IMG/VR virus record: IMGVR_UViG_3300017613_001540
Location: 1-55,233 of that record
DNA from: a virus
Reading direction: 5' to 3' (one strand)
Length of the DNA stretch: 55,233 nucleotides
How positions within the stretch are numbered: position 1 is the stretch's first letter; each line of letters begins with the position of its first letter. The notes below the pieces were generated by a model. That model had not been told where the DNA came from. It saw only the letters and a list, made by a program, of their open reading frames with translations, and did no database searches. Both the position numbers and the translations under genes were made by a program. Positions 1-55,233 of this stretch are shown here, one piece after another.

Positions 1-300
1 GATGCAGAACTGGCGCGGGTTTACGGCTCATGCTCTGGAGTAGACGGGAATAAGCTGACAATAATGGAAGGAGTTGAATGGTCGGACACGTCAGTATGTC
101 CATTGCTAAAAGGTTCTCCGTGTGTTATGGTGTGTAGAAAGATATCGTCAATGACAGTTGGCTCGCACACGATTTTTGTAGGAGAAGTCAGGCGCACGGA
201 TTATGGTCCGAAAGGATCGAAAAGAGAAGACCGTCTGTTTTACTGGGGGAAGCATAACTCAGACTTTGTCTTTGATGGAAAAGTGAGAGCGTGTATCTAA
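1..300 (+). CDS. Flavin reductase-like protein, C-terminal part (partial)
   Basis: The frame is open from the first base of the window to a TAA at 298-300, so the start lies outside. The visible 99 residues fit the C-terminal half of FMN-binding flavin reductase domain proteins: an ELARVYG-like helix, then a core with HTIFVGEVRR and a closing LFYWGKHNSDF segment (families typically show HT-IF-GEV and LLYYRGKY there). Such proteins reduce or carry flavins with NAD(P)H or as part of small redox chains. It lies just upstream of a tRNA gene. Whether it is phage or host-derived cannot be decided here; its codon use resembles the neighbouring phage genes. Confidence 0.6.
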   Translation, partial: DAELARVYGSCSGVDGNKLTIMEGVEWSDTSVCPLLKGSPCVMVCRKISSMTVGSHTIFVGEVRRTDYGPKGSKREDRLFYWGKHNSDFVFDGKVRACI

Positions 301-307
301 AACAAAA

Positions 308-382
308 GCGGGCATAACTCAGTGGTAGAGTGCCAGGCTCCCCGCTTGGAGGTCGGAGGTTCGAATCCTCCTGTCCGCTCCA
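308..382 (+). tRNA. tRNA-Gly (anticodon CCC)
   Basis: A complete cloverleaf can be folded by hand. The acceptor GCGGGCA pairs with TGTCCGC (one G-U), the D arm is ACTC/GAGT, the anticodon stem CCAGG/CTTGG holds the loop CTCCCCG with anticodon CCC, and the T arm GGAGG-TTCGAAT-CCTCC is perfect. Discriminator T and an encoded CCA follow. It decodes GGG. The 3' CCA ends 20 bases before a 20-bp palindrome. tRNA genes are common phage cargo and also common integration sites, but no integrase is seen nearby. Confidence 0.93.
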
Positions 383-401
383 TGAATGGAGGCAGCGTAA
401 A

Positions 402-421
402 ATTTGCAAGCGCTTGCAAAT
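402..421. promoter_or_regulatory. 20-bp perfect palindrome, operator-like (copy 1)
   Basis: ATTTGCAAGCGCTTGCAAAT is a perfect inverted repeat. Its core matches the general LacI/GalR-family operator layout TGnAAnCGnTTnCA. It sits between the tRNA and the ribosome binding site of the epimerase gene at 440. The same 16-18 bp palindrome recurs at 27993, 37296 and 52880, with one-base variants at 8202 and 31977. The binding protein is unknown. Confidence 0.7.
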
Positions 422-439
422 AATGGTGAAGGAGGATGA

Positions 440-1480
440 ATGAGAGTATTGATTGTTGCTGGGACGCGTCCGGAGATCATTAAGCTATGTCCGGTTGTTA
501 AGGAGATGCAGAGAAGGAAATGGATGGTGATGTTCGCATACACCATGCAGCATTTTTCGGAGGATATGTCCATAGCCATTTTTGATGAGTTGGGCTATGA
601 GGTGGACAGCAAGAAGTGTTTGGATAGAAGGATGGTTCTGTATGATTTTGAAAAGATAGCTGGTTTTGCAGAAGAGTCGGACGTGGTGATTATTCAGGGA
701 GACACAACGTCTGGAGTTCTCGGTGCCCTTGCAGCGGTTCACACGAAAACACCGTTGGTGCATGTGGAGGCTGGTCTAAGGTCATTTGACGAAAGCATGC
801 GGGAGGAAAGAAACAGAAAGATGATAGACCATGCAGCGGACGTGCTAATGTGCCCGACTCGAATGAACATACAGAACTGTCTTGATGAAGGCATACCGTT
901 TAACAAGATGTGCGTTACTGGCAACACGATAGTAGATGTGATTAGAGCTGGGTCGCCCCGAAGGGAAAGGTCCGGTGTGATGACACTCCACAGACCCGAG
1001 TTAGTAAGAAACAAGCCAATGTTTGCCAGGACGCTGAAGGCAGTAAACGACTTTGCAGAGTCGGAAAGGATGAATGTTCATTTCCCAATCCACCCGTTGA
1101 CGAAGGACATGTTGACGCTAAGCGACTTGCAGATCCCACCGCATATAGTTGCCATGGCTCCTGTTGGACCGAAGAGAATGTGGAAAATGATTGAACAGTC
1201 TTCGTATGTTTTTACTGACAGTGGAGGACTCCAAGAAGAGGCATGCGTGCTTGGAACGAGAACGTTTACTATAAGACCGAATACCGAGCGGCAGGAGACG
1301 CTGGCGCTTAAGTGTAATGTGTTGATAAGTCCAATGCAGCCCTCGCGGTATATGGCGAGTGCAATGAAGCATGCCAAGTTTGCTGATGCATGGGAACAGC
1401 CGTATGGCAAAAATGTGTCGGTGAAGATAGTGAACGAGATTGAGCACAGATGGGGGGATGGCGGATGTCAGAAAGAATAA
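440..1480 (+). CDS. wecB: UDP-N-acetylglucosamine 2-epimerase (non-hydrolysing)
   Basis: Expected to interconvert UDP-GlcNAc and UDP-ManNAc in the cytosol, a step toward ManNAc-containing surface sugars. The 346 residues start with the family's GTRPEIIKL loop and carry IIQGDTTS (D88), HVEAGLRSF (E110), REERNRKMID (E123), TGNTIVD, TLHRPE (H184), DSGGLQEEA and RPNTERQE. These match the positions of the catalytic Asp, Glu and His of the family. It is slightly shorter than the usual 370-380 residues but no core motif is missing. The start follows GAAGGAGG and lies just after an operator-like palindrome. In a phage it could alter host surface glycans or supply a sugar for glycosylation; that role is inferred. 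Confidence 0.92.
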   Translation: MRVLIVAGTRPEIIKLCPVVKEMQRRKWMVMFAYTMQHFSEDMSIAIFDELGYEVDSKKCLDRRMVLYDFEKIAGFAEESDVVIIQGDTTSGVLGALAAVHTKTPLVHVEAGLRSFDESMREERNRKMIDHAADVLMCPTRMNIQNCLDEGIPFNKMCVTGNTIVDVIRAGSPRRERSGVMTLHRPELVRNKPMFARTLKAVNDFAESERMNVHFPIHPLTKDMLTLSDLQIPPHIVAMAPVGPKRMWKMIEQSSYVFTDSGGLQEEACVLGTRTFTIRPNTERQETLALKCNVLISPMQPSRYMASAMKHAKFADAWEQPYGKNVSVKIVNEIEHRWGDGGCQKE

Positions 1481-1800
1481 GCTCGATGATGCTTGGTGAA
1501 GGAATAGTAAGCTTTGAGGGAGCAGGCTCACAAGATGCCCCCGTCGCTTCACTCCAGTTCAGGTGCTCGTCAGTAGTTATCGATGTAGAAAGTGAGTACA
1601 TGGAGCATTACACTGCTCTTGATGGAGTCCGCAGCTTAGACCAGCGTGTGCTTCTCAGAGAGGAAGTAAGCATGCGATGCTCCGTGGAGCCTGACAGTCT
1701 GGAGATGTTGATGCCAGCAGTTAGCAGTGAAGAACGGAAAACAGTCCGAATGCTGAGTGTAGGTGATGCGGTAAGAACGATACGATTTCCAAAGAAGTAG
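1465..1800 (+). CDS. Short tail-tube-like protein (paralog of the gene at 37327)
   Basis: 111 residues. The start at 1465 was chosen because a GGGGG stretch precedes it at good spacing; a start at 1450 is possible. The first 80 residues align by eye with the tail tube protein at 37327: LGEGIVS versus LGRGILS, the DVE/EVE strand, HYTALDGVRSLDQRVLL versus HYSSRSGLKVKDKQVVL, and a closing EPDSLEMLM versus DEISLLNMRM helix. The second half of the tube protein, including its Thr tail, is absent. It overlaps the epimerase gene by 16 bases and lies far from the tail genes. It may be a minor tail protein or a remnant. Confidence 0.6.
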   Translation: MSERISSMMLGEGIVSFEGAGSQDAPVASLQFRCSSVVIDVESEYMEHYTALDGVRSLDQRVLLREEVSMRCSVEPDSLEMLMPAVSSEERKTVRMLSVGDAVRTIRFPKK

Positions 1801-1813
1801 TTAGGAGCTAAAA

Positions 1814-2707
1814 ATGGCGAAGGTAAAAACGAAACAGAAAAGTGTAGCAGCACGCTCAAGGAAAACGTTCAAGCTGCCTAAGAAGTGGGAGCATGGTGAT
1901 ATATTTGATATCCCAACGAGTCTGCTTGAAGCAAATGAGTGGAACCCGAACGAAATGTCAGCAGAAGAGTTTGACATGCTGTCTGAGAACGTAGAAGACG
2001 TTGATTTCCTTGATCCGCTTCTGGTAGTGCCGCTTCCCACTGGAAAGTTCAGAATAATTGATGGGGAGCATAGGTATGAACAGCAAAGACTGGCTGATGC
2101 TTCCACGATCCGGTGTGTTGTAGCCAAGCCAGAAAGAATGGACGAAGTCGAACAGATGAGACAGACTGTTCGTATGAACAAGATCCGAGGCAGTATGTCT
2201 GCAAAGAAGTTCTCGCGGCTGGTTGAGAAGCTGGTGGAGAAGAGTGATATGGAGCTTGAAGACTTGCCCCATGAGTTAGGTTTTGTCAATGTTGACGAGT
2301 TCCAAGATCTGTTGGATGAAGCCAGAGATGCACTGCCTACCGACGATATGAAAAAGTTGTTCGATGACGCACGTGATGAACTTAGAACGGTTGATGATCT
2401 CAGCCTGCTCCTGAACAAGCTGTTTACGCAGTTTGGCAGCACGCTGCCTGCGAATTTCATGATTCTGGATTTTGGAGGCAAGAAGCATATATGGGTGCGA
2501 ATGAGACAGGAGTCTTACAAGATGGTGGAAGGTCATGCTCGTGAAGTGATGTCTCATGGTTTTACGTTTGACAGTGTGGTGGAAAGAATGTTAGTATTGT
2601 TAGACGTAGATGAGTTCATTGAAATCCACAGAGATTTTTTGGAAGAAGTTCACGAAGAACAACTTGATATTGACGATTTGCTTGGAGAGGTAAACGATGT
2701 CGATTAA
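1814..2707 (+). CDS. ParB/sulfiredoxin-like domain protein
   Basis: Residues 37-110 have the ParB N-terminal fold signature: LLEANEWNPNEMS, then DPLLVVPL, then GKFRIIDGEHRYEQQR, where GEHR matches the conserved nucleotide-binding GERR/GEHR box. The remainder is acidic and helical with a possible HTH near LPHELGFVNVDEFQDLL. In phages such proteins often lie beside terminase genes and may act in packaging, nicking or partition. The start has GGAGC upstream, and the end overlaps the next gene by 11 bases. A link to the dispersed palindromes, as parS-like sites, is possible but unproven. Confidence 0.8.
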   Translation: MAKVKTKQKSVAARSRKTFKLPKKWEHGDIFDIPTSLLEANEWNPNEMSAEEFDMLSENVEDVDFLDPLLVVPLPTGKFRIIDGEHRYEQQRLADASTIRCVVAKPERMDEVEQMRQTVRMNKIRGSMSAKKFSRLVEKLVEKSDMELEDLPHELGFVNVDEFQDLLDEARDALPTDDMKKLFDDARDELRTVDDLSLLLNKLFTQFGSTLPANFMILDFGGKKHIWVRMRQESYKMVEGHAREVMSHGFTFDSVVERMLVLLDVDEFIEIHRDFLEEVHEEQLDIDDLLGEVNDVD

Positions 2708-3464
2708 TAAAACGCCGAATGATATTGCAGGAAAAGTCGAGGTGACTGGGGCGTCTATAGTTAAGCGACTAAGAAGGATTGCCCAGCCGCCCGGAAGAAA
2801 AGGGACGTGGCTCCGACTACTCTCAGACAGACAGTTGACGGAAATATTCCACAGGCTCAGGAGAGGTCAGACTCCAGCCCACATCATGCGCATAGTAAGA
2901 AATGAATGGGGGATTATGGAGAAAAGCTCGAACAAGTCCATGAGGAGAGCACTGGCGAAATTCAGAGACCAGGCGATAGGCCAGATAAATGTAGAGATGG
3001 TGGACCCGAACAAGCCGCCAGAAGACAAGAAGGTGATCAGAAAACTGAAAGATAAGATAAAAGATAAGCTTGATGGGATGGGTAGGCTAAGATGGCTGAT
3101 TGAGATCCAGTCGGAGCGGATAGAGCTGTACCGATCGACGGAGAAGAAGACGAATGTTCCATTGAAAAGTACAGACAGGTCAGTTAAGATCCTTGGAGAG
3201 CTTTTGAACCAGTATGTATGCAGATGCATGGAACTTGGCTTACTCGACGCTCCGCCATCAGAATTCAATCTGAATGTCAAGCACCGATTTGACGGCCTAA
3301 TGAAGCATACGGTCGGAGATGGTGGAGTAGCAATGATCGAAGCAACAAGCACGTTTCTGGCAGAAGCAGAGAAGTCGGCACTGACCATGGAGATAGGAGA
3401 TGACGGTCGTTATATACTGAAGGGAAACGAAGATGGCGGAGACGTTACAGATAGTCAAAGCTGA
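2697..3464 (+). CDS. terS: Probable terminase small subunit
   Basis: 255 residues immediately upstream of the large terminase gene and overlapping it by 32 bases. The N-terminal third has a basic segment (KRLRRIAQPPGRK) and a helical HTH-like stretch around LTEIFHRLRRGQTPAHIMRIV. The middle is rich in Lys and likely coiled, and the C-terminus is acidic. This is the build expected of a protein that recognises phage DNA and recruits the large subunit. The call rests mainly on position, size and layout. Confidence 0.65.
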   Translation: MSINKTPNDIAGKVEVTGASIVKRLRRIAQPPGRKGTWLRLLSDRQLTEIFHRLRRGQTPAHIMRIVRNEWGIMEKSSNKSMRRALAKFRDQAIGQINVEMVDPNKPPEDKKVIRKLKDKIKDKLDGMGRLRWLIEIQSERIELYRSTEKKTNVPLKSTDRSVKILGELLNQYVCRCMELGLLDAPPSEFNLNVKHRFDGLMKHTVGDGGVAMIEATSTFLAEAEKSALTMEIGDDGRYILKGNEDGGDVTDSQS

Positions 3465-5472
3465 TTATGCGCTGCACTTGATGATGAAGATTGCAAAGAC
3501 GCAGAGGGGCCTGTCTCTTCGAGAAGAAGAAGTGCTGTCTCTGTTGGTGAAGTCGGTGCCACTGATAGAGCTGGAAGACGGAGGAGTGTTCCGACTGTCA
3601 GACCTGAAGGGTTTCATACAGAATTTCCAGAGAGCCGTTGAACAGAAAGACTCAAGCTGGCTGATGCAGAAGAGAGGCAGAAGGTGGAAGGTGCCGGACA
3701 TCGAAGAGTTTGCAGAGTCACCGGAGTATATGAACCAGAGGGGTTATCTAAGGCCGGTGATCAAGTATGAATTGCAAAGACTGTTTGGTGGTGGAGAATT
3801 TGTAGAAGCTGTACTGACAGGAGCAATTGGAATAGGCAAGAATTATTTCGCAGACATTGCACTGGCGTACATGATATGTAAGCTTTCGTGTTATCACAAT
3901 CCGCAGATTGAGTATGGGCTTGCTCCGGGCTCCTCGATTGTTTTTATCTTACAGTCCAAGACTGCAACGCTTGCACAGAAAGTCGCGTTTGAGCAGTTCG
4001 CAGCAAGACTCAAAAGATCACCGTATTTCCAGAAGCTATTCCCGTTCGATCCACAGGTCAAGTCAGAGCTAAGATTTCCGAAACAGATAAACGTTTACCC
4101 GATTGGAGGCTCGGACACGTCCGCCCTTGGTATGAACGTATATGGAGGGATGATCGATGAGATGAACTATATGGAACGTGTTGTTGATAGTACGTACACG
4201 CGCCATACTGGTGAAGAAGAGTACGATCAGGCAGAAAGACTGTATAACACGTTGATAAATCGTATGAGGTCAAGGTTCATGCAGCAAGGAAGGCTGCCAG
4301 GAAAGTTGCTGCTTGTTTCGTCGAGAAGTTACCCAGGCGATTTTACGGACAGGAAGATGGACGAAGCCGCAACTGATCCGTCGATATTTGTGATGAACTA
4401 TGCCCAATGGGAGGCGCTGCCTGCTGACAGATTTTGTGGAGACAAGTTTTTAGTAGAGGTAGGGAATGAATATAAACAGTCGCGCATTGTTGCAACGAGG
4501 GAAGATGCAAAAGATGCAGATGATGTTATTGAAGTTCCGACTGAGTACAGACCAGCTTTTGAAAGAAACCTTGATGACGCACTGAGGGATCTCGGTGGTA
4601 TAGCAGCCGGAACTAAGCACCCATTTATCCCACATAAGGAGCTGATAGTCAAGGCATACGAGACGTATGAGGCTACTGTGGGAGAAGGCAATCAACTCTT
4701 TCTTCATGACGAAGTAGTCATACAGGATATTCTACCGCCCGAAGAAGCTTATAGCCAAGATTTCTGGAGGCTGGTGAACCGCGAATATCTCGAAGAAATG
4801 ATTCTGGACAAGAGTACAGTTTTTGCTGCGCACATAGACGTCGGATTAACTGGAGATGCAGCAGGGGTAGGCATTGGCAGAATTACGGGTTACAGACTGT
4901 TGCCAAACATGCGTGTGTACAATGAAAGAACGAAGGAGTTCGTCGAAGTATCGGATGCACGTGCTCCGATGTACACGATTGACGGAGTACTGCGGTGTAT
5001 TGCAGAGCCTGGTGATGAAGTCGACTTGGAGGCGATCCGAGACCTGATCCTGTTCCTGCGAGGCCACCTGTTCGTAAGATGGGCAACGATGGACTCGTAC
5101 CAGTCAGCCATGATGATACAGGCGTTCAGGAAGGCGCGAATGAGATCCGGAGTATTATCGGTCGACACGAGCATAGCCCCGTACACTGAAGTGAAACTGG
5201 CGATCAAGGATGAACGCATACTGTATCCGAACCATCCGGTCCTGACGACAGAGTTAAGGACGGTGGAACGAGATAAGAAGAAGGATAAAATTGATCACCC
5301 GAAAGGAGGGAGCAAGGACTGTGCAGACTCGGTTGCTGGTGTGGTGTATATGCTAATGCAGAAGGAGGCCAGATTTGGAAGGCCAGCGCGGAGGCGCACA
5401 AGGACACGACCGAAAAGCACTGGAGTCAGGTCTGTTAAGATTGGCAGAAGAAGGAAGTCAAGAATGGTTTAG
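3433..5472 (+). CDS. terL: Terminase large subunit (ATPase and nuclease)
   Basis: 679 residues. The ATPase domain has a Walker A loop GAIGIGKN (about 130-137) and a Walker B GGMIDEMNYME (about 238-248). The C-terminal RNase H-like nuclease domain shows HIDVGLTGDAAG (about 467-478), a middle acidic strand VRWATMDSYQS and a final DCADSVAG motif (about 628-635). The protein cuts concatemeric DNA and pumps it into the prohead. The Walker A lysine is followed by Asn instead of Thr or Ser, which is seen in some phage terminases. A small gene and a thymidylate synthase follow instead of a portal. Confidence 0.95.
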   Translation: MAETLQIVKADYALHLMMKIAKTQRGLSLREEEVLSLLVKSVPLIELEDGGVFRLSDLKGFIQNFQRAVEQKDSSWLMQKRGRRWKVPDIEEFAESPEYMNQRGYLRPVIKYELQRLFGGGEFVEAVLTGAIGIGKNYFADIALAYMICKLSCYHNPQIEYGLAPGSSIVFILQSKTATLAQKVAFEQFAARLKRSPYFQKLFPFDPQVKSELRFPKQINVYPIGGSDTSALGMNVYGGMIDEMNYMERVVDSTYTRHTGEEEYDQAERLYNTLINRMRSRFMQQGRLPGKLLLVSSRSYPGDFTDRKMDEAATDPSIFVMNYAQWEALPADRFCGDKFLVEVGNEYKQSRIVATREDAKDADDVIEVPTEYRPAFERNLDDALRDLGGIAAGTKHPFIPHKELIVKAYETYEATVGEGNQLFLHDEVVIQDILPPEEAYSQDFWRLVNREYLEEMILDKSTVFAAHIDVGLTGDAAGVGIGRITGYRLLPNMRVYNERTKEFVEVSDARAPMYTIDGVLRCIAEPGDEVDLEAIRDLILFLRGHLFVRWATMDSYQSAMMIQAFRKARMRSGVLSVDTSIAPYTEVKLAIKDERILYPNHPVLTTELRTVERDKKKDKIDHPKGGSKDCADSVAGVVYMLMQKEARFGRPARRRTRTRPKSTGVRSVKIGRRRKSRMV

Positions 5473-5482
5473 GAGGGTGATA

Positions 5483-5689
5483 ATGGCAGGAGCTACGGTT
5501 AGAGGAAGGAAGGCTGGCAGCCAGATGGGGAGAGCCATTGTTGAAATGGTGCATTTGATGTATCAGAATAACACGGCGGCGCATTTCTATCGTGGCCTAA
5601 TTGAAGTTGTACGTAAAGAAATGAAGAGAAGAGGATTGGAGGTGACTGATGATCAACATTCACAAGATAGTAGCCAGGGATCTGCCTGA
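5483..5689 (+). CDS. Small basic protein, unknown function
   Basis: 68 residues beginning at an ATG placed 7 bases after TAGGAGGG, a far better site than any upstream in-frame start. The protein is basic (VRGRKAGSQMGR, RKEMKRRG) and helical, with no recognised domain. It lies just after the terminase stop and overlaps the thymidylate synthase gene by 41 bases, which suggests translational coupling. Confidence 0.65.
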   Translation: MAGATVRGRKAGSQMGRAIVEMVHLMYQNNTAAHFYRGLIEVVRKEMKRRGLEVTDDQHSQDSSQGSA

Positions 5690-6533
5690 TCTCTGGTTTC
5701 AAGCCGTCAACGATATCTTGGATGTCGGAAGGAGATTCGAAATCCACAGAGGCAGTTATGAAGGCCAAACAAGACTGGAGTATGATTATTTCATAGGTCA
5801 CGTTCGGCATCCGGGCCATGGAAGTTTTACACCGGAGATACTGCCACAGATCCCACCGGCGATAGGCATACCGAATCCAGTAGAGTTTGATTATGTGTAT
5901 GGAGGAGATGGTTATGAAAGATCGTATGTTGAGTACGTGATGGGGTCGATCAAGAATCCGAATGAGTCTTATACGTATGGTGAAAGGTTGACGAGGCATC
6001 GACTTGGCACGGTTGATGAGCTGCACACGAAAGAAGGAACTCCGGTATGGGAACTGAGCCCGGAGATTTTTGTACAGGAAGACGTTATATGGAATGATCC
6101 AAGAGTTATTATAGAAGAGGATGGAGTGTTCTATCTGAATCAGGTGGAGCTGACCATCAAGACTTACATGCTGTTTGGGCCACGAAATAATCAGAGGGTT
6201 CTGCAAGTTGCGAAGCCTGATGATGATCTTCTGCAAGACCCGCCATGTCTGCGTCAGATTGATACACGGATTCAAGACGACACGTTGCATTTTTTCGTGT
6301 ATTTTAGGTCGTGGGATTTATGGGGCGGCCTTCCGGCGAACCTGCCTGCAATCCAGCACTTGAAAGAATACATGGCAAATGAGATTGGAGTGAAGGATGG
6401 AGAGATGATTGTTGAAAGTAAAGGTTTGCATTTATACGGCTATGCGGAAAGGCTTGCACAGTTGCGATGTATGAAGGAGGAATGCGATGATCAAAGACAA
6501 GACGAAGCCACCGAAAATAAGGCACAAGAGTAA
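5649..6533 (+). CDS. thyA: Thymidylate synthase, archaeal/phage type
   Basis: 294 residues. The C-terminal half has the thymidylate synthase core: DPPCL with the nucleophilic cysteine (C200), the YFRSWDLWGGLPANL segment in which Asp and Asn correspond to the dUMP-binding pair, and a helix-strand SKGLHLYGYAERLA supplying the His-x-Tyr pair. An Asn rather than an Asp at the base-reading position points to dUMP, not dCMP, as substrate. The N-terminal half fits the longer, divergent archaeal-type enzymes. It makes dTMP from dUMP with methylene-tetrahydrofolate. A dCMP hydroxymethylase-like role is less likely. Its place directly behind terminase is unusual. Confidence 0.85.
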   Translation: MINIHKIVARDLPDLWFQAVNDILDVGRRFEIHRGSYEGQTRLEYDYFIGHVRHPGHGSFTPEILPQIPPAIGIPNPVEFDYVYGGDGYERSYVEYVMGSIKNPNESYTYGERLTRHRLGTVDELHTKEGTPVWELSPEIFVQEDVIWNDPRVIIEEDGVFYLNQVELTIKTYMLFGPRNNQRVLQVAKPDDDLLQDPPCLRQIDTRIQDDTLHFFVYFRSWDLWGGLPANLPAIQHLKEYMANEIGVKDGEMIVESKGLHLYGYAERLAQLRCMKEECDDQRQDEATENKAQE

Positions 6534-6813
6534 GGACGAAACGAAAGTTGCACAGAGGTTGACAGGGGTGTTGAGAAAAGCATTGACACCAAAGGTCGAA
6601 AGGGCATTATCTCTGATAGTATCGGAGGTCGGAAGTCCAAGATGGGACGGCGATGGTAAGGACTTGCTCGAATGGAGGAAAAGACTGGCTGCGATGATCA
6701 AAGAAGGTATGCTTGAGAGGAAAGACAGGGAGATTGAGATCATCGCCCTTGCATTGCTCGTATGGTGGAACCGACAACGGCACGAGGAGAGAATGCGCCT
6801 GATTACGTGGTAG
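6487..6813 (+). CDS. Hypothetical basic protein
   Basis: 108 residues starting after AAGGAGG at 6476 and overlapping the thymidylate synthase gene by 47 bases. The first 30 residues are very Lys-rich. The rest is predicted helical and ends in an aliphatic stretch (EIIALALLVWW). No domain recognised. Confidence 0.65.
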   Translation: MIKDKTKPPKIRHKSKDETKVAQRLTGVLRKALTPKVERALSLIVSEVGSPRWDGDGKDLLEWRKRLAAMIKEGMLERKDREIEIIALALLVWWNRQRHEERMRLITW

Positions 6814-7202
6814 GCCCCGTTCAGCAGTTGCTGAACTTCTACCTAAGAAAAAAGAAGGCAGGAGAGCCAAGAAAAGATATCAGTTCAGTGACAGTTATCG
6901 CGTTGACAGGAATTTTGACTGTCAGAGAAATCGCAAAGATAATGAACTGTTCGAGATGGCTGATACGTAAGATCCAACGCGGTGAAAGACGATTAGAAGA
7001 AGGAGACCGAATAGATGCCCAGTTGCTTAAGAAGCATGGGCTCAGGGTATGTGGGTGTTGCCGAGAGCGTGTAGTTCCACTGGAGCCAGTGAATGGGGTG
7101 AAGCTGACACGTCTATGCCTTTTATGTTATAAGCAAGGAGAGGTTGGAGCCGTTGCACGCACCCATGGTACTCCGTTCGGACGTGATCTGGATGATTTAT
7201 GA
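6762..7202 (+). CDS. HTH and zinc-finger protein, possible regulator
   Basis: 146 residues. A helix-turn-helix is visible at about 52-76 (TVREIAKIMNCSRWLIRKIQ), followed at about 95-125 by two paired cysteines, CGCC and CLLC, spaced like a zinc ribbon. This suggests DNA binding. The chosen ATG overlaps the previous gene by 52 bases and has a weak ribosome site, so a later start is possible. Confidence 0.7.
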   Translation: MVEPTTARGENAPDYVVGPVQQLLNFYLRKKKAGEPRKDISSVTVIALTGILTVREIAKIMNCSRWLIRKIQRGERRLEEGDRIDAQLLKKHGLRVCGCCRERVVPLEPVNGVKLTRLCLLCYKQGEVGAVARTHGTPFGRDLDDL

Positions 7203-7503
7203 AATGAAGAAAGAAATGTTCTGGGAAAGATTTTGGGACTTATGGCAAGTCAGCTTTGGAAATAGAATGCCTTGCCCTGGATGTGGAATGAGACCGGCGC
7301 AAGCTTGTGGCTATGGTCACAGATACTGGACTGGAGAGTTCGATTGCACGGCACCTGATAATGAAGACGGGGAAATCATGTGCGAAGAATGCCATCATTT
7401 ATACTGCGCGAAATGTAAGGAGGAGAATGCCTCTCAAAAGAAGATGCCAGACAGCGAACCTAATGCATGCAATGCTCAGCCGCCTTCAGCACAAGGTGTT
7501 TGA
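7192..7503 (+). CDS. Cysteine-rich zinc-binding protein, unknown
   Basis: About 103 residues; the start may be 7192 or the ATG at 7204. Cysteine pairs CPGCGM, CEECHHLYCAKC and single Cys/His residues suggest two zinc sites (LIM or treble-clef-like). It overlaps genes on both sides, in keeping with a coupled operon. Function unknown. Confidence 0.6.
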   Translation: MIYEMKKEMFWERFWDLWQVSFGNRMPCPGCGMRPAQACGYGHRYWTGEFDCTAPDNEDGEIMCEECHHLYCAKCKEENASQKKMPDSEPNACNAQPPSAQGV

Positions 7504-7654
7504 TTTTAGAAATGGTGAAGCCGAGATAGAAGATGTCGTCGAGTTAATGAAGAACCAGGCGAAGGAGTTGCACAATGAAAGGCAAAATGTACAGACTGAC
7601 ATTGATGGTCTGCGATGCAAAGATGCTGGAGGAGGAAGTAACCTTCAAGATTGA
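7427..7654 (+). CDS. Small helical protein, unknown
   Basis: 75 residues starting 5 bases after a clear TAAGGAGG. The sequence is polar and helical (AEIEDVVELMKNQAKELHNE). It overlaps both neighbours in other frames, so it is supported mainly by the strong ribosome site. Confidence 0.5.
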   Translation: MPLKRRCQTANLMHAMLSRLQHKVFDFRNGEAEIEDVVELMKNQAKELHNERQNVQTDIDGLRCKDAGGGSNLQD

Positions 7655-7805
7655 TGAGACAGACAGCAGACGGTTGCAGGAGTTGAAAGTTTCAATTGGC
7701 CTACTGGACGAAATAGATGAGTTTAGAAGAAGGCACTGTAAAGTCGACGTTGTTGAAGTTGAACGAAAGGAGGCTGGCGATGGATGCGGCCACAGGATTG
7801 TTTAG
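7575..7805 (+). CDS. Small hypothetical protein
   Basis: 76 residues preceded by AAGGAG at 7562. It opens with a beta-like segment (MKGKMYRLTLMVCDAKM) and continues with charged helices. It overlaps the genes on each side by 80 and 26 bases. No family recognised. Confidence 0.55.
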   Translation: MKGKMYRLTLMVCDAKMLEEEVTFKIDETDSRRLQELKVSIGLLDEIDEFRRRHCKVDVVEVERKEAGDGCGHRIV

Positions 7806-7998
7806 AGGCTTTGCAGAATGTGTAGGCTGCGTAATGCTGTCAGTTGTTACAGCATTCCTCGGCCTGCTATTCTTGTTGATCGTATGCATTCTGTGCCCGA
7901 TAAAAATCAAAGCAGAATTTGGTAAGGTTGCACAGGTTGCATACTACGTGATGCTTGCGGTGCTCATGCTAATGATATGGAACAATGTTTGGAGGTGA
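7780..7998 (+). CDS. Small membrane protein with two TM helices
   Basis: 72 residues; the ATG lies 5 bases after AAAGGAGG. Two hydrophobic helices are visible, about 16-40 (with LGLLFLLIVCILC) and 53-70 (YYVMLAVLMLMI), joined by a short basic loop. Holins can look like this, but no lysis gene is nearby, so this is only a membrane-protein call. Confidence 0.65.
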   Translation: MDAATGLFRGFAECVGCVMLSVVTAFLGLLFLLIVCILCPIKIKAEFGKVAQVAYYVMLAVLMLMIWNNVWR

Positions 7999-8001
7999 AG
8001 A

Positions 8002-8190
8002 ATGGACACAGGAAGAGGACATTTTGAAGAGATACCGAAAGAATTGTATGAGCAGGCAGAACGTAAATGGCCCGGACTGTCTGGAGTCTTCAGAGTTGGT
8101 GAAAGATTGGTGATAAAAGGCTCGAAATTCAAGGTGCAGTCGATCAAACGAAAGCGATTGGTGTTGAGGCTGGAGAAAAGGGCACCGTAG
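8002..8190 (+). CDS. Small hypothetical protein
   Basis: 62 residues, start after GGAGGTGAAG. The second half is a small basic beta fold (VGERLVIKGSKFKVQSIKRK), a pattern common in short conserved phage proteins. It is the last gene before a 1.2 kb gene-free stretch and is followed within 12 bases by a copy of the dispersed palindrome. Confidence 0.65.
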   Translation: MDTGRGHFEEIPKELYEQAERKWPGLSGVFRVGERLVIKGSKFKVQSIKRKRLVLRLEKRAP

Positions 8191-8201
8191 AAGGGCACCG
8201 T

Positions 8202-8217
8202 TTGCAAGCGATTGCAA
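8202..8217. promoter_or_regulatory. Operator-like palindrome (variant copy)
   Basis: TTGCAAGCGATTGCAA differs from the dispersed palindrome by one base in the right half. It lies 12 bases after the stop of the 8002-8190 gene. Confidence 0.55.
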
Positions 8218-8704
8218 CGCTGAATAAGCGGGCCATGACGAATACCTCTCCCCATAAGCGTCACGCACCATAACAATACGGGCCGTATGCGGGGCGTCAG
8301 AGGAAGGACGTAAAAGAGCCATTTAACACCCTACCTATATGCGGGGTTGGAGAAAGCACCCCATGTATAAGAGTAATGAATCAATAGCTGCCCATACCAC
8401 AGACCACCCTATATGAAGACCCGAGAACGTCAAATACAAACGTACCCGATAACGCATTATATGTACCCAACGTCACGCCCCTACGAATTCCCCTAAAAGT
8501 TTATAGTCATCGGTATACGTAAAAACGTATAGCCAAAACGCAAGTATAAAAAATAATATCAAATACTTACGCACCAAACGAAGAATGGAGTAAGTCATAT
8601 CAGTCACCCCTATGTATACCCACCCCACTAATTGGCGAGATACGATAAGACTCGTATAAGCTATATAGATAACATACCTACCAATAAGAACGCTAAGTAC
8701 GTCG

Positions 8705-8752
8705 TAATCGTAAACATTAAGCTAAAGCTTATCGTAAACGTAAAGCTAAACG
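8705..8752. repeat. Hexamer-phased degenerate repeat (about 8 units)
   Basis: Eight consecutive hexamers TAATCG, TAAACA, TTAAGC, TAAAGC, TTATCG, TAAACG, TAAAGC, TAAACG follow the pattern T(A/T)A(A/T)SS with one exception (TAAACA). The run lies inside the gene-free region. It could be a set of protein-binding repeats or an unwinding element. Confidence 0.5.
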
Positions 8753-9091
8753 TCCAAGTATCGTCTAATAAGAATAACGGTAAACGTTAGAACGAACGTA
8801 CCGTATGCCAACGCCAATACAACGCTAACCAAACGCACCAACCAACGAACACCCCCACCAGGACAACAGCAGAGGTAGAGCAGAGCCCATCGATGTATTT
8901 ACATGCATGATTGGAGACGTCAAGTCATTCGAGTTAAGTTAGTTCGTAAAATGTCAGTATGTCGCTGTTACGCTGTTAGATACGTTGTCTCATGTTACCA
9001 TGCTGGAGAAGTAACCGTGTAGCCATCGTGTCAAGTTGGAGTCGCACATGCTATGATCGTAAGTAAATAGTCAGAGCAGGGCAAGGGCACT

Positions 9092-9115
9092 CCCCCCTCC
9101 CCCCTATCCCCACCC
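9092..9115 (-). other. G-quadruplex-type motif on the minus strand
   Basis: The + strand has C6-T-C6-TAT-C4-A-C3. The minus strand therefore carries four G tracts with loops of one to three bases, fitting the usual G4 motif (and an i-motif on the + strand). Confidence 0.6.
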
Positions 9116-9261
9116 TCCGCACGAAAAAGTCTACAAGCAGTGATGCCAAATGCAGATCCAGTACCACTACAGTCAGTTTCCGTCTCGGGCGCGCGGGACC
9201 AAGTACGACTGTGTTATGAGTCGACGAATCCGTTGCGGTGTAAACTTTTGAGGGACGGAAA

Positions 9262-9346
9262 TTGGTGTGGAGTGGTGTGGTGTGGTGTGGACCGGATTGG
9301 ACTGTTATGACCCGGACTGATCTGGTGTTATGAGGGATGCGGAAAT
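9262..9346 (+). repeat. Pentamer-phased NNNGG repeat
   Basis: Read in steps of five, the sequence is ATTGG TGTGG AGTGG TGTGG and so on, including three tandem TGTGG units, then ACCGG ATTGG, with weaker units (CCCGG, TCTGG, TGAGG) to about 9346. It ends just upstream of the promoter at 9360. It resembles in step size the larger array at 15852-16644. Confidence 0.55.
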
Positions 9347-9359
9347 CCACGGAAATAAC

Positions 9360-9387
9360 TTGACATAAGATGGTGATGTGATATAAT
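9360..9387 (+). promoter_or_regulatory. Sigma-70 promoter with extended -10
   Basis: A perfect TTGACA (9360-9365) and a perfect TATAAT (9382-9387) are separated by 16 bases. TGA directly before TATAAT gives an extended -10. It drives the gene at 9414, whose AAAGGAGG follows. Confidence 0.9.
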
Positions 9388-9413
9388 TAATTTAAAAATT
9401 AAAGGAGGTTGTC

Positions 9414-9815
9414 ATGTTGGGACGTGAGAATGACGGTTGGATAAGGTTCCACTGCAATGTATGTAATGCCAAGAGAACGTCGGAAGAAGGAACGGTCAGT
9501 GGTCGGTTCGAAATATGTGAAATCTGCCTGGCAACGATCGGCGCGGCATTACAGAACGAAGCTGGCGGGCCGGTGAAAACCGCGCGAAAAGAAAAGCCGG
9601 ACTTTGACGGTCATAGAGAGGCGTTGAAAATTGTGGGGAGGATTGAGAATGTCATGATGCACCACAAGCCGACCAATGCGAATATCCGGGAGTGGCATCG
9701 TTTTCATTCGAGGCTGTCGTCTGCCCTCTTACGGTTGATGTCAGACATATATAGCATTATAGTTACTGGTGAGAAAATGGTTGGCGAGACCGTATCAGAC
9801 GAGTTAGAAAAGTAG
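9414..9815 (+). CDS. Zinc-finger-like protein, unknown
   Basis: 133 residues starting 6 bases after AAAGGAGG. The N-terminus has CNVC and CEIC pairs about 20 residues apart (zinc ribbon). The rest is helical with a His-rich middle (MMHHKPTNANIREWHRFH). It is a single-gene unit, with promoters before (9360) and after (9849) it. Function unknown. Confidence 0.75.
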   Translation: MLGRENDGWIRFHCNVCNAKRTSEEGTVSGRFEICEICLATIGAALQNEAGGPVKTARKEKPDFDGHREALKIVGRIENVMMHHKPTNANIREWHRFHSRLSSALLRLMSDIYSIIVTGEKMVGETVSDELEK

Positions 9816-9848
9816 TACGCAGTATTCAAGGAAAACTACGGAAAACAC

Positions 9849-9877
9849 TTGACATAAGGCGGGTTGTGTGTTATAAT
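9849..9877 (+). promoter_or_regulatory. Sigma-70 promoter
   Basis: TTGACA (9849-9854) and TATAAT (9872-9877) are both perfect with a 17-base spacer. The first downstream gene begins at 9901. It probably starts the long run of small genes to 15854. Confidence 0.9.
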
Positions 9878-9900
9878 AAAAATAAAAACAAGGAATGAAG

Positions 9901-10092
9901 ATGAGCCCTGATGTAAAGATGTTGATGCAATTGAAGCATACGTGGTTGATCCGGAAGGCGGAGGAACGAGGGTTAAGCGTAACCGGCACCAAGCGGATGT
10001 TGGCTGGAAGGATCGCCAAGTATGAATCAGATAAGGCTGCTCATGAATGGCGGGTGATAGCCGATGGAGGAAGAAATCATGAACAGGCATGA
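9901..10092 (+). CDS. SAP-domain protein
   Basis: 63 residues. The ATG at 9901 is 6 bases after AAGGA; an ATG at 9895 is too close. Residues 10-45 match the SAP motif (helix-extended loop-helix; LKHTWLIRKAEERGLSVTG then KRMLAGRIAKY), which binds DNA in many nuclear and phage proteins. It is first in the operon started by the promoter at 9849. Confidence 0.75.
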   Translation: MSPDVKMLMQLKHTWLIRKAEERGLSVTGTKRMLAGRIAKYESDKAAHEWRVIADGGRNHEQA

Positions 10093-10321
10093 CGCTATGA
10101 CAGCTTTAATTATTGTAATCGTGTTGGCAGCGTCTGTGTTGGCGGTACTGGGAGGAGTTGTTATTAATGACCGTTTTTCTAAGATGCAAGAGACGCTGTA
10201 TCAGTGTGAAGTATGTAATGCCCAGCTTGAATATGATAACAGGAAGCTGGTTGACCGTCTCGGGGTGTTTGCTCCGAGTGATATGGTAGCGAAGTACCGA
10301 AGAAAGGTAGGTGAAAAGTAA
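10079..10321 (+). CDS. Small membrane-anchored protein
   Basis: 80 residues, start 8 bases after GGAGG. One N-terminal membrane helix (about 7-29, TALIIVIVLAASVLAVLGG) is followed by a polar region with a CEVC pair. The stop overlaps the next start as TAATG. The layout resembles inner-membrane spanin-like proteins but no partner is evident. Confidence 0.65.
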   Translation: MNRHDAMTALIIVIVLAASVLAVLGGVVINDRFSKMQETLYQCEVCNAQLEYDNRKLVDRLGVFAPSDMVAKYRRKVGEK

Positions 10322-10737
10322 TGGCAGGTTATTCGAATCCGGCGAGGTTTTTTGTCGACGCGAACACGACGAAGAAGTTTACGTTCGAGCCGAGAAAGAT
10401 CGCCAAGTTATTTTATGTTCAGGTGCGGTCGAGTAGGCACATTTCGATCAGCATACTGATACCGGCGATGGATGAAGAAGACGCGAGGATGCTTCTCCGT
10501 GCGGCGCTGCTTTTTAAATGCCTCTGTGGGAAGGAGTATAAAAGGAGCCAAGAAGAATCGTGCAAACGGTACGCCACGGATTTTTATATAGAGCAGGCGG
10601 AAAAAGAAATAAAAGCAGCTGAGGAGATAATCAATACTATCGACGGGTTGAAGACGACCGACGTAAAGGTAACAGTTGAAGAAGTTGTTCCGAACCAAAT
10701 GTTTAAGACGGGGTGGGCTTTGAATGATACGATTTAG
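10321..10737 (+). CDS. Hypothetical protein
   Basis: 138 residues, translationally coupled to the previous gene by TAATG. The N-terminal half has beta strands (KLFYVQVRSSRHISISILIPAM broken by a turn), the C-terminal half a long charged helix. Family unknown. Confidence 0.7.
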   Translation: MAGYSNPARFFVDANTTKKFTFEPRKIAKLFYVQVRSSRHISISILIPAMDEEDARMLLRAALLFKCLCGKEYKRSQEESCKRYATDFYIEQAEKEIKAAEEIINTIDGLKTTDVKVTVEEVVPNQMFKTGWALNDTI

Positions 10738-10745
10738 GAGGCATG

Positions 10746-10895
10746 ATGTCAAACTTAGGAGCCAGATTACGAATTAGGAGCATGACAATGCAGAGGGTGT
10801 GTGATGTTTTGATAGTGGCACTCGTGGTTGCGTTGATTGCCTTGTGGATGTGGTTTGGAGTCCGCTTAAGTTTATGGTTTCAGGGGTTGTTTTGA
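10746..10895 (+). CDS. Very small single-TM protein
   Basis: 49 residues (50 if the ATG at 10743 is used), placed 5 bases after TAGGAGG. A basic N-terminus (ARLRIRSMTMQR) precedes one membrane helix (VLIVALVVALIALWMWFG). Its 3' end overlaps the next gene. Confidence 0.55.
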   Translation: MSNLGARLRIRSMTMQRVCDVLIVALVVALIALWMWFGVRLSLWFQGLF

Positions 10896-11137
10896 ACACG
10901 CACGAATTTCATAAAGGAATGCGGGAGTATTTTGGAATTAAGGATGGTGCTGGTGAATACCTGTGTAAGATATTTCTGGAGCACAGAGAAGCTCGTCTGG
11001 ATATCGTGAAGTTAGACGGCTGGCTCATGAGAGAGTTGGGGTTTGATTATAACGTCCGAGACGGGCTAAGTATGAAGCAGGCCATTGTCAAATATTACGG
11101 CGAGGACGCCATGGAGTTCGTGAGAAAGGCGTTGTAG
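10874..11137 (+). CDS. Hypothetical protein
   Basis: 87 residues from the ATG at 10874; a GTG at 10844 is an alternative start. Mostly helical and charged (FHKGMREYFGIKDG, KQAIVKYYGEDAMEFVRK). No family recognised. Confidence 0.6.
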   Translation: MVSGVVLNTHEFHKGMREYFGIKDGAGEYLCKIFLEHREARLDIVKLDGWLMRELGFDYNVRDGLSMKQAIVKYYGEDAMEFVRKAL

Positions 11138-11146
11138 AGGGGCTGG

Positions 11147-11392
11147 ATGAAAGAAAAAACAGAACTTCTAATTGCAGAAATGATTTTGCTGGCTTTAAAG
11201 AAGAATCCGAAAAGCATAAAAAGGCTTGTTGATTTATCTATACAGTATGGGAAGAGTTTTGGGCTAACCAAAGAAATGGTAGATAAGGTGTTAGACCTGA
11301 AGCTGGTTGATTTAATAGAAAAGCCGTTAGAGGAGGCGGATGATGAAGTCCTTGGAGCTAAGGGAGCTTCCGCTGCTGGGAGGAGACAATGA
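11147..11392 (+). CDS. Hypothetical helical protein
   Basis: 81 residues, start after GAGGGG. Helical, with a repeated Lys-rich pattern in the first half and an acidic C-terminal half. It overlaps the next start by 4 bases (ATGA). Confidence 0.65.
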   Translation: MKEKTELLIAEMILLALKKNPKSIKRLVDLSIQYGKSFGLTKEMVDKVLDLKLVDLIEKPLEEADDEVLGAKGASAAGRRQ

Positions 11393-11661
11393 TTGTTGGA
11401 GGAGAGATCAAGTCAGAGATCAAAAGATGTTATGTAGATCAGAAAGTTGTGATTGCGTGCCCGAGATGTAAGAAGACGCTGGTGTCAGACCTGAAGGAGT
11501 ATTATCTAAGCTATCCGTTCGTCGGTAAGACTGTCAGCCTTTATTTTTACTGCAAAGATTGTGAGAACAATAACGACGAGGCTGGGTGGAATGTTGACGC
11601 CGTGGTTAAAAGTATGAGGATTTCGCTTGAGTATGATCCGGAGAAAATTTATGCTGATTGA
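11389..11661 (+). CDS. Zinc-ribbon protein, unknown
   Basis: 90 residues, ATGA overlap with the previous gene and GGAGGAG upstream. CPRC and CKDC pairs 30 residues apart frame a beta segment (VSLYFYC), a typical zinc ribbon. It may bind nucleic acid; no specific family. Confidence 0.65.
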   Translation: MIVGGEIKSEIKRCYVDQKVVIACPRCKKTLVSDLKEYYLSYPFVGKTVSLYFYCKDCENNNDEAGWNVDAVVKSMRISLEYDPEKIYAD

Positions 11662-11857
11662 GTGGCAGAATAAGAAGTTTCCGGTAAGAACCTGTTCAAG
11701 TTGTGAGTATACGTATTGGGGAGGGTGGAAGGCAGACAGAGCATGCCCGAAATGTGGCTTTGCGCACTATGGAGCTTTCTTTGTTTATAGATGGTGCTTC
11801 CTGTGGCAGTGGTTGACGAAAAGTAGGTATCGATGGAAGCAGAAAGGGAACTGGTAA
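11651..11857 (+). CDS. Small zinc-ribbon protein
   Basis: 68 residues; the ATG at 11651 follows GGAG and overlaps the previous gene by 11 bases. CSSC and CPKC pairs 16 residues apart form a compact ribbon, followed by an aromatic, basic tail. Confidence 0.6.
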   Translation: MLIEWQNKKFPVRTCSSCEYTYWGGWKADRACPKCGFAHYGAFFVYRWCFLWQWLTKSRYRWKQKGNW

Positions 11858-12054
11858 TGAAAAAGAAAATCGAAAAATTGACGGCGGCGGTCGAAGAAAA
11901 AAAGAAGATCGTGGAGTTATGCCGGGACGAGTTGCGCGACTTGGTTGATCAGATAAAAGATTTGATCGAGTCGTGGGATAGTGGGATTGAGGGGCTGGAT
12001 GAAGGCATCCGTGCTTTCAGAGACGCTCTCGATGATCTGTCAGAATTTGTTTAA
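11857..12054 (+). CDS. Coiled-coil protein
   Basis: 65 residues coupled to the previous gene by TAATG. It is a nearly continuous amphipathic helix with heptad-like hydrophobics (KIEKLTAAVEEKKKIVELC). An in-frame ATG at 11833 would add eight residues. Confidence 0.6.
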   Translation: MKKKIEKLTAAVEEKKKIVELCRDELRDLVDQIKDLIESWDSGIEGLDEGIRAFRDALDDLSEFV

Positions 12055-12065
12055 GGAGCCGTTAT

Positions 12066-12272
12066 ATGGTAGACTTTAGGAGGGTTGCGATAGCGGATGT
12101 TTTGAAGCATCCAAAGGCGGGGTTAGTATCGAACCAGTCTGGTTTTGGTGATCCGGTACAGGATGAGATCATCGTCAGAGATAAAGACTGGAAACTAATG
12201 AGAGTGCTTGCTTCTGAGTGTGTACGGCCTACAGAAGAAGAACGCAGTTTATATTGGAGGCAGACATGGTAG
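12066..12272 (+). CDS. Small hypothetical protein
   Basis: 68 residues, start after TAAGGAGCC. Beta-type sequence (QDEIIVRDKDWKLMRVLAS) without cysteine pairs. Overlaps the next gene by 7 bases. Confidence 0.6.
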   Translation: MVDFRRVAIADVLKHPKAGLVSNQSGFGDPVQDEIIVRDKDWKLMRVLASECVRPTEEERSLYWRQTW

Positions 12273-12466
12273 AAATCACGAAGCTTGTAACGGATTATAT
12301 TTGGTGCGAGACGTGCAAGATGTTTGTAGACCTTTGGAAGTATGGCTCAATAGAAGACGCAGGGCATGAGGGATGTGACTGGCGATATGTCACGGAAGCC
12401 GAGCTGGTGGAATGTGTGGCTGCTTGTGAGAGGCACGGCTGTTTCCATAAGGAGAGAATCGGATGA
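12266..12466 (+). CDS. Cys/His-rich small protein
   Basis: 66 residues starting 5 bases after GGAGG. CETC near the N-terminus with later HEGC, CVAAC and HGCFH could hold one or two zinc ions. Overlaps the next gene by 4 bases (ATGA). Confidence 0.6.
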   Translation: MVEITKLVTDYIWCETCKMFVDLWKYGSIEDAGHEGCDWRYVTEAELVECVAACERHGCFHKERIG

Positions 12467-12630
12467 TTGATTTTCAGATCGATGTTTTTGTCGGTGAGTC
12501 TGACGACGCATGGGGCTGCATGCTGGACGGTAAGCTTATATGGTTCCCGAAGAGTGAGTGCGAATTCGACGAGGATGACATGACGATATCCGTACCGGAG
12601 TGGTTGGCAGAAAATGAAGGTTTGATTTAA
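12463..12630 (+). CDS. Small acidic protein
   Basis: 55 residues, ATGA overlap and GGAGAG upstream. Very acidic, ending in ISVPEWLAENEGLI, a tail resembling other short phage proteins with a VPEWLA-like end. Function unknown. Confidence 0.65.
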   Translation: MIDFQIDVFVGESDDAWGCMLDGKLIWFPKSECEFDEDDMTISVPEWLAENEGLI

Positions 12631-12641
12631 GGAGGGTGTTT

Positions 12642-13091
12642 ATGTTGGTGATTGATAATGAGAAGGCGGCAAAAATCGAGCGGCTGTCAGATAAGATCTG
12701 TTATGTGTTTGAGCAGATCGTGGCGTTGAAGCAGGCCGATCCGGAGAAGTCCGATGGGGCATGGGAAACTGAAGCTTCGATGTTGATGGCTAATTTATGG
12801 GAGCTGTCTCAACAGAAAGACGTGCATGAAATTTATGAGCTGTTCAAGAATATCTCGAACGCCAGAACTGACAAGTATCTTGTGAGCGTCTATCCGGAGG
12901 TTATGTTGCGGGATAAGATGATCCGGATGATGTTGAAGAACGAGTATAACAGCTTCAGCTCGACATGGTCGGAGGGAAAAGTGCCGACCGAGTCGTGGTT
13001 GAATGGTAGGATGCGTGATTACAGGAGGGCGGTGGAAGACGAGGAGTTGATTAAAAAAAGAAAGGAGATGGAGAGAGGTGAAGGAGGTTAA
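12642..13091 (+). CDS. Hypothetical helical protein
   Basis: 149 residues, start 6 bases after GGAGGG. All-helical and charged, with a central segment DKYLVSVYPEVMLRDKMIRM and a basic C-terminus. Overlaps the following GTG-start gene by 14 bases. Confidence 0.65.
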   Translation: MLVIDNEKAAKIERLSDKICYVFEQIVALKQADPEKSDGAWETEASMLMANLWELSQQKDVHEIYELFKNISNARTDKYLVSVYPEVMLRDKMIRMMLKNEYNSFSSTWSEGKVPTESWLNGRMRDYRRAVEDEELIKKRKEMERGEGG

Positions 13092-13266
13092 AGCGGATAT
13101 TGGAGAGTACCTTAAAGCGCAGCATTCGGAGTTTGTAACTGGGTTCTTGGCAGCACTTTACGATAAGCTTGAAGAGCCGGGACCGTTTAACAAAGACGAG
13201 TACGCTGATGGGTATAAGGAAGGAACGCAGTATAGAAATAAATTAGAGGAGGGTATGCCATGCTGA
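13078..13266 (+). CDS. Small hypothetical protein (GTG start)
   Basis: 62 residues. GTG start preceded by GGAGA; no ATG fits. Polar and helical with a YADGYKEGTQYRN segment. Overlaps the next gene by 7 bases. Confidence 0.55.
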   Translation: MKEVKADIGEYLKAQHSEFVTGFLAALYDKLEEPGPFNKDEYADGYKEGTQYRNKLEEGMPC

Positions 13267-13430
13267 CAGAGGAATTAGGGATCAAGGCGATTATAGCTTT
13301 GCAAGCCACGGCTGGTGTTGTGGAGACCGATGTGCAAGCCAAAGCTGGGTGGAATGCTATGTCTGATAGCGAAAAAGAAAATACAGAGGCTGCGCACAGG
13401 GTTGTGTGCGGAGGTTTCAAGGAGGTGTAA
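13260..13430 (+). CDS. Very small protein, unknown
   Basis: 56 residues, ATG 5 bases after GAGGAGGG. Sequence is helical with an AHRVVCGGFKEV end. It fills the gap between two better supported genes and its own 3' end carries the AAGGAGG of the next gene. Confidence 0.6.
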   Translation: MLTEELGIKAIIALQATAGVVETDVQAKAGWNAMSDSEKENTEAAHRVVCGGFKEV

Positions 13431-13433
13431 GTT

Positions 13434-13658
13434 ATGGTAGAAATAACGGTTTGTCCATTGTTGTTAATCGGACGTACATTGGCTGAATTGCAGCAGATCA
13501 GGGAAGGGATCAAGAAGGATGACCCGAACATTAAAGAATTATTGTCATGTTATGACGAATGCGGCTGGAAGAAGTGTGGGCTTTGTGGCTTCCCACAGTA
13601 TGTAAATGGAGCAAAGGAAAGTGAGTTCCAGCAGCATGTGATGCCCCGATGCAGATAA
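13434..13658 (+). CDS. Cysteine-containing small protein
   Basis: 74 residues after AAGGAGG. Cysteines in SCYDECGWKKCGLCG are spaced to bind a metal. Helical N-terminal half. Function unknown. Confidence 0.65.
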   Translation: MVEITVCPLLLIGRTLAELQQIREGIKKDDPNIKELLSCYDECGWKKCGLCGFPQYVNGAKESEFQQHVMPRCR

Positions 13659-13667
13659 GGAGAGGCC

Positions 13668-14015
13668 ATGAATTTCAAGATTCCGGTTTTCTGGATGGTA
13701 GGTGGGGATGTTGAAATAGAAGCCGATTCTCTGGAGGAGGCGATAAAACAGGCCGAGGATGCGATTCCGGTGCAGGTCAAATACCCCACGTATGTTGATG
13801 GGTCATGGAGTGTAGACAAGGACGCAGCCAGAGAAAAGTATGAGGTGAGTGAACCGATATACGGGTCGCGTGATGGGCAGATATTTGCGAACTGTCCAGA
13901 GTGTGGAGAACGTGTATGGTTTGACTGCCTCGACCGCGATGGTGTGGAGGAGTTTGTTGAATCTGGAGAAGTCTGTATAGTATGCAAAGCGAAAGGAGAA
14001 GGTGATGGACCTTAA
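13668..14015 (+). CDS. Zinc-ribbon protein
   Basis: 115 residues, start after AAGGAGAGG. The N-terminal half is a small alpha/beta unit (VEIEADSLEEAIKQAED), common in phage proteins. CPEC and CIVC pairs in the C-terminal half form a ribbon. Overlaps the next gene by 11 bases. Confidence 0.65.
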   Translation: MNFKIPVFWMVGGDVEIEADSLEEAIKQAEDAIPVQVKYPTYVDGSWSVDKDAAREKYEVSEPIYGSRDGQIFANCPECGERVWFDCLDRDGVEEFVESGEVCIVCKAKGEGDGP

Positions 14016-14523
14016 AGAAGCGCTAAGTATTGTAATTGATCTTGGCAGGGAGAACGTCATGGATGATTTCATTGCTCGGCAAGATTCGGAAGTCCTCATG
14101 GAAGAGAAAAGGCGTCAGGAGATGGCGGTCGATAAAGTGTGCGATCCGTTGTTCGGCGTCGACGCCCTGTTGAATCAGAATGAGCAGCTCGGGAAGAATG
14201 TAAAATGGATGGTCGAGCGTGTTGATAAAATGCATGCGATTATGTGTTATGGGCAGACCGGGACGTGGCAAATCCGGACGAATCAGCTAATGGACGCCGT
14301 GGAGAAGGAACAGTGGTCCGAAGGAGTACCTCCTGAAGCGATGTGGTGCCTGGCGACGTACCTGACGGCTGATGATCCGCCAAGCAAAGCCGTTGCATAT
14401 TTGTGGTTCAACCCAGACGCAATTCATAAGTGGTGGAAAGATCGCAAGGCAGGGAAGGGTGAGCCACTTGTCAGGAAAGTGACGCACTGGAAGCCAATTC
14501 CGCCGCCAGCTGGAGGTGAGTGA
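14005..14523 (+). CDS. Hypothetical protein, DUF551-like end
   Basis: 172 residues; ATG chosen over an adjacent GTG. The helical body is followed by a C-terminal VTHWKPIPPPAG that resembles the HWxPLPxPP ending of DUF551 phage proteins. Stop and next start overlap as TGATG. Confidence 0.6.
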   Translation: MDLKEALSIVIDLGRENVMDDFIARQDSEVLMEEKRRQEMAVDKVCDPLFGVDALLNQNEQLGKNVKWMVERVDKMHAIMCYGQTGTWQIRTNQLMDAVEKEQWSEGVPPEAMWCLATYLTADDPPSKAVAYLWFNPDAIHKWWKDRKAGKGEPLVRKVTHWKPIPPPAGGE

Positions 14524-14801
14524 TGGGAAAGAAAAGCAAAAAGGTTGTCGGCGCTGTAGGAGTGAAGGGGTATGTGATTGAGAAAGCGGTGACTGTGAAG
14601 CATCTGGTGATCGCAAATCATTTCTCGAAAGAAGAAGCGCTGATGATGATAATGAGGCAGGAGCAAAAAGAGGGCCTGCGTGGTGAAGACATGCATCCGA
14701 TTCCGGGAGTGAATATCAAGCATATCGTTATTGACTTCGGGCCTGTGGAGAAGATGTCGAAGAAGTACGATATAGTCGCACAGGAGGGGGTGCCAGCATG
14801 A
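14523..14801 (+). CDS. Hypothetical protein
   Basis: 92 residues with a Lys-rich start (MGKKSKKVVG), coupled to the previous gene by TGATG with GGAGG upstream. Alternating beta and helical segments (KAVTVKHLVIANHF). Overlaps the next gene by 4 bases. Confidence 0.6.
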   Translation: MGKKSKKVVGAVGVKGYVIEKAVTVKHLVIANHFSKEEALMMIMRQEQKEGLRGEDMHPIPGVNIKHIVIDFGPVEKMSKKYDIVAQEGVPA

Positions 14802-15040
14802 ATGACGTGATAGCACCGATAGACGAGTTCGTACCGAAGGAGACCAAAGAGCTGAAGAGTGTAGAGACGGTGGAGTACTCGCTCTGTGTGTTCCAATGCA
14901 GTTGTGGTTTTCACATAGGGCTGGATGCCTCGTATCTCGACGCGGTTGATGATATCCAAGTGCCGTGTCCGAACTGCAAGGTGGTGATAGATACGGCGAA
15001 AATAGAAGAAGGAGGCGGAAATGGCAAAGAAGAAAGATGA
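14798..15040 (+). CDS. Zinc-ribbon protein
   Basis: 80 residues, ATGA overlap, AGGAGG upstream. CSCGFHIG and CPNCK lie about 24 residues apart with two beta strands between, a clear ribbon. Overlaps the next gene by 20 bases. Confidence 0.65.
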   Translation: MNDVIAPIDEFVPKETKELKSVETVEYSLCVFQCSCGFHIGLDASYLDAVDDIQVPCPNCKVVIDTAKIEEGGGNGKEER

Positions 15041-15674
15041 GAAATTGGCATTATGGGCAAGGTACAAGGTGAAGATGCGTTTTAATTACAGGCTCTGTGG
15101 TTCAGTCCCGCAGTCGAAACAGATTGTTCCGTTGTGGCTTCAGTCACGAATGCCGAAGAAGAAGCCTGATGACGCAAAGCCGATCGAGGAGATAGAAAAG
15201 GAAGTACAGGACTCGATCGAAGATACCGTGGAGCGCACGACGCTCGGGTTTCAGATGGATGATGTCGGGCTCTGGGTCAGGGGAGGAACGATCAAAGCCC
15301 ACCTGAAAGACTGTGCGAACCAGATCAAGGATGTTTTGAAGATCAAGGCATTCAAGTCGAAAGTAGCGAATATGGTGTATCTCGAAGATTACAAGGTCTA
15401 CCTGATAAAAGGGAAGAGCAAGGCCTTTAGAGAACCTGACGGTTCGTACGAACAGCCGGTTCATATCATGACGAGGCAGGGGCCGAGGAATGCACTGAAA
15501 GTTATCAACTATGTGGAGAAGCCATCGTTTGAGTTCGTGCTGCTTTTGATGGACCACAAGGAAGTGACGTTCAAGAATCTTCAGGCCATTTTTGAATATG
15601 GCTCGGTTCATGGGTATGGCGGAGAGCGTGGTATGGGTGAAGGCAGGTACAAGTTCACGATCAAGAAAATGTAG
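15021..15674 (+). CDS. Conserved phage-type protein with C-terminal Gly-rich loop
   Basis: 217 residues, start after GAAGGAGG. The sequence has a WVRGGTIKAHLKDC segment, a VANMVYLEDYKVYL strand pair, a MTRQGPRNALKVINYVEKP stretch and a C-terminal VHGYGGERGMGEGRYKF. The glycine-rich end resembles the G-rich loop of RAMP-type ferredoxin folds (Cas5/Cas6/Cas7-like), but that is only a visual likeness. No CRISPR array or other cas gene is present. Function unknown. Confidence 0.65.
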   Translation: MAKKKDEKLALWARYKVKMRFNYRLCGSVPQSKQIVPLWLQSRMPKKKPDDAKPIEEIEKEVQDSIEDTVERTTLGFQMDDVGLWVRGGTIKAHLKDCANQIKDVLKIKAFKSKVANMVYLEDYKVYLIKGKSKAFREPDGSYEQPVHIMTRQGPRNALKVINYVEKPSFEFVLLLMDHKEVTFKNLQAIFEYGSVHGYGGERGMGEGRYKFTIKKM

Positions 15675-15680
15675 GTTGAA

Positions 15681-15854
15681 ATGAAAGATAAGATATTCAG
15701 CTTCAGTGTAACAAAGGAAGGAGATTCAGTAATACAGACCGGCAGACTTGAAAATCTCCAGTCGTTGTATTTCAGCCACTATACGAAAGCGCTTGAATTC
15801 TTACGAGAACGATGTGAAGAATTTGTCGACGAGAACTGTGTTGATCCGAGCTGA
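15681..15854 (+). CDS. Small hypothetical protein ending in the array
   Basis: 57 residues with an AGG a few bases upstream of ATG. Beta N-terminus (KIFSFSVTKEGDSVIQTG) and a helical C-terminus. Its TGA stop (15852-15854) is the first three bases of the first TGACGACGAG unit of the repeat array. Confidence 0.6.
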   Translation: MKDKIFSFSVTKEGDSVIQTGRLENLQSLYFSHYTKALEFLRERCEEFVDENCVDPS

Positions 15855-16644
15855 CGACGAGAAATGAGTTGGTCTCATGTGCGTTGGTCTGACATGACGA
15901 CGAGTACTGCGATGTTAAGGATTGATCTGACGACGAGGAGCGAGCTGGATGGCAATGTCATGACTTGGCTTCGAGAAATGACATGATCAGCATTGTAGTG
16001 ACGACGAGTAGTGGTATGGTTGGAGATGAATTGTACTTATGTGCCATGACGCCGAGTGGTGATGTGAGTGGTTGCGGTATGTTGAGGTATGAGATGACGC
16101 CGAGTAGTGGAATGCATGGCTTTGAAACGATATGACGACGAGTATTGGTCCGAAGGGGAGGAATTGTAGTGACGCCGAGTACTGGGCTGTATTGTAGTGG
16201 CAGTGACTTCGAGCAATGTATTGATGTGTTATGTTCTGACGACGAGCAATGATATGTTGCGAGCGGCTGTGAGTTGTAACGCAGCGGATTGACGTCGAGG
16301 CCCGTATTGTAATGCATGGTGTTGTAACGGCGACGAGAAATGAAGCGGACGTGGATAGGCTGTGGCATGTGATGCCTTCGAGAATTGTAATGACGGGAAG
16401 CGACTTGACGACGAGTTGTGATTTGACAAGGGATGATTTGACGACGAGTTGTGCAGCGATTTGGGCGAGAATGATTTGTGGTGGCGACGAGCCTTGATTT
16501 GGAAGGTCCTGATTTGTACTGGCTGCGAGGAGCGTGGTGCAATGGCCTGTGGAGTGGTGTTTTGACGACGAGAGTTGGCAGGATGAGAGATTGGCGTGCG
16601 ATGACGTCGAGAATTGATTTGTAATGTGTTGTAGCGGCGACGAG
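15852..16644 (+). repeat. Punctuated pentamer array, (NNNTG)n-ACGACGAG, about 21 units
   Basis: The punctuation word ACG(A/C/T)CGAG, or a degenerate form ending CGAG, recurs with its last G at 15861, 15904, 15937, 15975, 16008, 16056, 16104, 16142, 16179, 16213, 16246, 16299, 16337, 16382, 16415, 16448, 16491, 16529, 16572, 16611 and 16644. Sixteen of the 20 spacings are 33, 38, 43, 48 or 53; the other four (37, 34, 45, 39) are one or two bases off. Between punctuations the sequence falls into pentamers mostly ending in TG or another N-G, for example CAATG TATTG ATGTG TTATG TTCTG at 16214-16238. No + strand gene fits and pentamers cannot keep a codon frame. Function unknown. Confidence 0.9.
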
Positions 16645-16683
16645 TGATGGGTTGAATTGCTCTGAATTGATAGGAGAAAGGTT

Positions 16684-16872
16684 ATGCAAAAAATAAAGAT
16701 AGAGATCGACAAGTGGTTGAAGGACACGAGAATGGTATATTGCATGGCTTCAGACTGTGAGAGTTTTGACCATCGGAGTTTCGTGTGTGGTTTAAAGGAA
16801 GTGGAGATTGGAGAAGACGGCAAGTGTATGTCTTACAAACCGAAGAAGAAGGAGACGGAAGATGTTGCATAG
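16684..16872 (+). CDS. DUF1540-like cysteine protein
   Basis: 62 residues after AGGAGAAAGG. Cysteines in CMASDCESFDHRSFVCG and GKCMSY follow the C-x4-C...C...C spacing of small DUF1540-type metal-binding proteins. First gene after the repeat array; overlaps the next gene by 11 bases. Confidence 0.6.
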   Translation: MQKIKIEIDKWLKDTRMVYCMASDCESFDHRSFVCGLKEVEIGEDGKCMSYKPKKKETEDVA

Positions 16873-17248
16873 GTGTGAGAACTGCCAGAGGATGATTGAT
16901 GCGAAAGATTATCTGATAGATCTGGCAAGAGTGGACAAGCTGTCTGAAAGGATAGAGCCGGGAGGAGTGGTTCCGTCTGGAGAGTGCCCCGGCTGCGCAA
17001 GTCTGGTGTACCCGTATGTAAAGCCAGTCCGGGTTATATGGGGCCAGTGCCCGCAGGTTATGGAGGTCAGGCATTTTGAATCCGAGTTGGAGAAAAAAGG
17101 GTTCCTTGACGCCATTGCAGAACATGATGGTTGGCTGGCATGCGAGACGCAAGAGCAGAATGAAGACGGCAGCTTCCCGCCGATAGCCGAGGCCACAAAA
17201 GCAAATTTGATGGCATCAGGAAACTACAAGATTGAGGAACTTGAATGA
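16862..17248 (+). CDS. Zinc-finger N-terminal protein, unknown
   Basis: 128 residues, start after GAAGGAG. CENC and CPGC pairs in the first 45 residues form a likely zinc site. The C-terminal half is a polar alpha/beta region ending with a helix. ATGA overlap with RNase HI. Confidence 0.65.
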   Translation: MLHRCENCQRMIDAKDYLIDLARVDKLSERIEPGGVVPSGECPGCASLVYPYVKPVRVIWGQCPQVMEVRHFESELEKKGFLDAIAEHDGWLACETQEQNEDGSFPPIAEATKANLMASGNYKIEELE

Positions 17249-17688
17249 AGAAAGTGACGATCTATACAGACGGCTCGTGCTACCCGAATCCAGGCGGTCC
17301 AGGAGGGTATGCGGCGATTTTGAGTTATGGGAAGCACGTGAAGGAAATCAGCGGAAGTGAATTGTCTTCGACGAATAACCGAATGGAGATGATGGCGGTA
17401 ATAGCCGGTCTTGAGGCGTTGAGGCAAGTGGTAGCTGTTACTGTTTACACTGACTCGAAATACGTTAGAAATGCTTTCACAAAGGGTTGGCTGGAGAAGT
17501 GGAAGAAGAATGGTTGGAAGACAGCGGACAATAAGCCAGTTAAGAATAAGGACTTGTGGCAGCAACTGTCGAAGCTGTTTGTGAAATTCAATTTTAAGAT
17601 CAAATGGGTGCCCGGACATGTAGGCATCAGGAAGAATGAGCGAGCGGATGAGCTTGCGAGAGAAGCCAGGTATGCAGTAGGGAGGTAG
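17245..17688 (+). CDS. rnhA: Ribonuclease HI
   Basis: 147 residues, close to the usual size. The catalytic set is complete: D9 in YTDGSC, E48 in NNRMEMMA, D70 in VYTDSKY and D134 in ERADELA, with the flexible-loop His at H125 (VPGHVG). A basic handle region (KWKKNGWKTADNKPVKNKDL) matches the substrate-binding protrusion of E. coli RNase HI. It cuts RNA in RNA-DNA hybrids, likely removing primers or R-loops during phage replication. Confidence 0.97.
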   Translation: MKKVTIYTDGSCYPNPGGPGGYAAILSYGKHVKEISGSELSSTNNRMEMMAVIAGLEALRQVVAVTVYTDSKYVRNAFTKGWLEKWKKNGWKTADNKPVKNKDLWQQLSKLFVKFNFKIKWVPGHVGIRKNERADELAREARYAVGR

Positions 17689-17690
17689 TG

Positions 17691-18245
17691 ATGGAGCCAG
17701 AAGAGATTGCGAAAGACTTTGCCAGTATGGTTTTTGAAATTGGTCAGCATGCAGTATTTAAAGAAGGTGGTTTTATGCATCCGGTGTATTTCTTTGCCCG
17801 TTTTGAAAAAGAAGACGAGATGAAACGTAGAATGGAAAGAGAAGCAAAGGAAGGTGAGGAAGCTGCTGATGGCTTACAGCTGGTGTATGCAGCGCTACCG
17901 ACGATGGGAATGTTCAGAGAGTTCATGTCGGAATTTGCTCAAACAAGGCTTAGAGAAATCTGCATGCAAGTAGGGGTTGTGGCAGTCGCTATTGTAGGAG
18001 AAGCGAAGGCGGCTGCGTATCCCATTGCCAAATCTGATGTGAATGCTGCCGATTTTGTTTCGCCTGGAGATATGGAGAATTGCAAGCGAGTGTTGAGTGT
18101 AGGGGTCATGCTTTCTGATGGAAGGTCTGGGCTGATGCTTGGAGATATAGAGACAAAGGAAGGGATGTCTTATGTGCATAAAAGCGAGTGGCATTTTGGG
18201 GAATCTGTTGGATTGTCTCCGATACAGCCGTGGACATCAGATTAG
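17691..18245 (+). CDS. Hypothetical protein
   Basis: 184 residues; ATG after GGAGG, 2 bases past the RNase HI stop. Mixed alpha/beta with two aliphatic strands (GVVAVAIVGEAKAAAYPI, VLSVGVMLSDGRSGLMLGD). No motif identified. It ends the transcription unit before a new promoter. Confidence 0.65.
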   Translation: MEPEEIAKDFASMVFEIGQHAVFKEGGFMHPVYFFARFEKEDEMKRRMEREAKEGEEAADGLQLVYAALPTMGMFREFMSEFAQTRLREICMQVGVVAVAIVGEAKAAAYPIAKSDVNAADFVSPGDMENCKRVLSVGVMLSDGRSGLMLGDIETKEGMSYVHKSEWHFGESVGLSPIQPWTSD

Positions 18246-18263
18246 TTAAGCCATGGAAATCAC

Positions 18264-18291
18264 TTGACAAAAGGCTTGTATGTGGTATAAT
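18264..18291 (+). promoter_or_regulatory. Sigma-70 promoter
   Basis: TTGACA (18264-18269) and TATAAT (18286-18291), 16-base spacer. Starts the unit at 18313 that includes tRNA-Tyr. Confidence 0.9.
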
Positions 18292-18312
18292 CAATAATAA
18301 ACGGAGGTGGAA

Positions 18313-18567
18313 ATGGTTGAGCAGATGATGGATTTGAAAGAGACAGAGTCGATGATGAGAGCGTTGGCGAAGGCGATTGAAATGCTTGTCAATCCTACAG
18401 ACGCAAGAGAGTACGGCTTTGCATTGGTCATTTTCAAGTTTAATGAGCCGGGAGTATCCAATTATATTTCAAACGCGGTAAGAGATGATATGATCACAGC
18501 GCTGAGAGAGACTGCTGACAGGATTGAAAAGAGAGAAGTGATTCCACCAGTGGTTGGGGAGGCGTAA
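18313..18567 (+). CDS. Small conserved phage protein
   Basis: 84 residues, ATG after ACGGAGG. The segment GFALVIFKFNEPGVSNYISN followed by DMITALRETADRIEKRE is a pattern I recognise from small conserved proteins of many phages; no function is established. First gene after the promoter at 18264. Confidence 0.7.
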   Translation: MVEQMMDLKETESMMRALAKAIEMLVNPTDAREYGFALVIFKFNEPGVSNYISNAVRDDMITALRETADRIEKREVIPPVVGEA

Positions 18568-18569
18568 TC

Positions 18570-19064
18570 ATGCCAAGTCGTGTACAGTTGATGAATCACG
18601 AGCGACATCGTTGGAGTTACATGGATGAGCGAAGATTGAATCGCAGACTGGCGAAAATAACCAACGGGATGAAGCTTGAGTGTTTTTTGGAAATGGCGAT
18701 CGCGCAAGGAAATAGATTCTTGGCGACAAGATGCCGTGAGAGAATGGAGGCGCTTGGGTTTACCCCTCCATGGCATTTGCGTGATGCGACACAGGTAGTC
18801 CAAGAGCCAGTGCGTCTTCAGCCAATAAGTACTGTGCCTGCTTTTGTAGGGGAGATGCCTGGAAGATCAGAGACGAGGATTAGGGGAGTCGAGCATCAGG
18901 ATGTTCAGTTTAGCGCAGAGCAGGCAAGGCAGGCATCAGAAGTCATGGAAAGAATGAAGTCGACTAAAGAACCAGAGCCGGTGAAAAAGAAGGCGGAGAT
19001 CCGGACGATCAGGTTCAGAAAGAGTGAAGGGCCAGTGCAGCAGAAGCTGACGTTTGAAGATTAG
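18570..19064 (+). CDS. Hypothetical basic protein
   Basis: 164 residues, start after GGGGAGGCG. Arg-rich N-terminal half (DERRLNRRLAKITNG), then a low-complexity, Lys/Glu-rich end. Its stop lies one base before tRNA-Tyr. Confidence 0.65.
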   Translation: MPSRVQLMNHERHRWSYMDERRLNRRLAKITNGMKLECFLEMAIAQGNRFLATRCRERMEALGFTPPWHLRDATQVVQEPVRLQPISTVPAFVGEMPGRSETRIRGVEHQDVQFSAEQARQASEVMERMKSTKEPEPVKKKAEIRTIRFRKSEGPVQQKLTFED

Positions 19065-19065
19065 T

Positions 19066-19152
19066 GCGGGGACTCGACTATGTGGTGAAGACAAGGCGCT
19101 GTAAACGCCCCGCCAAATGGATGTGCAGGTTCGACTCCTGTTCCCCGCACCA
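19066..19152 (+). tRNA. tRNA-Tyr (anticodon GTA)
   Basis: The acceptor GCGGGGA pairs with TCCCCGC. The anticodon arm GGCG-CTGTAAA-CGCC gives anticodon GTA. A long class II variable arm follows, as expected for bacterial Tyr tRNA. T arm GCAGG-TTCGACT-CCTGT, discriminator A, encoded CCA. It is embedded in an operon, between two protein genes. Confidence 0.93.
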
Positions 19153-19164
19153 AGGAGAATGTAT

Positions 19165-19683
19165 ATGAATTTTGTAATGAACCCGAAGGCAACGACAGGA
19201 TTTACAACTTTTGTTGGCGACGATGCTCGTCTGACCGGAGAGGAAAGGTATCCGTTGACTGGACATATGTGGCAGTTGGTGGGAAGGCGTTCTCTTGATG
19301 AGGTTCAGAAGCTACTGTCTGGCCTGAGAACGTATTGGGACTGCATTGAAAAGAACAAGCTGGCAAAGAAGATGTTAAGAGACGCTTTTGTTGGGCTCCC
19401 GTTGACGCAGGTGGTAGGAAGCCTGATGGTTGTAAGTGGAGACAGCAAAAGCGCTTATGGTTATTATTTTAATCCGCCGTATGAGTTTCACTCATGGTTG
19501 CGAATCGGAGATAATCCTTATTATAAAGGGATTGTAGATTTTGCTTTGCCGGGAGTGATAGAGAAGGGCTTGAATAGTAGTGATGCTGTTGGCCCGTACC
19601 TTATTAATAGGACGCCCGTTATTTTGATTGGCGCTCCCCCTACTTGGATGCAGTACAAAGAGCATGAGGAGGTGACAGGATGA
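19165..19683 (+). CDS. Hypothetical protein
   Basis: 172 residues; ATG 7 bases after AAGGAG, which itself begins within the tRNA CCA end. Alpha/beta sequence with YGYYFNPPYEFHSWLRIGDN and a proline-rich end. Family not recognised. ATGA overlap with the next gene. Confidence 0.65.
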   Translation: MNFVMNPKATTGFTTFVGDDARLTGEERYPLTGHMWQLVGRRSLDEVQKLLSGLRTYWDCIEKNKLAKKMLRDAFVGLPLTQVVGSLMVVSGDSKSAYGYYFNPPYEFHSWLRIGDNPYYKGIVDFALPGVIEKGLNSSDAVGPYLINRTPVILIGAPPTWMQYKEHEEVTG

Positions 19684-19946
19684 GGATTGACAGGAAGTAT
19701 TATGGTGAGGTTTTTAAGAATGACGGAACACTGGTGCCGGAAGAAGAAATGATTGTCTTCAGGGCAAAAGACAGGGCTGTGCCAGCGATGCTTCAGTTCT
19801 ATGCTGATGAATGCAGAAGCATTGGTTGCAGTGATTTCCATGTGGAGCAGATGCTGGTGCTGAAGGAGAGGGTTACTCATTTCCAGCAGACGACTGGATT
19901 CTGTAAGATTGCGGACACGAATCCAGATGAGCTTATAGACAATTAG
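19680..19946 (+). CDS. Small conserved phage protein
   Basis: 88 residues. The pattern IVFRAKDRAVPAMLQFYADE, then a helix with Cys, then a Lys-Asp-Pro-rich end resembles a widespread family of phage proteins (FLAKDxAxxxxLxxYxxEC). Function unknown. Confidence 0.65.
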   Translation: MRIDRKYYGEVFKNDGTLVPEEEMIVFRAKDRAVPAMLQFYADECRSIGCSDFHVEQMLVLKERVTHFQQTTGFCKIADTNPDELIDN

Positions 19947-19955
19947 GGGACGGTG

Positions 19956-20450
19956 ATGGTAAGAGTGCATAAAAAATATGGTCTGAATCCGACGATGTCG
20001 AACTGTTTCTTTTGTGGAGAGGCAAAAGATATCTGGCTGATCGGGGCAAGGACTGGAAGGTTTAAAGAGGCAGGACTTGCAAGCAGTGATGGGGAAATGA
20101 ACCGAGAGATCGGGGTGGTTGATACGGAGCCTTGCCAGAAATGCCAAGAGTATATGAAGCAGGGCGTTATATTGATTTCAGTTCGTGACGGAGAAGGAGG
20201 GAAGAATCCGTATAGGACCGGAGGATGGTGCGTAGTAAAAGAGTGTGTGATTAAAGAAGCGTTCAGCCCTCCGGAGTTGATAGAGAATATACTGGAAGCC
20301 AGAATGAGTTTCGTTTGTGATACGGCCTGGGGAAGACTTGGGCTGCCGACAGAGCATCTGGATGAGAGGGTGAAGAGTGAGGCAAAGATCGAAGCCAAAC
20401 GGAGTTGCGCAGCCTCCACCGACGACAGGGAAGAAGGTAAGGAGTTATGA
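19956..20450 (+). CDS. Zinc-ribbon phage protein
   Basis: 164 residues. KYGLNPTMSNCFFCGEAKDI followed about 50 residues later by DTEPCQKCQEYMKQGVILI is a zinc-ribbon layout seen in many phage hypothetical proteins. The C-terminal 60 residues are polar and likely disordered. ATG preferred over an adjacent GTG; AGGGGA upstream. Confidence 0.7.
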   Translation: MVRVHKKYGLNPTMSNCFFCGEAKDIWLIGARTGRFKEAGLASSDGEMNREIGVVDTEPCQKCQEYMKQGVILISVRDGEGGKNPYRTGGWCVVKECVIKEAFSPPELIENILEARMSFVCDTAWGRLGLPTEHLDERVKSEAKIEAKRSCAASTDDREEGKEL

Positions 20451-20622
20451 CGAGGAGCTTGCGGAAACCGTTGCAGACTTGCTGTTAGACAAGGCAGGAA
20501 GTCGCGTGTCGCTTGAGTATGCTGTCAAAGTGTTCCGATATTATGGCTGTACATGCTCAGTTAATGAGATGATTGAGTATCTCAGAAAAGAAGGGATAAC
20601 TGTTCGGAGGAGTGATGGATGA
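20377..20622 (+). CDS. Small hypothetical protein (GTG start)
   Basis: 81 residues from a GTG with GAGGG 7 bases upstream; overlaps the previous gene by 74 bases. The C-terminal 55 residues look like a winged-helix unit (SLEYAVKVFRYYGCTCSVNE, then EYLRKEGITVRR). ATGA overlap with the next gene. Confidence 0.55.
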   Translation: MRQRSKPNGVAQPPPTTGKKVRSYDEELAETVADLLLDKAGSRVSLEYAVKVFRYYGCTCSVNEMIEYLRKEGITVRRSDG

Positions 20623-20837
20623 TCAAAATAGAAAACTTCTTGTGGTGTCTGGGAACGGATTCCCATCACGAATGTTGGAAGCATAGCAGAGTTTGCAGCA
20701 GGTGCAATCGAAAGTTCAAGTGTGAAGGCATAGAGAAGTATGAGAGAAATCTGAAAGTGGAGCTTGCCAAGCTGGACTATTCGAAGATGTGGCCTGTTTA
20801 TCAACCAGTATTTAATGAGTTATTTGAGCAAGAATAA
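20619..20837 (+). CDS. Cys/His-rich small protein
   Basis: 72 residues, ATGA overlap, CGGAGGAG upstream. HHECWKHSRVCSRCNRKFKC contains enough Cys and His to form a zinc finger. Last gene before the structured RNA region. Confidence 0.6.
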   Translation: MIKIENFLWCLGTDSHHECWKHSRVCSRCNRKFKCEGIEKYERNLKVELAKLDYSKMWPVYQPVFNELFEQE

Positions 20838-20844
20838 AAAATGC

Positions 20845-20874
20845 TTGACGAGTAGGGCAAGTATATAGTATGGT
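20845..20874 (+). promoter_or_regulatory. Possible weak promoter for the structured RNA
   Basis: TTGACG (20845-20850) and TATGGT (20869-20874) with an 18-base spacer. Both elements are imperfect, so this is a tentative call based on its place just upstream of strong RNA hairpins. Confidence 0.4.
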
Positions 20875-20877
20875 GTA

Positions 20878-21130
20878 TTTGGAAGCTGGAAAGCTTCAGT
20901 CATATCCTCTATTCTTCTATCTGAAGTCAGGGCAGCTCTCGTGTATGCCAGGCACGATCTGCCCTGACGCCTTTTGGAAAGGCTTGACTGCCTCATGCCA
21001 GCGATTTTGCGAGAACTCCCGAAGAATAACCTACCGAAAAAGCCTATGGAGTGTATTGATGGGTCAAATCTCCGTCAGGTCAATAATACCAACCTTCTAT
21101 GAGGAGTGGTGTAATCCTCGTAAAAGGGCT
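20878..21130 (+). ncRNA. Predicted structured non-coding RNA
   Basis: Several hairpins stand one after another without a credible gene. 20882-20897 is a 6-bp stem with a GGAA (GNRA) tetraloop. 20936-20978 has a perfect 10-bp stem GTCAGGGCAG/CTGCCCTGAC enclosing a second stem TCGTG/CACGA. 20979-20993 is GCCTTT/AAAGGC. 21101-21119 is GAGGA/TCCTC. CTTCAG (20894-20899) can also pair with CTGAAG (20931-20936), an alternative to the first hairpin, so a switch is possible. The 3' end is uncertain. I cannot match it to a known RNA family. Confidence 0.55.
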
Positions 21131-21264
21131 TTCGCAAGAAACACTTCCTTATATATTAAACTTATGTCAGTGCAGACAGTTACGTGCCAGCCAGCACCCT
21201 TCAGTTCCTACCTTATTATACACACGGAAAGTATGAAAAAATTTCGGAAAAGTGCGGATTTTTC

Positions 21265-21292
21265 TTGACATTTTTGGCATGTGTCCTATAAT
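21265..21292 (+). promoter_or_regulatory. Sigma-70 promoter upstream of cassette 1
   Basis: TTGACA (21265-21270) and TATAAT (21287-21292), 16-base spacer. Transcription from here would run through the twin dyads at 21335-21371 and into the operon at 21552. It shares TTTTTGGC and a downstream TAAAATAAAA run with the promoter at 29673 and with the sigma-54-like promoters. Confidence 0.85.
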
Positions 21293-21334
21293 TAAAATAA
21301 AAACAATGAGATACAAAATGCAAAAAACGGATAC

Positions 21335-21371
21335 CGACAGTAATAGTCACTTTTGTGACAGTAAAAGTCAC
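21335..21371. promoter_or_regulatory. Twin upstream activator-like dyads, cassette 1
   Basis: Two dyads: GACAGTAATAGTC (21336-21348) and GTGACAGTAAAAGTCAC (21355-21371), centres 21 bp apart. Consensus is roughly TGACAnTAAATGTCA. Their centres lie about 156 and 135 bp upstream of the GG of the -24 element at 21498. The same layout is found at 25211 and 27924. This fits enhancer sites for a sigma-54 activator. Confidence 0.7.
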
Positions 21372-21495
21372 TTTTGCCAAGGAGTAATAAGTAGAAAAGG
21401 AGTTCGGAGAGCAAATGAAGACGGGCTGATTTATTCAATATTTTTACATGCATATGGCTTGATTTTTTTCCCGGTTTTTTTGGTGTATGAGCCTT

Positions 21496-21512
21496 TTGGC
21501 ACGCCGCATGCA
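21496..21512 (+). promoter_or_regulatory. Sigma-54-type promoter 1
   Basis: TTGGCACG-CCGC-ATGCA: GG at 21498-21499 and GC at 21510-21511, the exact 12-base offset of -24/-12 promoters. The consensus is TGGCACG-N4-TTGCA; here one T is replaced (ATGCA). TATAAT directly follows, but there is no -35 hexamer at a suitable distance. The first gene starts at 21552. Confidence 0.7.
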
Positions 21513-21551
21513 TTATAATAAAATAAAAACAAAAAATCGAGGAGCAAGAAA

Positions 21552-22220
21552 ATGAGACAAATGGCAGCAGAGACGGTAGCAAATTTCAAACTTTATAGAC
21601 GAGGAGTTGGCGATTGTGCTGGTGCCGAATACCATGAAACCCACCTTCTTGAAATTCCGACGGAGCGAGAGGCGCAGACCATAGCAGATTTTTTCTGTGA
21701 TCTCATGGAGTGGGAGCGGATTCGAGTGATGTTTTGGAGTGAGCCGACGTATCGATTGAGAGCGAAAGTTAGCTGGGACGATGGGTGGCTTAGACTTTAT
21801 AGAATAGGCAGAACAGTTGGAGTCCTGATTCATGAATTGGCGCATCATGAGGGTTGGAAGCATGATTCGGAGTTCCAGAGATGCCAGCGAATGTTGTTGA
21901 CGAAGTGGGACGAGAATCACGAGGCGCTTGAAGCCAAGGTGGAAGCCGAAATTCCGAAGCCTCCGCCGATGGTGTGGGTGACGCCGAAAGAAATTGATGA
22001 AGTAATTGAAGCGGGAGCGACGGTGATAGTCGAAGCCGAAGAAGAAGACGAGGTGTTGGAGATAGTTTTTGACCAGCTGATGGATAGTGTGATTTTTGAA
22101 AGAGTCAGCATGAAGAGGATCGGCGAGCTGCTTCTGAAGTGGAGACTGAATACAGAGCAGAATATCAGATTCATGAAAGATTTGTTGAAAGACGCCGGTG
22201 TAAGAGTTGTATCGTATTAG
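21552..22220 (+). CDS. HExxH metallopeptidase-like protein (SprT/WLM-like)
   Basis: 222 residues. The motif VLIHELAHHEGWKHDSEF contains H94-E95-x-x-H98 with a further His at 104, the zinc site layout of SprT, WLM and related minimal zincin proteases. The first 110 residues form the putative catalytic domain. The rest is a Glu-rich linker (around 150-175) and a helical end. SprT-like enzymes cleave proteins on DNA in other organisms; that role here is inference. It is the first gene behind sigma-54-type promoter 1, with GAGGAGC upstream. Confidence 0.75.
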   Translation: MRQMAAETVANFKLYRRGVGDCAGAEYHETHLLEIPTEREAQTIADFFCDLMEWERIRVMFWSEPTYRLRAKVSWDDGWLRLYRIGRTVGVLIHELAHHEGWKHDSEFQRCQRMLLTKWDENHEALEAKVEAEIPKPPPMVWVTPKEIDEVIEAGATVIVEAEEEDEVLEIVFDQLMDSVIFERVSMKRIGELLLKWRLNTEQNIRFMKDLLKDAGVRVVSY

Positions 22221-22228
22221 GAGGGAAG

Positions 22229-22438
22229 ATGTCAAGACTCATTGATGATTGCAAGCATATTTTTAGAAGGCCAGTGTCGTATAAGCAGTTCAGAGACAAG
22301 CTTAGACGCAAAGGTTATAAAAACTCAGAGCGATGGTTCGCTGATCTGTTCAAAAAGTTGATGGACGAAGAGATGATCAAAGGCGAACTTGATGTGTTTA
22401 ATGCAAGATTCAGATTTGTTCTAAGGAGAAAATCATGA
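22229..22438 (+). CDS. Small basic protein, possibly winged-helix
   Basis: 69 residues after TAGGAGGG. Helix-rich and basic (SYKQFRDKLRRKGYKNSERW) with a closing beta hairpin-like DVFNARFRFVLRRKS. A winged helix is possible. ATGA overlap with the GHKL gene. Confidence 0.65.
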   Translation: MSRLIDDCKHIFRRPVSYKQFRDKLRRKGYKNSERWFADLFKKLMDEEMIKGELDVFNARFRFVLRRKS

Positions 22439-23928
22439 GAGAGACAGGCTCAGTGGGAATCCCCAAAGATTATTTTCTGAAGATGGCGAAAGCCGATTAT
22501 AATAATTATTTGGAAGCATTGGCAAGAGAGTTCTATCAGAATTCGATAGATGCTGAAGCGACTCGGGTCGATGTGGTGGTAAATAGTGAAGCGAAGACAG
22601 TTATTGTATCGGACGACGGACATGGAATGACCAGAGACGTCCTGAAGAATAAGTTATTGATGCTTGGCGGGTCCGAGAAGAAGAAAGGAAACGTCGGTGT
22701 TTTTGGAAAAGCGAAGGAGTTGTTGTTCTTCAGCTGGTCGAAGTATCAGATCCGGACGAATGGATGGATTGTTGAGGGAAGTGGCTCGGAGTATACGATC
22801 GACGAGACGCACAGTAGCAGGCCCGAAGGCACTGTTTGTATGATTTGGATAGAGGGCCAGGACGGAATGTTCATGCGAGGTCTCCGGAGAGTATTTGCAG
22901 ATGTGGCTGCAAAGATGGAAACTGACTGTAAAATCTTTGTGGACGGCGATACTGTTCCGTGCAGTCACAGCCGAGGAAGGCTGGTGAAGGAGCTTGATTT
23001 CGCAGATGTTTATGTGGATGATAGCTGTGAGAAAATGAATGCACTGGTCAGAGTAGACGGAATATGGATGTTTGATTTATGGGTCGGCAGAAACGTTCCG
23101 AAATTAGTAATCGAATTGAGAAGGAAGTCAGTAGACGTTCTGACCAGTAACAGAGACAGCTTAAAAAGAGACGCGAAGACACAAGCCGATCGGTGGATTA
23201 GAAAATTGGCGGCTGATAGAAAGTCTGCGCTTAGGCCGGATTTAGTTCAAGTCAGAAGAAGACTTATTGGAGATGGTGATATAGCAGTCCAGATGAAGGG
23301 CGATGAGATTCTTGAAGGAAGTGATGAACTGGAGCCCTTGGAAGCTTTGGAACGGATGGCTGCTAAGCTGGCTGCGGAAGGAATGGATTGGGAGACAGCG
23401 TTGAGAAGACTGAAGGCGCTTGCGGATGAGAAAGGAGGTCATCGTTATATTGACGAATTTGACGATGAGTTGAGGTTCATAGGATACAAGCCAGATTTTG
23501 TACTGAAGCATACGGAGGGGCAGCGCCGAAAGGTTGAGAAGTATATGGACACACAGAAAGCCAGAGTGATTGCGAAGGTATGGACGGAAATGGTGAAGCA
23601 GGTGCTGCTTGACAACAGGTTGTACATCAATTTTACAGCCGGTTTCATGTTTGAAAAAGGAGTGGAGGCTCAGCTGGAGAAATCGTCCAATTTGGGTATT
23701 GTGTTCTATTTGAATCCGGAGGCGGTAGGGAAGGCTGGCGGATGGGAGAAGACGCAGCTGTCCAATCGCAGACTTCTCAGAGAAGATCTGAAAGAAAAGG
23801 CGATCCATGAGTCAGCCCATTTGAAGCACACGTACCATGATGAGTATTTCGTGTCAGAGATGTCTCAGATAAGAGCGAATACTTGGGAGAGTGAAGATGA
23901 GTACAGCAGGATTGGCAGAATTCAATAG
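22435..23928 (+). CDS. GHKL ATPase (Hsp90/MutL/MORC-like) with C-terminal HExxH
   Basis: 497 residues. The N-terminal GHKL fold is clear: N-box REFYQNSIDA (E32, N36), G1 box VSDDGHGM (D60/D61, G62, G64), then LGGSEKKKGNVGVFGKAK as the G2/lid loop (about 78-94), and SSRPEGTVCMIWIE. The middle contains a second beta domain and a helical region. At the C-terminus IHESAHLKHTYHDEYF gives H458-E459-x-x-H462 with nearby His, a zincin-like site. ATP-driven clamp action on nucleic acid or protein is expected from the fold. The pairing with HExxH, in the same operon as another HExxH protein, is unusual. Confidence 0.88.
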   Translation: MRETGSVGIPKDYFLKMAKADYNNYLEALAREFYQNSIDAEATRVDVVVNSEAKTVIVSDDGHGMTRDVLKNKLLMLGGSEKKKGNVGVFGKAKELLFFSWSKYQIRTNGWIVEGSGSEYTIDETHSSRPEGTVCMIWIEGQDGMFMRGLRRVFADVAAKMETDCKIFVDGDTVPCSHSRGRLVKELDFADVYVDDSCEKMNALVRVDGIWMFDLWVGRNVPKLVIELRRKSVDVLTSNRDSLKRDAKTQADRWIRKLAADRKSALRPDLVQVRRRLIGDGDIAVQMKGDEILEGSDELEPLEALERMAAKLAAEGMDWETALRRLKALADEKGGHRYIDEFDDELRFIGYKPDFVLKHTEGQRRKVEKYMDTQKARVIAKVWTEMVKQVLLDNRLYINFTAGFMFEKGVEAQLEKSSNLGIVFYLNPEAVGKAGGWEKTQLSNRRLLREDLKEKAIHESAHLKHTYHDEYFVSEMSQIRANTWESEDEYSRIGRIQ

Positions 23929-23942
23929 AAGGAGAAAAGAAA

Positions 23943-24206
23943 ATGGCTAAGAAAACAGAAATTTTGAAGTTTGAGCGTCAGGTGGAGTTCACGGAAGAAG
24001 GAAGACGCCGTCACAATTTTGGGTCGGGTTTGGGAGTTTTCAACCTGTCAAAAGAAGTAGGATTTTCATCGATGGGTAGATGGAAGACGGTTGGTTTAGC
24101 GTATCATGTGTTTGACGATGGTTCAAGAACGCCGGTGTATTTGATGTTGAATGACAGAAATGAACTGGTGGAGAAAACGACTCAGTACTTCATGGTGGTT
24201 GACTGA
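23943..24206 (+). CDS. Hypothetical protein
   Basis: 87 residues after GAAGGAG. Beta-rich, small (KTVGLAYHVFDDGSRTPVYL). Stop and next start overlap as TGATG. Family unknown. Confidence 0.65.
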   Translation: MAKKTEILKFERQVEFTEEGRRRHNFGSGLGVFNLSKEVGFSSMGRWKTVGLAYHVFDDGSRTPVYLMLNDRNELVEKTTQYFMVVD

Positions 24207-24643
24207 TGGATGAAAGGTCGATAAGAATAGGGAAGACTCCGCTTGTAATGTATCTAAACGGTCGGATTTCGTATTGCAAGAGCATGATCCGTGAGTGCGG
24301 CAGATCTGGAGCCTCTGACAGTACATGGCAATGTAGGATGCACGAATTGCTGAACATGAAGGCAAAGGTGTATGGGGCAAAACGTTGGGAAGGCGCGGTG
24401 ATGCTCGACAAGAAACGGATGATCAAGCGCATCCGGAAGGTAATAGACTGGATAGAAGTTGGAAGACGTGACGTTTGTACCGGGCCGATCGAGCGTGCGC
24501 GCATGGAGTTGGTGGATATCCTGTTAGATATGACCGGAAAGACGAGATCGACACAAGTAAGGTCGATAAGAATGGAGGAAAAAGATGAAGGAACTGAAAC
24601 TGATAGAGCTTCCGCTGTTGGGCGAAGAGAATCCGCCTTATAA
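24206..24643 (+). CDS. Hypothetical basic helical protein
   Basis: 145 residues, coupled to the previous gene. Basic helices (KKRMIKRIRKVIDWIEVGRR) and four Cys residues. The last 20 residues overlap the next gene. Confidence 0.6.
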   Translation: MDERSIRIGKTPLVMYLNGRISYCKSMIRECGRSGASDSTWQCRMHELLNMKAKVYGAKRWEGAVMLDKKRMIKRIRKVIDWIEVGRRDVCTGPIERARMELVDILLDMTGKTRSTQVRSIRMEEKDEGTETDRASAVGRRESAL

Positions 24644-24893
24644 GCAGAGAAGAATGACGCGCGAAGAAATGAAGAGAGAAGACATAGACAGGAAGAAGCT
24701 GTATCTGATCCGTTTTAGTGGAATTTGGCTGGTGGGAAGATTTGGCATGCAGTGGTACGGATGGAATTTCCAGCCGAATCTCGGATCGATGTCGGTGCAG
24801 GTGAATGACTGTGAAGCGATTTATGAAATAGTTGGTCTCGATCAGGAAGAAGACGGATCAACTGGCGGATTCATCGCAAGTTATTTGGGATGA
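24585..24893 (+). CDS. Hypothetical protein
   Basis: 102 residues, start after AATGGAGG. Beta-rich C-terminal part with many aromatics (IWLVGRFGMQWYGWNFQPN). Overlaps the previous gene by 59 bases. Confidence 0.6.
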   Translation: MKELKLIELPLLGEENPPYKQRRMTREEMKREDIDRKKLYLIRFSGIWLVGRFGMQWYGWNFQPNLGSMSVQVNDCEAIYEIVGLDQEEDGSTGGFIASYLG

Positions 24894-24906
24894 AAGGAGA
24901 TTGATT

Positions 24907-25209
24907 ATGATAAAATTTACGGTTTTTACACCGAAGGCTTATTTTCCAGATGGAACGCAGGACGATGAATTCAAGGGCACAGATGTTTGGGATAAGACTG
25001 TGGTACTGGCGAAGGGTAGACGAGCTGCTGCGTATGAGGCATGGAGATTATATGGGGAAGGTTGGTTTAGAAGAATGAAGCCAGTACATGAACTATTTGA
25101 AGGAAATCTTTCTTTGGCAGTTCCATTGTATGTAGCGAGCCCAATGCAGACGCTTTCGCTCGCGTTGAAATTGTCGCCGATTAGGGTGTGGATTGACAGT
25201 TGGAAGTAG
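24907..25209 (+). CDS. Hypothetical protein
   Basis: 100 residues, ATG after AAAGGAG. Alpha/beta with a basic helix (AKGRRAAAYEAWRLYGEGW). Last gene of the first sigma-54 operon; its stop is one base before the next pair of dyads. Confidence 0.6.
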   Translation: MIKFTVFTPKAYFPDGTQDDEFKGTDVWDKTVVLAKGRRAAAYEAWRLYGEGWFRRMKPVHELFEGNLSLAVPLYVASPMQTLSLALKLSPIRVWIDSWK

Positions 25210-25210
25210 T

Positions 25211-25247
25211 TTGACAGTAAATGTCACCTTGTGACAAATTTAGTCGG
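25211..25247. promoter_or_regulatory. Twin upstream activator-like dyads, cassette 2
   Basis: TTGACAGTAAATGTCAC (25211-25227, perfect TGACA/TGTCA arms) and GTGACAAATTTAGTCGG (25231-25247, weaker). Centres are 20 bp apart and lie about 156 and 136 bp upstream of the GG at 25375. Confidence 0.7.
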
Positions 25248-25372
25248 TTTCAGGGTAGAATGGTTGGGCAATGGAGCGAATTTTAAAGAGAACGAAACAG
25301 ACTTGATTTTCTTAACAGGTTCAATCACATACGATGCAAAAAAATTTCCGGTTTTTTCTGGTGCAGGGATTT

Positions 25373-25389
25373 TTGGCACGTCGCTTGCA
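25373..25389 (+). promoter_or_regulatory. Sigma-54-type promoter 2
   Basis: TTGGCACG-TCGC-TTGCA: GG at 25375-25376, GC at 25387-25388. It matches TGGCACG-N4-TTGCA at every conserved base. TATAAT follows immediately, without a -35 element. Gene at 25430. Confidence 0.75.
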
Positions 25390-25429
25390 TTATAATAAAA
25401 TAAAAACAAAAAAATCGAGGAGACGGAAA

Positions 25430-25921
25430 ATGAGAGAAAAAATCGGAAGCAAACAAATTGAAAACATTTTATCAAGAGCAGAAGCTGAAGACGCACTGCG
25501 AGAAGAGAATGTAAGTTGGGATGAATCGATGCGTGCGCCGCATGGTGATGTATTTTTTCATTCTCGTGAAGAAGAAGTCGCTGTTTGGGTAGAGTGTGAT
25601 CACCTTTTAATAATAAATGAAGCGGAAGACAAGCCAGCTGACATAGAGTTGAATCAGAAGTTGCACAAAGATGATTTGGTGGACAGTGTGGTTGGTACTT
25701 ATGAAGAGATGCAAGGCGAAGTGTGGTTTGGGGCGCTTTCGCTCGATTCCCAAGGCGAAATTGCTGTTAAGGTTGCGAAGATGATAGAGGAGAAGGTGAC
25801 GGAGGCTCGGATGGAGATGCTGAAGGAAGAAATGATTCGAGTTGAGAAGCAGCAAGAAAGTCTTCATGTGACGTATGAGTATCTGGTGAAAGAAGTCGAA
25901 AGGTTGGTCGAAGATGTTTAA
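25430..25921 (+). CDS. Hypothetical acidic protein
   Basis: 163 residues, start after GAGGAG. Acidic, with a helical N-terminus, a beta middle (EEVAVWVECDHLLIINEA) and a long C-terminal coiled coil (from about 115). First gene behind sigma-54-type promoter 2. Family unknown. Confidence 0.65.
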   Translation: MREKIGSKQIENILSRAEAEDALREENVSWDESMRAPHGDVFFHSREEEVAVWVECDHLLIINEAEDKPADIELNQKLHKDDLVDSVVGTYEEMQGEVWFGALSLDSQGEIAVKVAKMIEEKVTEARMEMLKEEMIRVEKQQESLHVTYEYLVKEVERLVEDV

Positions 25922-26183
25922 CGAACTGATCGATAAAATTTGTGAGACACACGATCCGATTACGAAGTCATCGCTGATGGAGGAGTTAGGTAGGCAGGTT
26001 GAAATGGTTGAGAAGTTCCCGATGAAGGTTGTGTGTTGTGTTTGCGGTGTCCAGTATGGAGAGAAGGAGGCGACGAAGCCGGACCAGATCAGCCATGGAT
26101 ACTGCCAGAATTGTAAAGAGGTGCTAAGGAAGGAGATGCTGGAAGATGTCGAAGAAGCCGTACAAGCCAATCGTGCCGAGTAG
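25914..26183 (+). CDS. Zinc-finger protein, unknown
   Basis: 89 residues overlapping the previous gene by 8 bases. CCVCGVQYG and SHGYCQNC about 25 residues apart form a likely zinc ribbon, flanked by helices. Confidence 0.6.
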   Translation: MFNELIDKICETHDPITKSSLMEELGRQVEMVEKFPMKVVCCVCGVQYGEKEATKPDQISHGYCQNCKEVLRKEMLEDVEEAVQANRAE

Positions 26184-26280
26184 CGGAGTCAACTGGAAGG
26201 TGGTTGGAGAAATTGTGGTGAAGGTCGGCGGGATAGTTATAATGATAGCAACGATTTGGCGATGTGTGATGGGAGGCTGA
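26146..26280 (+). CDS. Very small single-TM protein
   Basis: 44 residues. A Lys-rich start (MSKKPYKPIVP) precedes one membrane helix (VVGEIVVKVGGIVIMIATIW). Ribosome site AAGGAG is 14 bases upstream, which is far, so support is moderate. It bridges two other genes. Confidence 0.45.
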   Translation: MSKKPYKPIVPSSGVNWKVVGEIVVKVGGIVIMIATIWRCVMGG

Positions 26281-26283
26281 GTG

Positions 26284-26439
26284 ATGGGACCGAAATTTTT
26301 CGAGACACGGATGGGCCATAAGTTTTATGGGCACGATGTTCCGGAAATTGCAAAGCAGTTGAAAAGACTGGCTGATGCAATCGAAGGAATCCGAGAGTTG
26401 ATGGAGAAGAAAGGAGAAGGTGATGGGAAAGTTGACTGA
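26284..26439 (+). CDS. Small conserved phage protein
   Basis: 51 residues. KFYGHDVPEIAKQLKRLADAIE resembles short phage proteins with an RF-x-x-x-x-PxLxxALxRIADALE pattern. GGGAGG upstream. Overlaps the next gene by 17 bases. Confidence 0.55.
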   Translation: MGPKFFETRMGHKFYGHDVPEIAKQLKRLADAIEGIRELMEKKGEGDGKVD

Positions 26440-26698
26440 TTTAGATAAAGCGCCGTATGGCGGAGAGGACGAAATCTTCCCGAACATGATGTCGGCGATG
26501 AGTATTTTGTCTGATGCGCAGGCGATGTTAGAGTGGCTTAAAAACGAAGGCAGGTTGAGTGAGTGGGTAAGAAAAAGGGCGAATGATACGATCAACCATG
26601 CGAAGGCGCATCTGTCGGAGGCGATGCAGCAGTATCACGAAAAGGAGAAGTTGCCTGGAGTGCTGCTTGTGTCGTCAGGAGATTTTGAACATGAGTAG
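26423..26698 (+). CDS. Helical protein, paralog of the gene at 28970
   Basis: 91 residues, ATG after AAAGGAGAAGG. DEIFPNMMSAMSILSDAQ and later INHAKAHLSEAMQQY match DEIFSEMMAAMSILSDVQ and VNHAKKHLVNAMESY of the gene at 28970, so the two are a duplicated pair in different sigma-54 operons. Function unknown. Confidence 0.7.
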   Translation: MGKLTDLDKAPYGGEDEIFPNMMSAMSILSDAQAMLEWLKNEGRLSEWVRKRANDTINHAKAHLSEAMQQYHEKEKLPGVLLVSSGDFEHE

Positions 26699-26951
26699 AA
26701 TTTGTGAAGTGGAGATGGATGACATGTTCGTGAGGTGGCTGTCGATGCCTCTGAGGACAGAATGGCATGATTATCAAAGAGCTGCTGTGGAAAAGGCGTT
26801 TGACGTTGGTGTATTGATACAGCTGGTCGATAAGAGAAGCCGAGTACCTTTTTTTATTTTTGGATCGGATGTGTTTAGGGTCGCTAAGGTGATAGACGAA
26901 GAGAGTTTAGTTTTAAAGCCAGTGTTTCTTCTGGAGGGAAGTAATGATTGA
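26691..26951 (+). CDS. Hypothetical protein
   Basis: 86 residues, ATG after CAGGAG. Helical start, beta end (VPFFIFGSDVFRVAKVIDEE). Overlaps both neighbours by 8 bases. Confidence 0.6.
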   Translation: MSRICEVEMDDMFVRWLSMPLRTEWHDYQRAAVEKAFDVGVLIQLVDKRSRVPFFIFGSDVFRVAKVIDEESLVLKPVFLLEGSND

Positions 26952-27927
26952 TATACGAAACGAATACAATGTTGACTGTTCGAAAGCGAAAGGGGCGTAT
27001 CTTGAATCGGTGCCCGAATGGATATGGGACGATCCAAGATGGTATATGGAGCCGAAGAAAGATGCTCAGCGAATCACGATGCAGATAGGTGATGGGAAGT
27101 CGTTGCTCAGAGGCAGAAACCGTCAAGATTTTCTGAAGGGTGTAGAAAAAGCCGGAGATTTTCCGGACAAGGCGAGCCTGAGTCCAGTGTTGGCGGCGTA
27201 CACAGATCCGATGCTTGACGGTACAGTTCTCGATGGAGAGTTGACTGAAAGCTACAAGATGAACGGCGAATACGACAAGGATACCGTCCGCCGAATTGAA
27301 AATGGCGAGTGGGTAGGATATGAAGTATGGACTGTTATGTTCTGGAAAGGTGAAGATGTCCGGGGTATGTCTGACGAAGAAAGGAAGATGCTTGCTGGAA
27401 TGGCTGTTGAAGAAATGCGGCGTATGGGAATGAAAGTAAGGCTGTTACCGGACTGGCCCGCAACGCTGAAGAATCTGAAGAAGGTGTTTGCTGACAATGA
27501 AGAGGGTGCGATTCTGAAATGTTGGGACGCAACGATCCCGACGCATCAGCGAACGAATCCGAACTGGTGGAAATGTAAAGGGGACGATGATCGCACGGTT
27601 GATGCATTTGTGATAGGTGTTACGGAGGCGAAGGAAGGCGGGTCTGGGATTAGAGGAATAGCTCCACAGCCAAATGGGAAGGCGGCGACGTTTACTGTTG
27701 GACTGGCGAAAGACGGACATGTAGTAGAAGTCGGGAAGCTGGAGAATCTACCGAAAGACGCGGTAGAGTTTGGCTTGAGAAATTTTCACGACTACCGAGG
27801 CAGAGTTGTTGAGATGAATGTATCGGGATGGGACGGAGAAAGGTTCCGGTTCCCACGCTATAAGAAATGGAGAAAAGACAAGTCTCCGAGAGACTGCCTG
27901 TTTGGTGAGCAAGTTGGCTCGAAATGA
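26944..27927 (+). CDS. lig: ATP-dependent DNA ligase
   Basis: 327 residues. Nucleotidyltransferase motifs in order: motif I EPKKDAQR (likely nucleophile K38; Ala replaces the usual Gly in KxDG), motif III VLDGELTESY, motif IV EGAILKCWDA and motif V WWKCKGDDDR. An OB-fold follows with a closing FRFPRYKKWRKDKSPRD, as in small phage and bacterial LigA-independent ligases. It seals nicks using ATP. GGAGGGAAGT precedes the start. Last gene of the second sigma-54 operon; its TGA overlaps the next upstream dyad. Confidence 0.92.
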   Translation: MIDIRNEYNVDCSKAKGAYLESVPEWIWDDPRWYMEPKKDAQRITMQIGDGKSLLRGRNRQDFLKGVEKAGDFPDKASLSPVLAAYTDPMLDGTVLDGELTESYKMNGEYDKDTVRRIENGEWVGYEVWTVMFWKGEDVRGMSDEERKMLAGMAVEEMRRMGMKVRLLPDWPATLKNLKKVFADNEEGAILKCWDATIPTHQRTNPNWWKCKGDDDRTVDAFVIGVTEAKEGGSGIRGIAPQPNGKAATFTVGLAKDGHVVEVGKLENLPKDAVEFGLRNFHDYRGRVVEMNVSGWDGERFRFPRYKKWRKDKSPRDCLFGEQVGSK

Positions 27928-27960
27928 CAGTAAATGTCACTAAATGACAAAAATAGTCGG
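27924..27960. promoter_or_regulatory. Twin upstream activator-like dyads, cassette 3
   Basis: ATGACAGTAAATGTCAC (27924-27940) and ATGACAAAAATAGTCGG (27944-27960), centres 20 bp apart, about 156 and 136 bp upstream of the GG at 28088. The first overlaps the ligase stop codon. Confidence 0.7.
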
Positions 27961-27992
27961 TTATGCTCTCGTTGCGAAAAGCCGTTTAGAAT

Positions 27993-28008
27993 TTGCAAGC
28001 GCTTGCAA
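27993..28008. promoter_or_regulatory. Operator-like palindrome (exact copy)
   Basis: TTGCAAGCGCTTGCAA, perfect. It lies between the dyads and the sigma-54-type promoter 3, the only cassette that contains it, so a second regulator may act here. Confidence 0.65.
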
Positions 28009-28085
28009 TGAGTGGCTTGATTTTCCAATATTTTTAACTGGATATGAGCTGAAAAAATTCTGATTTTTTTATTATGATGCGATTT

Positions 28086-28102
28086 TTGGCACGCCGGTTG
28101 CA
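28086..28102 (+). promoter_or_regulatory. Sigma-54-type promoter 3
   Basis: TTGGCACG-CCGG-TTGCA: GG at 28088-28089, GC at 28100-28101, full match to the conserved -24/-12 bases. The following TATAATAAAATAAAAAC run is shared with promoters 1 and 2. Gene at 28141. Confidence 0.75.
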
Positions 28103-28140
28103 TTATAATAAAATAAAAACAAAAAATCAGGAGGCAGAAA

Positions 28141-28731
28141 ATGAAAAAAACAGAGCAGTTCAAAACAAAAGCAATGGAAATCATGGAAGGAATAGAAGGC
28201 GATTGGTGTATCGATTCCAACTCTTATGCACCTGCTGTTTTTGTAGACATACGAGATTTGAAAGATGATGAAGAGTGGGTGTTGTTTAATTCAGTTAATA
28301 GTCGGTTGAAGGAATTGTGCGCCGAGTTGGATTTGCGAATAGAGTTTGCTAAGGAAGGCGAATTTTCAGTCTATGATGATTCCCAGACAGATTTGAAAGA
28401 TGATGAAGAGATGGCAAGACTGGATAAGTTCGACGATAGAGTGAAAGAGTCTGAAAGAAAATTTGCACTCAAAGCAGGCGATGAGTATTTTGGTCAGCTG
28501 ATTGATAGCATTGACAGGCTGAAGCGAGAAGTTGTCAGACATAAGGAAGGTTTTGAAAGCGCAAGAGAAGGCGAATCATTCAAGGCGGCTGATAGGAAGA
28601 AGACGCCGTTAGATATGGTGAATCAGATTGTCTGGTGTGTGAATGAAGTTCAGCAGTTCACTGGAAATCATGCGGAAGCTGCGAGAGCAACGATGAAAAT
28701 AGCGACAGCTTTTGACGTAAATTGTTGGTAA
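28141..28731 (+). CDS. Hypothetical acidic helical protein
   Basis: 196 residues after CAGGAGG. Acidic, alpha-helical, with a repeated LKDDEE segment (about 41 and 84). No domain recognised. First gene behind sigma-54-type promoter 3. Confidence 0.65.
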   Translation: MKKTEQFKTKAMEIMEGIEGDWCIDSNSYAPAVFVDIRDLKDDEEWVLFNSVNSRLKELCAELDLRIEFAKEGEFSVYDDSQTDLKDDEEMARLDKFDDRVKESERKFALKAGDEYFGQLIDSIDRLKREVVRHKEGFESAREGESFKAADRKKTPLDMVNQIVWCVNEVQQFTGNHAEAARATMKIATAFDVNCW

Positions 28732-28744
28732 GGAGAATCAGAAA

Positions 28745-28960
28745 ATGATAAGCCCAGAAGAAAAAGCAGCGAAGAAGGCAGGGTACACGGCGACACTGGA
28801 CGAAGCGTTGACAGCCGGGACCGGAATGAATGCCGAGCAGCGCGAAGATTTTAGAAATGATGTTGACCATTGGTTGGATGTAAGAAAGAAAGCGAAGAAG
28901 GGGAGCAAAAAATTCAAAGAAGCCGAGGCGCAGATCAAGCGGCTCATGGGCTGGGGATAG
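28745..28960 (+). CDS. Small basic protein
   Basis: 71 residues after TAAGGAG. Polar helices with a Lys cluster (DVRKKAKKGSKKFKEA). Function unknown. Confidence 0.65.
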   Translation: MISPEEKAAKKAGYTATLDEALTAGTGMNAEQREDFRNDVDHWLDVRKKAKKGSKKFKEAEAQIKRLMGWG

Positions 28961-28969
28961 GTGATAAAA

Positions 28970-29251
28970 ATGATGACGGAAGATGATATGCTGAAGGACG
29001 AAATCTTCTCAGAAATGATGGCGGCGATGTCGATCTTGTCAGACGTACAGGAACATCTTGCCAGACTGAAGGAGAAGGTTGCGATTCCAAAAAGTATAGG
29101 GCCAGTGATGATCAACGCAACTGTCAACCATGCTAAGAAGCATTTGGTGAATGCAATGGAGAGTTATGGCAGAGCAGCTGGATTGCCGATTGAGCTTGTG
29201 GTAACAGGAGGGGACGATGATAAAGATGCACAGATGGACGATAGCCCATGA
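28970..29251 (+). CDS. Helical protein, paralog of the gene at 26423
   Basis: 93 residues; an in-frame GTG at 28961 is an alternative start. The shared DEIF-x-x-MM-x-AMSILSD and NHAKxHL segments tie it to the gene at 26423. Overlaps the next gene by 35 bases. Confidence 0.65.
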   Translation: MMTEDDMLKDEIFSEMMAAMSILSDVQEHLARLKEKVAIPKSIGPVMINATVNHAKKHLVNAMESYGRAAGLPIELVVTGGDDDKDAQMDDSP

Positions 29252-29660
29252 TTATGTGTTCGGAGAAGATGTTGTATGGGACGCAAATGGTGAGTTCGTC
29301 AAGTATGAAGATTTCTCAAGGCTGGTGAGCTACGAGCGTTGGAAGGCTTTTTGGGAAGGCGTGGTAATGACGGCGATATGTTTTCTCATTGCGATGTTCA
29401 TTGGAGGATGTGTCCCTACACAGAAGTCGTGGAGAGCAGGAGATCCGACGACAGTAACTGGAGGAGACTACCTGCAAAAGTCGTATCTCGACAAGACGAA
29501 GTTGCTGTTGAAGAATAAAGATGGAGAGGTCAAAGGTTATTACCAAAGAAGCCTGCTCGATCACTCCAAACTTTTATTCAAGAAGCCAGACGGAACCGTC
29601 GTGGGAGCCCAGAAAGTGGACAGGTTGAATTCAACCAAGACTATTTGGGTCAGGCCGTAA
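29217..29660 (+). CDS. Membrane protein with internal lipobox and a C-terminal repeat
   Basis: 147 residues, start after CAGGAGGGG. A hydrophobic segment ending in FLIAMFIGGC (about 56-65) looks like a lipoprotein signal peptide, but about 50 residues precede it. A start near 29368 would expose it as a normal lipoprotein signal. The C-terminal half has two similar units, YLDKTKLLLKNKDGEVKG and LLDHSKLLFKKPDGTVVG. It could be an outer-membrane or surface lipoprotein, for instance for superinfection exclusion; that is inference. Confidence 0.65.
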   Translation: MIKMHRWTIAHDYVFGEDVVWDANGEFVKYEDFSRLVSYERWKAFWEGVVMTAICFLIAMFIGGCVPTQKSWRAGDPTTVTGGDYLQKSYLDKTKLLLKNKDGEVKGYYQRSLLDHSKLLFKKPDGTVVGAQKVDRLNSTKTIWVRP

Positions 29661-29672
29661 CTCGAAAAATCC

Positions 29673-29700
29673 TTGACATTTTTGGCTGAAGTGGTATAAT
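29673..29700 (+). promoter_or_regulatory. Sigma-70 promoter
   Basis: TTGACA (29673-29678) and TATAAT (29695-29700), 16-base spacer containing TTTTTGGC as at 21265. Drives 29723-31837. Confidence 0.9.
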
Positions 29701-29722
29701 TAAAATAAACATGGAGGCAACA

Positions 29723-30268
29723 ATGGCAGAGAAAGTGAAGAGGCCAAGAGAAGAAATAGAACCGACTGCCATGGCTGTATCATTGTGGCTGTGGAAAGAA
29801 TGCCAGTTGCGTTGCGAAGTCGCTGGATCGCTGCGAAGAGGCAGGAACGAAATAGGCGACGTGGATTTAGTCGTTGGGCATGCGTCGCTGCGAGACGTCT
29901 GTAATTGCATTGTCTTATGGGGCGAGAGGGCGAGTGTTTCGGTAGAGGTTGTATCGAATCTGGAGAAGGCGACAAAGACTGCCGATGTTATGGTCGGAGG
30001 AGACATTTTATTCAATTTGTACTACTCGACTGACGAAGCTTGGGGTGCGATGCTTCTGTTTTTGACTGGCAGTCAGAAGTTCAATATACTGATGAGGACG
30101 AAGGCGAAAAAAGAAGGATACAAGCTGAATCAGTATGGGTTATGGCATGGAGAGACACTGATAGCGGCGAAGGAAGAGGATTTGATTTTCCAGGCATTGG
30201 GAATGAAGTTCGTTTCTCCGAATGATCGGGATGTGTATGGAGATCCCCGAAAATGGAACAAGAGCTGA
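29723..30268 (+). CDS. PolX-like nucleotidyltransferase
   Basis: 181 residues from the ATG 5 bases after GGAGG. CEVAGSLRRGRNEIGDVDLVV is the palm signature of family X polymerases (GS...R and DxD). The C-terminal half, WGAMLLFLTGSQKFNILMR then KKEGYKLNQYGLWHGE and EEDLIFQALGMKFVSP, matches the fingers/thumb end of bacterial PolX. The N-terminal 8-kDa and HhH domains and the PHP domain are missing, so it is a minimal form. It may fill short gaps in repair together with the ligase. Confidence 0.85.
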   Translation: MAEKVKRPREEIEPTAMAVSLWLWKECQLRCEVAGSLRRGRNEIGDVDLVVGHASLRDVCNCIVLWGERASVSVEVVSNLEKATKTADVMVGGDILFNLYYSTDEAWGAMLLFLTGSQKFNILMRTKAKKEGYKLNQYGLWHGETLIAAKEEDLIFQALGMKFVSPNDRDVYGDPRKWNKS

Positions 30269-30281
30269 AGGAGGTGTGGTG

Positions 30282-30458
30282 ATGGAGGTCAGATTGGAAG
30301 AGCCAGAAGGAACAGAGGAGGAGTCTGGTGGGCTATACCCGTTATGGGAATGCCCGAAATGTATGCTAATGAAAAGGATTGAGGATTTTGGGTTGCGATG
30401 TATTGACAGGGAAGACCCATTGTGGATTCGCCAGTCTTGGTGCCGATCCTGTAGATGA
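30282..30458 (+). CDS. Small zinc-ribbon protein
   Basis: 58 residues after GAAGGAGG. CPKC and CRSC pairs frame a short beta segment. ATGA overlap with the methyltransferase gene. Confidence 0.6.
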   Translation: MEVRLEEPEGTEEESGGLYPLWECPKCMLMKRIEDFGLRCIDREDPLWIRQSWCRSCR

Positions 30459-30994
30459 TTCCATTCCCGAGAGGGAAGTATCATGTTATTTTGGCGGACC
30501 CGCCATGGAACGAGCGTGGCGGAGGCAAGATTGTACGAGGGGCACAGCGTCATTATCCGTTAATGAAGACGAAGGAAGTATGCGCATTGCCGGTTGGCGA
30601 AATCGCAGATAAAGATTGCCACCTGTATTTATGGGTGACGAATAATTTCCTTCCGGATGGATTGTTGGTTATTGAAGCATGGGGCTTCAGTTATATAACG
30701 ATGATAACTTGGGTGAAAGATAAGATAGGGCTTGGGCAGTATTTTCGAGGACAAACCGAGCACTGCTTATTTGCCAGAAAAGGCAAGCTGCCTTTTTTGA
30801 TTAAGGATGGAAGACGGGCGCAAGGCGTGACAGTCTTTGGTGCCCGAAGAAGACGACATTCCCAGAAGCCAGAGAGGATGCGTAGGATGATTGATCACGT
30901 CAGTGGAAGCAGCGAAAGAAGAAAAATCGAGCTGTTTGCAAGAGAGAAGGTTTCTGGGTGGGATGCTTGGGGTTATGAAGCGCACAAGGAATAA
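30455..30994 (+). CDS. MT-A70 family adenine-N6 DNA methyltransferase
   Basis: 179 residues. The catalytic ADPPW motif is at 14-18, followed by YLWVTNNFLPDGLLVIEAWG, then FSYITMITWVKDKIGLGQYF and EHCLFARKGK, the conserved order of MT-A70 enzymes (Ime4, phage and bacterial relatives). It transfers a methyl group from SAM to adenine N6 and could protect phage DNA from restriction. Overlaps the previous gene by 4 bases. Confidence 0.93.
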   Translation: MIPFPRGKYHVILADPPWNERGGGKIVRGAQRHYPLMKTKEVCALPVGEIADKDCHLYLWVTNNFLPDGLLVIEAWGFSYITMITWVKDKIGLGQYFRGQTEHCLFARKGKLPFLIKDGRRAQGVTVFGARRRRHSQKPERMRRMIDHVSGSSERRKIELFAREKVSGWDAWGYEAHKE

Positions 30995-31007
30995 GGAGGT
31001 GGAAGTT

Positions 31008-31355
31008 ATGGCGAAGAAGAAACGCGATTATATCGAGGAGAAGAAACGAGCTTACGATGCATGCGTAGAAATTGTCGAAGGCCGAAAAGGTAAGGCTAAG
31101 AAGGAAGCGATCCAGATCGCCGAGATCCGTGATGTAAGTGGACTTGACGTTCAGCAAGCAGCCAATGCTATGAAATGGCTGAAGCGAAAGGGTCTGGCGG
31201 ATACGATTGATGGGAAAGACGGATGGAGGTTGATCAAGTTGCACTCACGAGACTATCAGAAATATTGCTGGGTACACGGCCTTGTCATGGTTGTTGAAGG
31301 CAGAGGAAGCAAAAAGCGGGTGTACTGCCCGATTTGCGAAAGGAGTAGCAAGTAA
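31008..31355 (+). CDS. Winged-helix and zinc protein, unknown
   Basis: 115 residues after AAGGAGG. The middle looks like a winged helix (VQQAANAMKWLKRKGLAD then GWRLIK). A C-terminal CWVHG and CPIC form a putative zinc site. Stop and next start overlap as TAATG. Confidence 0.6.
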   Translation: MAKKKRDYIEEKKRAYDACVEIVEGRKGKAKKEAIQIAEIRDVSGLDVQQAANAMKWLKRKGLADTIDGKDGWRLIKLHSRDYQKYCWVHGLVMVVEGRGSKKRVYCPICERSSK

Positions 31356-31837
31356 TGACGACAAAAACGAGGACCGCCAAGGAGAAGGTAAGAAAGATCC
31401 GGGTCAAGAGAAAGGGAGAAAGAGCGTACAGCGACTTGACGTCGATGACGCCAACGGAACTGGCGGGGACGTTGTCTGAAGTCGAAGTCGAGACGTTGAT
31501 TGACATTGCTGCCCGAAAAGACGCGGAGTGTAAAGATCTGACGAAGTCTGTGAAGAAGGCTAAAGCGATTTTGCTGAAGGAGGCAGAGGCGTCTGGCTGG
31601 AAATCAAAGACGACCTCAGCGAATGCCGAAGCTAAGATTTCGCCGAGCACGTCCACCAGTATTCCAGTGGAGCCGTTTATCAAATTGCTTCACAAGATGA
31701 AGAAAGTAAAGCAGCTAAAGGATTTTGTTGCGGTAAAAGTTGGTGATGCGAAGAAGTATCTCGGAGACGACGTACTGGAGACAATCTGGGATGTGAACAC
31801 GGAGAAATACGGATCGGTGTCGCTGAAACAGAAGTAA
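31355..31837 (+). CDS. Hypothetical basic protein
   Basis: 160 residues, coupled by TAATG. Very Lys-rich N-terminus, helical C-terminal part (EPFIKLLHKMKKVKQLKDFV). Last gene before the terminator. Confidence 0.65.
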   Translation: MTTKTRTAKEKVRKIRVKRKGERAYSDLTSMTPTELAGTLSEVEVETLIDIAARKDAECKDLTKSVKKAKAILLKEAEASGWKSKTTSANAEAKISPSTSTSIPVEPFIKLLHKMKKVKQLKDFVAVKVGDAKKYLGDDVLETIWDVNTEKYGSVSLKQK

Positions 31838-31862
31838 GATAAAAAACAGGAACGGTACTAAG

Positions 31863-31895
31863 AGGGTCGGGTTGTAGAAATCCGGCCCTTTTTTT
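31863..31895 (+). terminator. Rho-independent terminator
   Basis: An 8-bp stem AGGGTCGG/CCGGCCCT (one G-U) with an 11-base loop is followed by a run of seven Ts. It closes the unit started at 29673. Confidence 0.9.
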
Positions 31896-31976
31896 GTTAA
31901 AGCGCCTTATTTTTATGTAAAAGAGCTAAAAAATTTTTGTGTAGCGGTGTGATGCAGCGTTCAGGGCACATGCATC

Positions 31977-31996
31977 ATTTGCAAGCGATTGCAAAT
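31977..31996. promoter_or_regulatory. Operator-like palindrome (one-base variant)
   Basis: ATTTGCAAGCGATTGCAAAT, a 20-bp palindrome except for the central base pair. It lies in the 290-base gap (31896-32184) between the terminator and the late structural genes, which otherwise shows only a possible promoter. Confidence 0.6.
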
Positions 31997-32121
31997 ATGG
32001 TGCAATTATTTGAGATCGTTAGCGTTTTGTAAAGGGCCATGTTACGCGTTGTATGCGTGGTTCGAGAGTTTTAAATATCCCATATCATACTTTTGATAAG
32101 TGCTTGATATCATTGCTGTGC

Positions 32122-32151
32122 TTGACAAGGGTTGTGCAAGTAAGATACGAT
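32122..32151 (+). promoter_or_regulatory. Possible promoter of the morphogenesis genes
   Basis: TTGACA (32122-32127) and TACGAT (32146-32151), 18-base spacer. The -35 is perfect, the -10 weak, as for a promoter needing an activator. It precedes the first head gene at 32185. Confidence 0.5.
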
Positions 32152-32184
32152 TGACAAATAACTCAATCCGATAAGAGGTCGAGC

Positions 32185-32775
32185 ATGCGAAAAAAAGTCG
32201 TAATCAAGTCAGAAGAAGAAAGGCTGGTATTAGGAGAAGTGTATTCTCCAATGATAGTAGACACTGATGAGGAGGTTGCAACTGCGGAAGAAATTAAGAA
32301 GATGGCTTACAGATTTATGGTGGAGAGGTCGACGCATAATGTTGATGTAAGTCACGACGGGCTACCCTCTGGTTGTGTTATAGTAGAATCGTTTATTGCC
32401 CGCAAAGGAGACCCGGACGGATTCATTGAAGGCGCTTGGGTTATCGGGGCGAAGATAGAACCTGATGAGTTATGGGCGCAAGTCAAGAAAGGCGAGTTGA
32501 ACGGTTTTTCGCTGAAAGGCGGGTCAAATAAAGTTCCAGCCGAAGTAGAGGTGGTGATCTGGAAGAAACTTCAAGGAGTAACTGAGAAGTCGGCGGACAG
32601 TACACCACTACCACCCCACGTACATGAGATGATGGTTGAATTCGATGAGAATGGGAAAGTTGTGCCTACCGTGACCGAAGAGGAGCTTGGGCACGAGCAT
32701 GACATTCGTCGCACAACTGCGACTGAGAGGTTCCTTGACCATTCGCATCGATTAGTTCTCGTAGAGAACGAATAA
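32185..32775 (+). CDS. Prohead protease, XkdF-like
   Basis: 196 residues. VLGEVYSPMIVDTDEEVATAEE split by later MAYRFMVE, DVSHDG, GCVIVESFIARKGDPDGFIE, GAWVIGAKI and GELNGFSLKGGS matches the Peptidase_S78_2 (XkdF) family, whose His and Ser lie in SHDG and in the GFSL segment. It matures the scaffold and capsid. The C-terminal 50 residues carry three His-rich clusters (HVHE, HEHD, DHSHR), possibly metal-binding and unusual for the family. First of the head genes, next to scaffold and capsid. Confidence 0.85.
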   Translation: MRKKVVIKSEEERLVLGEVYSPMIVDTDEEVATAEEIKKMAYRFMVERSTHNVDVSHDGLPSGCVIVESFIARKGDPDGFIEGAWVIGAKIEPDELWAQVKKGELNGFSLKGGSNKVPAEVEVVIWKKLQGVTEKSADSTPLPPHVHEMMVEFDENGKVVPTVTEEELGHEHDIRRTTATERFLDHSHRLVLVENE

Positions 32776-32791
32776 GAAAGGAGGTGTCTCC

Positions 32792-33898
32792 ATGGCAGTA
32801 AAGATCGTTGAGAAGGAAACGACGAAAAGAAAAGTCGATTTTCTGGTAGATACAGATGTCGAGTTCATTTCGTTGGTAAGACATGGGGCAAATAGAACAC
32901 CTTTCAGGATTGTCAAGTCGGAGGTGAAAGGAGGTGTAGAGAAAAAGATGGTAGTGGTACAGAGCATTTTGCTTCCAACAGGGAAGAAGGTTGAAGACCT
33001 TACGCAGAAGGAGGAACTTGCGTGGTTGTCTGAAGCGAAGGTCGATGCTCCAGAGAACTTCGAAGAGTACGTGCGTCACACCCAGCTGGAGATCGAGAAG
33101 TTTGACCAGGCCACGCTCCAGTTAACGAAGCTCGATGATAGTGGAGCGTATGCACTTATTGGTGCATTGAAAGAGGGCAGCACTGATGAGAATGTTCTAA
33201 CGCTGGGGAAGGCCGAAGTCGAGAAGCTCGCATTGGTAACTCCGCTGGATGAAGTTGTTGAAAGACCAGCTGTTATGGGTGTGGTAAACACGTTCCGTGA
33301 TGTTTTTGAGCGTGAGCTGTCAAGTATGCTTGACGTTGTTTATGGGTCTCTCAAACAGTCGGCGCAAGATCCGAAGAAGCGTAAGAAGATGGTTCTGGAC
33401 TCCATTGACGCTTTCCGAATGTTCTTGGCGATGAGCCTTGACAATATCGGGAAGTCGGAAGTTGAAATGGGCGAGCCGTCTGAATTACTGATTAAACCGA
33501 AAGGAGGAATGAAAAAGATGTTCAAGAGCATGGAAGAGTTTACAGAAGCGACTACTGAGGTTATTACCGGCGTCTTGAAGAAGCTTGAGCTGATCAAGGA
33601 CCCCGAGGATGAGACCACGGAGAAGGATGATACTGAGACCACGGAGAAGGATGAGACGCAAGATGCCCCAACCGGGGAAACTCAGGACGAACCTGATATC
33701 GGCAAGAGTCTCACGGAGATCCGGACGTTGGTGACTGATCTCGGAGCGCAGGTTAAGGTGATCGCTGAAAAGCAGGAGAATTTGGAGAGCCAGCCTGCAA
33801 CCGATCGTACTGCCACTGAAATTGAAGACCAAGTGATCAAGGACGAGGAAGATAAAAACAAGAGTCCGTTCGCTGGCCTTCTGGTGGTTCAGAAGTAA
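32792..33898 (+). CDS. Scaffold/assembly protein
   Basis: 368 residues after AAAGGAGG. The N-terminus FISLVRHGANRTPFRIVKSE resembles the segment following XkdF-type protease domains (SLVxRGANxxxF). The middle is helical. From about 270 the chain is highly acidic with TTEKDDTETTEKDE repeats and then a coiled coil (from about 305), typical for scaffolds. Between protease and capsid genes, as expected. Confidence 0.7.
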   Translation: MAVKIVEKETTKRKVDFLVDTDVEFISLVRHGANRTPFRIVKSEVKGGVEKKMVVVQSILLPTGKKVEDLTQKEELAWLSEAKVDAPENFEEYVRHTQLEIEKFDQATLQLTKLDDSGAYALIGALKEGSTDENVLTLGKAEVEKLALVTPLDEVVERPAVMGVVNTFRDVFERELSSMLDVVYGSLKQSAQDPKKRKKMVLDSIDAFRMFLAMSLDNIGKSEVEMGEPSELLIKPKGGMKKMFKSMEEFTEATTEVITGVLKKLELIKDPEDETTEKDDTETTEKDETQDAPTGETQDEPDIGKSLTEIRTLVTDLGAQVKVIAEKQENLESQPATDRTATEIEDQVIKDEEDKNKSPFAGLLVVQK

Positions 33899-33928
33899 AA
33901 AGAATTTAAACAAAGGAGGTCTAAAAAA

Positions 33929-34870
33929 ATGTCTAACAGAAGCATTGTTGAGAAAGCTGACCTTGCGGTTGGAGATTTAACAGGTACAGGTGGTTATCTG
34001 AATCCGATCCAAGCGAACACGTTTATCCGGATGTTGATTGATCAGCCAACTCTCATCAAGGAAGTAAGGGTAGTGCCCATGGACGCTCCGACGATGGAGA
34101 TCAACAAGATCGGTTTTGGAAGTCGAATTTTGAAGGTTGCCCCGGCATCAGGAACAGCGCTGGATGCATCAGACAGATCAAAGCCGACTACTGAGCAGGT
34201 GACATTGACCACCAGCGAAGTCATCGCCGAAGTTCATATCCCCTATGACGTTCTCGAAGATAACATCGAGAGAGGGCGGCTTGAGGATACGATCATGGTA
34301 CTGATCACCGAGCGTGCGTCGCTCGACCTTGAAGAGTTGCTGATTCAGGGAGACATTGCTGCCGGTGCGGATGCATTCCTGAAGTTGAAAGACGGAATGC
34401 TGAAACAGTCTATAAGTCATGTGGTGGATTACACAGACGTGCAGCCCACGATTACCAAAGCGGTGTTCAAACAAGGCATTAAAGCTATGCCGAATAAGTA
34501 CATGAGAAACCGCGCAGCCATGCGTTTCTATGTATCTCCGGATGCAGAGACAGAGTATGCTGATTCGCTGGCAGATCGTGAAACGGCCCTCGGCGATTCG
34601 AAGATTGCACGATGGACGCCGAATCCGGCTTATGGAGTCCCTGTTGTACCAGCAGCCTTGATGCCTGACGATAAGTATATTTTCACTTATCCGAAAAACA
34701 TGATCCTCGGCGTTCAGAGAAAGATTATGATCGAGACGGATCGTGACATCCGGGCCAGAGTGCTGATCGTTGTCCTGACGCTTCGTATTGATATTAAGTA
34801 CGAGGAAGAGGACTCTGTGGTGAAGTGTATCGGACTGAATCCGAATGACGCACCGACCACGACTGTATAA
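33929..34870 (+). CDS. Major capsid protein, HK97 fold
   Basis: 313 residues after AAAGGAGG. Order fits HK97-type capsids of the shorter kind: an N-terminal arm with LNPIQANTFIRMLIDQPTLI, an E-loop-like region (PTMEINKIGFGSRILKVAPA), the helix with LEDTIMVLITERASLDLEELL, P-domain and A-domain segments ending in the DRDIRARVLIVVLTLRIDI strand. No long delta domain is seen, so the protein may be used with little cleavage. It ends with APTTTV, a short echo of the Thr tails of other virion proteins. Confidence 0.9.
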   Translation: MSNRSIVEKADLAVGDLTGTGGYLNPIQANTFIRMLIDQPTLIKEVRVVPMDAPTMEINKIGFGSRILKVAPASGTALDASDRSKPTTEQVTLTTSEVIAEVHIPYDVLEDNIERGRLEDTIMVLITERASLDLEELLIQGDIAAGADAFLKLKDGMLKQSISHVVDYTDVQPTITKAVFKQGIKAMPNKYMRNRAAMRFYVSPDAETEYADSLADRETALGDSKIARWTPNPAYGVPVVPAALMPDDKYIFTYPKNMILGVQRKIMIETDRDIRARVLIVVLTLRIDIKYEEEDSVVKCIGLNPNDAPTTTV

Positions 34871-34894
34871 ATCGTTTATTAAATGAGGTGAGGT

Positions 34895-35149
34895 ATGATG
34901 CCGAAGGTTACGCTGCTCAAGGCTCCGTATCAGAATTATTTGGTGCCTGTAGGTAACAGAACAATTGAATTTTTCGGTGGGGAGAAGAAGCCCTGTCCGG
35001 TTCATGTTGCTCTGCGTCTACAGAGACTCAAGAATGATGATGGGCCAATGTTTTTGGTGGAAGACATGCCGAAAATTGTGAGTGAAGGGCAGAACGTGAA
35101 CGGAGAACCCTACCAACAAAGGTTTTTTGAAAGTGGCACTGAAAACTAA
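34895..35149 (+). CDS. Small head protein, unknown
   Basis: 84 residues, GAGGTGAGG upstream; the ATG at 34898 is equally possible. Beta-rich. Its position after the capsid gene suggests a decoration or head-completion protein. Overlaps the next gene by 17 bases. Confidence 0.6.
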   Translation: MMPKVTLLKAPYQNYLVPVGNRTIEFFGGEKKPCPVHVALRLQRLKNDDGPMFLVEDMPKIVSEGQNVNGEPYQQRFFESGTEN

Positions 35150-35789
35150 AATAGGTGGCAGAGAAAGTGATAGTTTTATCACAGTGGCGGAAGCGGACAC
35201 GTTTCTTGAAGATGAGTATCCCGATTCTGTAGACGACTGGGATGCTGAAGACGATGTGATAAAGGAGGCCATGGTTCGAACAGCTGCGCAGCTGATGCGA
35301 TATTTGATGTGGCGTGGCAGGAAAGTGTATTGTGGTCAGGCGTTGTCATTTCCACGAACGTGTCAAGACAGAATAAATGAGATACCGATAGAAATAAGGC
35401 GCGCACAGGCGTTTATTGCCTACGGAACTATTTGGAGGGCAGCACAGTCACGCCCTGATTTAGCTGAAGGTGAGATCAGCGCGTCGAGAGTCACGCAGGT
35501 GTCTCTTGGAGGATTACTGTCTGTATCGTTTTCCGGAACTTCTCCCACGTCAGGGAATGTGCTCGATAGGATAGTACGTTCTGTTCAGTTTCCAATTTTC
35601 GCAGAGTTAAGTAGATATTTAACACAGTTTCGTGGAAGGTCAGTTCCTGATGAAGATGAGATTACGTGCTCGACGACGACAACAACTACGTCGACGACGT
35701 CGACGACGGTGAGCACGTCTTCCACAACGTCCACGACATCGACGAGTACAACGTCTACGTCGACGACCACCACGACCACCACCACATAG
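35133..35789 (+). CDS. Head-tail connector (DnaT-like fold) with Thr/Ser tail
   Basis: 218 residues from GTG at 35133 (a TTG at 35127 is possible). SFITVAEADTFLEDEYPDSV, then a WRGRKVYCGQALSFPRTCQD segment and IPIEIRRAQAFIAYG match phage head-tail connector proteins of the DnaT-like family. Residues from about 180 to the end consist almost only of Thr and Ser with two Val, encoded by ACG/ACC/TCG/TCC codons. A similar tail is on the next gene's product. Confidence 0.75.
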   Translation: MALKTKIGGRESDSFITVAEADTFLEDEYPDSVDDWDAEDDVIKEAMVRTAAQLMRYLMWRGRKVYCGQALSFPRTCQDRINEIPIEIRRAQAFIAYGTIWRAAQSRPDLAEGEISASRVTQVSLGGLLSVSFSGTSPTSGNVLDRIVRSVQFPIFAELSRYLTQFRGRSVPDEDEITCSTTTTTTSTTSTTVSTSSTTSTTSTSTTSTSTTTTTTTT

Positions 35790-35800
35790 GAGGTGAAAGA

Positions 35801-36055
35801 ATGGCAATTGGAAAAGCCAGCAGGACAGGCTCGGTAGGTAGGCCAGGTCGAAAAACTGGTGGCATTGGAAGAAAAGCGCGAGGAAGATCTGGGTCGAAGT
35901 ATATGCCGGATTATACCGGACAGAAATCGAAGCTGGATTATTCAGGAGTGTACCCGACTACGACGACCACGACTACTGTGACCCAGACGACATCGACGAC
36001 CTCGACATCGACGTCCACGACATCGACGTCCACGACAACAACTACGACCGTATAG
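35801..36055 (+). CDS. Small basic protein with Thr/Ser tail
   Basis: 84 residues, start after AGGAGG. The first 50 residues are Gly/Arg/Lys-rich (TGSVGRPGRKTGGIGRKARG) and probably disordered. The last 33 are Thr/Ser with one VTQ interruption. Possibly a virion-associated or decoration protein; DNA contact by the basic half is a guess. Confidence 0.65.
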   Translation: MAIGKASRTGSVGRPGRKTGGIGRKARGRSGSKYMPDYTGQKSKLDYSGVYPTTTTTTTVTQTTSTTSTSTSTTSTSTTTTTTV

Positions 36056-36069
36056 TAGGTGGAAATGAT

Positions 36070-36456
36070 ATGGGTCTTTTTGGACAAGTGGTCCCACCTA
36101 TTAAAAAGGTGTTGGACGCCCTGCTTGCAGATACACAACTAAGAGAGCTGGTGACGTATAAGAAGTTTGCGTCGCAGGAGTATGACACAGTTCTCAAACG
36201 AAATGTGGTGACGACGACGGATTATGCTGCTGTGAAGGCGATACGTCTGCGCCACACGAACGAAAGTGTACAAGTTTTTACAGGCAAGCTGGAAGTTGGA
36301 GATCAGCTTTTTATATTCAAGTTCGACGATCTGCCAACTGGACTGTCGTTGAAGGATCGGATTGTTGACGAGTCGTCAAAGATACACAATGCGAAATCGG
36401 TAGATAACATTTTCGATATTGCAATAACCGTAACCGTTGATGGAAGTGGTGGCTAA
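36070..36456 (+). CDS. Head-tail joining protein (probable)
   Basis: 128 residues, start after AGGTGG. Helix then a beta barrel-like part (VFTGKLEVGDQLFIFKFDDL, LKDRIV). This matches the size, order and pattern of stopper-type head-completion proteins. TAATG overlap with the gp10-like gene. Confidence 0.6.
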   Translation: MGLFGQVVPPIKKVLDALLADTQLRELVTYKKFASQEYDTVLKRNVVTTTDYAAVKAIRLRHTNESVQVFTGKLEVGDQLFIFKFDDLPTGLSLKDRIVDESSKIHNAKSVDNIFDIAITVTVDGSGG

Positions 36457-36869
36457 TGCCTGCTGAGGTAAGATTTCGAGTAGATGGAATTGATGAAGCT
36501 GTGAGGGTGCTGGCGTCTGTTCCGAAAGCTGTGAAAGCAGCGATAGGTGACGCCGCTACTACACTGCGAAATCTTGCCCTTGGCAGAACTCCATATTTAA
36601 CTGGTCACTTGAAACGTGGCTGGGGAGCAGTGCGACCGACAGAAAAAGGTTTTTCGTTTTCGAATCCAGTGGAGTATGCGACGATACTTGAAGAGGGTTT
36701 GTACCCATCAGTGGGTCCCAGGACGATATCGGTGGCTGGAGGCATTTATTCCAGACAAGCGCCTGGTGGAATGCTGACTCCGCTGCTGGAGAATGAAGAA
36801 ATTCTGAATCGAGTGCTGGACGTTGTTGTAAGGAGCATTTTGGAGGGAATGACGAGTGGAAGAGCGTGA
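36456..36869 (+). CDS. HK97 gp10-like tail completion protein
   Basis: 137 residues. VDGIDEAVRVLASVPKAVKA, then RTPYLTGHLKRGWG, the EYATILEEGLYP segment and a C-terminal helix match HK97 gp10-like neck proteins (DTGxLRxS and YAxxxExG). Overlaps the next gene by 14 bases. Confidence 0.82.
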   Translation: MPAEVRFRVDGIDEAVRVLASVPKAVKAAIGDAATTLRNLALGRTPYLTGHLKRGWGAVRPTEKGFSFSNPVEYATILEEGLYPSVGPRTISVAGGIYSRQAPGGMLTPLLENEEILNRVLDVVVRSILEGMTSGRA

Positions 36870-37293
36870 AGAAATAGTAACGGAGTTGTTAAATAGAATG
36901 TGGACAGTTCCGACTGTTAGTTGGGTAGCAAGAAATCCTGACGAGCCACCGTCGATAGATGATCTCCCGGCGATCCAGATTTTTGAGATGCCAGATGAGG
37001 CGATTCTCAAAGGATTCAGATCGAAGTTTCCAGAATATGCTCGAAAGTTGCAGGTTGTTCTGGAGTTTTTCATCAACGCATCCGCGAGAGGCGCGGAAAC
37101 ACAAGAGCTTCATGCTTTTGGAAAAGAATTGAAGAAGAAGCTCTATGAAGGGGGCGCGAACCTTGGAAACCGATGTGTCTTTGTTGAAAAAGAGGCGAGT
37201 CGTGTTTTAAGACCGCCGATTGAAGGGCATGTTGTAGGTATAGGGTTAGTGCTCGAAATCGAATACATAGAGAAGGTTGCAGATCTGTTTTAG
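36856..37293 (+). CDS. Tail terminator-like protein
   Basis: 145 residues from GTG, GGAGGG upstream. Alternating helix and strand (IVTELLNRMWTVPTV, DLPAIQIFEMPDE, KLQVVLEFFINA, GLVLEIEYIEK) with the P-x-I-x-I and late beta strand of tail terminator/gpU-like proteins. Position between gp10-like and tail tube supports this. Confidence 0.7.
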   Translation: MEEREEIVTELLNRMWTVPTVSWVARNPDEPPSIDDLPAIQIFEMPDEAILKGFRSKFPEYARKLQVVLEFFINASARGAETQELHAFGKELKKKLYEGGANLGNRCVFVEKEASRVLRPPIEGHVVGIGLVLEIEYIEKVADLF

Positions 37294-37295
37294 GA

Positions 37296-37313
37296 TTTGC
37301 AAGCGCTTGCAAA
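37296..37313. promoter_or_regulatory. Operator-like palindrome overlapping a ribosome site
   Basis: TTTGCAAGCGCTTGCAAA, perfect 18 bp. Its last three As are the first bases of the AAAGGAGG of the tail tube gene, so binding at DNA or RNA level could affect its expression. Confidence 0.65.
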
Positions 37314-37326
37314 GGAGGTTTGAGAT

Positions 37327-37881
37327 ATGATAAGCAGCCCGAGTACCCAGTTGTATGCGCTCGGAAGGGGAATCCTGAGCATTGGAGAATGGAGCGGTGA
37401 TACTCCTCCCGGCGCTCTTACAGACGTGGGTAACTGTCCGAGATTTGAAGTTGAAGTGACGGAGGAGAAACTCGATCACTACAGCTCAAGATCCGGACTG
37501 AAAGTTAAGGATAAACAAGTAGTACTGGAAACTGGGTATACGCTGAACTTTGATCTTGATGAGATCAGTCTGCTGAACATGCGTATGTTCCTAAAGGCGA
37601 CGGTTGGGGCCACGGCAAATGTGCTCCGGGCGAACACGGCCTTGGACAAGGAGTATGCGCTGAAGTTTGTTGGAGACAAGCCAGCGGGCCAGAATGAAAC
37701 GTGGGAGTTTTGGAAGTGTACTTTGTCTCCTGGAGGGGCGTTTAATCTGCTAAGTGATGAATGGCAGTTGCTCTCGTTTACAGGTGATGGCCTTGCGGAC
37801 TCTTCGCTTCATGCGAGTTCACCGTATTTTGACGTAACGTTTGCTACAACAACCACCACGACTACGACTACGACGACCTAA
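37327..37881 (+). CDS. Major tail tube protein with Thr tail
   Basis: 184 residues after AAAGGAGG. Beta-rich: LGRGILSIGEWSG, FEVEVTEEKLDHYSSRSGLK, VVLETGYTLNFDLDEIS, then the WEFWKCTLSPGGAFNLL strand pair and late QLLSFTGDG. This is the tail tube pattern of siphophages with a HYSSxxGLxxKD core. The last 11-12 residues are all Thr. Next are the tail chaperones and tape measure, as in known phages. A shorter paralog is at 1465. Confidence 0.85.
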   Translation: MISSPSTQLYALGRGILSIGEWSGDTPPGALTDVGNCPRFEVEVTEEKLDHYSSRSGLKVKDKQVVLETGYTLNFDLDEISLLNMRMFLKATVGATANVLRANTALDKEYALKFVGDKPAGQNETWEFWKCTLSPGGAFNLLSDEWQLLSFTGDGLADSSLHASSPYFDVTFATTTTTTTTTTT

Positions 37882-37957
37882 AGGTCGCGTATCGGGACGT
37901 GCCATTAAATTCAGCGCTACTGTGAAAGCGGTAGAACGCTTGTAATGGAGGTTATTT

Positions 37958-38359
37958 ATGAGTAAAGACGAGAAGCGAACAGAATTAGATGTACTTTTTC
38001 CGGACAAAAAAATTACTCTCAGTGATGGGAGTGTTGTTACAATAAAGCCCCTTGTTCTTCCGGATCTTCCCAAAGTTGCGGCAGCGTTTAGTAAGTTGAT
38101 GAAACGTTCCGAAAAAATGAAGGTAGCAGATCCGGTAGAGATGGCCCTCCTTGGTATGGAAGAGCTGTTTGCGCTCCTCCCCTTCTGCATCGACAGAAAA
38201 CCAGAAGAAATCCTCGCGGCGGACGCCGCTGAAGTATTGCAGATCATTCTCCAGCAGAACATCACGGATGCAGCCGTGGGAAAATGGAGCGCTCTGGCCG
38301 ACATGGTCACAAAAAGGTTCGGAGGTTTGAGTCAGAGCGTAGCCTCGAAGCGTCAATAG
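37958..38359 (+). CDS. Tail assembly chaperone (G-like)
   Basis: 133 residues, start after TGGAGG. N-terminal DGSVVTIKPLVLPDLPKV resembles tail chaperones; the rest is helical. A GGGAAAA slippery site near its end allows a -1 shift into the downstream frame, as in lambda gpG/gpGT. It keeps the tape measure protein soluble during tail assembly. Confidence 0.8.
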   Translation: MSKDEKRTELDVLFPDKKITLSDGSVVTIKPLVLPDLPKVAAAFSKLMKRSEKMKVADPVEMALLGMEELFALLPFCIDRKPEEILAADAAEVLQIILQQNITDAAVGKWSALADMVTKRFGGLSQSVASKRQ

Positions 38360-38592
38360 CCTCTGGAATTGAATTGTTGATTAGTGAAGGCCATTCGTTT
38401 ACTGAGATTAAGCAGTTCAGTGTACCACAGCTGAGGCTGTTTACAGTTTTGACTGGGAACCGTTATGTAAGGGAAGCGGAAGCCCAGAGAGAAGCTATGG
38501 ACCGACGAGGAAAAGACGATGGCAAAAGACGTACAGTTAAGACTTCTTATAGAGGCATACGACAACGCAGGCAGAGCGCTCACCGACGTTAG
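38278..38592 (+). CDS. Frameshifted T-like extension of the tail chaperone
   Basis: The zero frame reads GTG GGA AAA TGG at 38276-38287, so G-GGA-AAA is a canonical X-XXY-YYZ slippery site (38278-38284). After a -1 shift, translation continues from 38284 to the stop at 38590-38592, adding about 100 residues (SIASGIELLISEGHSFTEIK, then VPQLRLFTVLTG). The extension has no ribosome site of its own worth noting and overlaps the tape measure start by 74 bases. Lambda uses GGGAAAG at the same place. Confidence 0.85.
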   Translation, partial: GKMERSGRHGHKKVRRFESERSLEASIASGIELLISEGHSFTEIKQFSVPQLRLFTVLTGNRYVREAEAQREAMDRRGKDDGKRRTVKTSYRGIRQRRQSAHRR

Positions 38593-41500
38593 TCAGAAGC
38601 TCCGAACTATAGGATCGGAAGCGGATAGGACGAATGCCAAGACGAGAAGGATGGGGTCTGAAGGTGCAGCAGCAGTCAGTAAGTTTGAGTCTGCATTGAC
38701 CAGCCTTCAGGCGAAGTTTACACAGGTTGGCGCATCAGCAGATAAGCTATTATCTGTAGGAACGCAGCTCGCGACAGCGGGTGCCGCGTTTGGTGCAGTC
38801 TCATTTTTCCCTATAAAATCAGCAGCGGATTTTGAGCGTCAGATGTCCAGAGTCGAGGCGGTAACTACAGGTGCGATTGGGAATATGGATGCGCTTGAAG
38901 CCAAGGCGAAGGAACTGGGCCGAACTACGGAATTCACGGCTGAACAGGTTGGGGAGGGAATGCAGTATCTTGGCTATGCTGGCCTTGAAGTAGGACAGGT
39001 GCTGGAATCGATCAGACCGGCCCTGAACCTTGCGGCAGCTGGTGAGGTGGAGGTTGGAGACGCTGCAAACTGGGCGACGAATATTATGACGGCGTTTGGG
39101 CTGGAGGTATCAGACCTCAGCCACATCATGGACGTCATGGCGTATACTGCGTCGAATTCGAATACTAATGTAGCACAGCTTGCGGATGCTTTGAAGTATG
39201 CGGGTAATATTTCAAGAACGGCGAAAGTGCCTTTTGAAGACGTAGCAGCTTTCCTCGGAGTCCTCGCGAAAAACGGTCTGTCGGCGTCGATTGCTGGAAC
39301 GAGTCTACGTGGAGTTCTCGCATCGCTTGCAGATCCCACGCCGAAAGTTGCGAAAGCATTGGAAGACCTTGGAGTAGAGGTCTCACGCACTACTGATGGA
39401 GGGATAGCTTTATCAAAGACACTTGCTGATATTGGAGCAGCAGAACCGGATGTTACAAAGTTTTTCCAGATCTTCAGAAGACTCGCGGCTGGTGCAGGAA
39501 GTGCTCTTGCGGAAAGTACCTTAGAGGTCGCAGATTTTACCGATGCTTTGACAGGACCGAGAGCACTGGGGGCAGCGGAGAAGATGCGCAAGGTTATTCA
39601 GGATAACCTTGTTGGAGCGGTCAAACTGCTGATCTCAGCTATTGTAGGCTTCATGATCGAGGCCGGTGAGCCGTTGTTAGTCACGCTTGCAGACATGACG
39701 AAGTCGTTAGCAACGGTGTTTTCAGGAATGGCGGCCTGGGTGAAAGAGAATCCCAAACTGACAACTACTTTGCTCAAGGTGTCAGCGGCTTTGGCGGCAC
39801 TGTTGATAGGGCTTGGGGCTATTGCCGTGCCTCTTGCACTCGTGACGAAGGCTTTTGCAGTTATTGGCGGAACATTTGCCACTTTGTTATTGCGTATCCC
39901 GCAGTTGATAGGTCTGTTTAAATCACTCGGTGTGATGATTGCATCAGTAACAGCGGCTGGAGGCTTGCTTTCAGCGGCATTCCCGATAGCGACGATACTT
40001 GCGACGACAACGGCGGTTTACAAGGCGACACAGGCGTATCTGGGCATGAGCGATGCCTTGAAGGAAGCAGCAGACGCACGAGAACGATTGCTGGAGCAGA
40101 GCAAGATGTTGGCGGAGAAGTATAAAGACTACGTTGACGTTGCGATTCCGGATGATTTGAAGGAGAAGACAAAAGCAGATCTCCAAGAGCTTGTATCGAA
40201 TCTTAGAAAATCCATTGTAGCATTGCGAAGCATGCGAGAACAGTGGGTAGAGACGGCGAAGGAGACAGAAGGAATTGAAGCAATCCCGACTGCTGCTGCT
40301 TTGAAGGCGCAAGAGGCAATTCGCGGGATCACTGAAAAACTGGAAGAAAGGCAGAAGGCGCTTGGGTTAGTGTCCCAAGAGCTGCAAGGTCTGGCAGATA
40401 TTGAAGCCAAGCAAGGAGCTGCGGCGGCGAAAAGCGCAAAGGATCAGGCTGATGCGGAGGCGAAACGACTTGAAGAAGCCAGGGCCAGGGCAGAGGCGGA
40501 GAAGGAGTTGCTTGCTGAAGTTGAAGAGTACCGACTTGAGAATATATTAGAAGGTCTGGCGAAGATAACGGCTGAAAGAGAAAAAGAGCTGGAGGAGTTC
40601 AGATCCAATTTGAGTAAGAAGGTTCAGGGAACAGAAGCGGCGAAGGCGATGGAAGCCGCAATCCATGCGAAGTATGATAAGCAGATTACTGATTTTAATA
40701 AAGCAGAGGCGGAAAAGGTATTTCAGAACCAGCAGCAGTTGGCTCAGGCAGAGTTGCAGTTGCTGGAGTCGACCAATAAGCAGAAACTGACATATTTGAA
40801 GAAACAGCTCGACGCAAATGAGATCACGATGCAGCAGTATTATGACGAAGCTGTGCTGATGATTCAGGCGGAAGGGCAGAAGCAAATTGATGCTCTCAAA
40901 GCACAGTTGGAGATGGTTCCGGATGCGGAGAAGCCACGCATTATGATTGATATTGAACTGGCGGAACAAGACATCGCACTACGGTTGCAGGAGTTAAATG
41001 AGCTGATTGAACAGGCGCATATTACCAGAGCGGAAGCGGCGAAGACTGCTGCCGATGATGAGATTGCTGAAAACAAGAGAATAGCAGATGCTGAGAAGTC
41101 AATTTTTGAAGAAAGAACTTCCGCAATGGGTCAGATGGCAACAGATTTTGGAGCCTTGTATGAAGCCACTGGAAGTAAGCGTAAGGAGTTCTTGATCGCG
41201 CAGAAAGCAGCTGCGATCGCAGAGACGATAATGAGCACGTACTCGGCGGCGCAGAAAGCATACGCAGCGTTCGTAGAGCTTCCGATTATAGGACCGGCGC
41301 TTGGAATAGCGGCGGCAGCGGCAGCGGTTGCAGCAGGTCTGGCGCGTGTTGAGTTGATCAGACGTCAGTCTGTTGCTGAAGGTGGCGAGATTGGTGGAAG
41401 ATCTCCGCATGCGAAGGCTGATAATATTCCGATATGGGCTACAGCAAAAGAGTGGATGATGCCTGTAGCGTCGGCGATGTATTATGGTGCGGATGTGATG

Positions 41501-41776
41501 CGAGGGATTCAGAAACGATTGTATCCGAAGGAAATGTTTTCAATGCTTAAGGTTCCAAGAGTTATGGTACCGACTCCACAGTATGCATATGCTGAGGGAG
41601 GGCAGGTGACTGGGAGTGCGGCAGCGCCGACTGGTGAAGAAAGCAGAGCTATAACTATCGTGAATGTGCTTGATACCAGTGAGTTTGACGCTTATCTGGC
41701 GACACCGGCTGGAGCAGATTCCGTGCTGAATATAATCAGCTCAAATCAGGATAGAATAAGGAGATTTGAGAAGTGA
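38519..41776 (+). CDS. Tail tape measure protein
   Basis: 1085 residues. Residues about 100-330 are a TP901-type tape measure core: FERQMSRVEAVTTGAIGNMD, LEAKAKELGRTTEFTAEQVG, MQYLGYAGLE, then NTNVAQLADALKYAG and the SIAGTSLRGVLASLADPTPK segment. Hydrophobic helices lie around 400-500. A long Glu/Lys/Ala coiled coil (about 540-870) follows and then more hydrophobic segments (about 900-950). By the usual 1.5 A per residue, the tail would be about 160 nm. Overlaps the next gene by 4 bases. Confidence 0.93.
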   Translation: MAKDVQLRLLIEAYDNAGRALTDVSQKLRTIGSEADRTNAKTRRMGSEGAAAVSKFESALTSLQAKFTQVGASADKLLSVGTQLATAGAAFGAVSFFPIKSAADFERQMSRVEAVTTGAIGNMDALEAKAKELGRTTEFTAEQVGEGMQYLGYAGLEVGQVLESIRPALNLAAAGEVEVGDAANWATNIMTAFGLEVSDLSHIMDVMAYTASNSNTNVAQLADALKYAGNISRTAKVPFEDVAAFLGVLAKNGLSASIAGTSLRGVLASLADPTPKVAKALEDLGVEVSRTTDGGIALSKTLADIGAAEPDVTKFFQIFRRLAAGAGSALAESTLEVADFTDALTGPRALGAAEKMRKVIQDNLVGAVKLLISAIVGFMIEAGEPLLVTLADMTKSLATVFSGMAAWVKENPKLTTTLLKVSAALAALLIGLGAIAVPLALVTKAFAVIGGTFATLLLRIPQLIGLFKSLGVMIASVTAAGGLLSAAFPIATILATTTAVYKATQAYLGMSDALKEAADARERLLEQSKMLAEKYKDYVDVAIPDDLKEKTKADLQELVSNLRKSIVALRSMREQWVETAKETEGIEAIPTAAALKAQEAIRGITEKLEERQKALGLVSQELQGLADIEAKQGAAAAKSAKDQADAEAKRLEEARARAEAEKELLAEVEEYRLENILEGLAKITAEREKELEEFRSNLSKKVQGTEAAKAMEAAIHAKYDKQITDFNKAEAEKVFQNQQQLAQAELQLLESTNKQKLTYLKKQLDANEITMQQYYDEAVLMIQAEGQKQIDALKAQLEMVPDAEKPRIMIDIELAEQDIALRLQELNELIEQAHITRAEAAKTAADDEIAENKRIADAEKSIFEERTSAMGQMATDFGALYEATGSKRKEFLIAQKAAAIAETIMSTYSAAQKAYAAFVELPIIGPALGIAAAAAAVAAGLARVELIRRQSVAEGGEIGGRSPHAKADNIPIWATAKEWMMPVASAMYYGADVMRGIQKRLYPKEMFSMLKVPRVMVPTPQYAYAEGGQVTGSAAAPTGEESRAITIVNVLDTSEFDAYLATPAGADSVLNIISSNQDRIRRFEK

Positions 41777-44700
41777 TAATAAATGATATCCTGACTTTGC
41801 CCCCGAACTGGAGCGCATCAGTGTACCTTGAAAGGTACTGGAAGACTGGGATACAGACGTCGATTGTAGGGAATGAGATACGAAGTGCTCTGTTTACGTA
41901 CCCACGTAAGTCATTGCAGTTTCGTGTGAATCCTTTCACATCGGCGGAGTCGGCGTTGTTGAAACGTGTGTTGTACCAGCGAATTCATCAGGTAGTAGGA
42001 GTTCCGTTTTGGATGGATCGCACGACACTGACTGCGCAGGCTGCCTCTGGGCAGAAGATCCTCCAGGTCGGGGCGACTGAGTACCGGAATTTTGAGGTCG
42101 GCGCTCCTTGCCTTATCTGGGGATCGTTTTCTTCGTATGAATATGGAGAGATAGCTTCGATAGCTGCGACTCAGATTACGCTGGTTGATAATCTTGCTGC
42201 GACTTGGGCACTTGGCTCAAGCGTATATCCGGTGTTACAAGGAAGGTTTGATTGGCAGCAGCAGACGCGTAGGCTGACCAGTGCAATTGGAGAGTTCAGC
42301 CTTAATGTGGAAGAAGCTTTTGATGTTGATATAGTTAAAGAATATTTAGGGGTGAATGAGTTCCCCCTTCACCAAGGGTTCCCGGTTATGGATATGGAGC
42401 CAAACTGGAGAGACGGGCTGAAGGAAGTCATTGCCCGACCTTATGACATCTGGAGCTTCCTTGGAAAAGAAACGGTAGACTTCTCGTATCTCGAAAGTTT
42501 GACAGGGATTGAGGCAAAGTACACGTTCGGCAGCAAGGCGGAGTTGTACGAACTGATCAAGTTTTTCGACTTTGTGCGTGGAAAATGGAAGAAGTTTTAT
42601 TTTCCGTCGTGGCAGAGAGATATTGAGGTGACATCAGCTGTTGGTGCAGCAGACTCGATTATTGACATTGAGGACATAGACTGGGATACGTACTGGGATT
42701 TAGGATATGAGGTCGGACCGGCTGGAAGTAATATTTTCTTGTTTGCTCCGGACGGAACGAAGGTTACGAGAAATATTCTCAGTGCTCCAACGCCAACGTC
42801 GTTGCAGCTCAGCGGGCCGACTGGGTTTAACTGTACTGCGGAAGAACTTGGATATCTGCTTGCATCGCTCATGCCGATCTCAAGGTTTGCAGACGACACG
42901 CTCAGAATTGAATATCTAACAGAGGACGTGTCCGAGGTGACGCTAAGAACAACCTCGATCCCACGCATCGATACGCGCGGACCAACAACGACGACCACCA
43001 CTTCAACGACTACGACCAGCACGACTACGACCAGCACGACGACTACGTCGACGACCTCAACTTCGACCAGTACGACCTCGACTTCGACCACGTCCACGTC
43101 GACAACGTCCACGACGATGACTTCGACGTCCACCACATCGACGACCGTCACAGAATCCACCACGTCGTCATCGACCACGACCAGCACCACATCGACGTCC
43201 ACGACCAGCTCGACCACCAGTACGACTGTCTCGACGACCAGCACGACCAGCACCACGTCGACCACTTCCACGTCTACCTCGACTTCGACCACGACCAGTA
43301 CTACCTCGTCGACCACGAGCACGACGGTCACCCAGACGACGACCTCGACTTCCACTTCGTCCACGTCATCGACCACAACGTCGTCCAGCACCACGACGAG
43401 CACAACGAGCACGACCACATCGAGCACGTCGTCGACGACCACTACGACGGTGGCTCAAGGACAGTGGCTCGGTGACTGGGCAAACAGGATTGAGCTTGAA
43501 GTCGATAATACGAATGTAGATTCGAACCTGTCTGACTTCCCGGTTCTGATCTACCTGTCATCTTCGTCTGGGATCACGAGCAAAGACGTCACGGATGTTT
43601 TTGACAAGCTGGCTTCTGACGCTAATCGATTTAAAATTGCAGTGACAGAATGTGATGGGCTGAGTCAGTGTCACGTAGAAATAGAGCGTTGGGTGGATGC
43701 CGACGAGGATGCATGGTTATGGGTCAAGGTTCCGAGTGTTTATGCTGGAACTACCACGACGTTGTATTTATATTATGATTCAGCCCAGCTTAAAAATTAT
43801 GATTACGTAGGGGACACTGACGGACATCAAATTTCTATGGTGGTGGATCTCTCTTCCGAAGGTACGTATGACACCACACACATACTAAGACCGCATGTCT
43901 TAAAAGAAGACGACGGCACTTACAAGATGTGGTATGGCGGATTTGATGGCTCAGATTATAGAATTATTTACTGCGATTCTGAAGATGGGTTATCGTGGTC
44001 GAATTTTGAAATGGTTGTAGACATCGGAGATGAAGGTACTTATGACACTGACAGAGCACTTGATCCTTGGGTAATTAAAGATGGCTCAACTTATAAAATG
44101 TGGTATCAAGGATATGATGGTTCTAATAATAGAGTAATTTATTGCGATTCATCTGATGGTAAAACTTGGTCAAACCATGAGATGGTTGTAGATCTTTCGG
44201 ATGAAGGAACATACGATACTGATTCCGCAGGGTGCTGTGCTGTTATCAAAGACGGCGCAACTTACAAGATGTGGTACTCAGGAAAGAATGCAGTGGTGAA
44301 TTACTCTATAATTTACTGCACGTCGTCTGACGGAAAGAGTTGGACAGGTCACACCCTTTGCTTTAAAGAAGGAGCCGAAGGAACATACGATTCGCAACGT
44401 TCTCAATGGCCTTGTGTTATTAAAGATGGCTCCACATATAAGCTGTGGTATGGAGGGTTTAACGGTTCTAACTGGAGAATCCTTTACTGTGCTTCGGCTA
44501 ATGGAACGAGTTGGTCAAGTCATCAGCTTTCGCTCGATATAAATTCACTTCCTTTGGTTGACTGGAATGGAGTTGTACGACCGACAGTTGTTAAGGACAC
44601 TGATCGATATGAGATGTGGTATTCTGGAAATGCTGGCCCTTATAGAGGGTGTCATACACATTCATTTGACGGAATTGAATGGCTTGCCAGAACGTGCGAA

Positions 44701-45429
44701 CAGGTCTGGGATGATGATTTTATCTTGGTCTGCCACATGGCACAAGACCCGAGTTCGGGAGCGGCAGATTTTATAAAAGACTCGACGCGGAATGAGAATC
44801 ATGGTCAAGCAACGGCAGGTATGACAAGTGCAGATTTGGTAGACGGAGCAATAGGAAAAGCGATTGACTTTGACGGGTCTGGGGATTGGATTGACCATGG
44901 TGACGACTCGTCGTTGGATATGGATGACGATTATACTCTGGAAGCCATAATAGAAGGAATTACTCCCGGTGTGAACATGATCGTCGTTGGTAGGTATAAT
45001 GATGGGGCGGCTGATGGTTTCTGCCTTTACTATCAAACGACATCAAATAAGATTGCTGCGGTTCACATGGATTCAGGCACTTATAATTTCGTATTAACCT
45101 TGCTTGGACACACGTCAGGATATCAGCACATAGCTGGAACGTTTGAAGCTGGGGTTGGTAGCGAACTGTGGAGAAATGGAGTTTCACAGGGTACAGACAA
45201 CACCCAGACAAGTGCTCTTGATACACATACGCAGGACTTTAGAATAGGTGCACAGGACGACTTAGGAAACGAAAGGGAGTATGCTGGTGAGCTTGATGAA
45301 ATAAGACTCTCAAAAATCGTTCGAGCTGATGAATGGATTAAAGCAACCTATTACAGTAATGACGATGCGTTGATCACGTTCTCAGATCCAGCTTACTCGA
45401 CAACCACGACTACAACCACCACGACGTAG
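41773..45429 (+). CDS. Giant distal tail/adhesin fusion protein
   Basis: 1218 residues. Residues 1-404 look like a distal tail component (FRVNPFTSAESALLKRVLYQ, FDFVRGKWKKFYFPSWQRDI; DUF2460-like place in the order). Residues about 405-559 are a Thr/Ser tract. About 565-685 fit DUF2341 (WANRIELEVDN, VLIYLSSSSGI, LWVKVPS). About 688-975 contain five or six YKMWYGGFDGS-type repeats with SWSN, as in five-bladed glycosidase-like propellers. About 980-1205 are a LamG/concanavalin fold (GKAIDFDGSGDWIDHGDDSS, LDEIRLSKIVR). Nine Thr end the chain. The C-terminal domains are typical sugar-binding units, so receptor binding is likely. Confidence 0.85.
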   Translation: MIINDILTLPPNWSASVYLERYWKTGIQTSIVGNEIRSALFTYPRKSLQFRVNPFTSAESALLKRVLYQRIHQVVGVPFWMDRTTLTAQAASGQKILQVGATEYRNFEVGAPCLIWGSFSSYEYGEIASIAATQITLVDNLAATWALGSSVYPVLQGRFDWQQQTRRLTSAIGEFSLNVEEAFDVDIVKEYLGVNEFPLHQGFPVMDMEPNWRDGLKEVIARPYDIWSFLGKETVDFSYLESLTGIEAKYTFGSKAELYELIKFFDFVRGKWKKFYFPSWQRDIEVTSAVGAADSIIDIEDIDWDTYWDLGYEVGPAGSNIFLFAPDGTKVTRNILSAPTPTSLQLSGPTGFNCTAEELGYLLASLMPISRFADDTLRIEYLTEDVSEVTLRTTSIPRIDTRGPTTTTTTSTTTTSTTTTSTTTTSTTSTSTSTTSTSTTSTSTTSTTMTSTSTTSTTVTESTTSSSTTTSTTSTSTTSSTTSTTVSTTSTTSTTSTTSTSTSTSTTTSTTSSTTSTTVTQTTTSTSTSSTSSTTTSSSTTTSTTSTTTSSTSSTTTTTVAQGQWLGDWANRIELEVDNTNVDSNLSDFPVLIYLSSSSGITSKDVTDVFDKLASDANRFKIAVTECDGLSQCHVEIERWVDADEDAWLWVKVPSVYAGTTTTLYLYYDSAQLKNYDYVGDTDGHQISMVVDLSSEGTYDTTHILRPHVLKEDDGTYKMWYGGFDGSDYRIIYCDSEDGLSWSNFEMVVDIGDEGTYDTDRALDPWVIKDGSTYKMWYQGYDGSNNRVIYCDSSDGKTWSNHEMVVDLSDEGTYDTDSAGCCAVIKDGATYKMWYSGKNAVVNYSIIYCTSSDGKSWTGHTLCFKEGAEGTYDSQRSQWPCVIKDGSTYKLWYGGFNGSNWRILYCASANGTSWSSHQLSLDINSLPLVDWNGVVRPTVVKDTDRYEMWYSGNAGPYRGCHTHSFDGIEWLARTCEQVWDDDFILVCHMAQDPSSGAADFIKDSTRNENHGQATAGMTSADLVDGAIGKAIDFDGSGDWIDHGDDSSLDMDDDYTLEAIIEGITPGVNMIVVGRYNDGAADGFCLYYQTTSNKIAAVHMDSGTYNFVLTLLGHTSGYQHIAGTFEAGVGSELWRNGVSQGTDNTQTSALDTHTQDFRIGAQDDLGNEREYAGELDEIRLSKIVRADEWIKATYYSNDDALITFSDPAYSTTTTTTTTT
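42985..43449 (+). repeat. Long Thr/Ser-coding low-complexity tract
   Basis: About 155 codons, nearly all Thr (ACG, ACC, ACT, ACA) and Ser (TCG, TCC, AGC, AGT), with rare Val, Met, Gln and Glu. The codons vary, so this is not a simple nucleotide microsatellite. It joins the distal tail domain to the adhesin domains. Confidence 0.9.
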
Positions 45430-45436
45430 GTGAGGA

Positions 45437-46273
45437 ATGGTAAGCCAAGATTTCATAGATGCGGAAAAAGATCAGGAGCGACGACCGGCAGAGCTATACC
45501 ACCTGTGGCAAACAGGAATTGTAGATAAGTATTTCACGTCCGGAGATGTTGCAGTGGTATATGACGGAGATACGTATCTTCCGGCGACGATCAAGCGAGG
45601 CAGCTTCCGACAGACGTCTACGATGGAAGAATCGAAGGTGACGATTGACTTCATAGATGTCGGGGAGCCGATGAGTGATTACATAGACCAGACGATTGTA
45701 GATACGGTGTGGATTAAGATCATGAAGATCCACCGTGATATGAGTCCGTTCGAAGCCAACATAAGATTTGTTGGAAGAGTAAAGACGGCGAGTTTTGAAG
45801 GATTGTCATTGAAAGTGACTGCGTCTGGTCTGAAGGGTCTCTTCAAGAAAGCAGTTCCACAATATCGATACCAGGCGACATGTAATCACCTGCTTTACAC
45901 GACTCCGTGCGGAATAGTTTCTACTGATTACGATTTTTCGGGAGTTGTGTCAGCTATATCGTCTGATGGATTGTATTTTGAGTCGACAGACATAGAGACG
46001 TTGATGATTGCTGCTGGAAAGAGCACTGATAATTGGACGAGATATGGATTTGCGCAATATGGAAACTACAAAAGAATGATTGCGAAGCAAGACGGTGCCG
46101 ATTTCTATCTAAGATACGCAATTCCGGGGCTGGAGGCAGGTCACACAGTGACAGTTTTTGCTGGCTGTGATGGGACGGTAGAGATGTGTTATGAGAAGTT
46201 TGACAACGTACTTAATTTTTTAGGGTTTACAGAGGTTCCATGGGACAATCCAGTAACGACAGCACTGGCTTAA
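45437..46273 (+). CDS. DUF2163-like tail hub protein
   Basis: 278 residues, start after AGGTGAGG. The N-terminal beta domain (YHLWQTGIVDKYFTSGDVAV, YLPATIKRGSFRQTS) and a later CNHLLYTTPCGI cysteine pair fit DUF2163/BR0599-like proteins of gene-transfer-agent-type tails. It is followed by NlpC/P60 and hub genes in the standard order. Overlaps the next gene by 34 bases. Confidence 0.78.
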   Translation: MVSQDFIDAEKDQERRPAELYHLWQTGIVDKYFTSGDVAVVYDGDTYLPATIKRGSFRQTSTMEESKVTIDFIDVGEPMSDYIDQTIVDTVWIKIMKIHRDMSPFEANIRFVGRVKTASFEGLSLKVTASGLKGLFKKAVPQYRYQATCNHLLYTTPCGIVSTDYDFSGVVSAISSDGLYFESTDIETLMIAAGKSTDNWTRYGFAQYGNYKRMIAKQDGADFYLRYAIPGLEAGHTVTVFAGCDGTVEMCYEKFDNVLNFLGFTEVPWDNPVTTALA

Positions 46274-46716
46274 CGAACTTTTTTGAGTCAGAAAAGAAGC
46301 AGCAACAGCTGCTGACAATCTTGAAGTCATGGGAAGGTACGCCGTATAAACATAAGACTGCGGTGAAGGGGAAGGGAGTTGACTGTATCCATTTCGTAGG
46401 AAGAGTGATGGTTGAAGTCGGAGTCCTGAGTAAGTTCGTGGTTCCAGACTATGCATCTGATTGGCACTTACACAGAACGAGCGAGCTGTTAAGCCAAGGG
46501 ATTAATCAGTTCCCTTTCTGTGAAGAATTTGATCCACGGGTCACTCCGCCTATGAATGGAGACATACTGCTTTTTAGATATGGGAGGGCGGCAGCACATG
46601 CGACTATTTATTTTGATGGGTATGTGTGGCAAGCGCTTGCAAGAAGTCGAGTTTTAAAAAATAGCCTACGTCTTGAGATAGACCGACTCTCGACTGGGTT
46701 TAGGATTAAAAAATAA
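46240..46716 (+). CDS. NlpC/P60 family tail peptidase
   Basis: 158 residues. WEGTPYKHKTAVKGKGVDCI places the catalytic Cys at 49, and RAAAHATIYFDG the His at 120. It likely cuts peptidoglycan peptides from the tail tip on DNA entry. A 12-bp palindromic core GCAAGCGCTTGC (46629-46640) lies inside its coding sequence (QALA). Confidence 0.88.
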   Translation: MGQSSNDSTGLTNFFESEKKQQQLLTILKSWEGTPYKHKTAVKGKGVDCIHFVGRVMVEVGVLSKFVVPDYASDWHLHRTSELLSQGINQFPFCEEFDPRVTPPMNGDILLFRYGRAAAHATIYFDGYVWQALARSRVLKNSLRLEIDRLSTGFRIKK

Positions 46717-48981
46717 ATGGGCGGAAAAGGTATAGTAACAGGTTTAGTAGGAGGAGTCGCTGGGTTTTTTATTGGAGGCCCAGCTGGGGCAGTGATAGGC
46801 TTTGCTGCTGGAATGGCAGTAGGAGCGATGGTTGATGCGACGACACCAGATGCTGTCGATACTCCGGGTGCTTCACAGACGCAGTCGATGGATATTTCAA
46901 CGGCTGGGTATGGAGACCCATTGCCTGACTTTTTAGGAACTGTGAAAGTTGCAGGAAATATTATCCAATACTGGGGCCATCGAGTAGTGGAGGTAACGGA
47001 ACAGCAGTCAGTGCCGGGAGCGAAAGGGGGAGGAGGCGAAGAGACACAGACTGTAGTAGTTGGATACCAGCATTATCTGTCGTGGGTACATGCTCTTGCG
47101 TATGGGCCAGACCCAGCGGGAGTGTTGCACTCTATCCTGTTCGACGATAAAGTTGTGTGGTATGGGGAGCTGACCGATGACGACGCTGATGGTGAAGAGA
47201 CGGTTCAGCTTGGTTCTGAATCTGGCGAGAATCTTGGTTCGATGACGTTCTATTTTGGGACAAGTAATCAAGCGCCGAATGCAAAAGCTACAGCTGCTCT
47301 TAGTAACGCGAATTACAGTTCTGCTTATCGCGGAATGGTTTACGCCTGTTTTGACGACGTTATGATTGGCGACTATGCCAGAGCCCCGTCTGTTAAGTTT
47401 GTCATGAGTAAATGGCCTTCGATAGCAGCGATAGGGTCAGACTCGTTGGCGAAGATTAATGACATAGACTACAACGCAGCATTTGCAATATGGTATTTGG
47501 CGGAGACCCTTTCTGGTGTTCCGACAGCATTTTTGAATGCCGCATCGTTTACAGCAGCAGCGGGTTATTTTCAAGCGACGGACTATGTTGGGATCAGTAT
47601 GCTCATCAGCCGTCAAGTGGTGGCAGAGTCTTATGTTGAGGGGATAATGACTCATGTAGGAGCGTCCCTGTCTGAGATTGAAGGAGAGTTGCATCTGGGC
47701 GTTCTGCGAGACGATGTTGATATAGGTTCCATGGGATCAATTGATGATGCGATGGTTGCGGAAATTCCAGTGCTAAATGTTGGGTCGTGGGAAGACACAT
47801 TCAACGACTTAAAAGTGATTTACAGTAAGATTAATCATAACTTTACAACGTTTAGCGGAGAAATAGCTTGTGGTGCCATCGATTCGTGGGTCCATGATTC
47901 AATTTTTGCGATGGATCACAGTTTATTGAATGTTCACGGTGATGTTTTTGCAGTCCTGTACAGACGTAATTCAGCAAGCATGTGGCTGAAGACTTTCGAT
48001 ATAGATTCTGATGGTAATATCGGAAGTTTGATAGATTCATGGAATTTGGACGCAGGCGTTGCACAGAATGGTGGGTTTCTAAAAGTACTTGGCAGTACTA
48101 ATATATTTGCAGTTTTAAAAGGTGTTGGATGGAGTAACGCAGAAATTGTAACTTTTACCATCGCCGATGACGGAACGATAACGAAAAGCTATATAGATCA
48201 GTATTCAAGACCGAGCCGTTCAATTAGTGGGTATTCAATGGAGACTTTCACAAGGGTTAAAGGGTCTGAATATGCAGCTATTTATGAAGGATTTTCTGGA
48301 TCTGCACGAATTGAGATATTTTCTATTTCTGCTGGTGGACTCATTGGTTTGGTCACACAAAATGGAGGTGCAGGCTATCAATATCAGCTTGGTGCTGATG
48401 GCTTAGCGCCATCAATAGCAAGACTTTCAGAGGGTGTAAGTGTTATCACTTATGTAACAGGCTCTCCTTCTGTTGTGAGGGTGAAATTACTCAGTACTGG
48501 TAATACTCTCGCGGCAGAGTTAGATTCGCTTGATATTTCAGCCGGGGATTCGATAATATATTATTATGCAACCCCTCAGATCATTACTGACATAGATGGG
48601 TTTTCAGGATGTTTGGTTGGATATGGATTGCACACTTCAGGCGGAAAACTCAAGGCGGTAAGTGTGACTGGAGGTTCCTCACTTGCGCTTGAGGATTCTG
48701 AAGACTTAGATACGTATGTAGTTCATCAGCGATTTTTAAACGCGCTTGGTAATGGGGTTCTTGTAGGTTACAGCGGTCCGCCGTCTGTGCAGCCAGATTT
48801 TCATTTACGATCATTAAAAGTTGAAAGCGACGGAACTATCACTCTCATTGAGAAGTGCAACTTCACCGAGTCTGGAGCATTGGGAGGCTCACAATACTGT
48901 GCATTGGTTAATGTGGATGGTTCTATATATGCGAGTGCAAGGGGTGCTACAGCAGCAATCAATACTTATAAAGTGCAATAA
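46717..48981 (+). CDS. Tail hub N-terminal half with beta-rich C-terminal domain (copy A)
   Basis: 754 residues. It begins with a Gly-rich hydrophobic stretch (about 5-38), then the N-terminal half of Phage-tail_3 hub proteins: STAGYGDPLPDFLGTVKVAG, GYQHYLSWVHALAYGPDP, MVYACFDDVMIGDYARAPSV and DTFNDLKVIYSKINHNF (ends at about 380). The usual continuation of the hub is missing here and is found in the gene at 51281. Instead 380-754 carries repeated beta units (LKTFDIDSDGNIGSLIDSWN), probably a propeller. No gap separates it from the NlpC/P60 gene. Confidence 0.82.
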   Translation: MGGKGIVTGLVGGVAGFFIGGPAGAVIGFAAGMAVGAMVDATTPDAVDTPGASQTQSMDISTAGYGDPLPDFLGTVKVAGNIIQYWGHRVVEVTEQQSVPGAKGGGGEETQTVVVGYQHYLSWVHALAYGPDPAGVLHSILFDDKVVWYGELTDDDADGEETVQLGSESGENLGSMTFYFGTSNQAPNAKATAALSNANYSSAYRGMVYACFDDVMIGDYARAPSVKFVMSKWPSIAAIGSDSLAKINDIDYNAAFAIWYLAETLSGVPTAFLNAASFTAAAGYFQATDYVGISMLISRQVVAESYVEGIMTHVGASLSEIEGELHLGVLRDDVDIGSMGSIDDAMVAEIPVLNVGSWEDTFNDLKVIYSKINHNFTTFSGEIACGAIDSWVHDSIFAMDHSLLNVHGDVFAVLYRRNSASMWLKTFDIDSDGNIGSLIDSWNLDAGVAQNGGFLKVLGSTNIFAVLKGVGWSNAEIVTFTIADDGTITKSYIDQYSRPSRSISGYSMETFTRVKGSEYAAIYEGFSGSARIEIFSISAGGLIGLVTQNGGAGYQYQLGADGLAPSIARLSEGVSVITYVTGSPSVVRVKLLSTGNTLAAELDSLDISAGDSIIYYYATPQIITDIDGFSGCLVGYGLHTSGGKLKAVSVTGGSSLALEDSEDLDTYVVHQRFLNALGNGVLVGYSGPPSVQPDFHLRSLKVESDGTITLIEKCNFTESGALGGSQYCALVNVDGSIYASARGATAAINTYKVQ

Positions 48982-48983
48982 TT

Positions 48984-51281
48984 ATGAGTGGAAAAGGACT
49001 ACTGACTGGAGTAATTGGAGGCGTTGCTGGCTTCTTTATTGGAGGCCCGGCAGGTGCTGTAATCGGGTTTGCTGCTGGGATGGCGATCGGCTCGATGGTC
49101 AGTGCAATAGATCCGGACGCATCTGATACGGCTGGTTCTTCACAGCTTGATACTCTGGATATTACGCTTGCTGGGTACGGAGATCCCCTGCCTGATTTTG
49201 TTGGAACAGTAAAGGTCGCCGGAAATATTATTCATAACTGGGGACATCGAGTAGTGGAGATAACTGAGCAACAGTCAACGCCGGGGGCTAAAGGTGGGGG
49301 AGGTGAAGAGACGCAGACGGTGGTTGTAGGCTATCAGCATTATCTGTCTTGGCTCCTGTCGTTTTCTTATGGTCCAGATCCGGCAGAAGTTCTATTTTCA
49401 GTTTTGTTTAATGATGCGGTAGTGTGGTACGGCGAATTAACAGACGACGATGCAGACGGGGAGGAGACAGTTCAGCTTGGAGATACTTCTGGTCAGAATT
49501 TAGGTTCAATGACTTTTTACTTTGGGACGAATAACCAGATCCCGAATGCGAAAGCCACGGCTGCATTGGAAGATTCAAATTATAGCTCGGCGTACAGAGG
49601 AATGGTGTATGCTTGTTTTGATGATGTTATGATAGGAAGTTATGCAAAAGCGCCATCCGTTAAGATAGTCTTGGGCAAGTGGCCCGAAATTTCAGCCATA
49701 GGATCGGCTTCGTTGGCGAAGATCAATGATATAGATTACAATCCAGCGCATGCGATATGGTATTTGTCAGAGAATCATGTTGGTATGCCAACAGCGCTTC
49801 TGGACGCAGTGACATTTGCATCAACGGCAAATTATTTCAAGGGCACTGATTATGTTGGGGTGAGTTTGCTTATGAACAGGCAGATCAATGCGGAGTCATA
49901 CGTAGAAGGAATAATGACTCATGTTGGAGCCTCCTTAGTTGAGGTCGAGGGAGAGCTACAGCTGGGAGTCCTGCGTGATGATGTGTCTGTGTCATCTATG
50001 GAGACGATTGACGACGACATGGTTGCGGAAGTTCCGGTGCTTAACGTGGGATCATGGGAGGACACGTTCAATGATCTCAAAGTGCTGTATAGTAAGATTA
50101 ATCACAACTTTGTGGTGTTCCAAGGTGAGATTAAAGGTGAAATTGATTTTTATGAATATGACACGACTCAATCATTGTTCCAGATCATCAGGCATGTCAT
50201 GGGCAATATTTATGTGATCTTTTATTATAGCACAAACACTGTCAGGACAGTTGAAATCGCAACAGACGGGGAAATCACAGAACCTTATATTGACACATGG
50301 AACCCGGCAATTGGTTTCAGTAATATGGGGGATATAAAGCGGGCTTATCTTAGATCAGACCATGCAATATTTGTGGTATATATTCAATCATCCAACAACA
50401 ACAGGCCGGAACTTTTCACATTCAAGATCAATGATGATGGAACAATTGCTAAATCAATCATTGACAGTCAGGCAATTTCCGTCAATGCATCTCAAGTGGG
50501 CGGAACAGATTTAATATGTCATTTCAGTGAAGCATTCGGCACATTTATTGTTCCTTATATGCATGGGGTTTCAGGCCATGTGTTTTTGTCAAGTTGGGGA
50601 ATTGATGTTTTGGGAAATATTTCAGCAGAAATTGACAGCCTTCAGATTTGGACAAGGCCGACAGCAGCATGGTCAAGCAATACTTTTGCCATTGAATTGC
50701 ATGAAAGGGGATTTGGATTTCAAGATGAAATTGTTGTGCAGCAATACATAAGAGCCCCGGCAGGGCCGAGCAGGTATGGGATTGATTTGGTCACAATCGG
50801 ATGTTCAGCAGCCGGGACTTTCACAGGTGTCAGTGACAGGTTGAACATTTATTTGTCACCAACCGGGTTGCCTGTTGGTGAAGGTCATTTTTTAAGGGAC
50901 ATTAAGGGGGGGTTTTACGGGGTTGCGTCATTTTATCAGATCACAGGCGGAGATGAAAGGTTTGGTACATATAAAATTGGCAGTGGCGGAGCCATCACAA
51001 AGATGGATGAAAAATTGAAGTTTGCATCCCACAGCAATTTGCATCACGTTCTTGGTGAGGGTCATGTCAGGGCTCACGCATATTCAAACAGTTTGGAAAT
51101 TCAAACAATGAAAATTTCATCTCTTGGCATAATCGGGGATGATTTGGATGATCTCACACTTGACACAGGGTTAGGGCTTGGAGCAAATCCTTACATTGTT
51201 CAAATCAGTCAGCAGATATTTGCGGTTGTTTATACAGGCGTTTCAACTGATGGATATATGAAAACATTTAGGGTGAAATAA
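48984..51281 (+). CDS. Tail hub N-terminal half with different C-terminal domain (copy B)
   Basis: 765 residues. The first 380 residues are a close paralog of the gene at 46717 (same motifs up to the SKINHNF segment). The C-terminal 385 residues are also beta-repeat-like (EIATDGEITEPYIDTWNPAI) but differ in sequence. From about 50140 the codon choice changes: Thr is nearly always ACA and CpG is scarce, unlike the ACG-rich first half. This points to an acquired C-terminal domain. Stop and next start overlap as TAATG. Confidence 0.82.
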   Translation: MSGKGLLTGVIGGVAGFFIGGPAGAVIGFAAGMAIGSMVSAIDPDASDTAGSSQLDTLDITLAGYGDPLPDFVGTVKVAGNIIHNWGHRVVEITEQQSTPGAKGGGGEETQTVVVGYQHYLSWLLSFSYGPDPAEVLFSVLFNDAVVWYGELTDDDADGEETVQLGDTSGQNLGSMTFYFGTNNQIPNAKATAALEDSNYSSAYRGMVYACFDDVMIGSYAKAPSVKIVLGKWPEISAIGSASLAKINDIDYNPAHAIWYLSENHVGMPTALLDAVTFASTANYFKGTDYVGVSLLMNRQINAESYVEGIMTHVGASLVEVEGELQLGVLRDDVSVSSMETIDDDMVAEVPVLNVGSWEDTFNDLKVLYSKINHNFVVFQGEIKGEIDFYEYDTTQSLFQIIRHVMGNIYVIFYYSTNTVRTVEIATDGEITEPYIDTWNPAIGFSNMGDIKRAYLRSDHAIFVVYIQSSNNNRPELFTFKINDDGTIAKSIIDSQAISVNASQVGGTDLICHFSEAFGTFIVPYMHGVSGHVFLSSWGIDVLGNISAEIDSLQIWTRPTAAWSSNTFAIELHERGFGFQDEIVVQQYIRAPAGPSRYGIDLVTIGCSAAGTFTGVSDRLNIYLSPTGLPVGEGHFLRDIKGGFYGVASFYQITGGDERFGTYKIGSGGAITKMDEKLKFASHSNLHHVLGEGHVRAHAYSNSLEIQTMKISSLGIIGDDLDDLTLDTGLGLGANPYIVQISQQIFAVVYTGVSTDGYMKTFRVK

Positions 51282-52693
51282 TGGCTGATGAATACTACGA
51301 CATACAGGCGGAGACCATCAAGGTCGATGACATTGCCAACTTGCAGCTTCTTGGGAAGATCAACCACAAGAGTATTAAGCTGATGTATTTTACGCACACT
51401 GAAAATGCTCTGTGGGCGGCTGACAGAGCTGTGAGGTCGTTGTGCTTCCCAGCGTTTGAGGTGAGATTAAAAGTAAACAGAGAAGCATTTGATTTGTATC
51501 CGGGACAATGTTTTAAGTGGTCTTCAACGAAGTATGGGATAACTGACATGGTTGTGAGAATACAAGAGATAGATGAAGGAGCGTTGGACGACGAATTTCT
51601 CACGATCACGTGCATCAGAGATCCGAATTACGTGACGACGGCAGTTTCGGTATATGACAGCAGTGGGTACAGCAGCCATTCATCACCTGATGCGAGCCTG
51701 CTGGATGTGGACCCGTTAGTTAATTTTAAGGTTTTAGAAGCGCCTTATGTTCTGGTTGGCGATGTGATCCGTGTGACTCCGCTGGCAGCAAGGGTTAGTG
51801 GTAAGGAGGCAAGATATGTCCTATACATGTCGTTGGATGGAGGAACGTCGTATACTTCATTAGTTGCGGTGAATAACTTCATTCCCCACGGCACACTGGT
51901 TTCTGCATATAGAGCAGACCGAACGAGGATTGATGATAAATGGGGATTTACGTTCGACGCGAGTTATAATGCAGATTGGAGCAGCGTAGAATCGATAACA
52001 CGAGATTCCCTATTTGCAGGGTATAACATGGCATTGATTGGTGAAGAGATCGTTTGTTTTCAGACGATCACCCCAGATCCAGTAGTTTCGGGCAGGTATC
52101 ATGTAATAGGAATCTGGGGAGGGAGGTTTGACACAGAAATCGTAGAACATGCAGCTGGTGAAGATTTCTGGTTTATAGGAACGACCGCTTTCTCACAGGG
52201 TGACGCAAACATGCTTGTAGGATCGGATATATATTTCAAGCCAGTTCCTGCCACGACGCTTGCGCTTGGGGATATATCAGAAGCTCCCAGTGATAGCGTA
52301 ACGATCCGTGGACGCGGAAAAGCGCCGTATCCAGTGGCAAATTTACGGGCGAATGACGAGCTGGCTGAGGAGTACCCGATCTATGATGGTGGAGAAGATG
52401 TTGTATTGACGTGGGATGCAAGAGTCAGAGGGCAGGGCGCAGGCTCCCAGCTGCCGGAAGAGACTGACAGTCCGGGTACGTATGAAGGTGAGTTCAGAGT
52501 TGACGTCTTGATGGATGCTGCTGTAGTGAGATCGACGACTGGGATCACGGCAGAGACGTGGACATACACAGATGCGATGAATATTGCTGATGGAGGCCCG
52601 AAGGATTTGACAATACGGGTGTATAATTATATAGCAGAGGTTGGAGTGACTTACACCTCGCTGGTGGAAGAGATCACGGTGACACTCGTTTAG
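51281..52693 (+). CDS. Tail hub C-terminal half
   Basis: 470 residues, coupled by TAATG. It opens with DIQAETIKVDDIANLQLLGK, then NALWAADRAVRSLCFPAFEV and FDLYPGQCFKWSS with ITDMVVRIQEID. In single-chain Phage-tail_3 hubs this region directly follows the part encoded by the two preceding genes. Later parts include IGEEIVCFQTI and FN3/beta domains. So the hub seems split between genes. Confidence 0.8.
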   Translation: MADEYYDIQAETIKVDDIANLQLLGKINHKSIKLMYFTHTENALWAADRAVRSLCFPAFEVRLKVNREAFDLYPGQCFKWSSTKYGITDMVVRIQEIDEGALDDEFLTITCIRDPNYVTTAVSVYDSSGYSSHSSPDASLLDVDPLVNFKVLEAPYVLVGDVIRVTPLAARVSGKEARYVLYMSLDGGTSYTSLVAVNNFIPHGTLVSAYRADRTRIDDKWGFTFDASYNADWSSVESITRDSLFAGYNMALIGEEIVCFQTITPDPVVSGRYHVIGIWGGRFDTEIVEHAAGEDFWFIGTTAFSQGDANMLVGSDIYFKPVPATTLALGDISEAPSDSVTIRGRGKAPYPVANLRANDELAEEYPIYDGGEDVVLTWDARVRGQGAGSQLPEETDSPGTYEGEFRVDVLMDAAVVRSTTGITAETWTYTDAMNIADGGPKDLTIRVYNYIAEVGVTYTSLVEEITVTLV

Positions 52694-52702
52694 GAGGTTG
52701 TT

Positions 52703-52879
52703 ATGACAGAAGAATTAGTACTTGAAACAGTTCCAACCGGAACGTCTGGTTGGATCAGTGTTGTGCAGACGAATTTTGATTTAATAGAAGCGTTTGTGAA
52801 TAGCCTACATACTGGGGTCATTGTCCACGACGGAGAAGTGGTGACTCACGAAGGAGAGATCCTGGTAAGATTCAGCTAA
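52703..52879 (+). CDS. Small tail-associated protein
   Basis: 58 residues after TAGGAGG. TGWISVVQTNFD-like start (SGWISVVQTNFDLIEAFVNS) resembles short linkers found in phage tail fibre proteins. Followed at once by an exact copy of the palindrome. Confidence 0.6.
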   Translation: MTEELVLETVPTGTSGWISVVQTNFDLIEAFVNSLHTGVIVHDGEVVTHEGEILVRFS

Positions 52880-52895
52880 TTGCAAGCGCTTGCAA
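52880..52895. promoter_or_regulatory. Operator-like palindrome (exact copy)
   Basis: TTGCAAGCGCTTGCAA directly after a stop codon and just before AAAGGAGG of the gene at 52908, the same layout as at 37296. Confidence 0.65.
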
Positions 52896-52907
52896 AAGGA
52901 GGGCGAA

Positions 52908-53288
52908 ATGGAGTTAAAAGAAAACGCACTGACGTTGATAAGCACCACAAATGTACCTTTTGACGCTATAGCGGCGATCACGCTTTTTACTGTGCCGGTT
53001 GGGAAGCTGTTTATTCCGATCTTGCTTGTGGTAAGATGTGGAGCGGATGCAGCTGTTACTACTGTTACTGTTGGAAGGGTTGGGGCTTTGACCGATTTCC
53101 TCAATACGCAGACCCTTTCCAATTTGGATGCTGATGGAGACATGGTGATTTTGCAGCCAGTCCCTGTCGCCACGCCAGTCAAGCTCAAAACGTATGCGGC
53201 GGGAGTTGTATTTCAGATGGACGTTGGGACAAATGTTGGTGGAGCGACAAACGCAGTAGACCTCTTTGGTTTCTTGGTTGAAGCATAA
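52908..53288 (+). CDS. Probable virion structural protein
   Basis: 126 residues after AGGAGGG. Small beta-sandwich-like sequence (ITLFTVPVGKLFIPILLVVR, VKLKTYAAGVVFQMDVGTN), rich in Val, Ala and Thr. Likely tail or decoration protein; no firm family. Confidence 0.6.
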   Translation: MELKENALTLISTTNVPFDAIAAITLFTVPVGKLFIPILLVVRCGADAAVTTVTVGRVGALTDFLNTQTLSNLDADGDMVILQPVPVATPVKLKTYAAGVVFQMDVGTNVGGATNAVDLFGFLVEA

Positions 53289-53302
53289 GGAGGTGAGATT
53301 TG

Positions 53303-53713
53303 ATGGATAATGGAGCAGTTGTTAACGCGGCCCAAGCAATTTTAACTACCCCGTTGTATTATGTGTCAACGTTGATAGCGATAGCGATTTTTGTGGGAGG
53401 GGTGGTTGTTGCGATCAGCAAGGCTCGGTTCATGACGAAAGACGACTGTAAAGAGAAGTGTCCGTCTACGGCAGAGCTGGTTGATAAAGGTGATTGTGAA
53501 GACAAGCATGAAGTATTATCTTCTACGCTATGCAGAAAAATCGATGTGGTTGTAAGTGATGTGGGAGAGACAAAGGTTGATATTGAAAAGATTGAAGTCC
53601 ACATCAGTAATTTTACATTGTTCATGGGCCGGGTACAGCAGTATATGAAAGACCAGGCGGATCGAGACAAACTGAGTGCTATTAAGAAGGCCGGAGTGAA
53701 GGACACATCATGA
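53303..53713 (+). CDS. Membrane protein of the lysis region
   Basis: 136 residues after AAGGAGG. One membrane helix (about 17-40, YYVSTLIAIAIFVGGVVVAI) is followed by a Cys-containing segment (DDCKEKC) and a coiled coil. It overlaps the endolysin gene by 4 bases. Holin or spanin functions are possible from position; the sequence does not decide. Confidence 0.6.
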   Translation: MDNGAVVNAAQAILTTPLYYVSTLIAIAIFVGGVVVAISKARFMTKDDCKEKCPSTAELVDKGDCEDKHEVLSSTLCRKIDVVVSDVGETKVDIEKIEVHISNFTLFMGRVQQYMKDQADRDKLSAIKKAGVKDTS

Positions 53714-54126
53714 AATTCTATTATGGAGCAACGTCGGAGCGTAGGCTTGGGACATGCCACCTCGACGTCCAGCGGGTATTGAGGGAAGCGCTTGCGATGG
53801 GTATAATTGATATCGCGATCGTTTGTGGGCATCGTGGGAAGAAGAAGCAAAACGAGTATTACTACGGCAGGCCACAGAAGTCAAGAGCGAAGTGGCCTGA
53901 TGGGAAGCACAACAGCGATCCGTCAGACGCTGTTGATGCCGCGCCTTATATAAACGGTGAGATATCATGGAATAAGTTGCACTGCTGCGTCTTGGCAGGA
54001 ATTGTTTTGACTTGTGCGGTGAAACTTGGTATAAAGATAAGGTGGGGAGGGAACTGGGACATGGATGCCGAACCGATTACTGATCAGGACTTTCAAGATC
54101 TGGTCCACTACGAAAGAGTGAGGTAA
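53710..54126 (+). CDS. Peptidase M15 endolysin
   Basis: 138 residues. Zinc ligands of the VanY/M15 type are visible: H67 in GKHNSDPSDAVDAAPY, D76 in the same segment and H133 in DLVHYER, with GIKIRWGGNWD before the last. Phage M15 enzymes cut L-Ala-D-Glu or D-Ala peptide bonds of peptidoglycan for lysis. TAATG overlap with the next gene. Confidence 0.88.
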   Translation: MKFYYGATSERRLGTCHLDVQRVLREALAMGIIDIAIVCGHRGKKKQNEYYYGRPQKSRAKWPDGKHNSDPSDAVDAAPYINGEISWNKLHCCVLAGIVLTCAVKLGIKIRWGGNWDMDAEPITDQDFQDLVHYERVR

Positions 54127-54521
54127 TGTATCAGCAAATTGAACGGCTGCAATTTTTATTGTCAAGATGCTTGGTGTCCTGTAACAATTCTGGCTCAAGC
54201 AACCAGAGCATAAAGATCGATAACCTTCCCAAAGTAATGGGAGATGGAGCGAAAATTGAGGTCAATCAGGTGTCTGTCATTGTAAATCAGTTGAGAGATG
54301 ATATTGGAGAAGCCAAGCAAATAGTTGATGATTTATTGCTAATGGTGCCCCATAAAGGGCTCACAATAGGCCAGGCGACCGCAAGATTTCAAAATAATGT
54401 AGCGCTAAAGGCTTTGGAGAGAGCTGAAGGCAATATTACAAAAGGTGCAAAACTACTTGGAATGAAACGCGGTGTGTTTAATTATTACTGCAAACGATTT
54501 AAAAAGGAGGAAGAGGGATGA
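54126..54521 (+). CDS. Fis-type helix-turn-helix protein
   Basis: 131 residues. The C-terminal 35 residues (about 91-125: NNVALKALERAEGNITKGAK, then LLGMKRGVFNYYCKRF) match the Fis/HTH_8 fold that is the DNA-binding domain of sigma-54 activators of the NtrC type. The AAA+ ATPase and receiver domains are absent; the first 75 residues are an unrelated helical region. It could compete for or bind activator sites such as the dyads at 21335, 25211 and 27924; this is inference. Confidence 0.78.
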   Translation: MYQQIERLQFLLSRCLVSCNNSGSSNQSIKIDNLPKVMGDGAKIEVNQVSVIVNQLRDDIGEAKQIVDDLLLMVPHKGLTIGQATARFQNNVALKALERAEGNITKGAKLLGMKRGVFNYYCKRFKKEEEG

Positions 54522-55233
54522 AAAAAGCATTTTTGATTTTACTGGCAAGTGTGTTTTTGGTGGCTGGTGCTGTATCAGCGAAGAGAATTGATTTTACGCT
54601 CCAGTGGTCTCCGAACGTAGAAGAAGACATGGCAGGGTATACGTTATATGACCGGCTCAACAGCGGAGCCTACGACTATGAGAATCCTTTGGAGACTGTA
54701 GCGTGTACGATCCAAGCCAGTGAGTGTCTGACGGAAGAAACTTCGGACGGAGAATGTGTAAAGCCGTCACATGTAGATGCCGTAGAGGGAGTGCTGTCAG
54801 TGTTCCATTTTGTGGCCCGCGCTTATGATGGAGGAGGCAACTTCTCAGGAGATTCGAATGAGGTAGATTTAGAAGTGGACTTGACGATCCTTCCGCCTGT
54901 TGGTGACTTGACTGGAGTTTATAATGATGTGACTGATGCAGTGGATCTTCACTGGGCTCAGACTCCAGCAGGAAGGGTGACGTACTGGAAGGTGCTTATG
55001 TCAGATGCTGCTGGAGGGCCGTACACGGAGCTTTTGCAGGTTGATAATGTGCAAGGGAATGAAGATGACGTTACAGCAGAAGTACCTGCGTCCACTTTTC
55101 CGCCAGACGTACAGCTGAAGAAGTATTTTGTCGTGGTGGGATATGCTGCTTGGGATATAGTCTCAGTCAACTCGGCAGAAATAGAAGTTGACATCTTCAG
55201 AGACACAGCTCCGAGCGAGATCATGGATCTGCA
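54518..55233 (+). CDS. Secreted protein with fibronectin III-like domains (partial)
   Basis: Starts with ATGA overlap after AAAGGAGG and is open to the window's last base, so the 3' end is missing. A signal peptide is clear (MKKAFLILLASVFLVAGAVSA). Two FN3-like units follow: one from about 25 (FTLQWSPNVEEDMAGYTLYD) to 127, with four cysteines, and one from about 130 (VDLHWAQTPAGRVTYWKVL). Such exported phage proteins may bind the host surface or carbohydrate. A signal peptide on a late phage protein is unusual. Confidence 0.8.
   Translation, partial: MKKAFLILLASVFLVAGAVSAKRIDFTLQWSPNVEEDMAGYTLYDRLNSGAYDYENPLETVACTIQASECLTEETSDGECVKPSHVDAVEGVLSVFHFVARAYDGGGNFSGDSNEVDLEVDLTILPPVGDLTGVYNDVTDAVDLHWAQTPAGRVTYWKVLMSDAAGGPYTELLQVDNVQGNEDDVTAEVPASTFPPDVQLKKYFVVVGYAAWDIVSVNSAEIEVDIFRDTAPSEIMDL

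Follow-up and report, generated by a model that had tools for sequence, protein, structure and literature searches.

The phage sequence analyzed here, referred to as the window (IMG/VR record IMGVR_UViG_3300017613_001540; 55,233 nucleotides), very probably carries an RNA-guided system of the VIPR type, in which a non-coding array of phased pentamers and the RAMP gene upstream of it are directed at the genes of rival phages. VIPR was described in a preprint of April 2026 (bioRxiv 2026.04.26.720920 v2; PMC13142463) as a phage RAMP protein (Vipr) together with vrRNA, i.e., RNAs made of GGY/NN (YNNGG) pentamers that are used against rival phages and that, in each step, read two bases of DNA and skip one, which generally is the codon wobble position. 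An initial annotation of the window had declared that no element of this kind was described, a statement that the preprint overturns; besides this preprint, a literature search by title found no paper treating such a system. The kind itself has accordingly been known since 2026, and what is new here are the fixed letters and the short units. That the window system works like VIPR is well supported, and it looks like a variant with its own fixed letters, short punctuated guides, and no structured tail, the guides most likely being used to recognize genes of rival phages.

The array extends from about 15826 to about 16669 on the plus strand, slightly beyond the interval of 15852-16644 first assigned to it, and consists of about 22 guide-like units of the form GAG-(NNgYG)n-NCKNC, as parsed at the punctuation marks and by the phase of TG. 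Between 15841 and 16680, 50 pairs of TG lie five bases apart versus 18.0 ± 3.7 when the sequence is shuffled with its dinucleotides preserved (0 of 1000 shuffles reach 50), and the lag-5 peak anticipated in the initial annotation is thereby borne out. TG-TG lags of 10 and 15 are also raised, as are those of 18, 23, and 28, the latter because the punctuation shifts the phase by 13. Parsing the window at the consensus NCKNC-GAG (e.g., CGACGAG at 15855-15861, plus strand) yields 22 marks and 21 units, 17 of which keep the five-base step, in line with the phased units and off-phase minority reported earlier; within these 17 units, TG ends 75 of 104 pentamers. Unit spacings of 33, 38, 43, and 48 are directly visible. 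The first unit has its GAG at 15831 and overlaps an ORF of 57 aa at its 3′ end; the final pentamers reach approximately 16669, directly followed by what is probably the ribosome-binding site of the following ORF. Two long ORFs cover the array on the minus strand and look like a by-product of its CA-rich complement; minus-strand coding across the array was rejected on this account and because unit lengths are not multiples of 3, which upholds the earlier view that the array is non-coding. The array RNA shows no excess of structure (folding z +0.82, with 15 of 20 shuffles folding at least equally well), and Rfam at the gathering threshold returned tRNA only. Over the 14.4 kb compared, the sole indel between the window and a near-identical contig lies at about 16131, within the array unit that begins at 16102.

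Pooled over the in-phase units of the window and its relatives (n = 1635; L128, L156, L147, and L183 left out), the pentamers read NN-g-Y-G: G occupies position 5 in 98% and position 3 in 50% of the pentamers, position 4 has T in 87% with C in a further 9%, and the first two positions are nearly even, with about 25% of each base. The initial annotation had given the pentamers as mostly NNNTG, which is explained by position 3 being nearly free in the window's own array. Positions 4 and 5 are partly favored by the search because most arrays were found with TG-containing patterns, the free positions being unaffected; TG-phased arrays also lie behind loci found through the protein, which therefore speaks against a mere search effect. 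When units shorter than 30 nt and the loci L133 and L175 are left out, 191 of 209 parsed units contain five to nine pentamers. Across 287 units from all arrays, the free bases are interdependent (N1N2 association, z 8.0), and N2 and N3 are likewise associated (z 19.7). In the same units, base 3 is tied to the two free bases of the next pentamer, with z values of 4.0 and 4.5. Overall, the repeats look built for a protein that steps along them.

Upstream of the array (15021-15674, plus strand) lies a gene for a putative Vipr-like RAMP protein of 217 aa with a Gly-rich loop, HGYGGERGMGEGRY. Judged by its AlphaFold2 model (pLDDT 86), this protein has the fold of CRISPR RAMPs: the best 50 of 1053 Foldseek matches are all CRISPR effector chains, and so are the 50 matches listed by VIA (best Z 13.0, over 166 residues at 5.2 Å), the matched chains listed including Csm3, type VII, Cmr, and Cas7-11. 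Sequence comparisons returned little: the protein matched no family in PHROG, Pfam, or PADLOC, and there was no match in a sequence profile search of the PDB and one sub-threshold Csm4 match in NCBIfam (E 0.036). Homologues lie upstream of the arrays of relatives. Across 23 sequences, the Gly-rich loop motif YG..HG....R..G.GRY is invariant and accounts for 10 of the 16 residues that never vary. The 57-aa ORF between the RAMP gene and the array (15681-15854, plus strand), whose end overlaps the first unit, is possibly an accessory gene, a role that the vap genes have in VIPR. It has no PHROG or Pfam match; related small ORFs occupy the same place in 14 loci, and a scan of three such ORFs, the window's included, found no family match. 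On the other side of the array, a 62-aa ORF (16684-16872, plus strand) with a sub-threshold match to DUF1540 is an operon neighbor that starts 14 bases past the array.

Array and RAMP gene go together when approached from either side. A first pattern scan of IMG/VR gave at least 119 stretches, and four of the contigs concerned were picked up by the phase detector, the same frame being filled there with different letters; conservation of phase and not of letters is what the initial annotation had proposed to look for in related phages. A stricter pattern gave 52 stretches, after which the phase detector flagged 36 of 175 loci, a set that contains the window's contig twice as well as some other duplicates. 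By phmmer, 27 of these 36 array loci carry a RAMP homologue. In all but one of 24 loci, counted with duplicates and doubtful loci taken out (L128, L133, L175, L129, L183, and L147), the RAMP gene ends at most 250 bases before the array or overlaps the array's detected start. The remaining nine of the 36, in which phmmer detected no RAMP gene, include four with the array at the edge of the stretch, two doubtful arrays (L147 and L183), and three that are unexplained (L063, L162, and L169). Starting instead from the protein, a profile of the 217-aa sequence found 45 viral loci in IMG/VR, 42 of which have a phased array, in some cases a short one, within 2.5 kb downstream on the same strand; an opposite-strand signal in one of the 45 loci is the array detector's sole control. 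Of the three loci without an array, L229 has only 212 bases downstream, and L208 and L209 show none. On newly met contigs the array is present in 17 of 20 loci, or in at most 14 of 17 distinct ones, since L230-L233 share an identical 901-bp region. L133, L175, L140, and L129 were dropped from one further count. It is thus the RAMP gene directly upstream that recurs as the array's neighbor, and the earlier tie to RNase HI is not supported.

Near-identical contigs carry identical arrays. In three pairs of relatives (L127/L130, L158/L167, and L037/L153), the vipr region is 77-84% identical, and the arrays are alike in weak, scattered pieces (62-79%) or give no match. A scan of cellular genomes produced 8 stretches versus 7-8 expected from an even base composition, and the only cellular stretch to pass the array detector, L183, was rejected as accidental-looking by eye. 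Extra phased blocks occur upstream of, or several kb from, the main array in L230-L233, L206, and L236. In the Microcystis phage Mae-JY09 (L241:4720-5140), the region behind a distant RAMP homologue is C-rich and shows a weak step of five bases (CC at lag 5, 31 versus 23.4 ± 4.0, a value reached by 40 of 1000 shuffles).

Targets were sought with the 228 of 287 units that have six or more pentamers, in 4.16 Mb of DNA (overlaps included), with two pentamer-order shuffles per unit (456) as controls. Nine reading rules were applied (NNx, NNN0, NN0, NNxx, NNxxx, xNN, NxN, NNNx, and NNNxx), and the first test, which leaves out L133 and L175, also used the full sequence. E-values are per unit, with 228 units tried; identical units alone were dropped, and near-duplicates (e.g., L152 and L175) remain. 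Under NNx, i.e., with two bases read and one skipped, four of the 228 units reach E<1e-3 versus none of the 456 shuffles (best shuffle 0.01), and under NN0, NNxx, NNxxx, xNN, NxN, and NNNx no unit of the 228 does so in the 4.16 Mb. A unit of the L206 array matches the vipr gene at the Gly-loop peptide HGYAGERSDG with 20 of 20 read bases, and an exact search placed its pattern in 5 of 48 phage records. Two units of the L225 array, which lies on the same contig as L037, match the 3′ end of major capsid genes at 19/20 each, the target of L225:3767 extending into the stop codon, and a unit of L152 matches a protease-capsid fusion at 19/20. PHROGs confirmed the target protein families of all four. 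The skipped base is codon position 3 in 4/4 of these best matches; vipr is read in sense and the capsid genes in antisense, and both strands therefore occur. The capsid relatives were fetched after two capsid matches had been seen at 18/20 (E 0.01 each), and for this reason the rise to 19/20 is not independent; before these relatives were added, two units (L206 and L152) were below 1e-3. By eye, the single mismatch of L225 units 3530 and 3767 and of L152 unit 12744 always falls in pentamer 7 of 10, for which no special composition was found.

Among 202 vipr, capsid, and terminase genes defined by tblastn, 31 of them with internal stops, only two units reach E<0.01 under NNx versus 0.2 in shuffles, and eight reach E<0.1 versus 6.2; five of the top 5 matches and 7 of the top 10 are in frame, compared with fractions of 0.24 and 0.22 in shuffles. 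The L152 capsid target is absent from the matches in this set. With a gene set defined by longest open frames, three units fall below 1e-3 under NNx versus none in shuffles and two of the top five are in frame, a frame count that was set aside because both L225 capsid matches had been assigned wrong overlapping frames. A unit of L037 matches L149 and L234 at 16/16 (E 8e-4) and was not counted because a stricter unit parser later left it out. The best NNNxx match (L168 to L238) was discarded as an array matching an unmasked array, with skipped bases that are also repeat-like, and an integrase match (L155 unit to L285; 15/16, E 0.095) is not claimed. The vipr gene of L206 itself (3898-3927) encodes the same peptide, HGYAGERSDG, with other Arg and Ser codons, and the guide matches it at 17/20; this mismatch to its own gene, a single case, may be due to chance, since the score is 17/20 as well for L171, a different phage that encodes this peptide. 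For the window's own guides, the best match in the first target test was 16/18 (E 0.07), with shuffles reaching 0.0055, and under NNx the six units that are long and regular enough gave a best E of 2.2. The 18-base pattern of the window's nine-pentamer unit, searched exactly in IMG/VR, was found in one contig, in a Gly-rich gene and out of codon frame.

A different reading rule, in which three contiguous bases are read per pentamer with no skip, is unlikely. Under NNN0, whose geometry is the same as that of NNx, four units fall below 1e-3 and ten below 1e-2 versus 0 and 1.5 in shuffles, eight units fall below 1e-2 versus 2.6 in a capsid and vipr set, and N3 is associated with its neighbors on both sides (N2N3, z 19.7; N3 with the next N1, z 4.0). 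However, base 3 agrees with the target at 17/40 positions in the four clear targets and is therefore probably not read, and in the 202-gene set its agreement in the top five is 0.43 versus 0.40 in controls. It is also quite improbable that the same protein and RNA form a scaffold or sponge, with the RAMP coating an RNA whose free letters carry no information. The association of protein and array and the phase alone would fit such an arrangement, as would the absence of targets among the tested units of the window; in other arrays, however, four units match capsid or vipr genes under NNx with 0/456 shuffles doing so, two of these come from one array and match one gene family, and the first free base is associated with the second (N1N2, z 8.0). 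The first proposals, which for the five-base step named a ring protein like TRAP acting with a regulatory RNA or else a site for replication or partition, are scarcely credible. TRAP (the trp RNA-binding attenuation protein), which binds RNA at a step of about five bases, has another fold and other fixed letters, whereas the partner here has a predicted RAMP fold, Pfam gave no match for it up to E 0.1, and many other phages likewise have the array behind a RAMP gene. No sign of an origin or partition site was found. What probably survives of that proposal is a protein that makes one contact with the RNA every five bases.

Under the preferred reading of a VIPR-type system, the array would be transcribed together with the operon genes, as its strand suggests, and its RNA may be cut or used as units, mostly of 33-58 nt. 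From the predicted fold and the VIPR paper (PMC13142463), Vipr subunits would be expected to align on such a unit, one per pentamer, each gripping the fixed gYG and leaving the free pair of bases accessible. The NN pairs would then be matched to DNA, the presumed target, with one target base skipped per step; with one skip per NN pair, the target would therefore repeat every 3 bases, and the skipped base would come to lie on codon position 3, as it does in the four best matches of relatives' arrays. The targets would be the major capsid protein and vipr genes of other phages, going by the matches of relatives' arrays, and the likely effect would be repression of the rival phage, as has been shown for VIPR elsewhere (PMC13142463).

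Several features are held in common with VIPR (PMC13142463), namely a single phage-encoded RAMP of about 20 kDa with a Gly-rich loop (217 aa in the window), neighboring non-coding repeats of pentamers in which two bases are hypervariable and the others fixed, a one-base-skip target rule at the wobble position (here for the guides of three other arrays), and targets in phage genes, other vipr genes included, on both strands. The fixed letters differ, being GGY there and gYG here with only YG strong, although these letters alone do not exclude membership because the paper, which distinguishes seven types, allows a related pentamer consensus besides GGY/NN (PMC13142463). Type II VIPR as characterized has 9-16 repeats, whereas the units here mostly have 5-9 pentamers; characterized VIPR RNAs have an invariable structured 3′ tail, whereas the units here run head to tail with an 8-nt NCKNC-GAG mark; and the VIPR of phage SUSP1 has four RNAs of ~100 nt that flank its genes on both sides, unlike the window (PMC13142463). 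In SUSP1, GGTNN tracts lie beside the gene taken as its Vipr. Comparison of profiles for the window family and the SUSP1 Vipr gave a colinear and weak match over 123 columns (probability 28%, E 6e-4, one comparison), and the models of both proteins (pLDDT 67 for SUSP1) pick Csm3- and type VII-like chains. The window system may represent a separate VIPR type, a tentative proposal whose chances are put at somewhat below even. Such a type would be defined by a gYG/NN code, by guides that lack a tail, are mostly 33-58 nt long, and follow one another head to tail with NCKNC-GAG as their only mark, by its occurrence in phages of many metagenomes, by the use of these guides against the capsid and vipr genes of rivals, and by an own vipr that escapes its own guide through synonymous codons (L206).

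The Cas7 family of Class 1 CRISPR systems (Csm3, type VII Cas7, Cmr4, and Cas7-11) shares the RAMP fold with the window protein, the model aligning with such chains over 128-179 residues at Z 10.4-13.0 among the 50 matches listed. These systems differ in having a 6-nt step versus 5 nt here, and the window lacks CRISPR repeats. Direct repeats with spacers were not found in it, the sole recurrent piece being the 8-nt mark, and Pfam and PADLOC detected no other Cas family in the few neighboring proteins scanned. TIGR-Tas differs from the window system in both protein family and array layout. Shared with it are phage-borne guide arrays that work with one protein (PMC12045711).

If these interpretations are correct, the gapped pentamer code of VIPR needs neither GGY nor a structured tail, and the range of RNA features that the RAMP must recognize becomes narrower. 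Short punctuated guides would also stand nearer to the layout of CRISPR arrays and would bear on the origin of the latter. Finally, such arrays may name the rivals of uncultivated phages and would then be usable to read who competes with whom.

The window contains further repetitive features. A second TG-phased block (9248-9343, plus strand), with 10 of 12 pentamers in phase and no GAG punctuation, has the highest value in the window scan and is possibly one long guide. A near-identical contig of 99.8 kb ends inside this block, and upstream of it, at 8200-9240, about 1 kb is devoid of plus-strand ORFs of at least 80 aa and contains CGTAAA/AACG-like runs. The stretches 9341-9398 and 9830-9888 are 78% identical, and by eye each has a promoter-like TTGACA...TATAAT. 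Farther downstream, a run of 15- and 21-base repeats lies at 42983-43428, within the ORF at 41773-45429.
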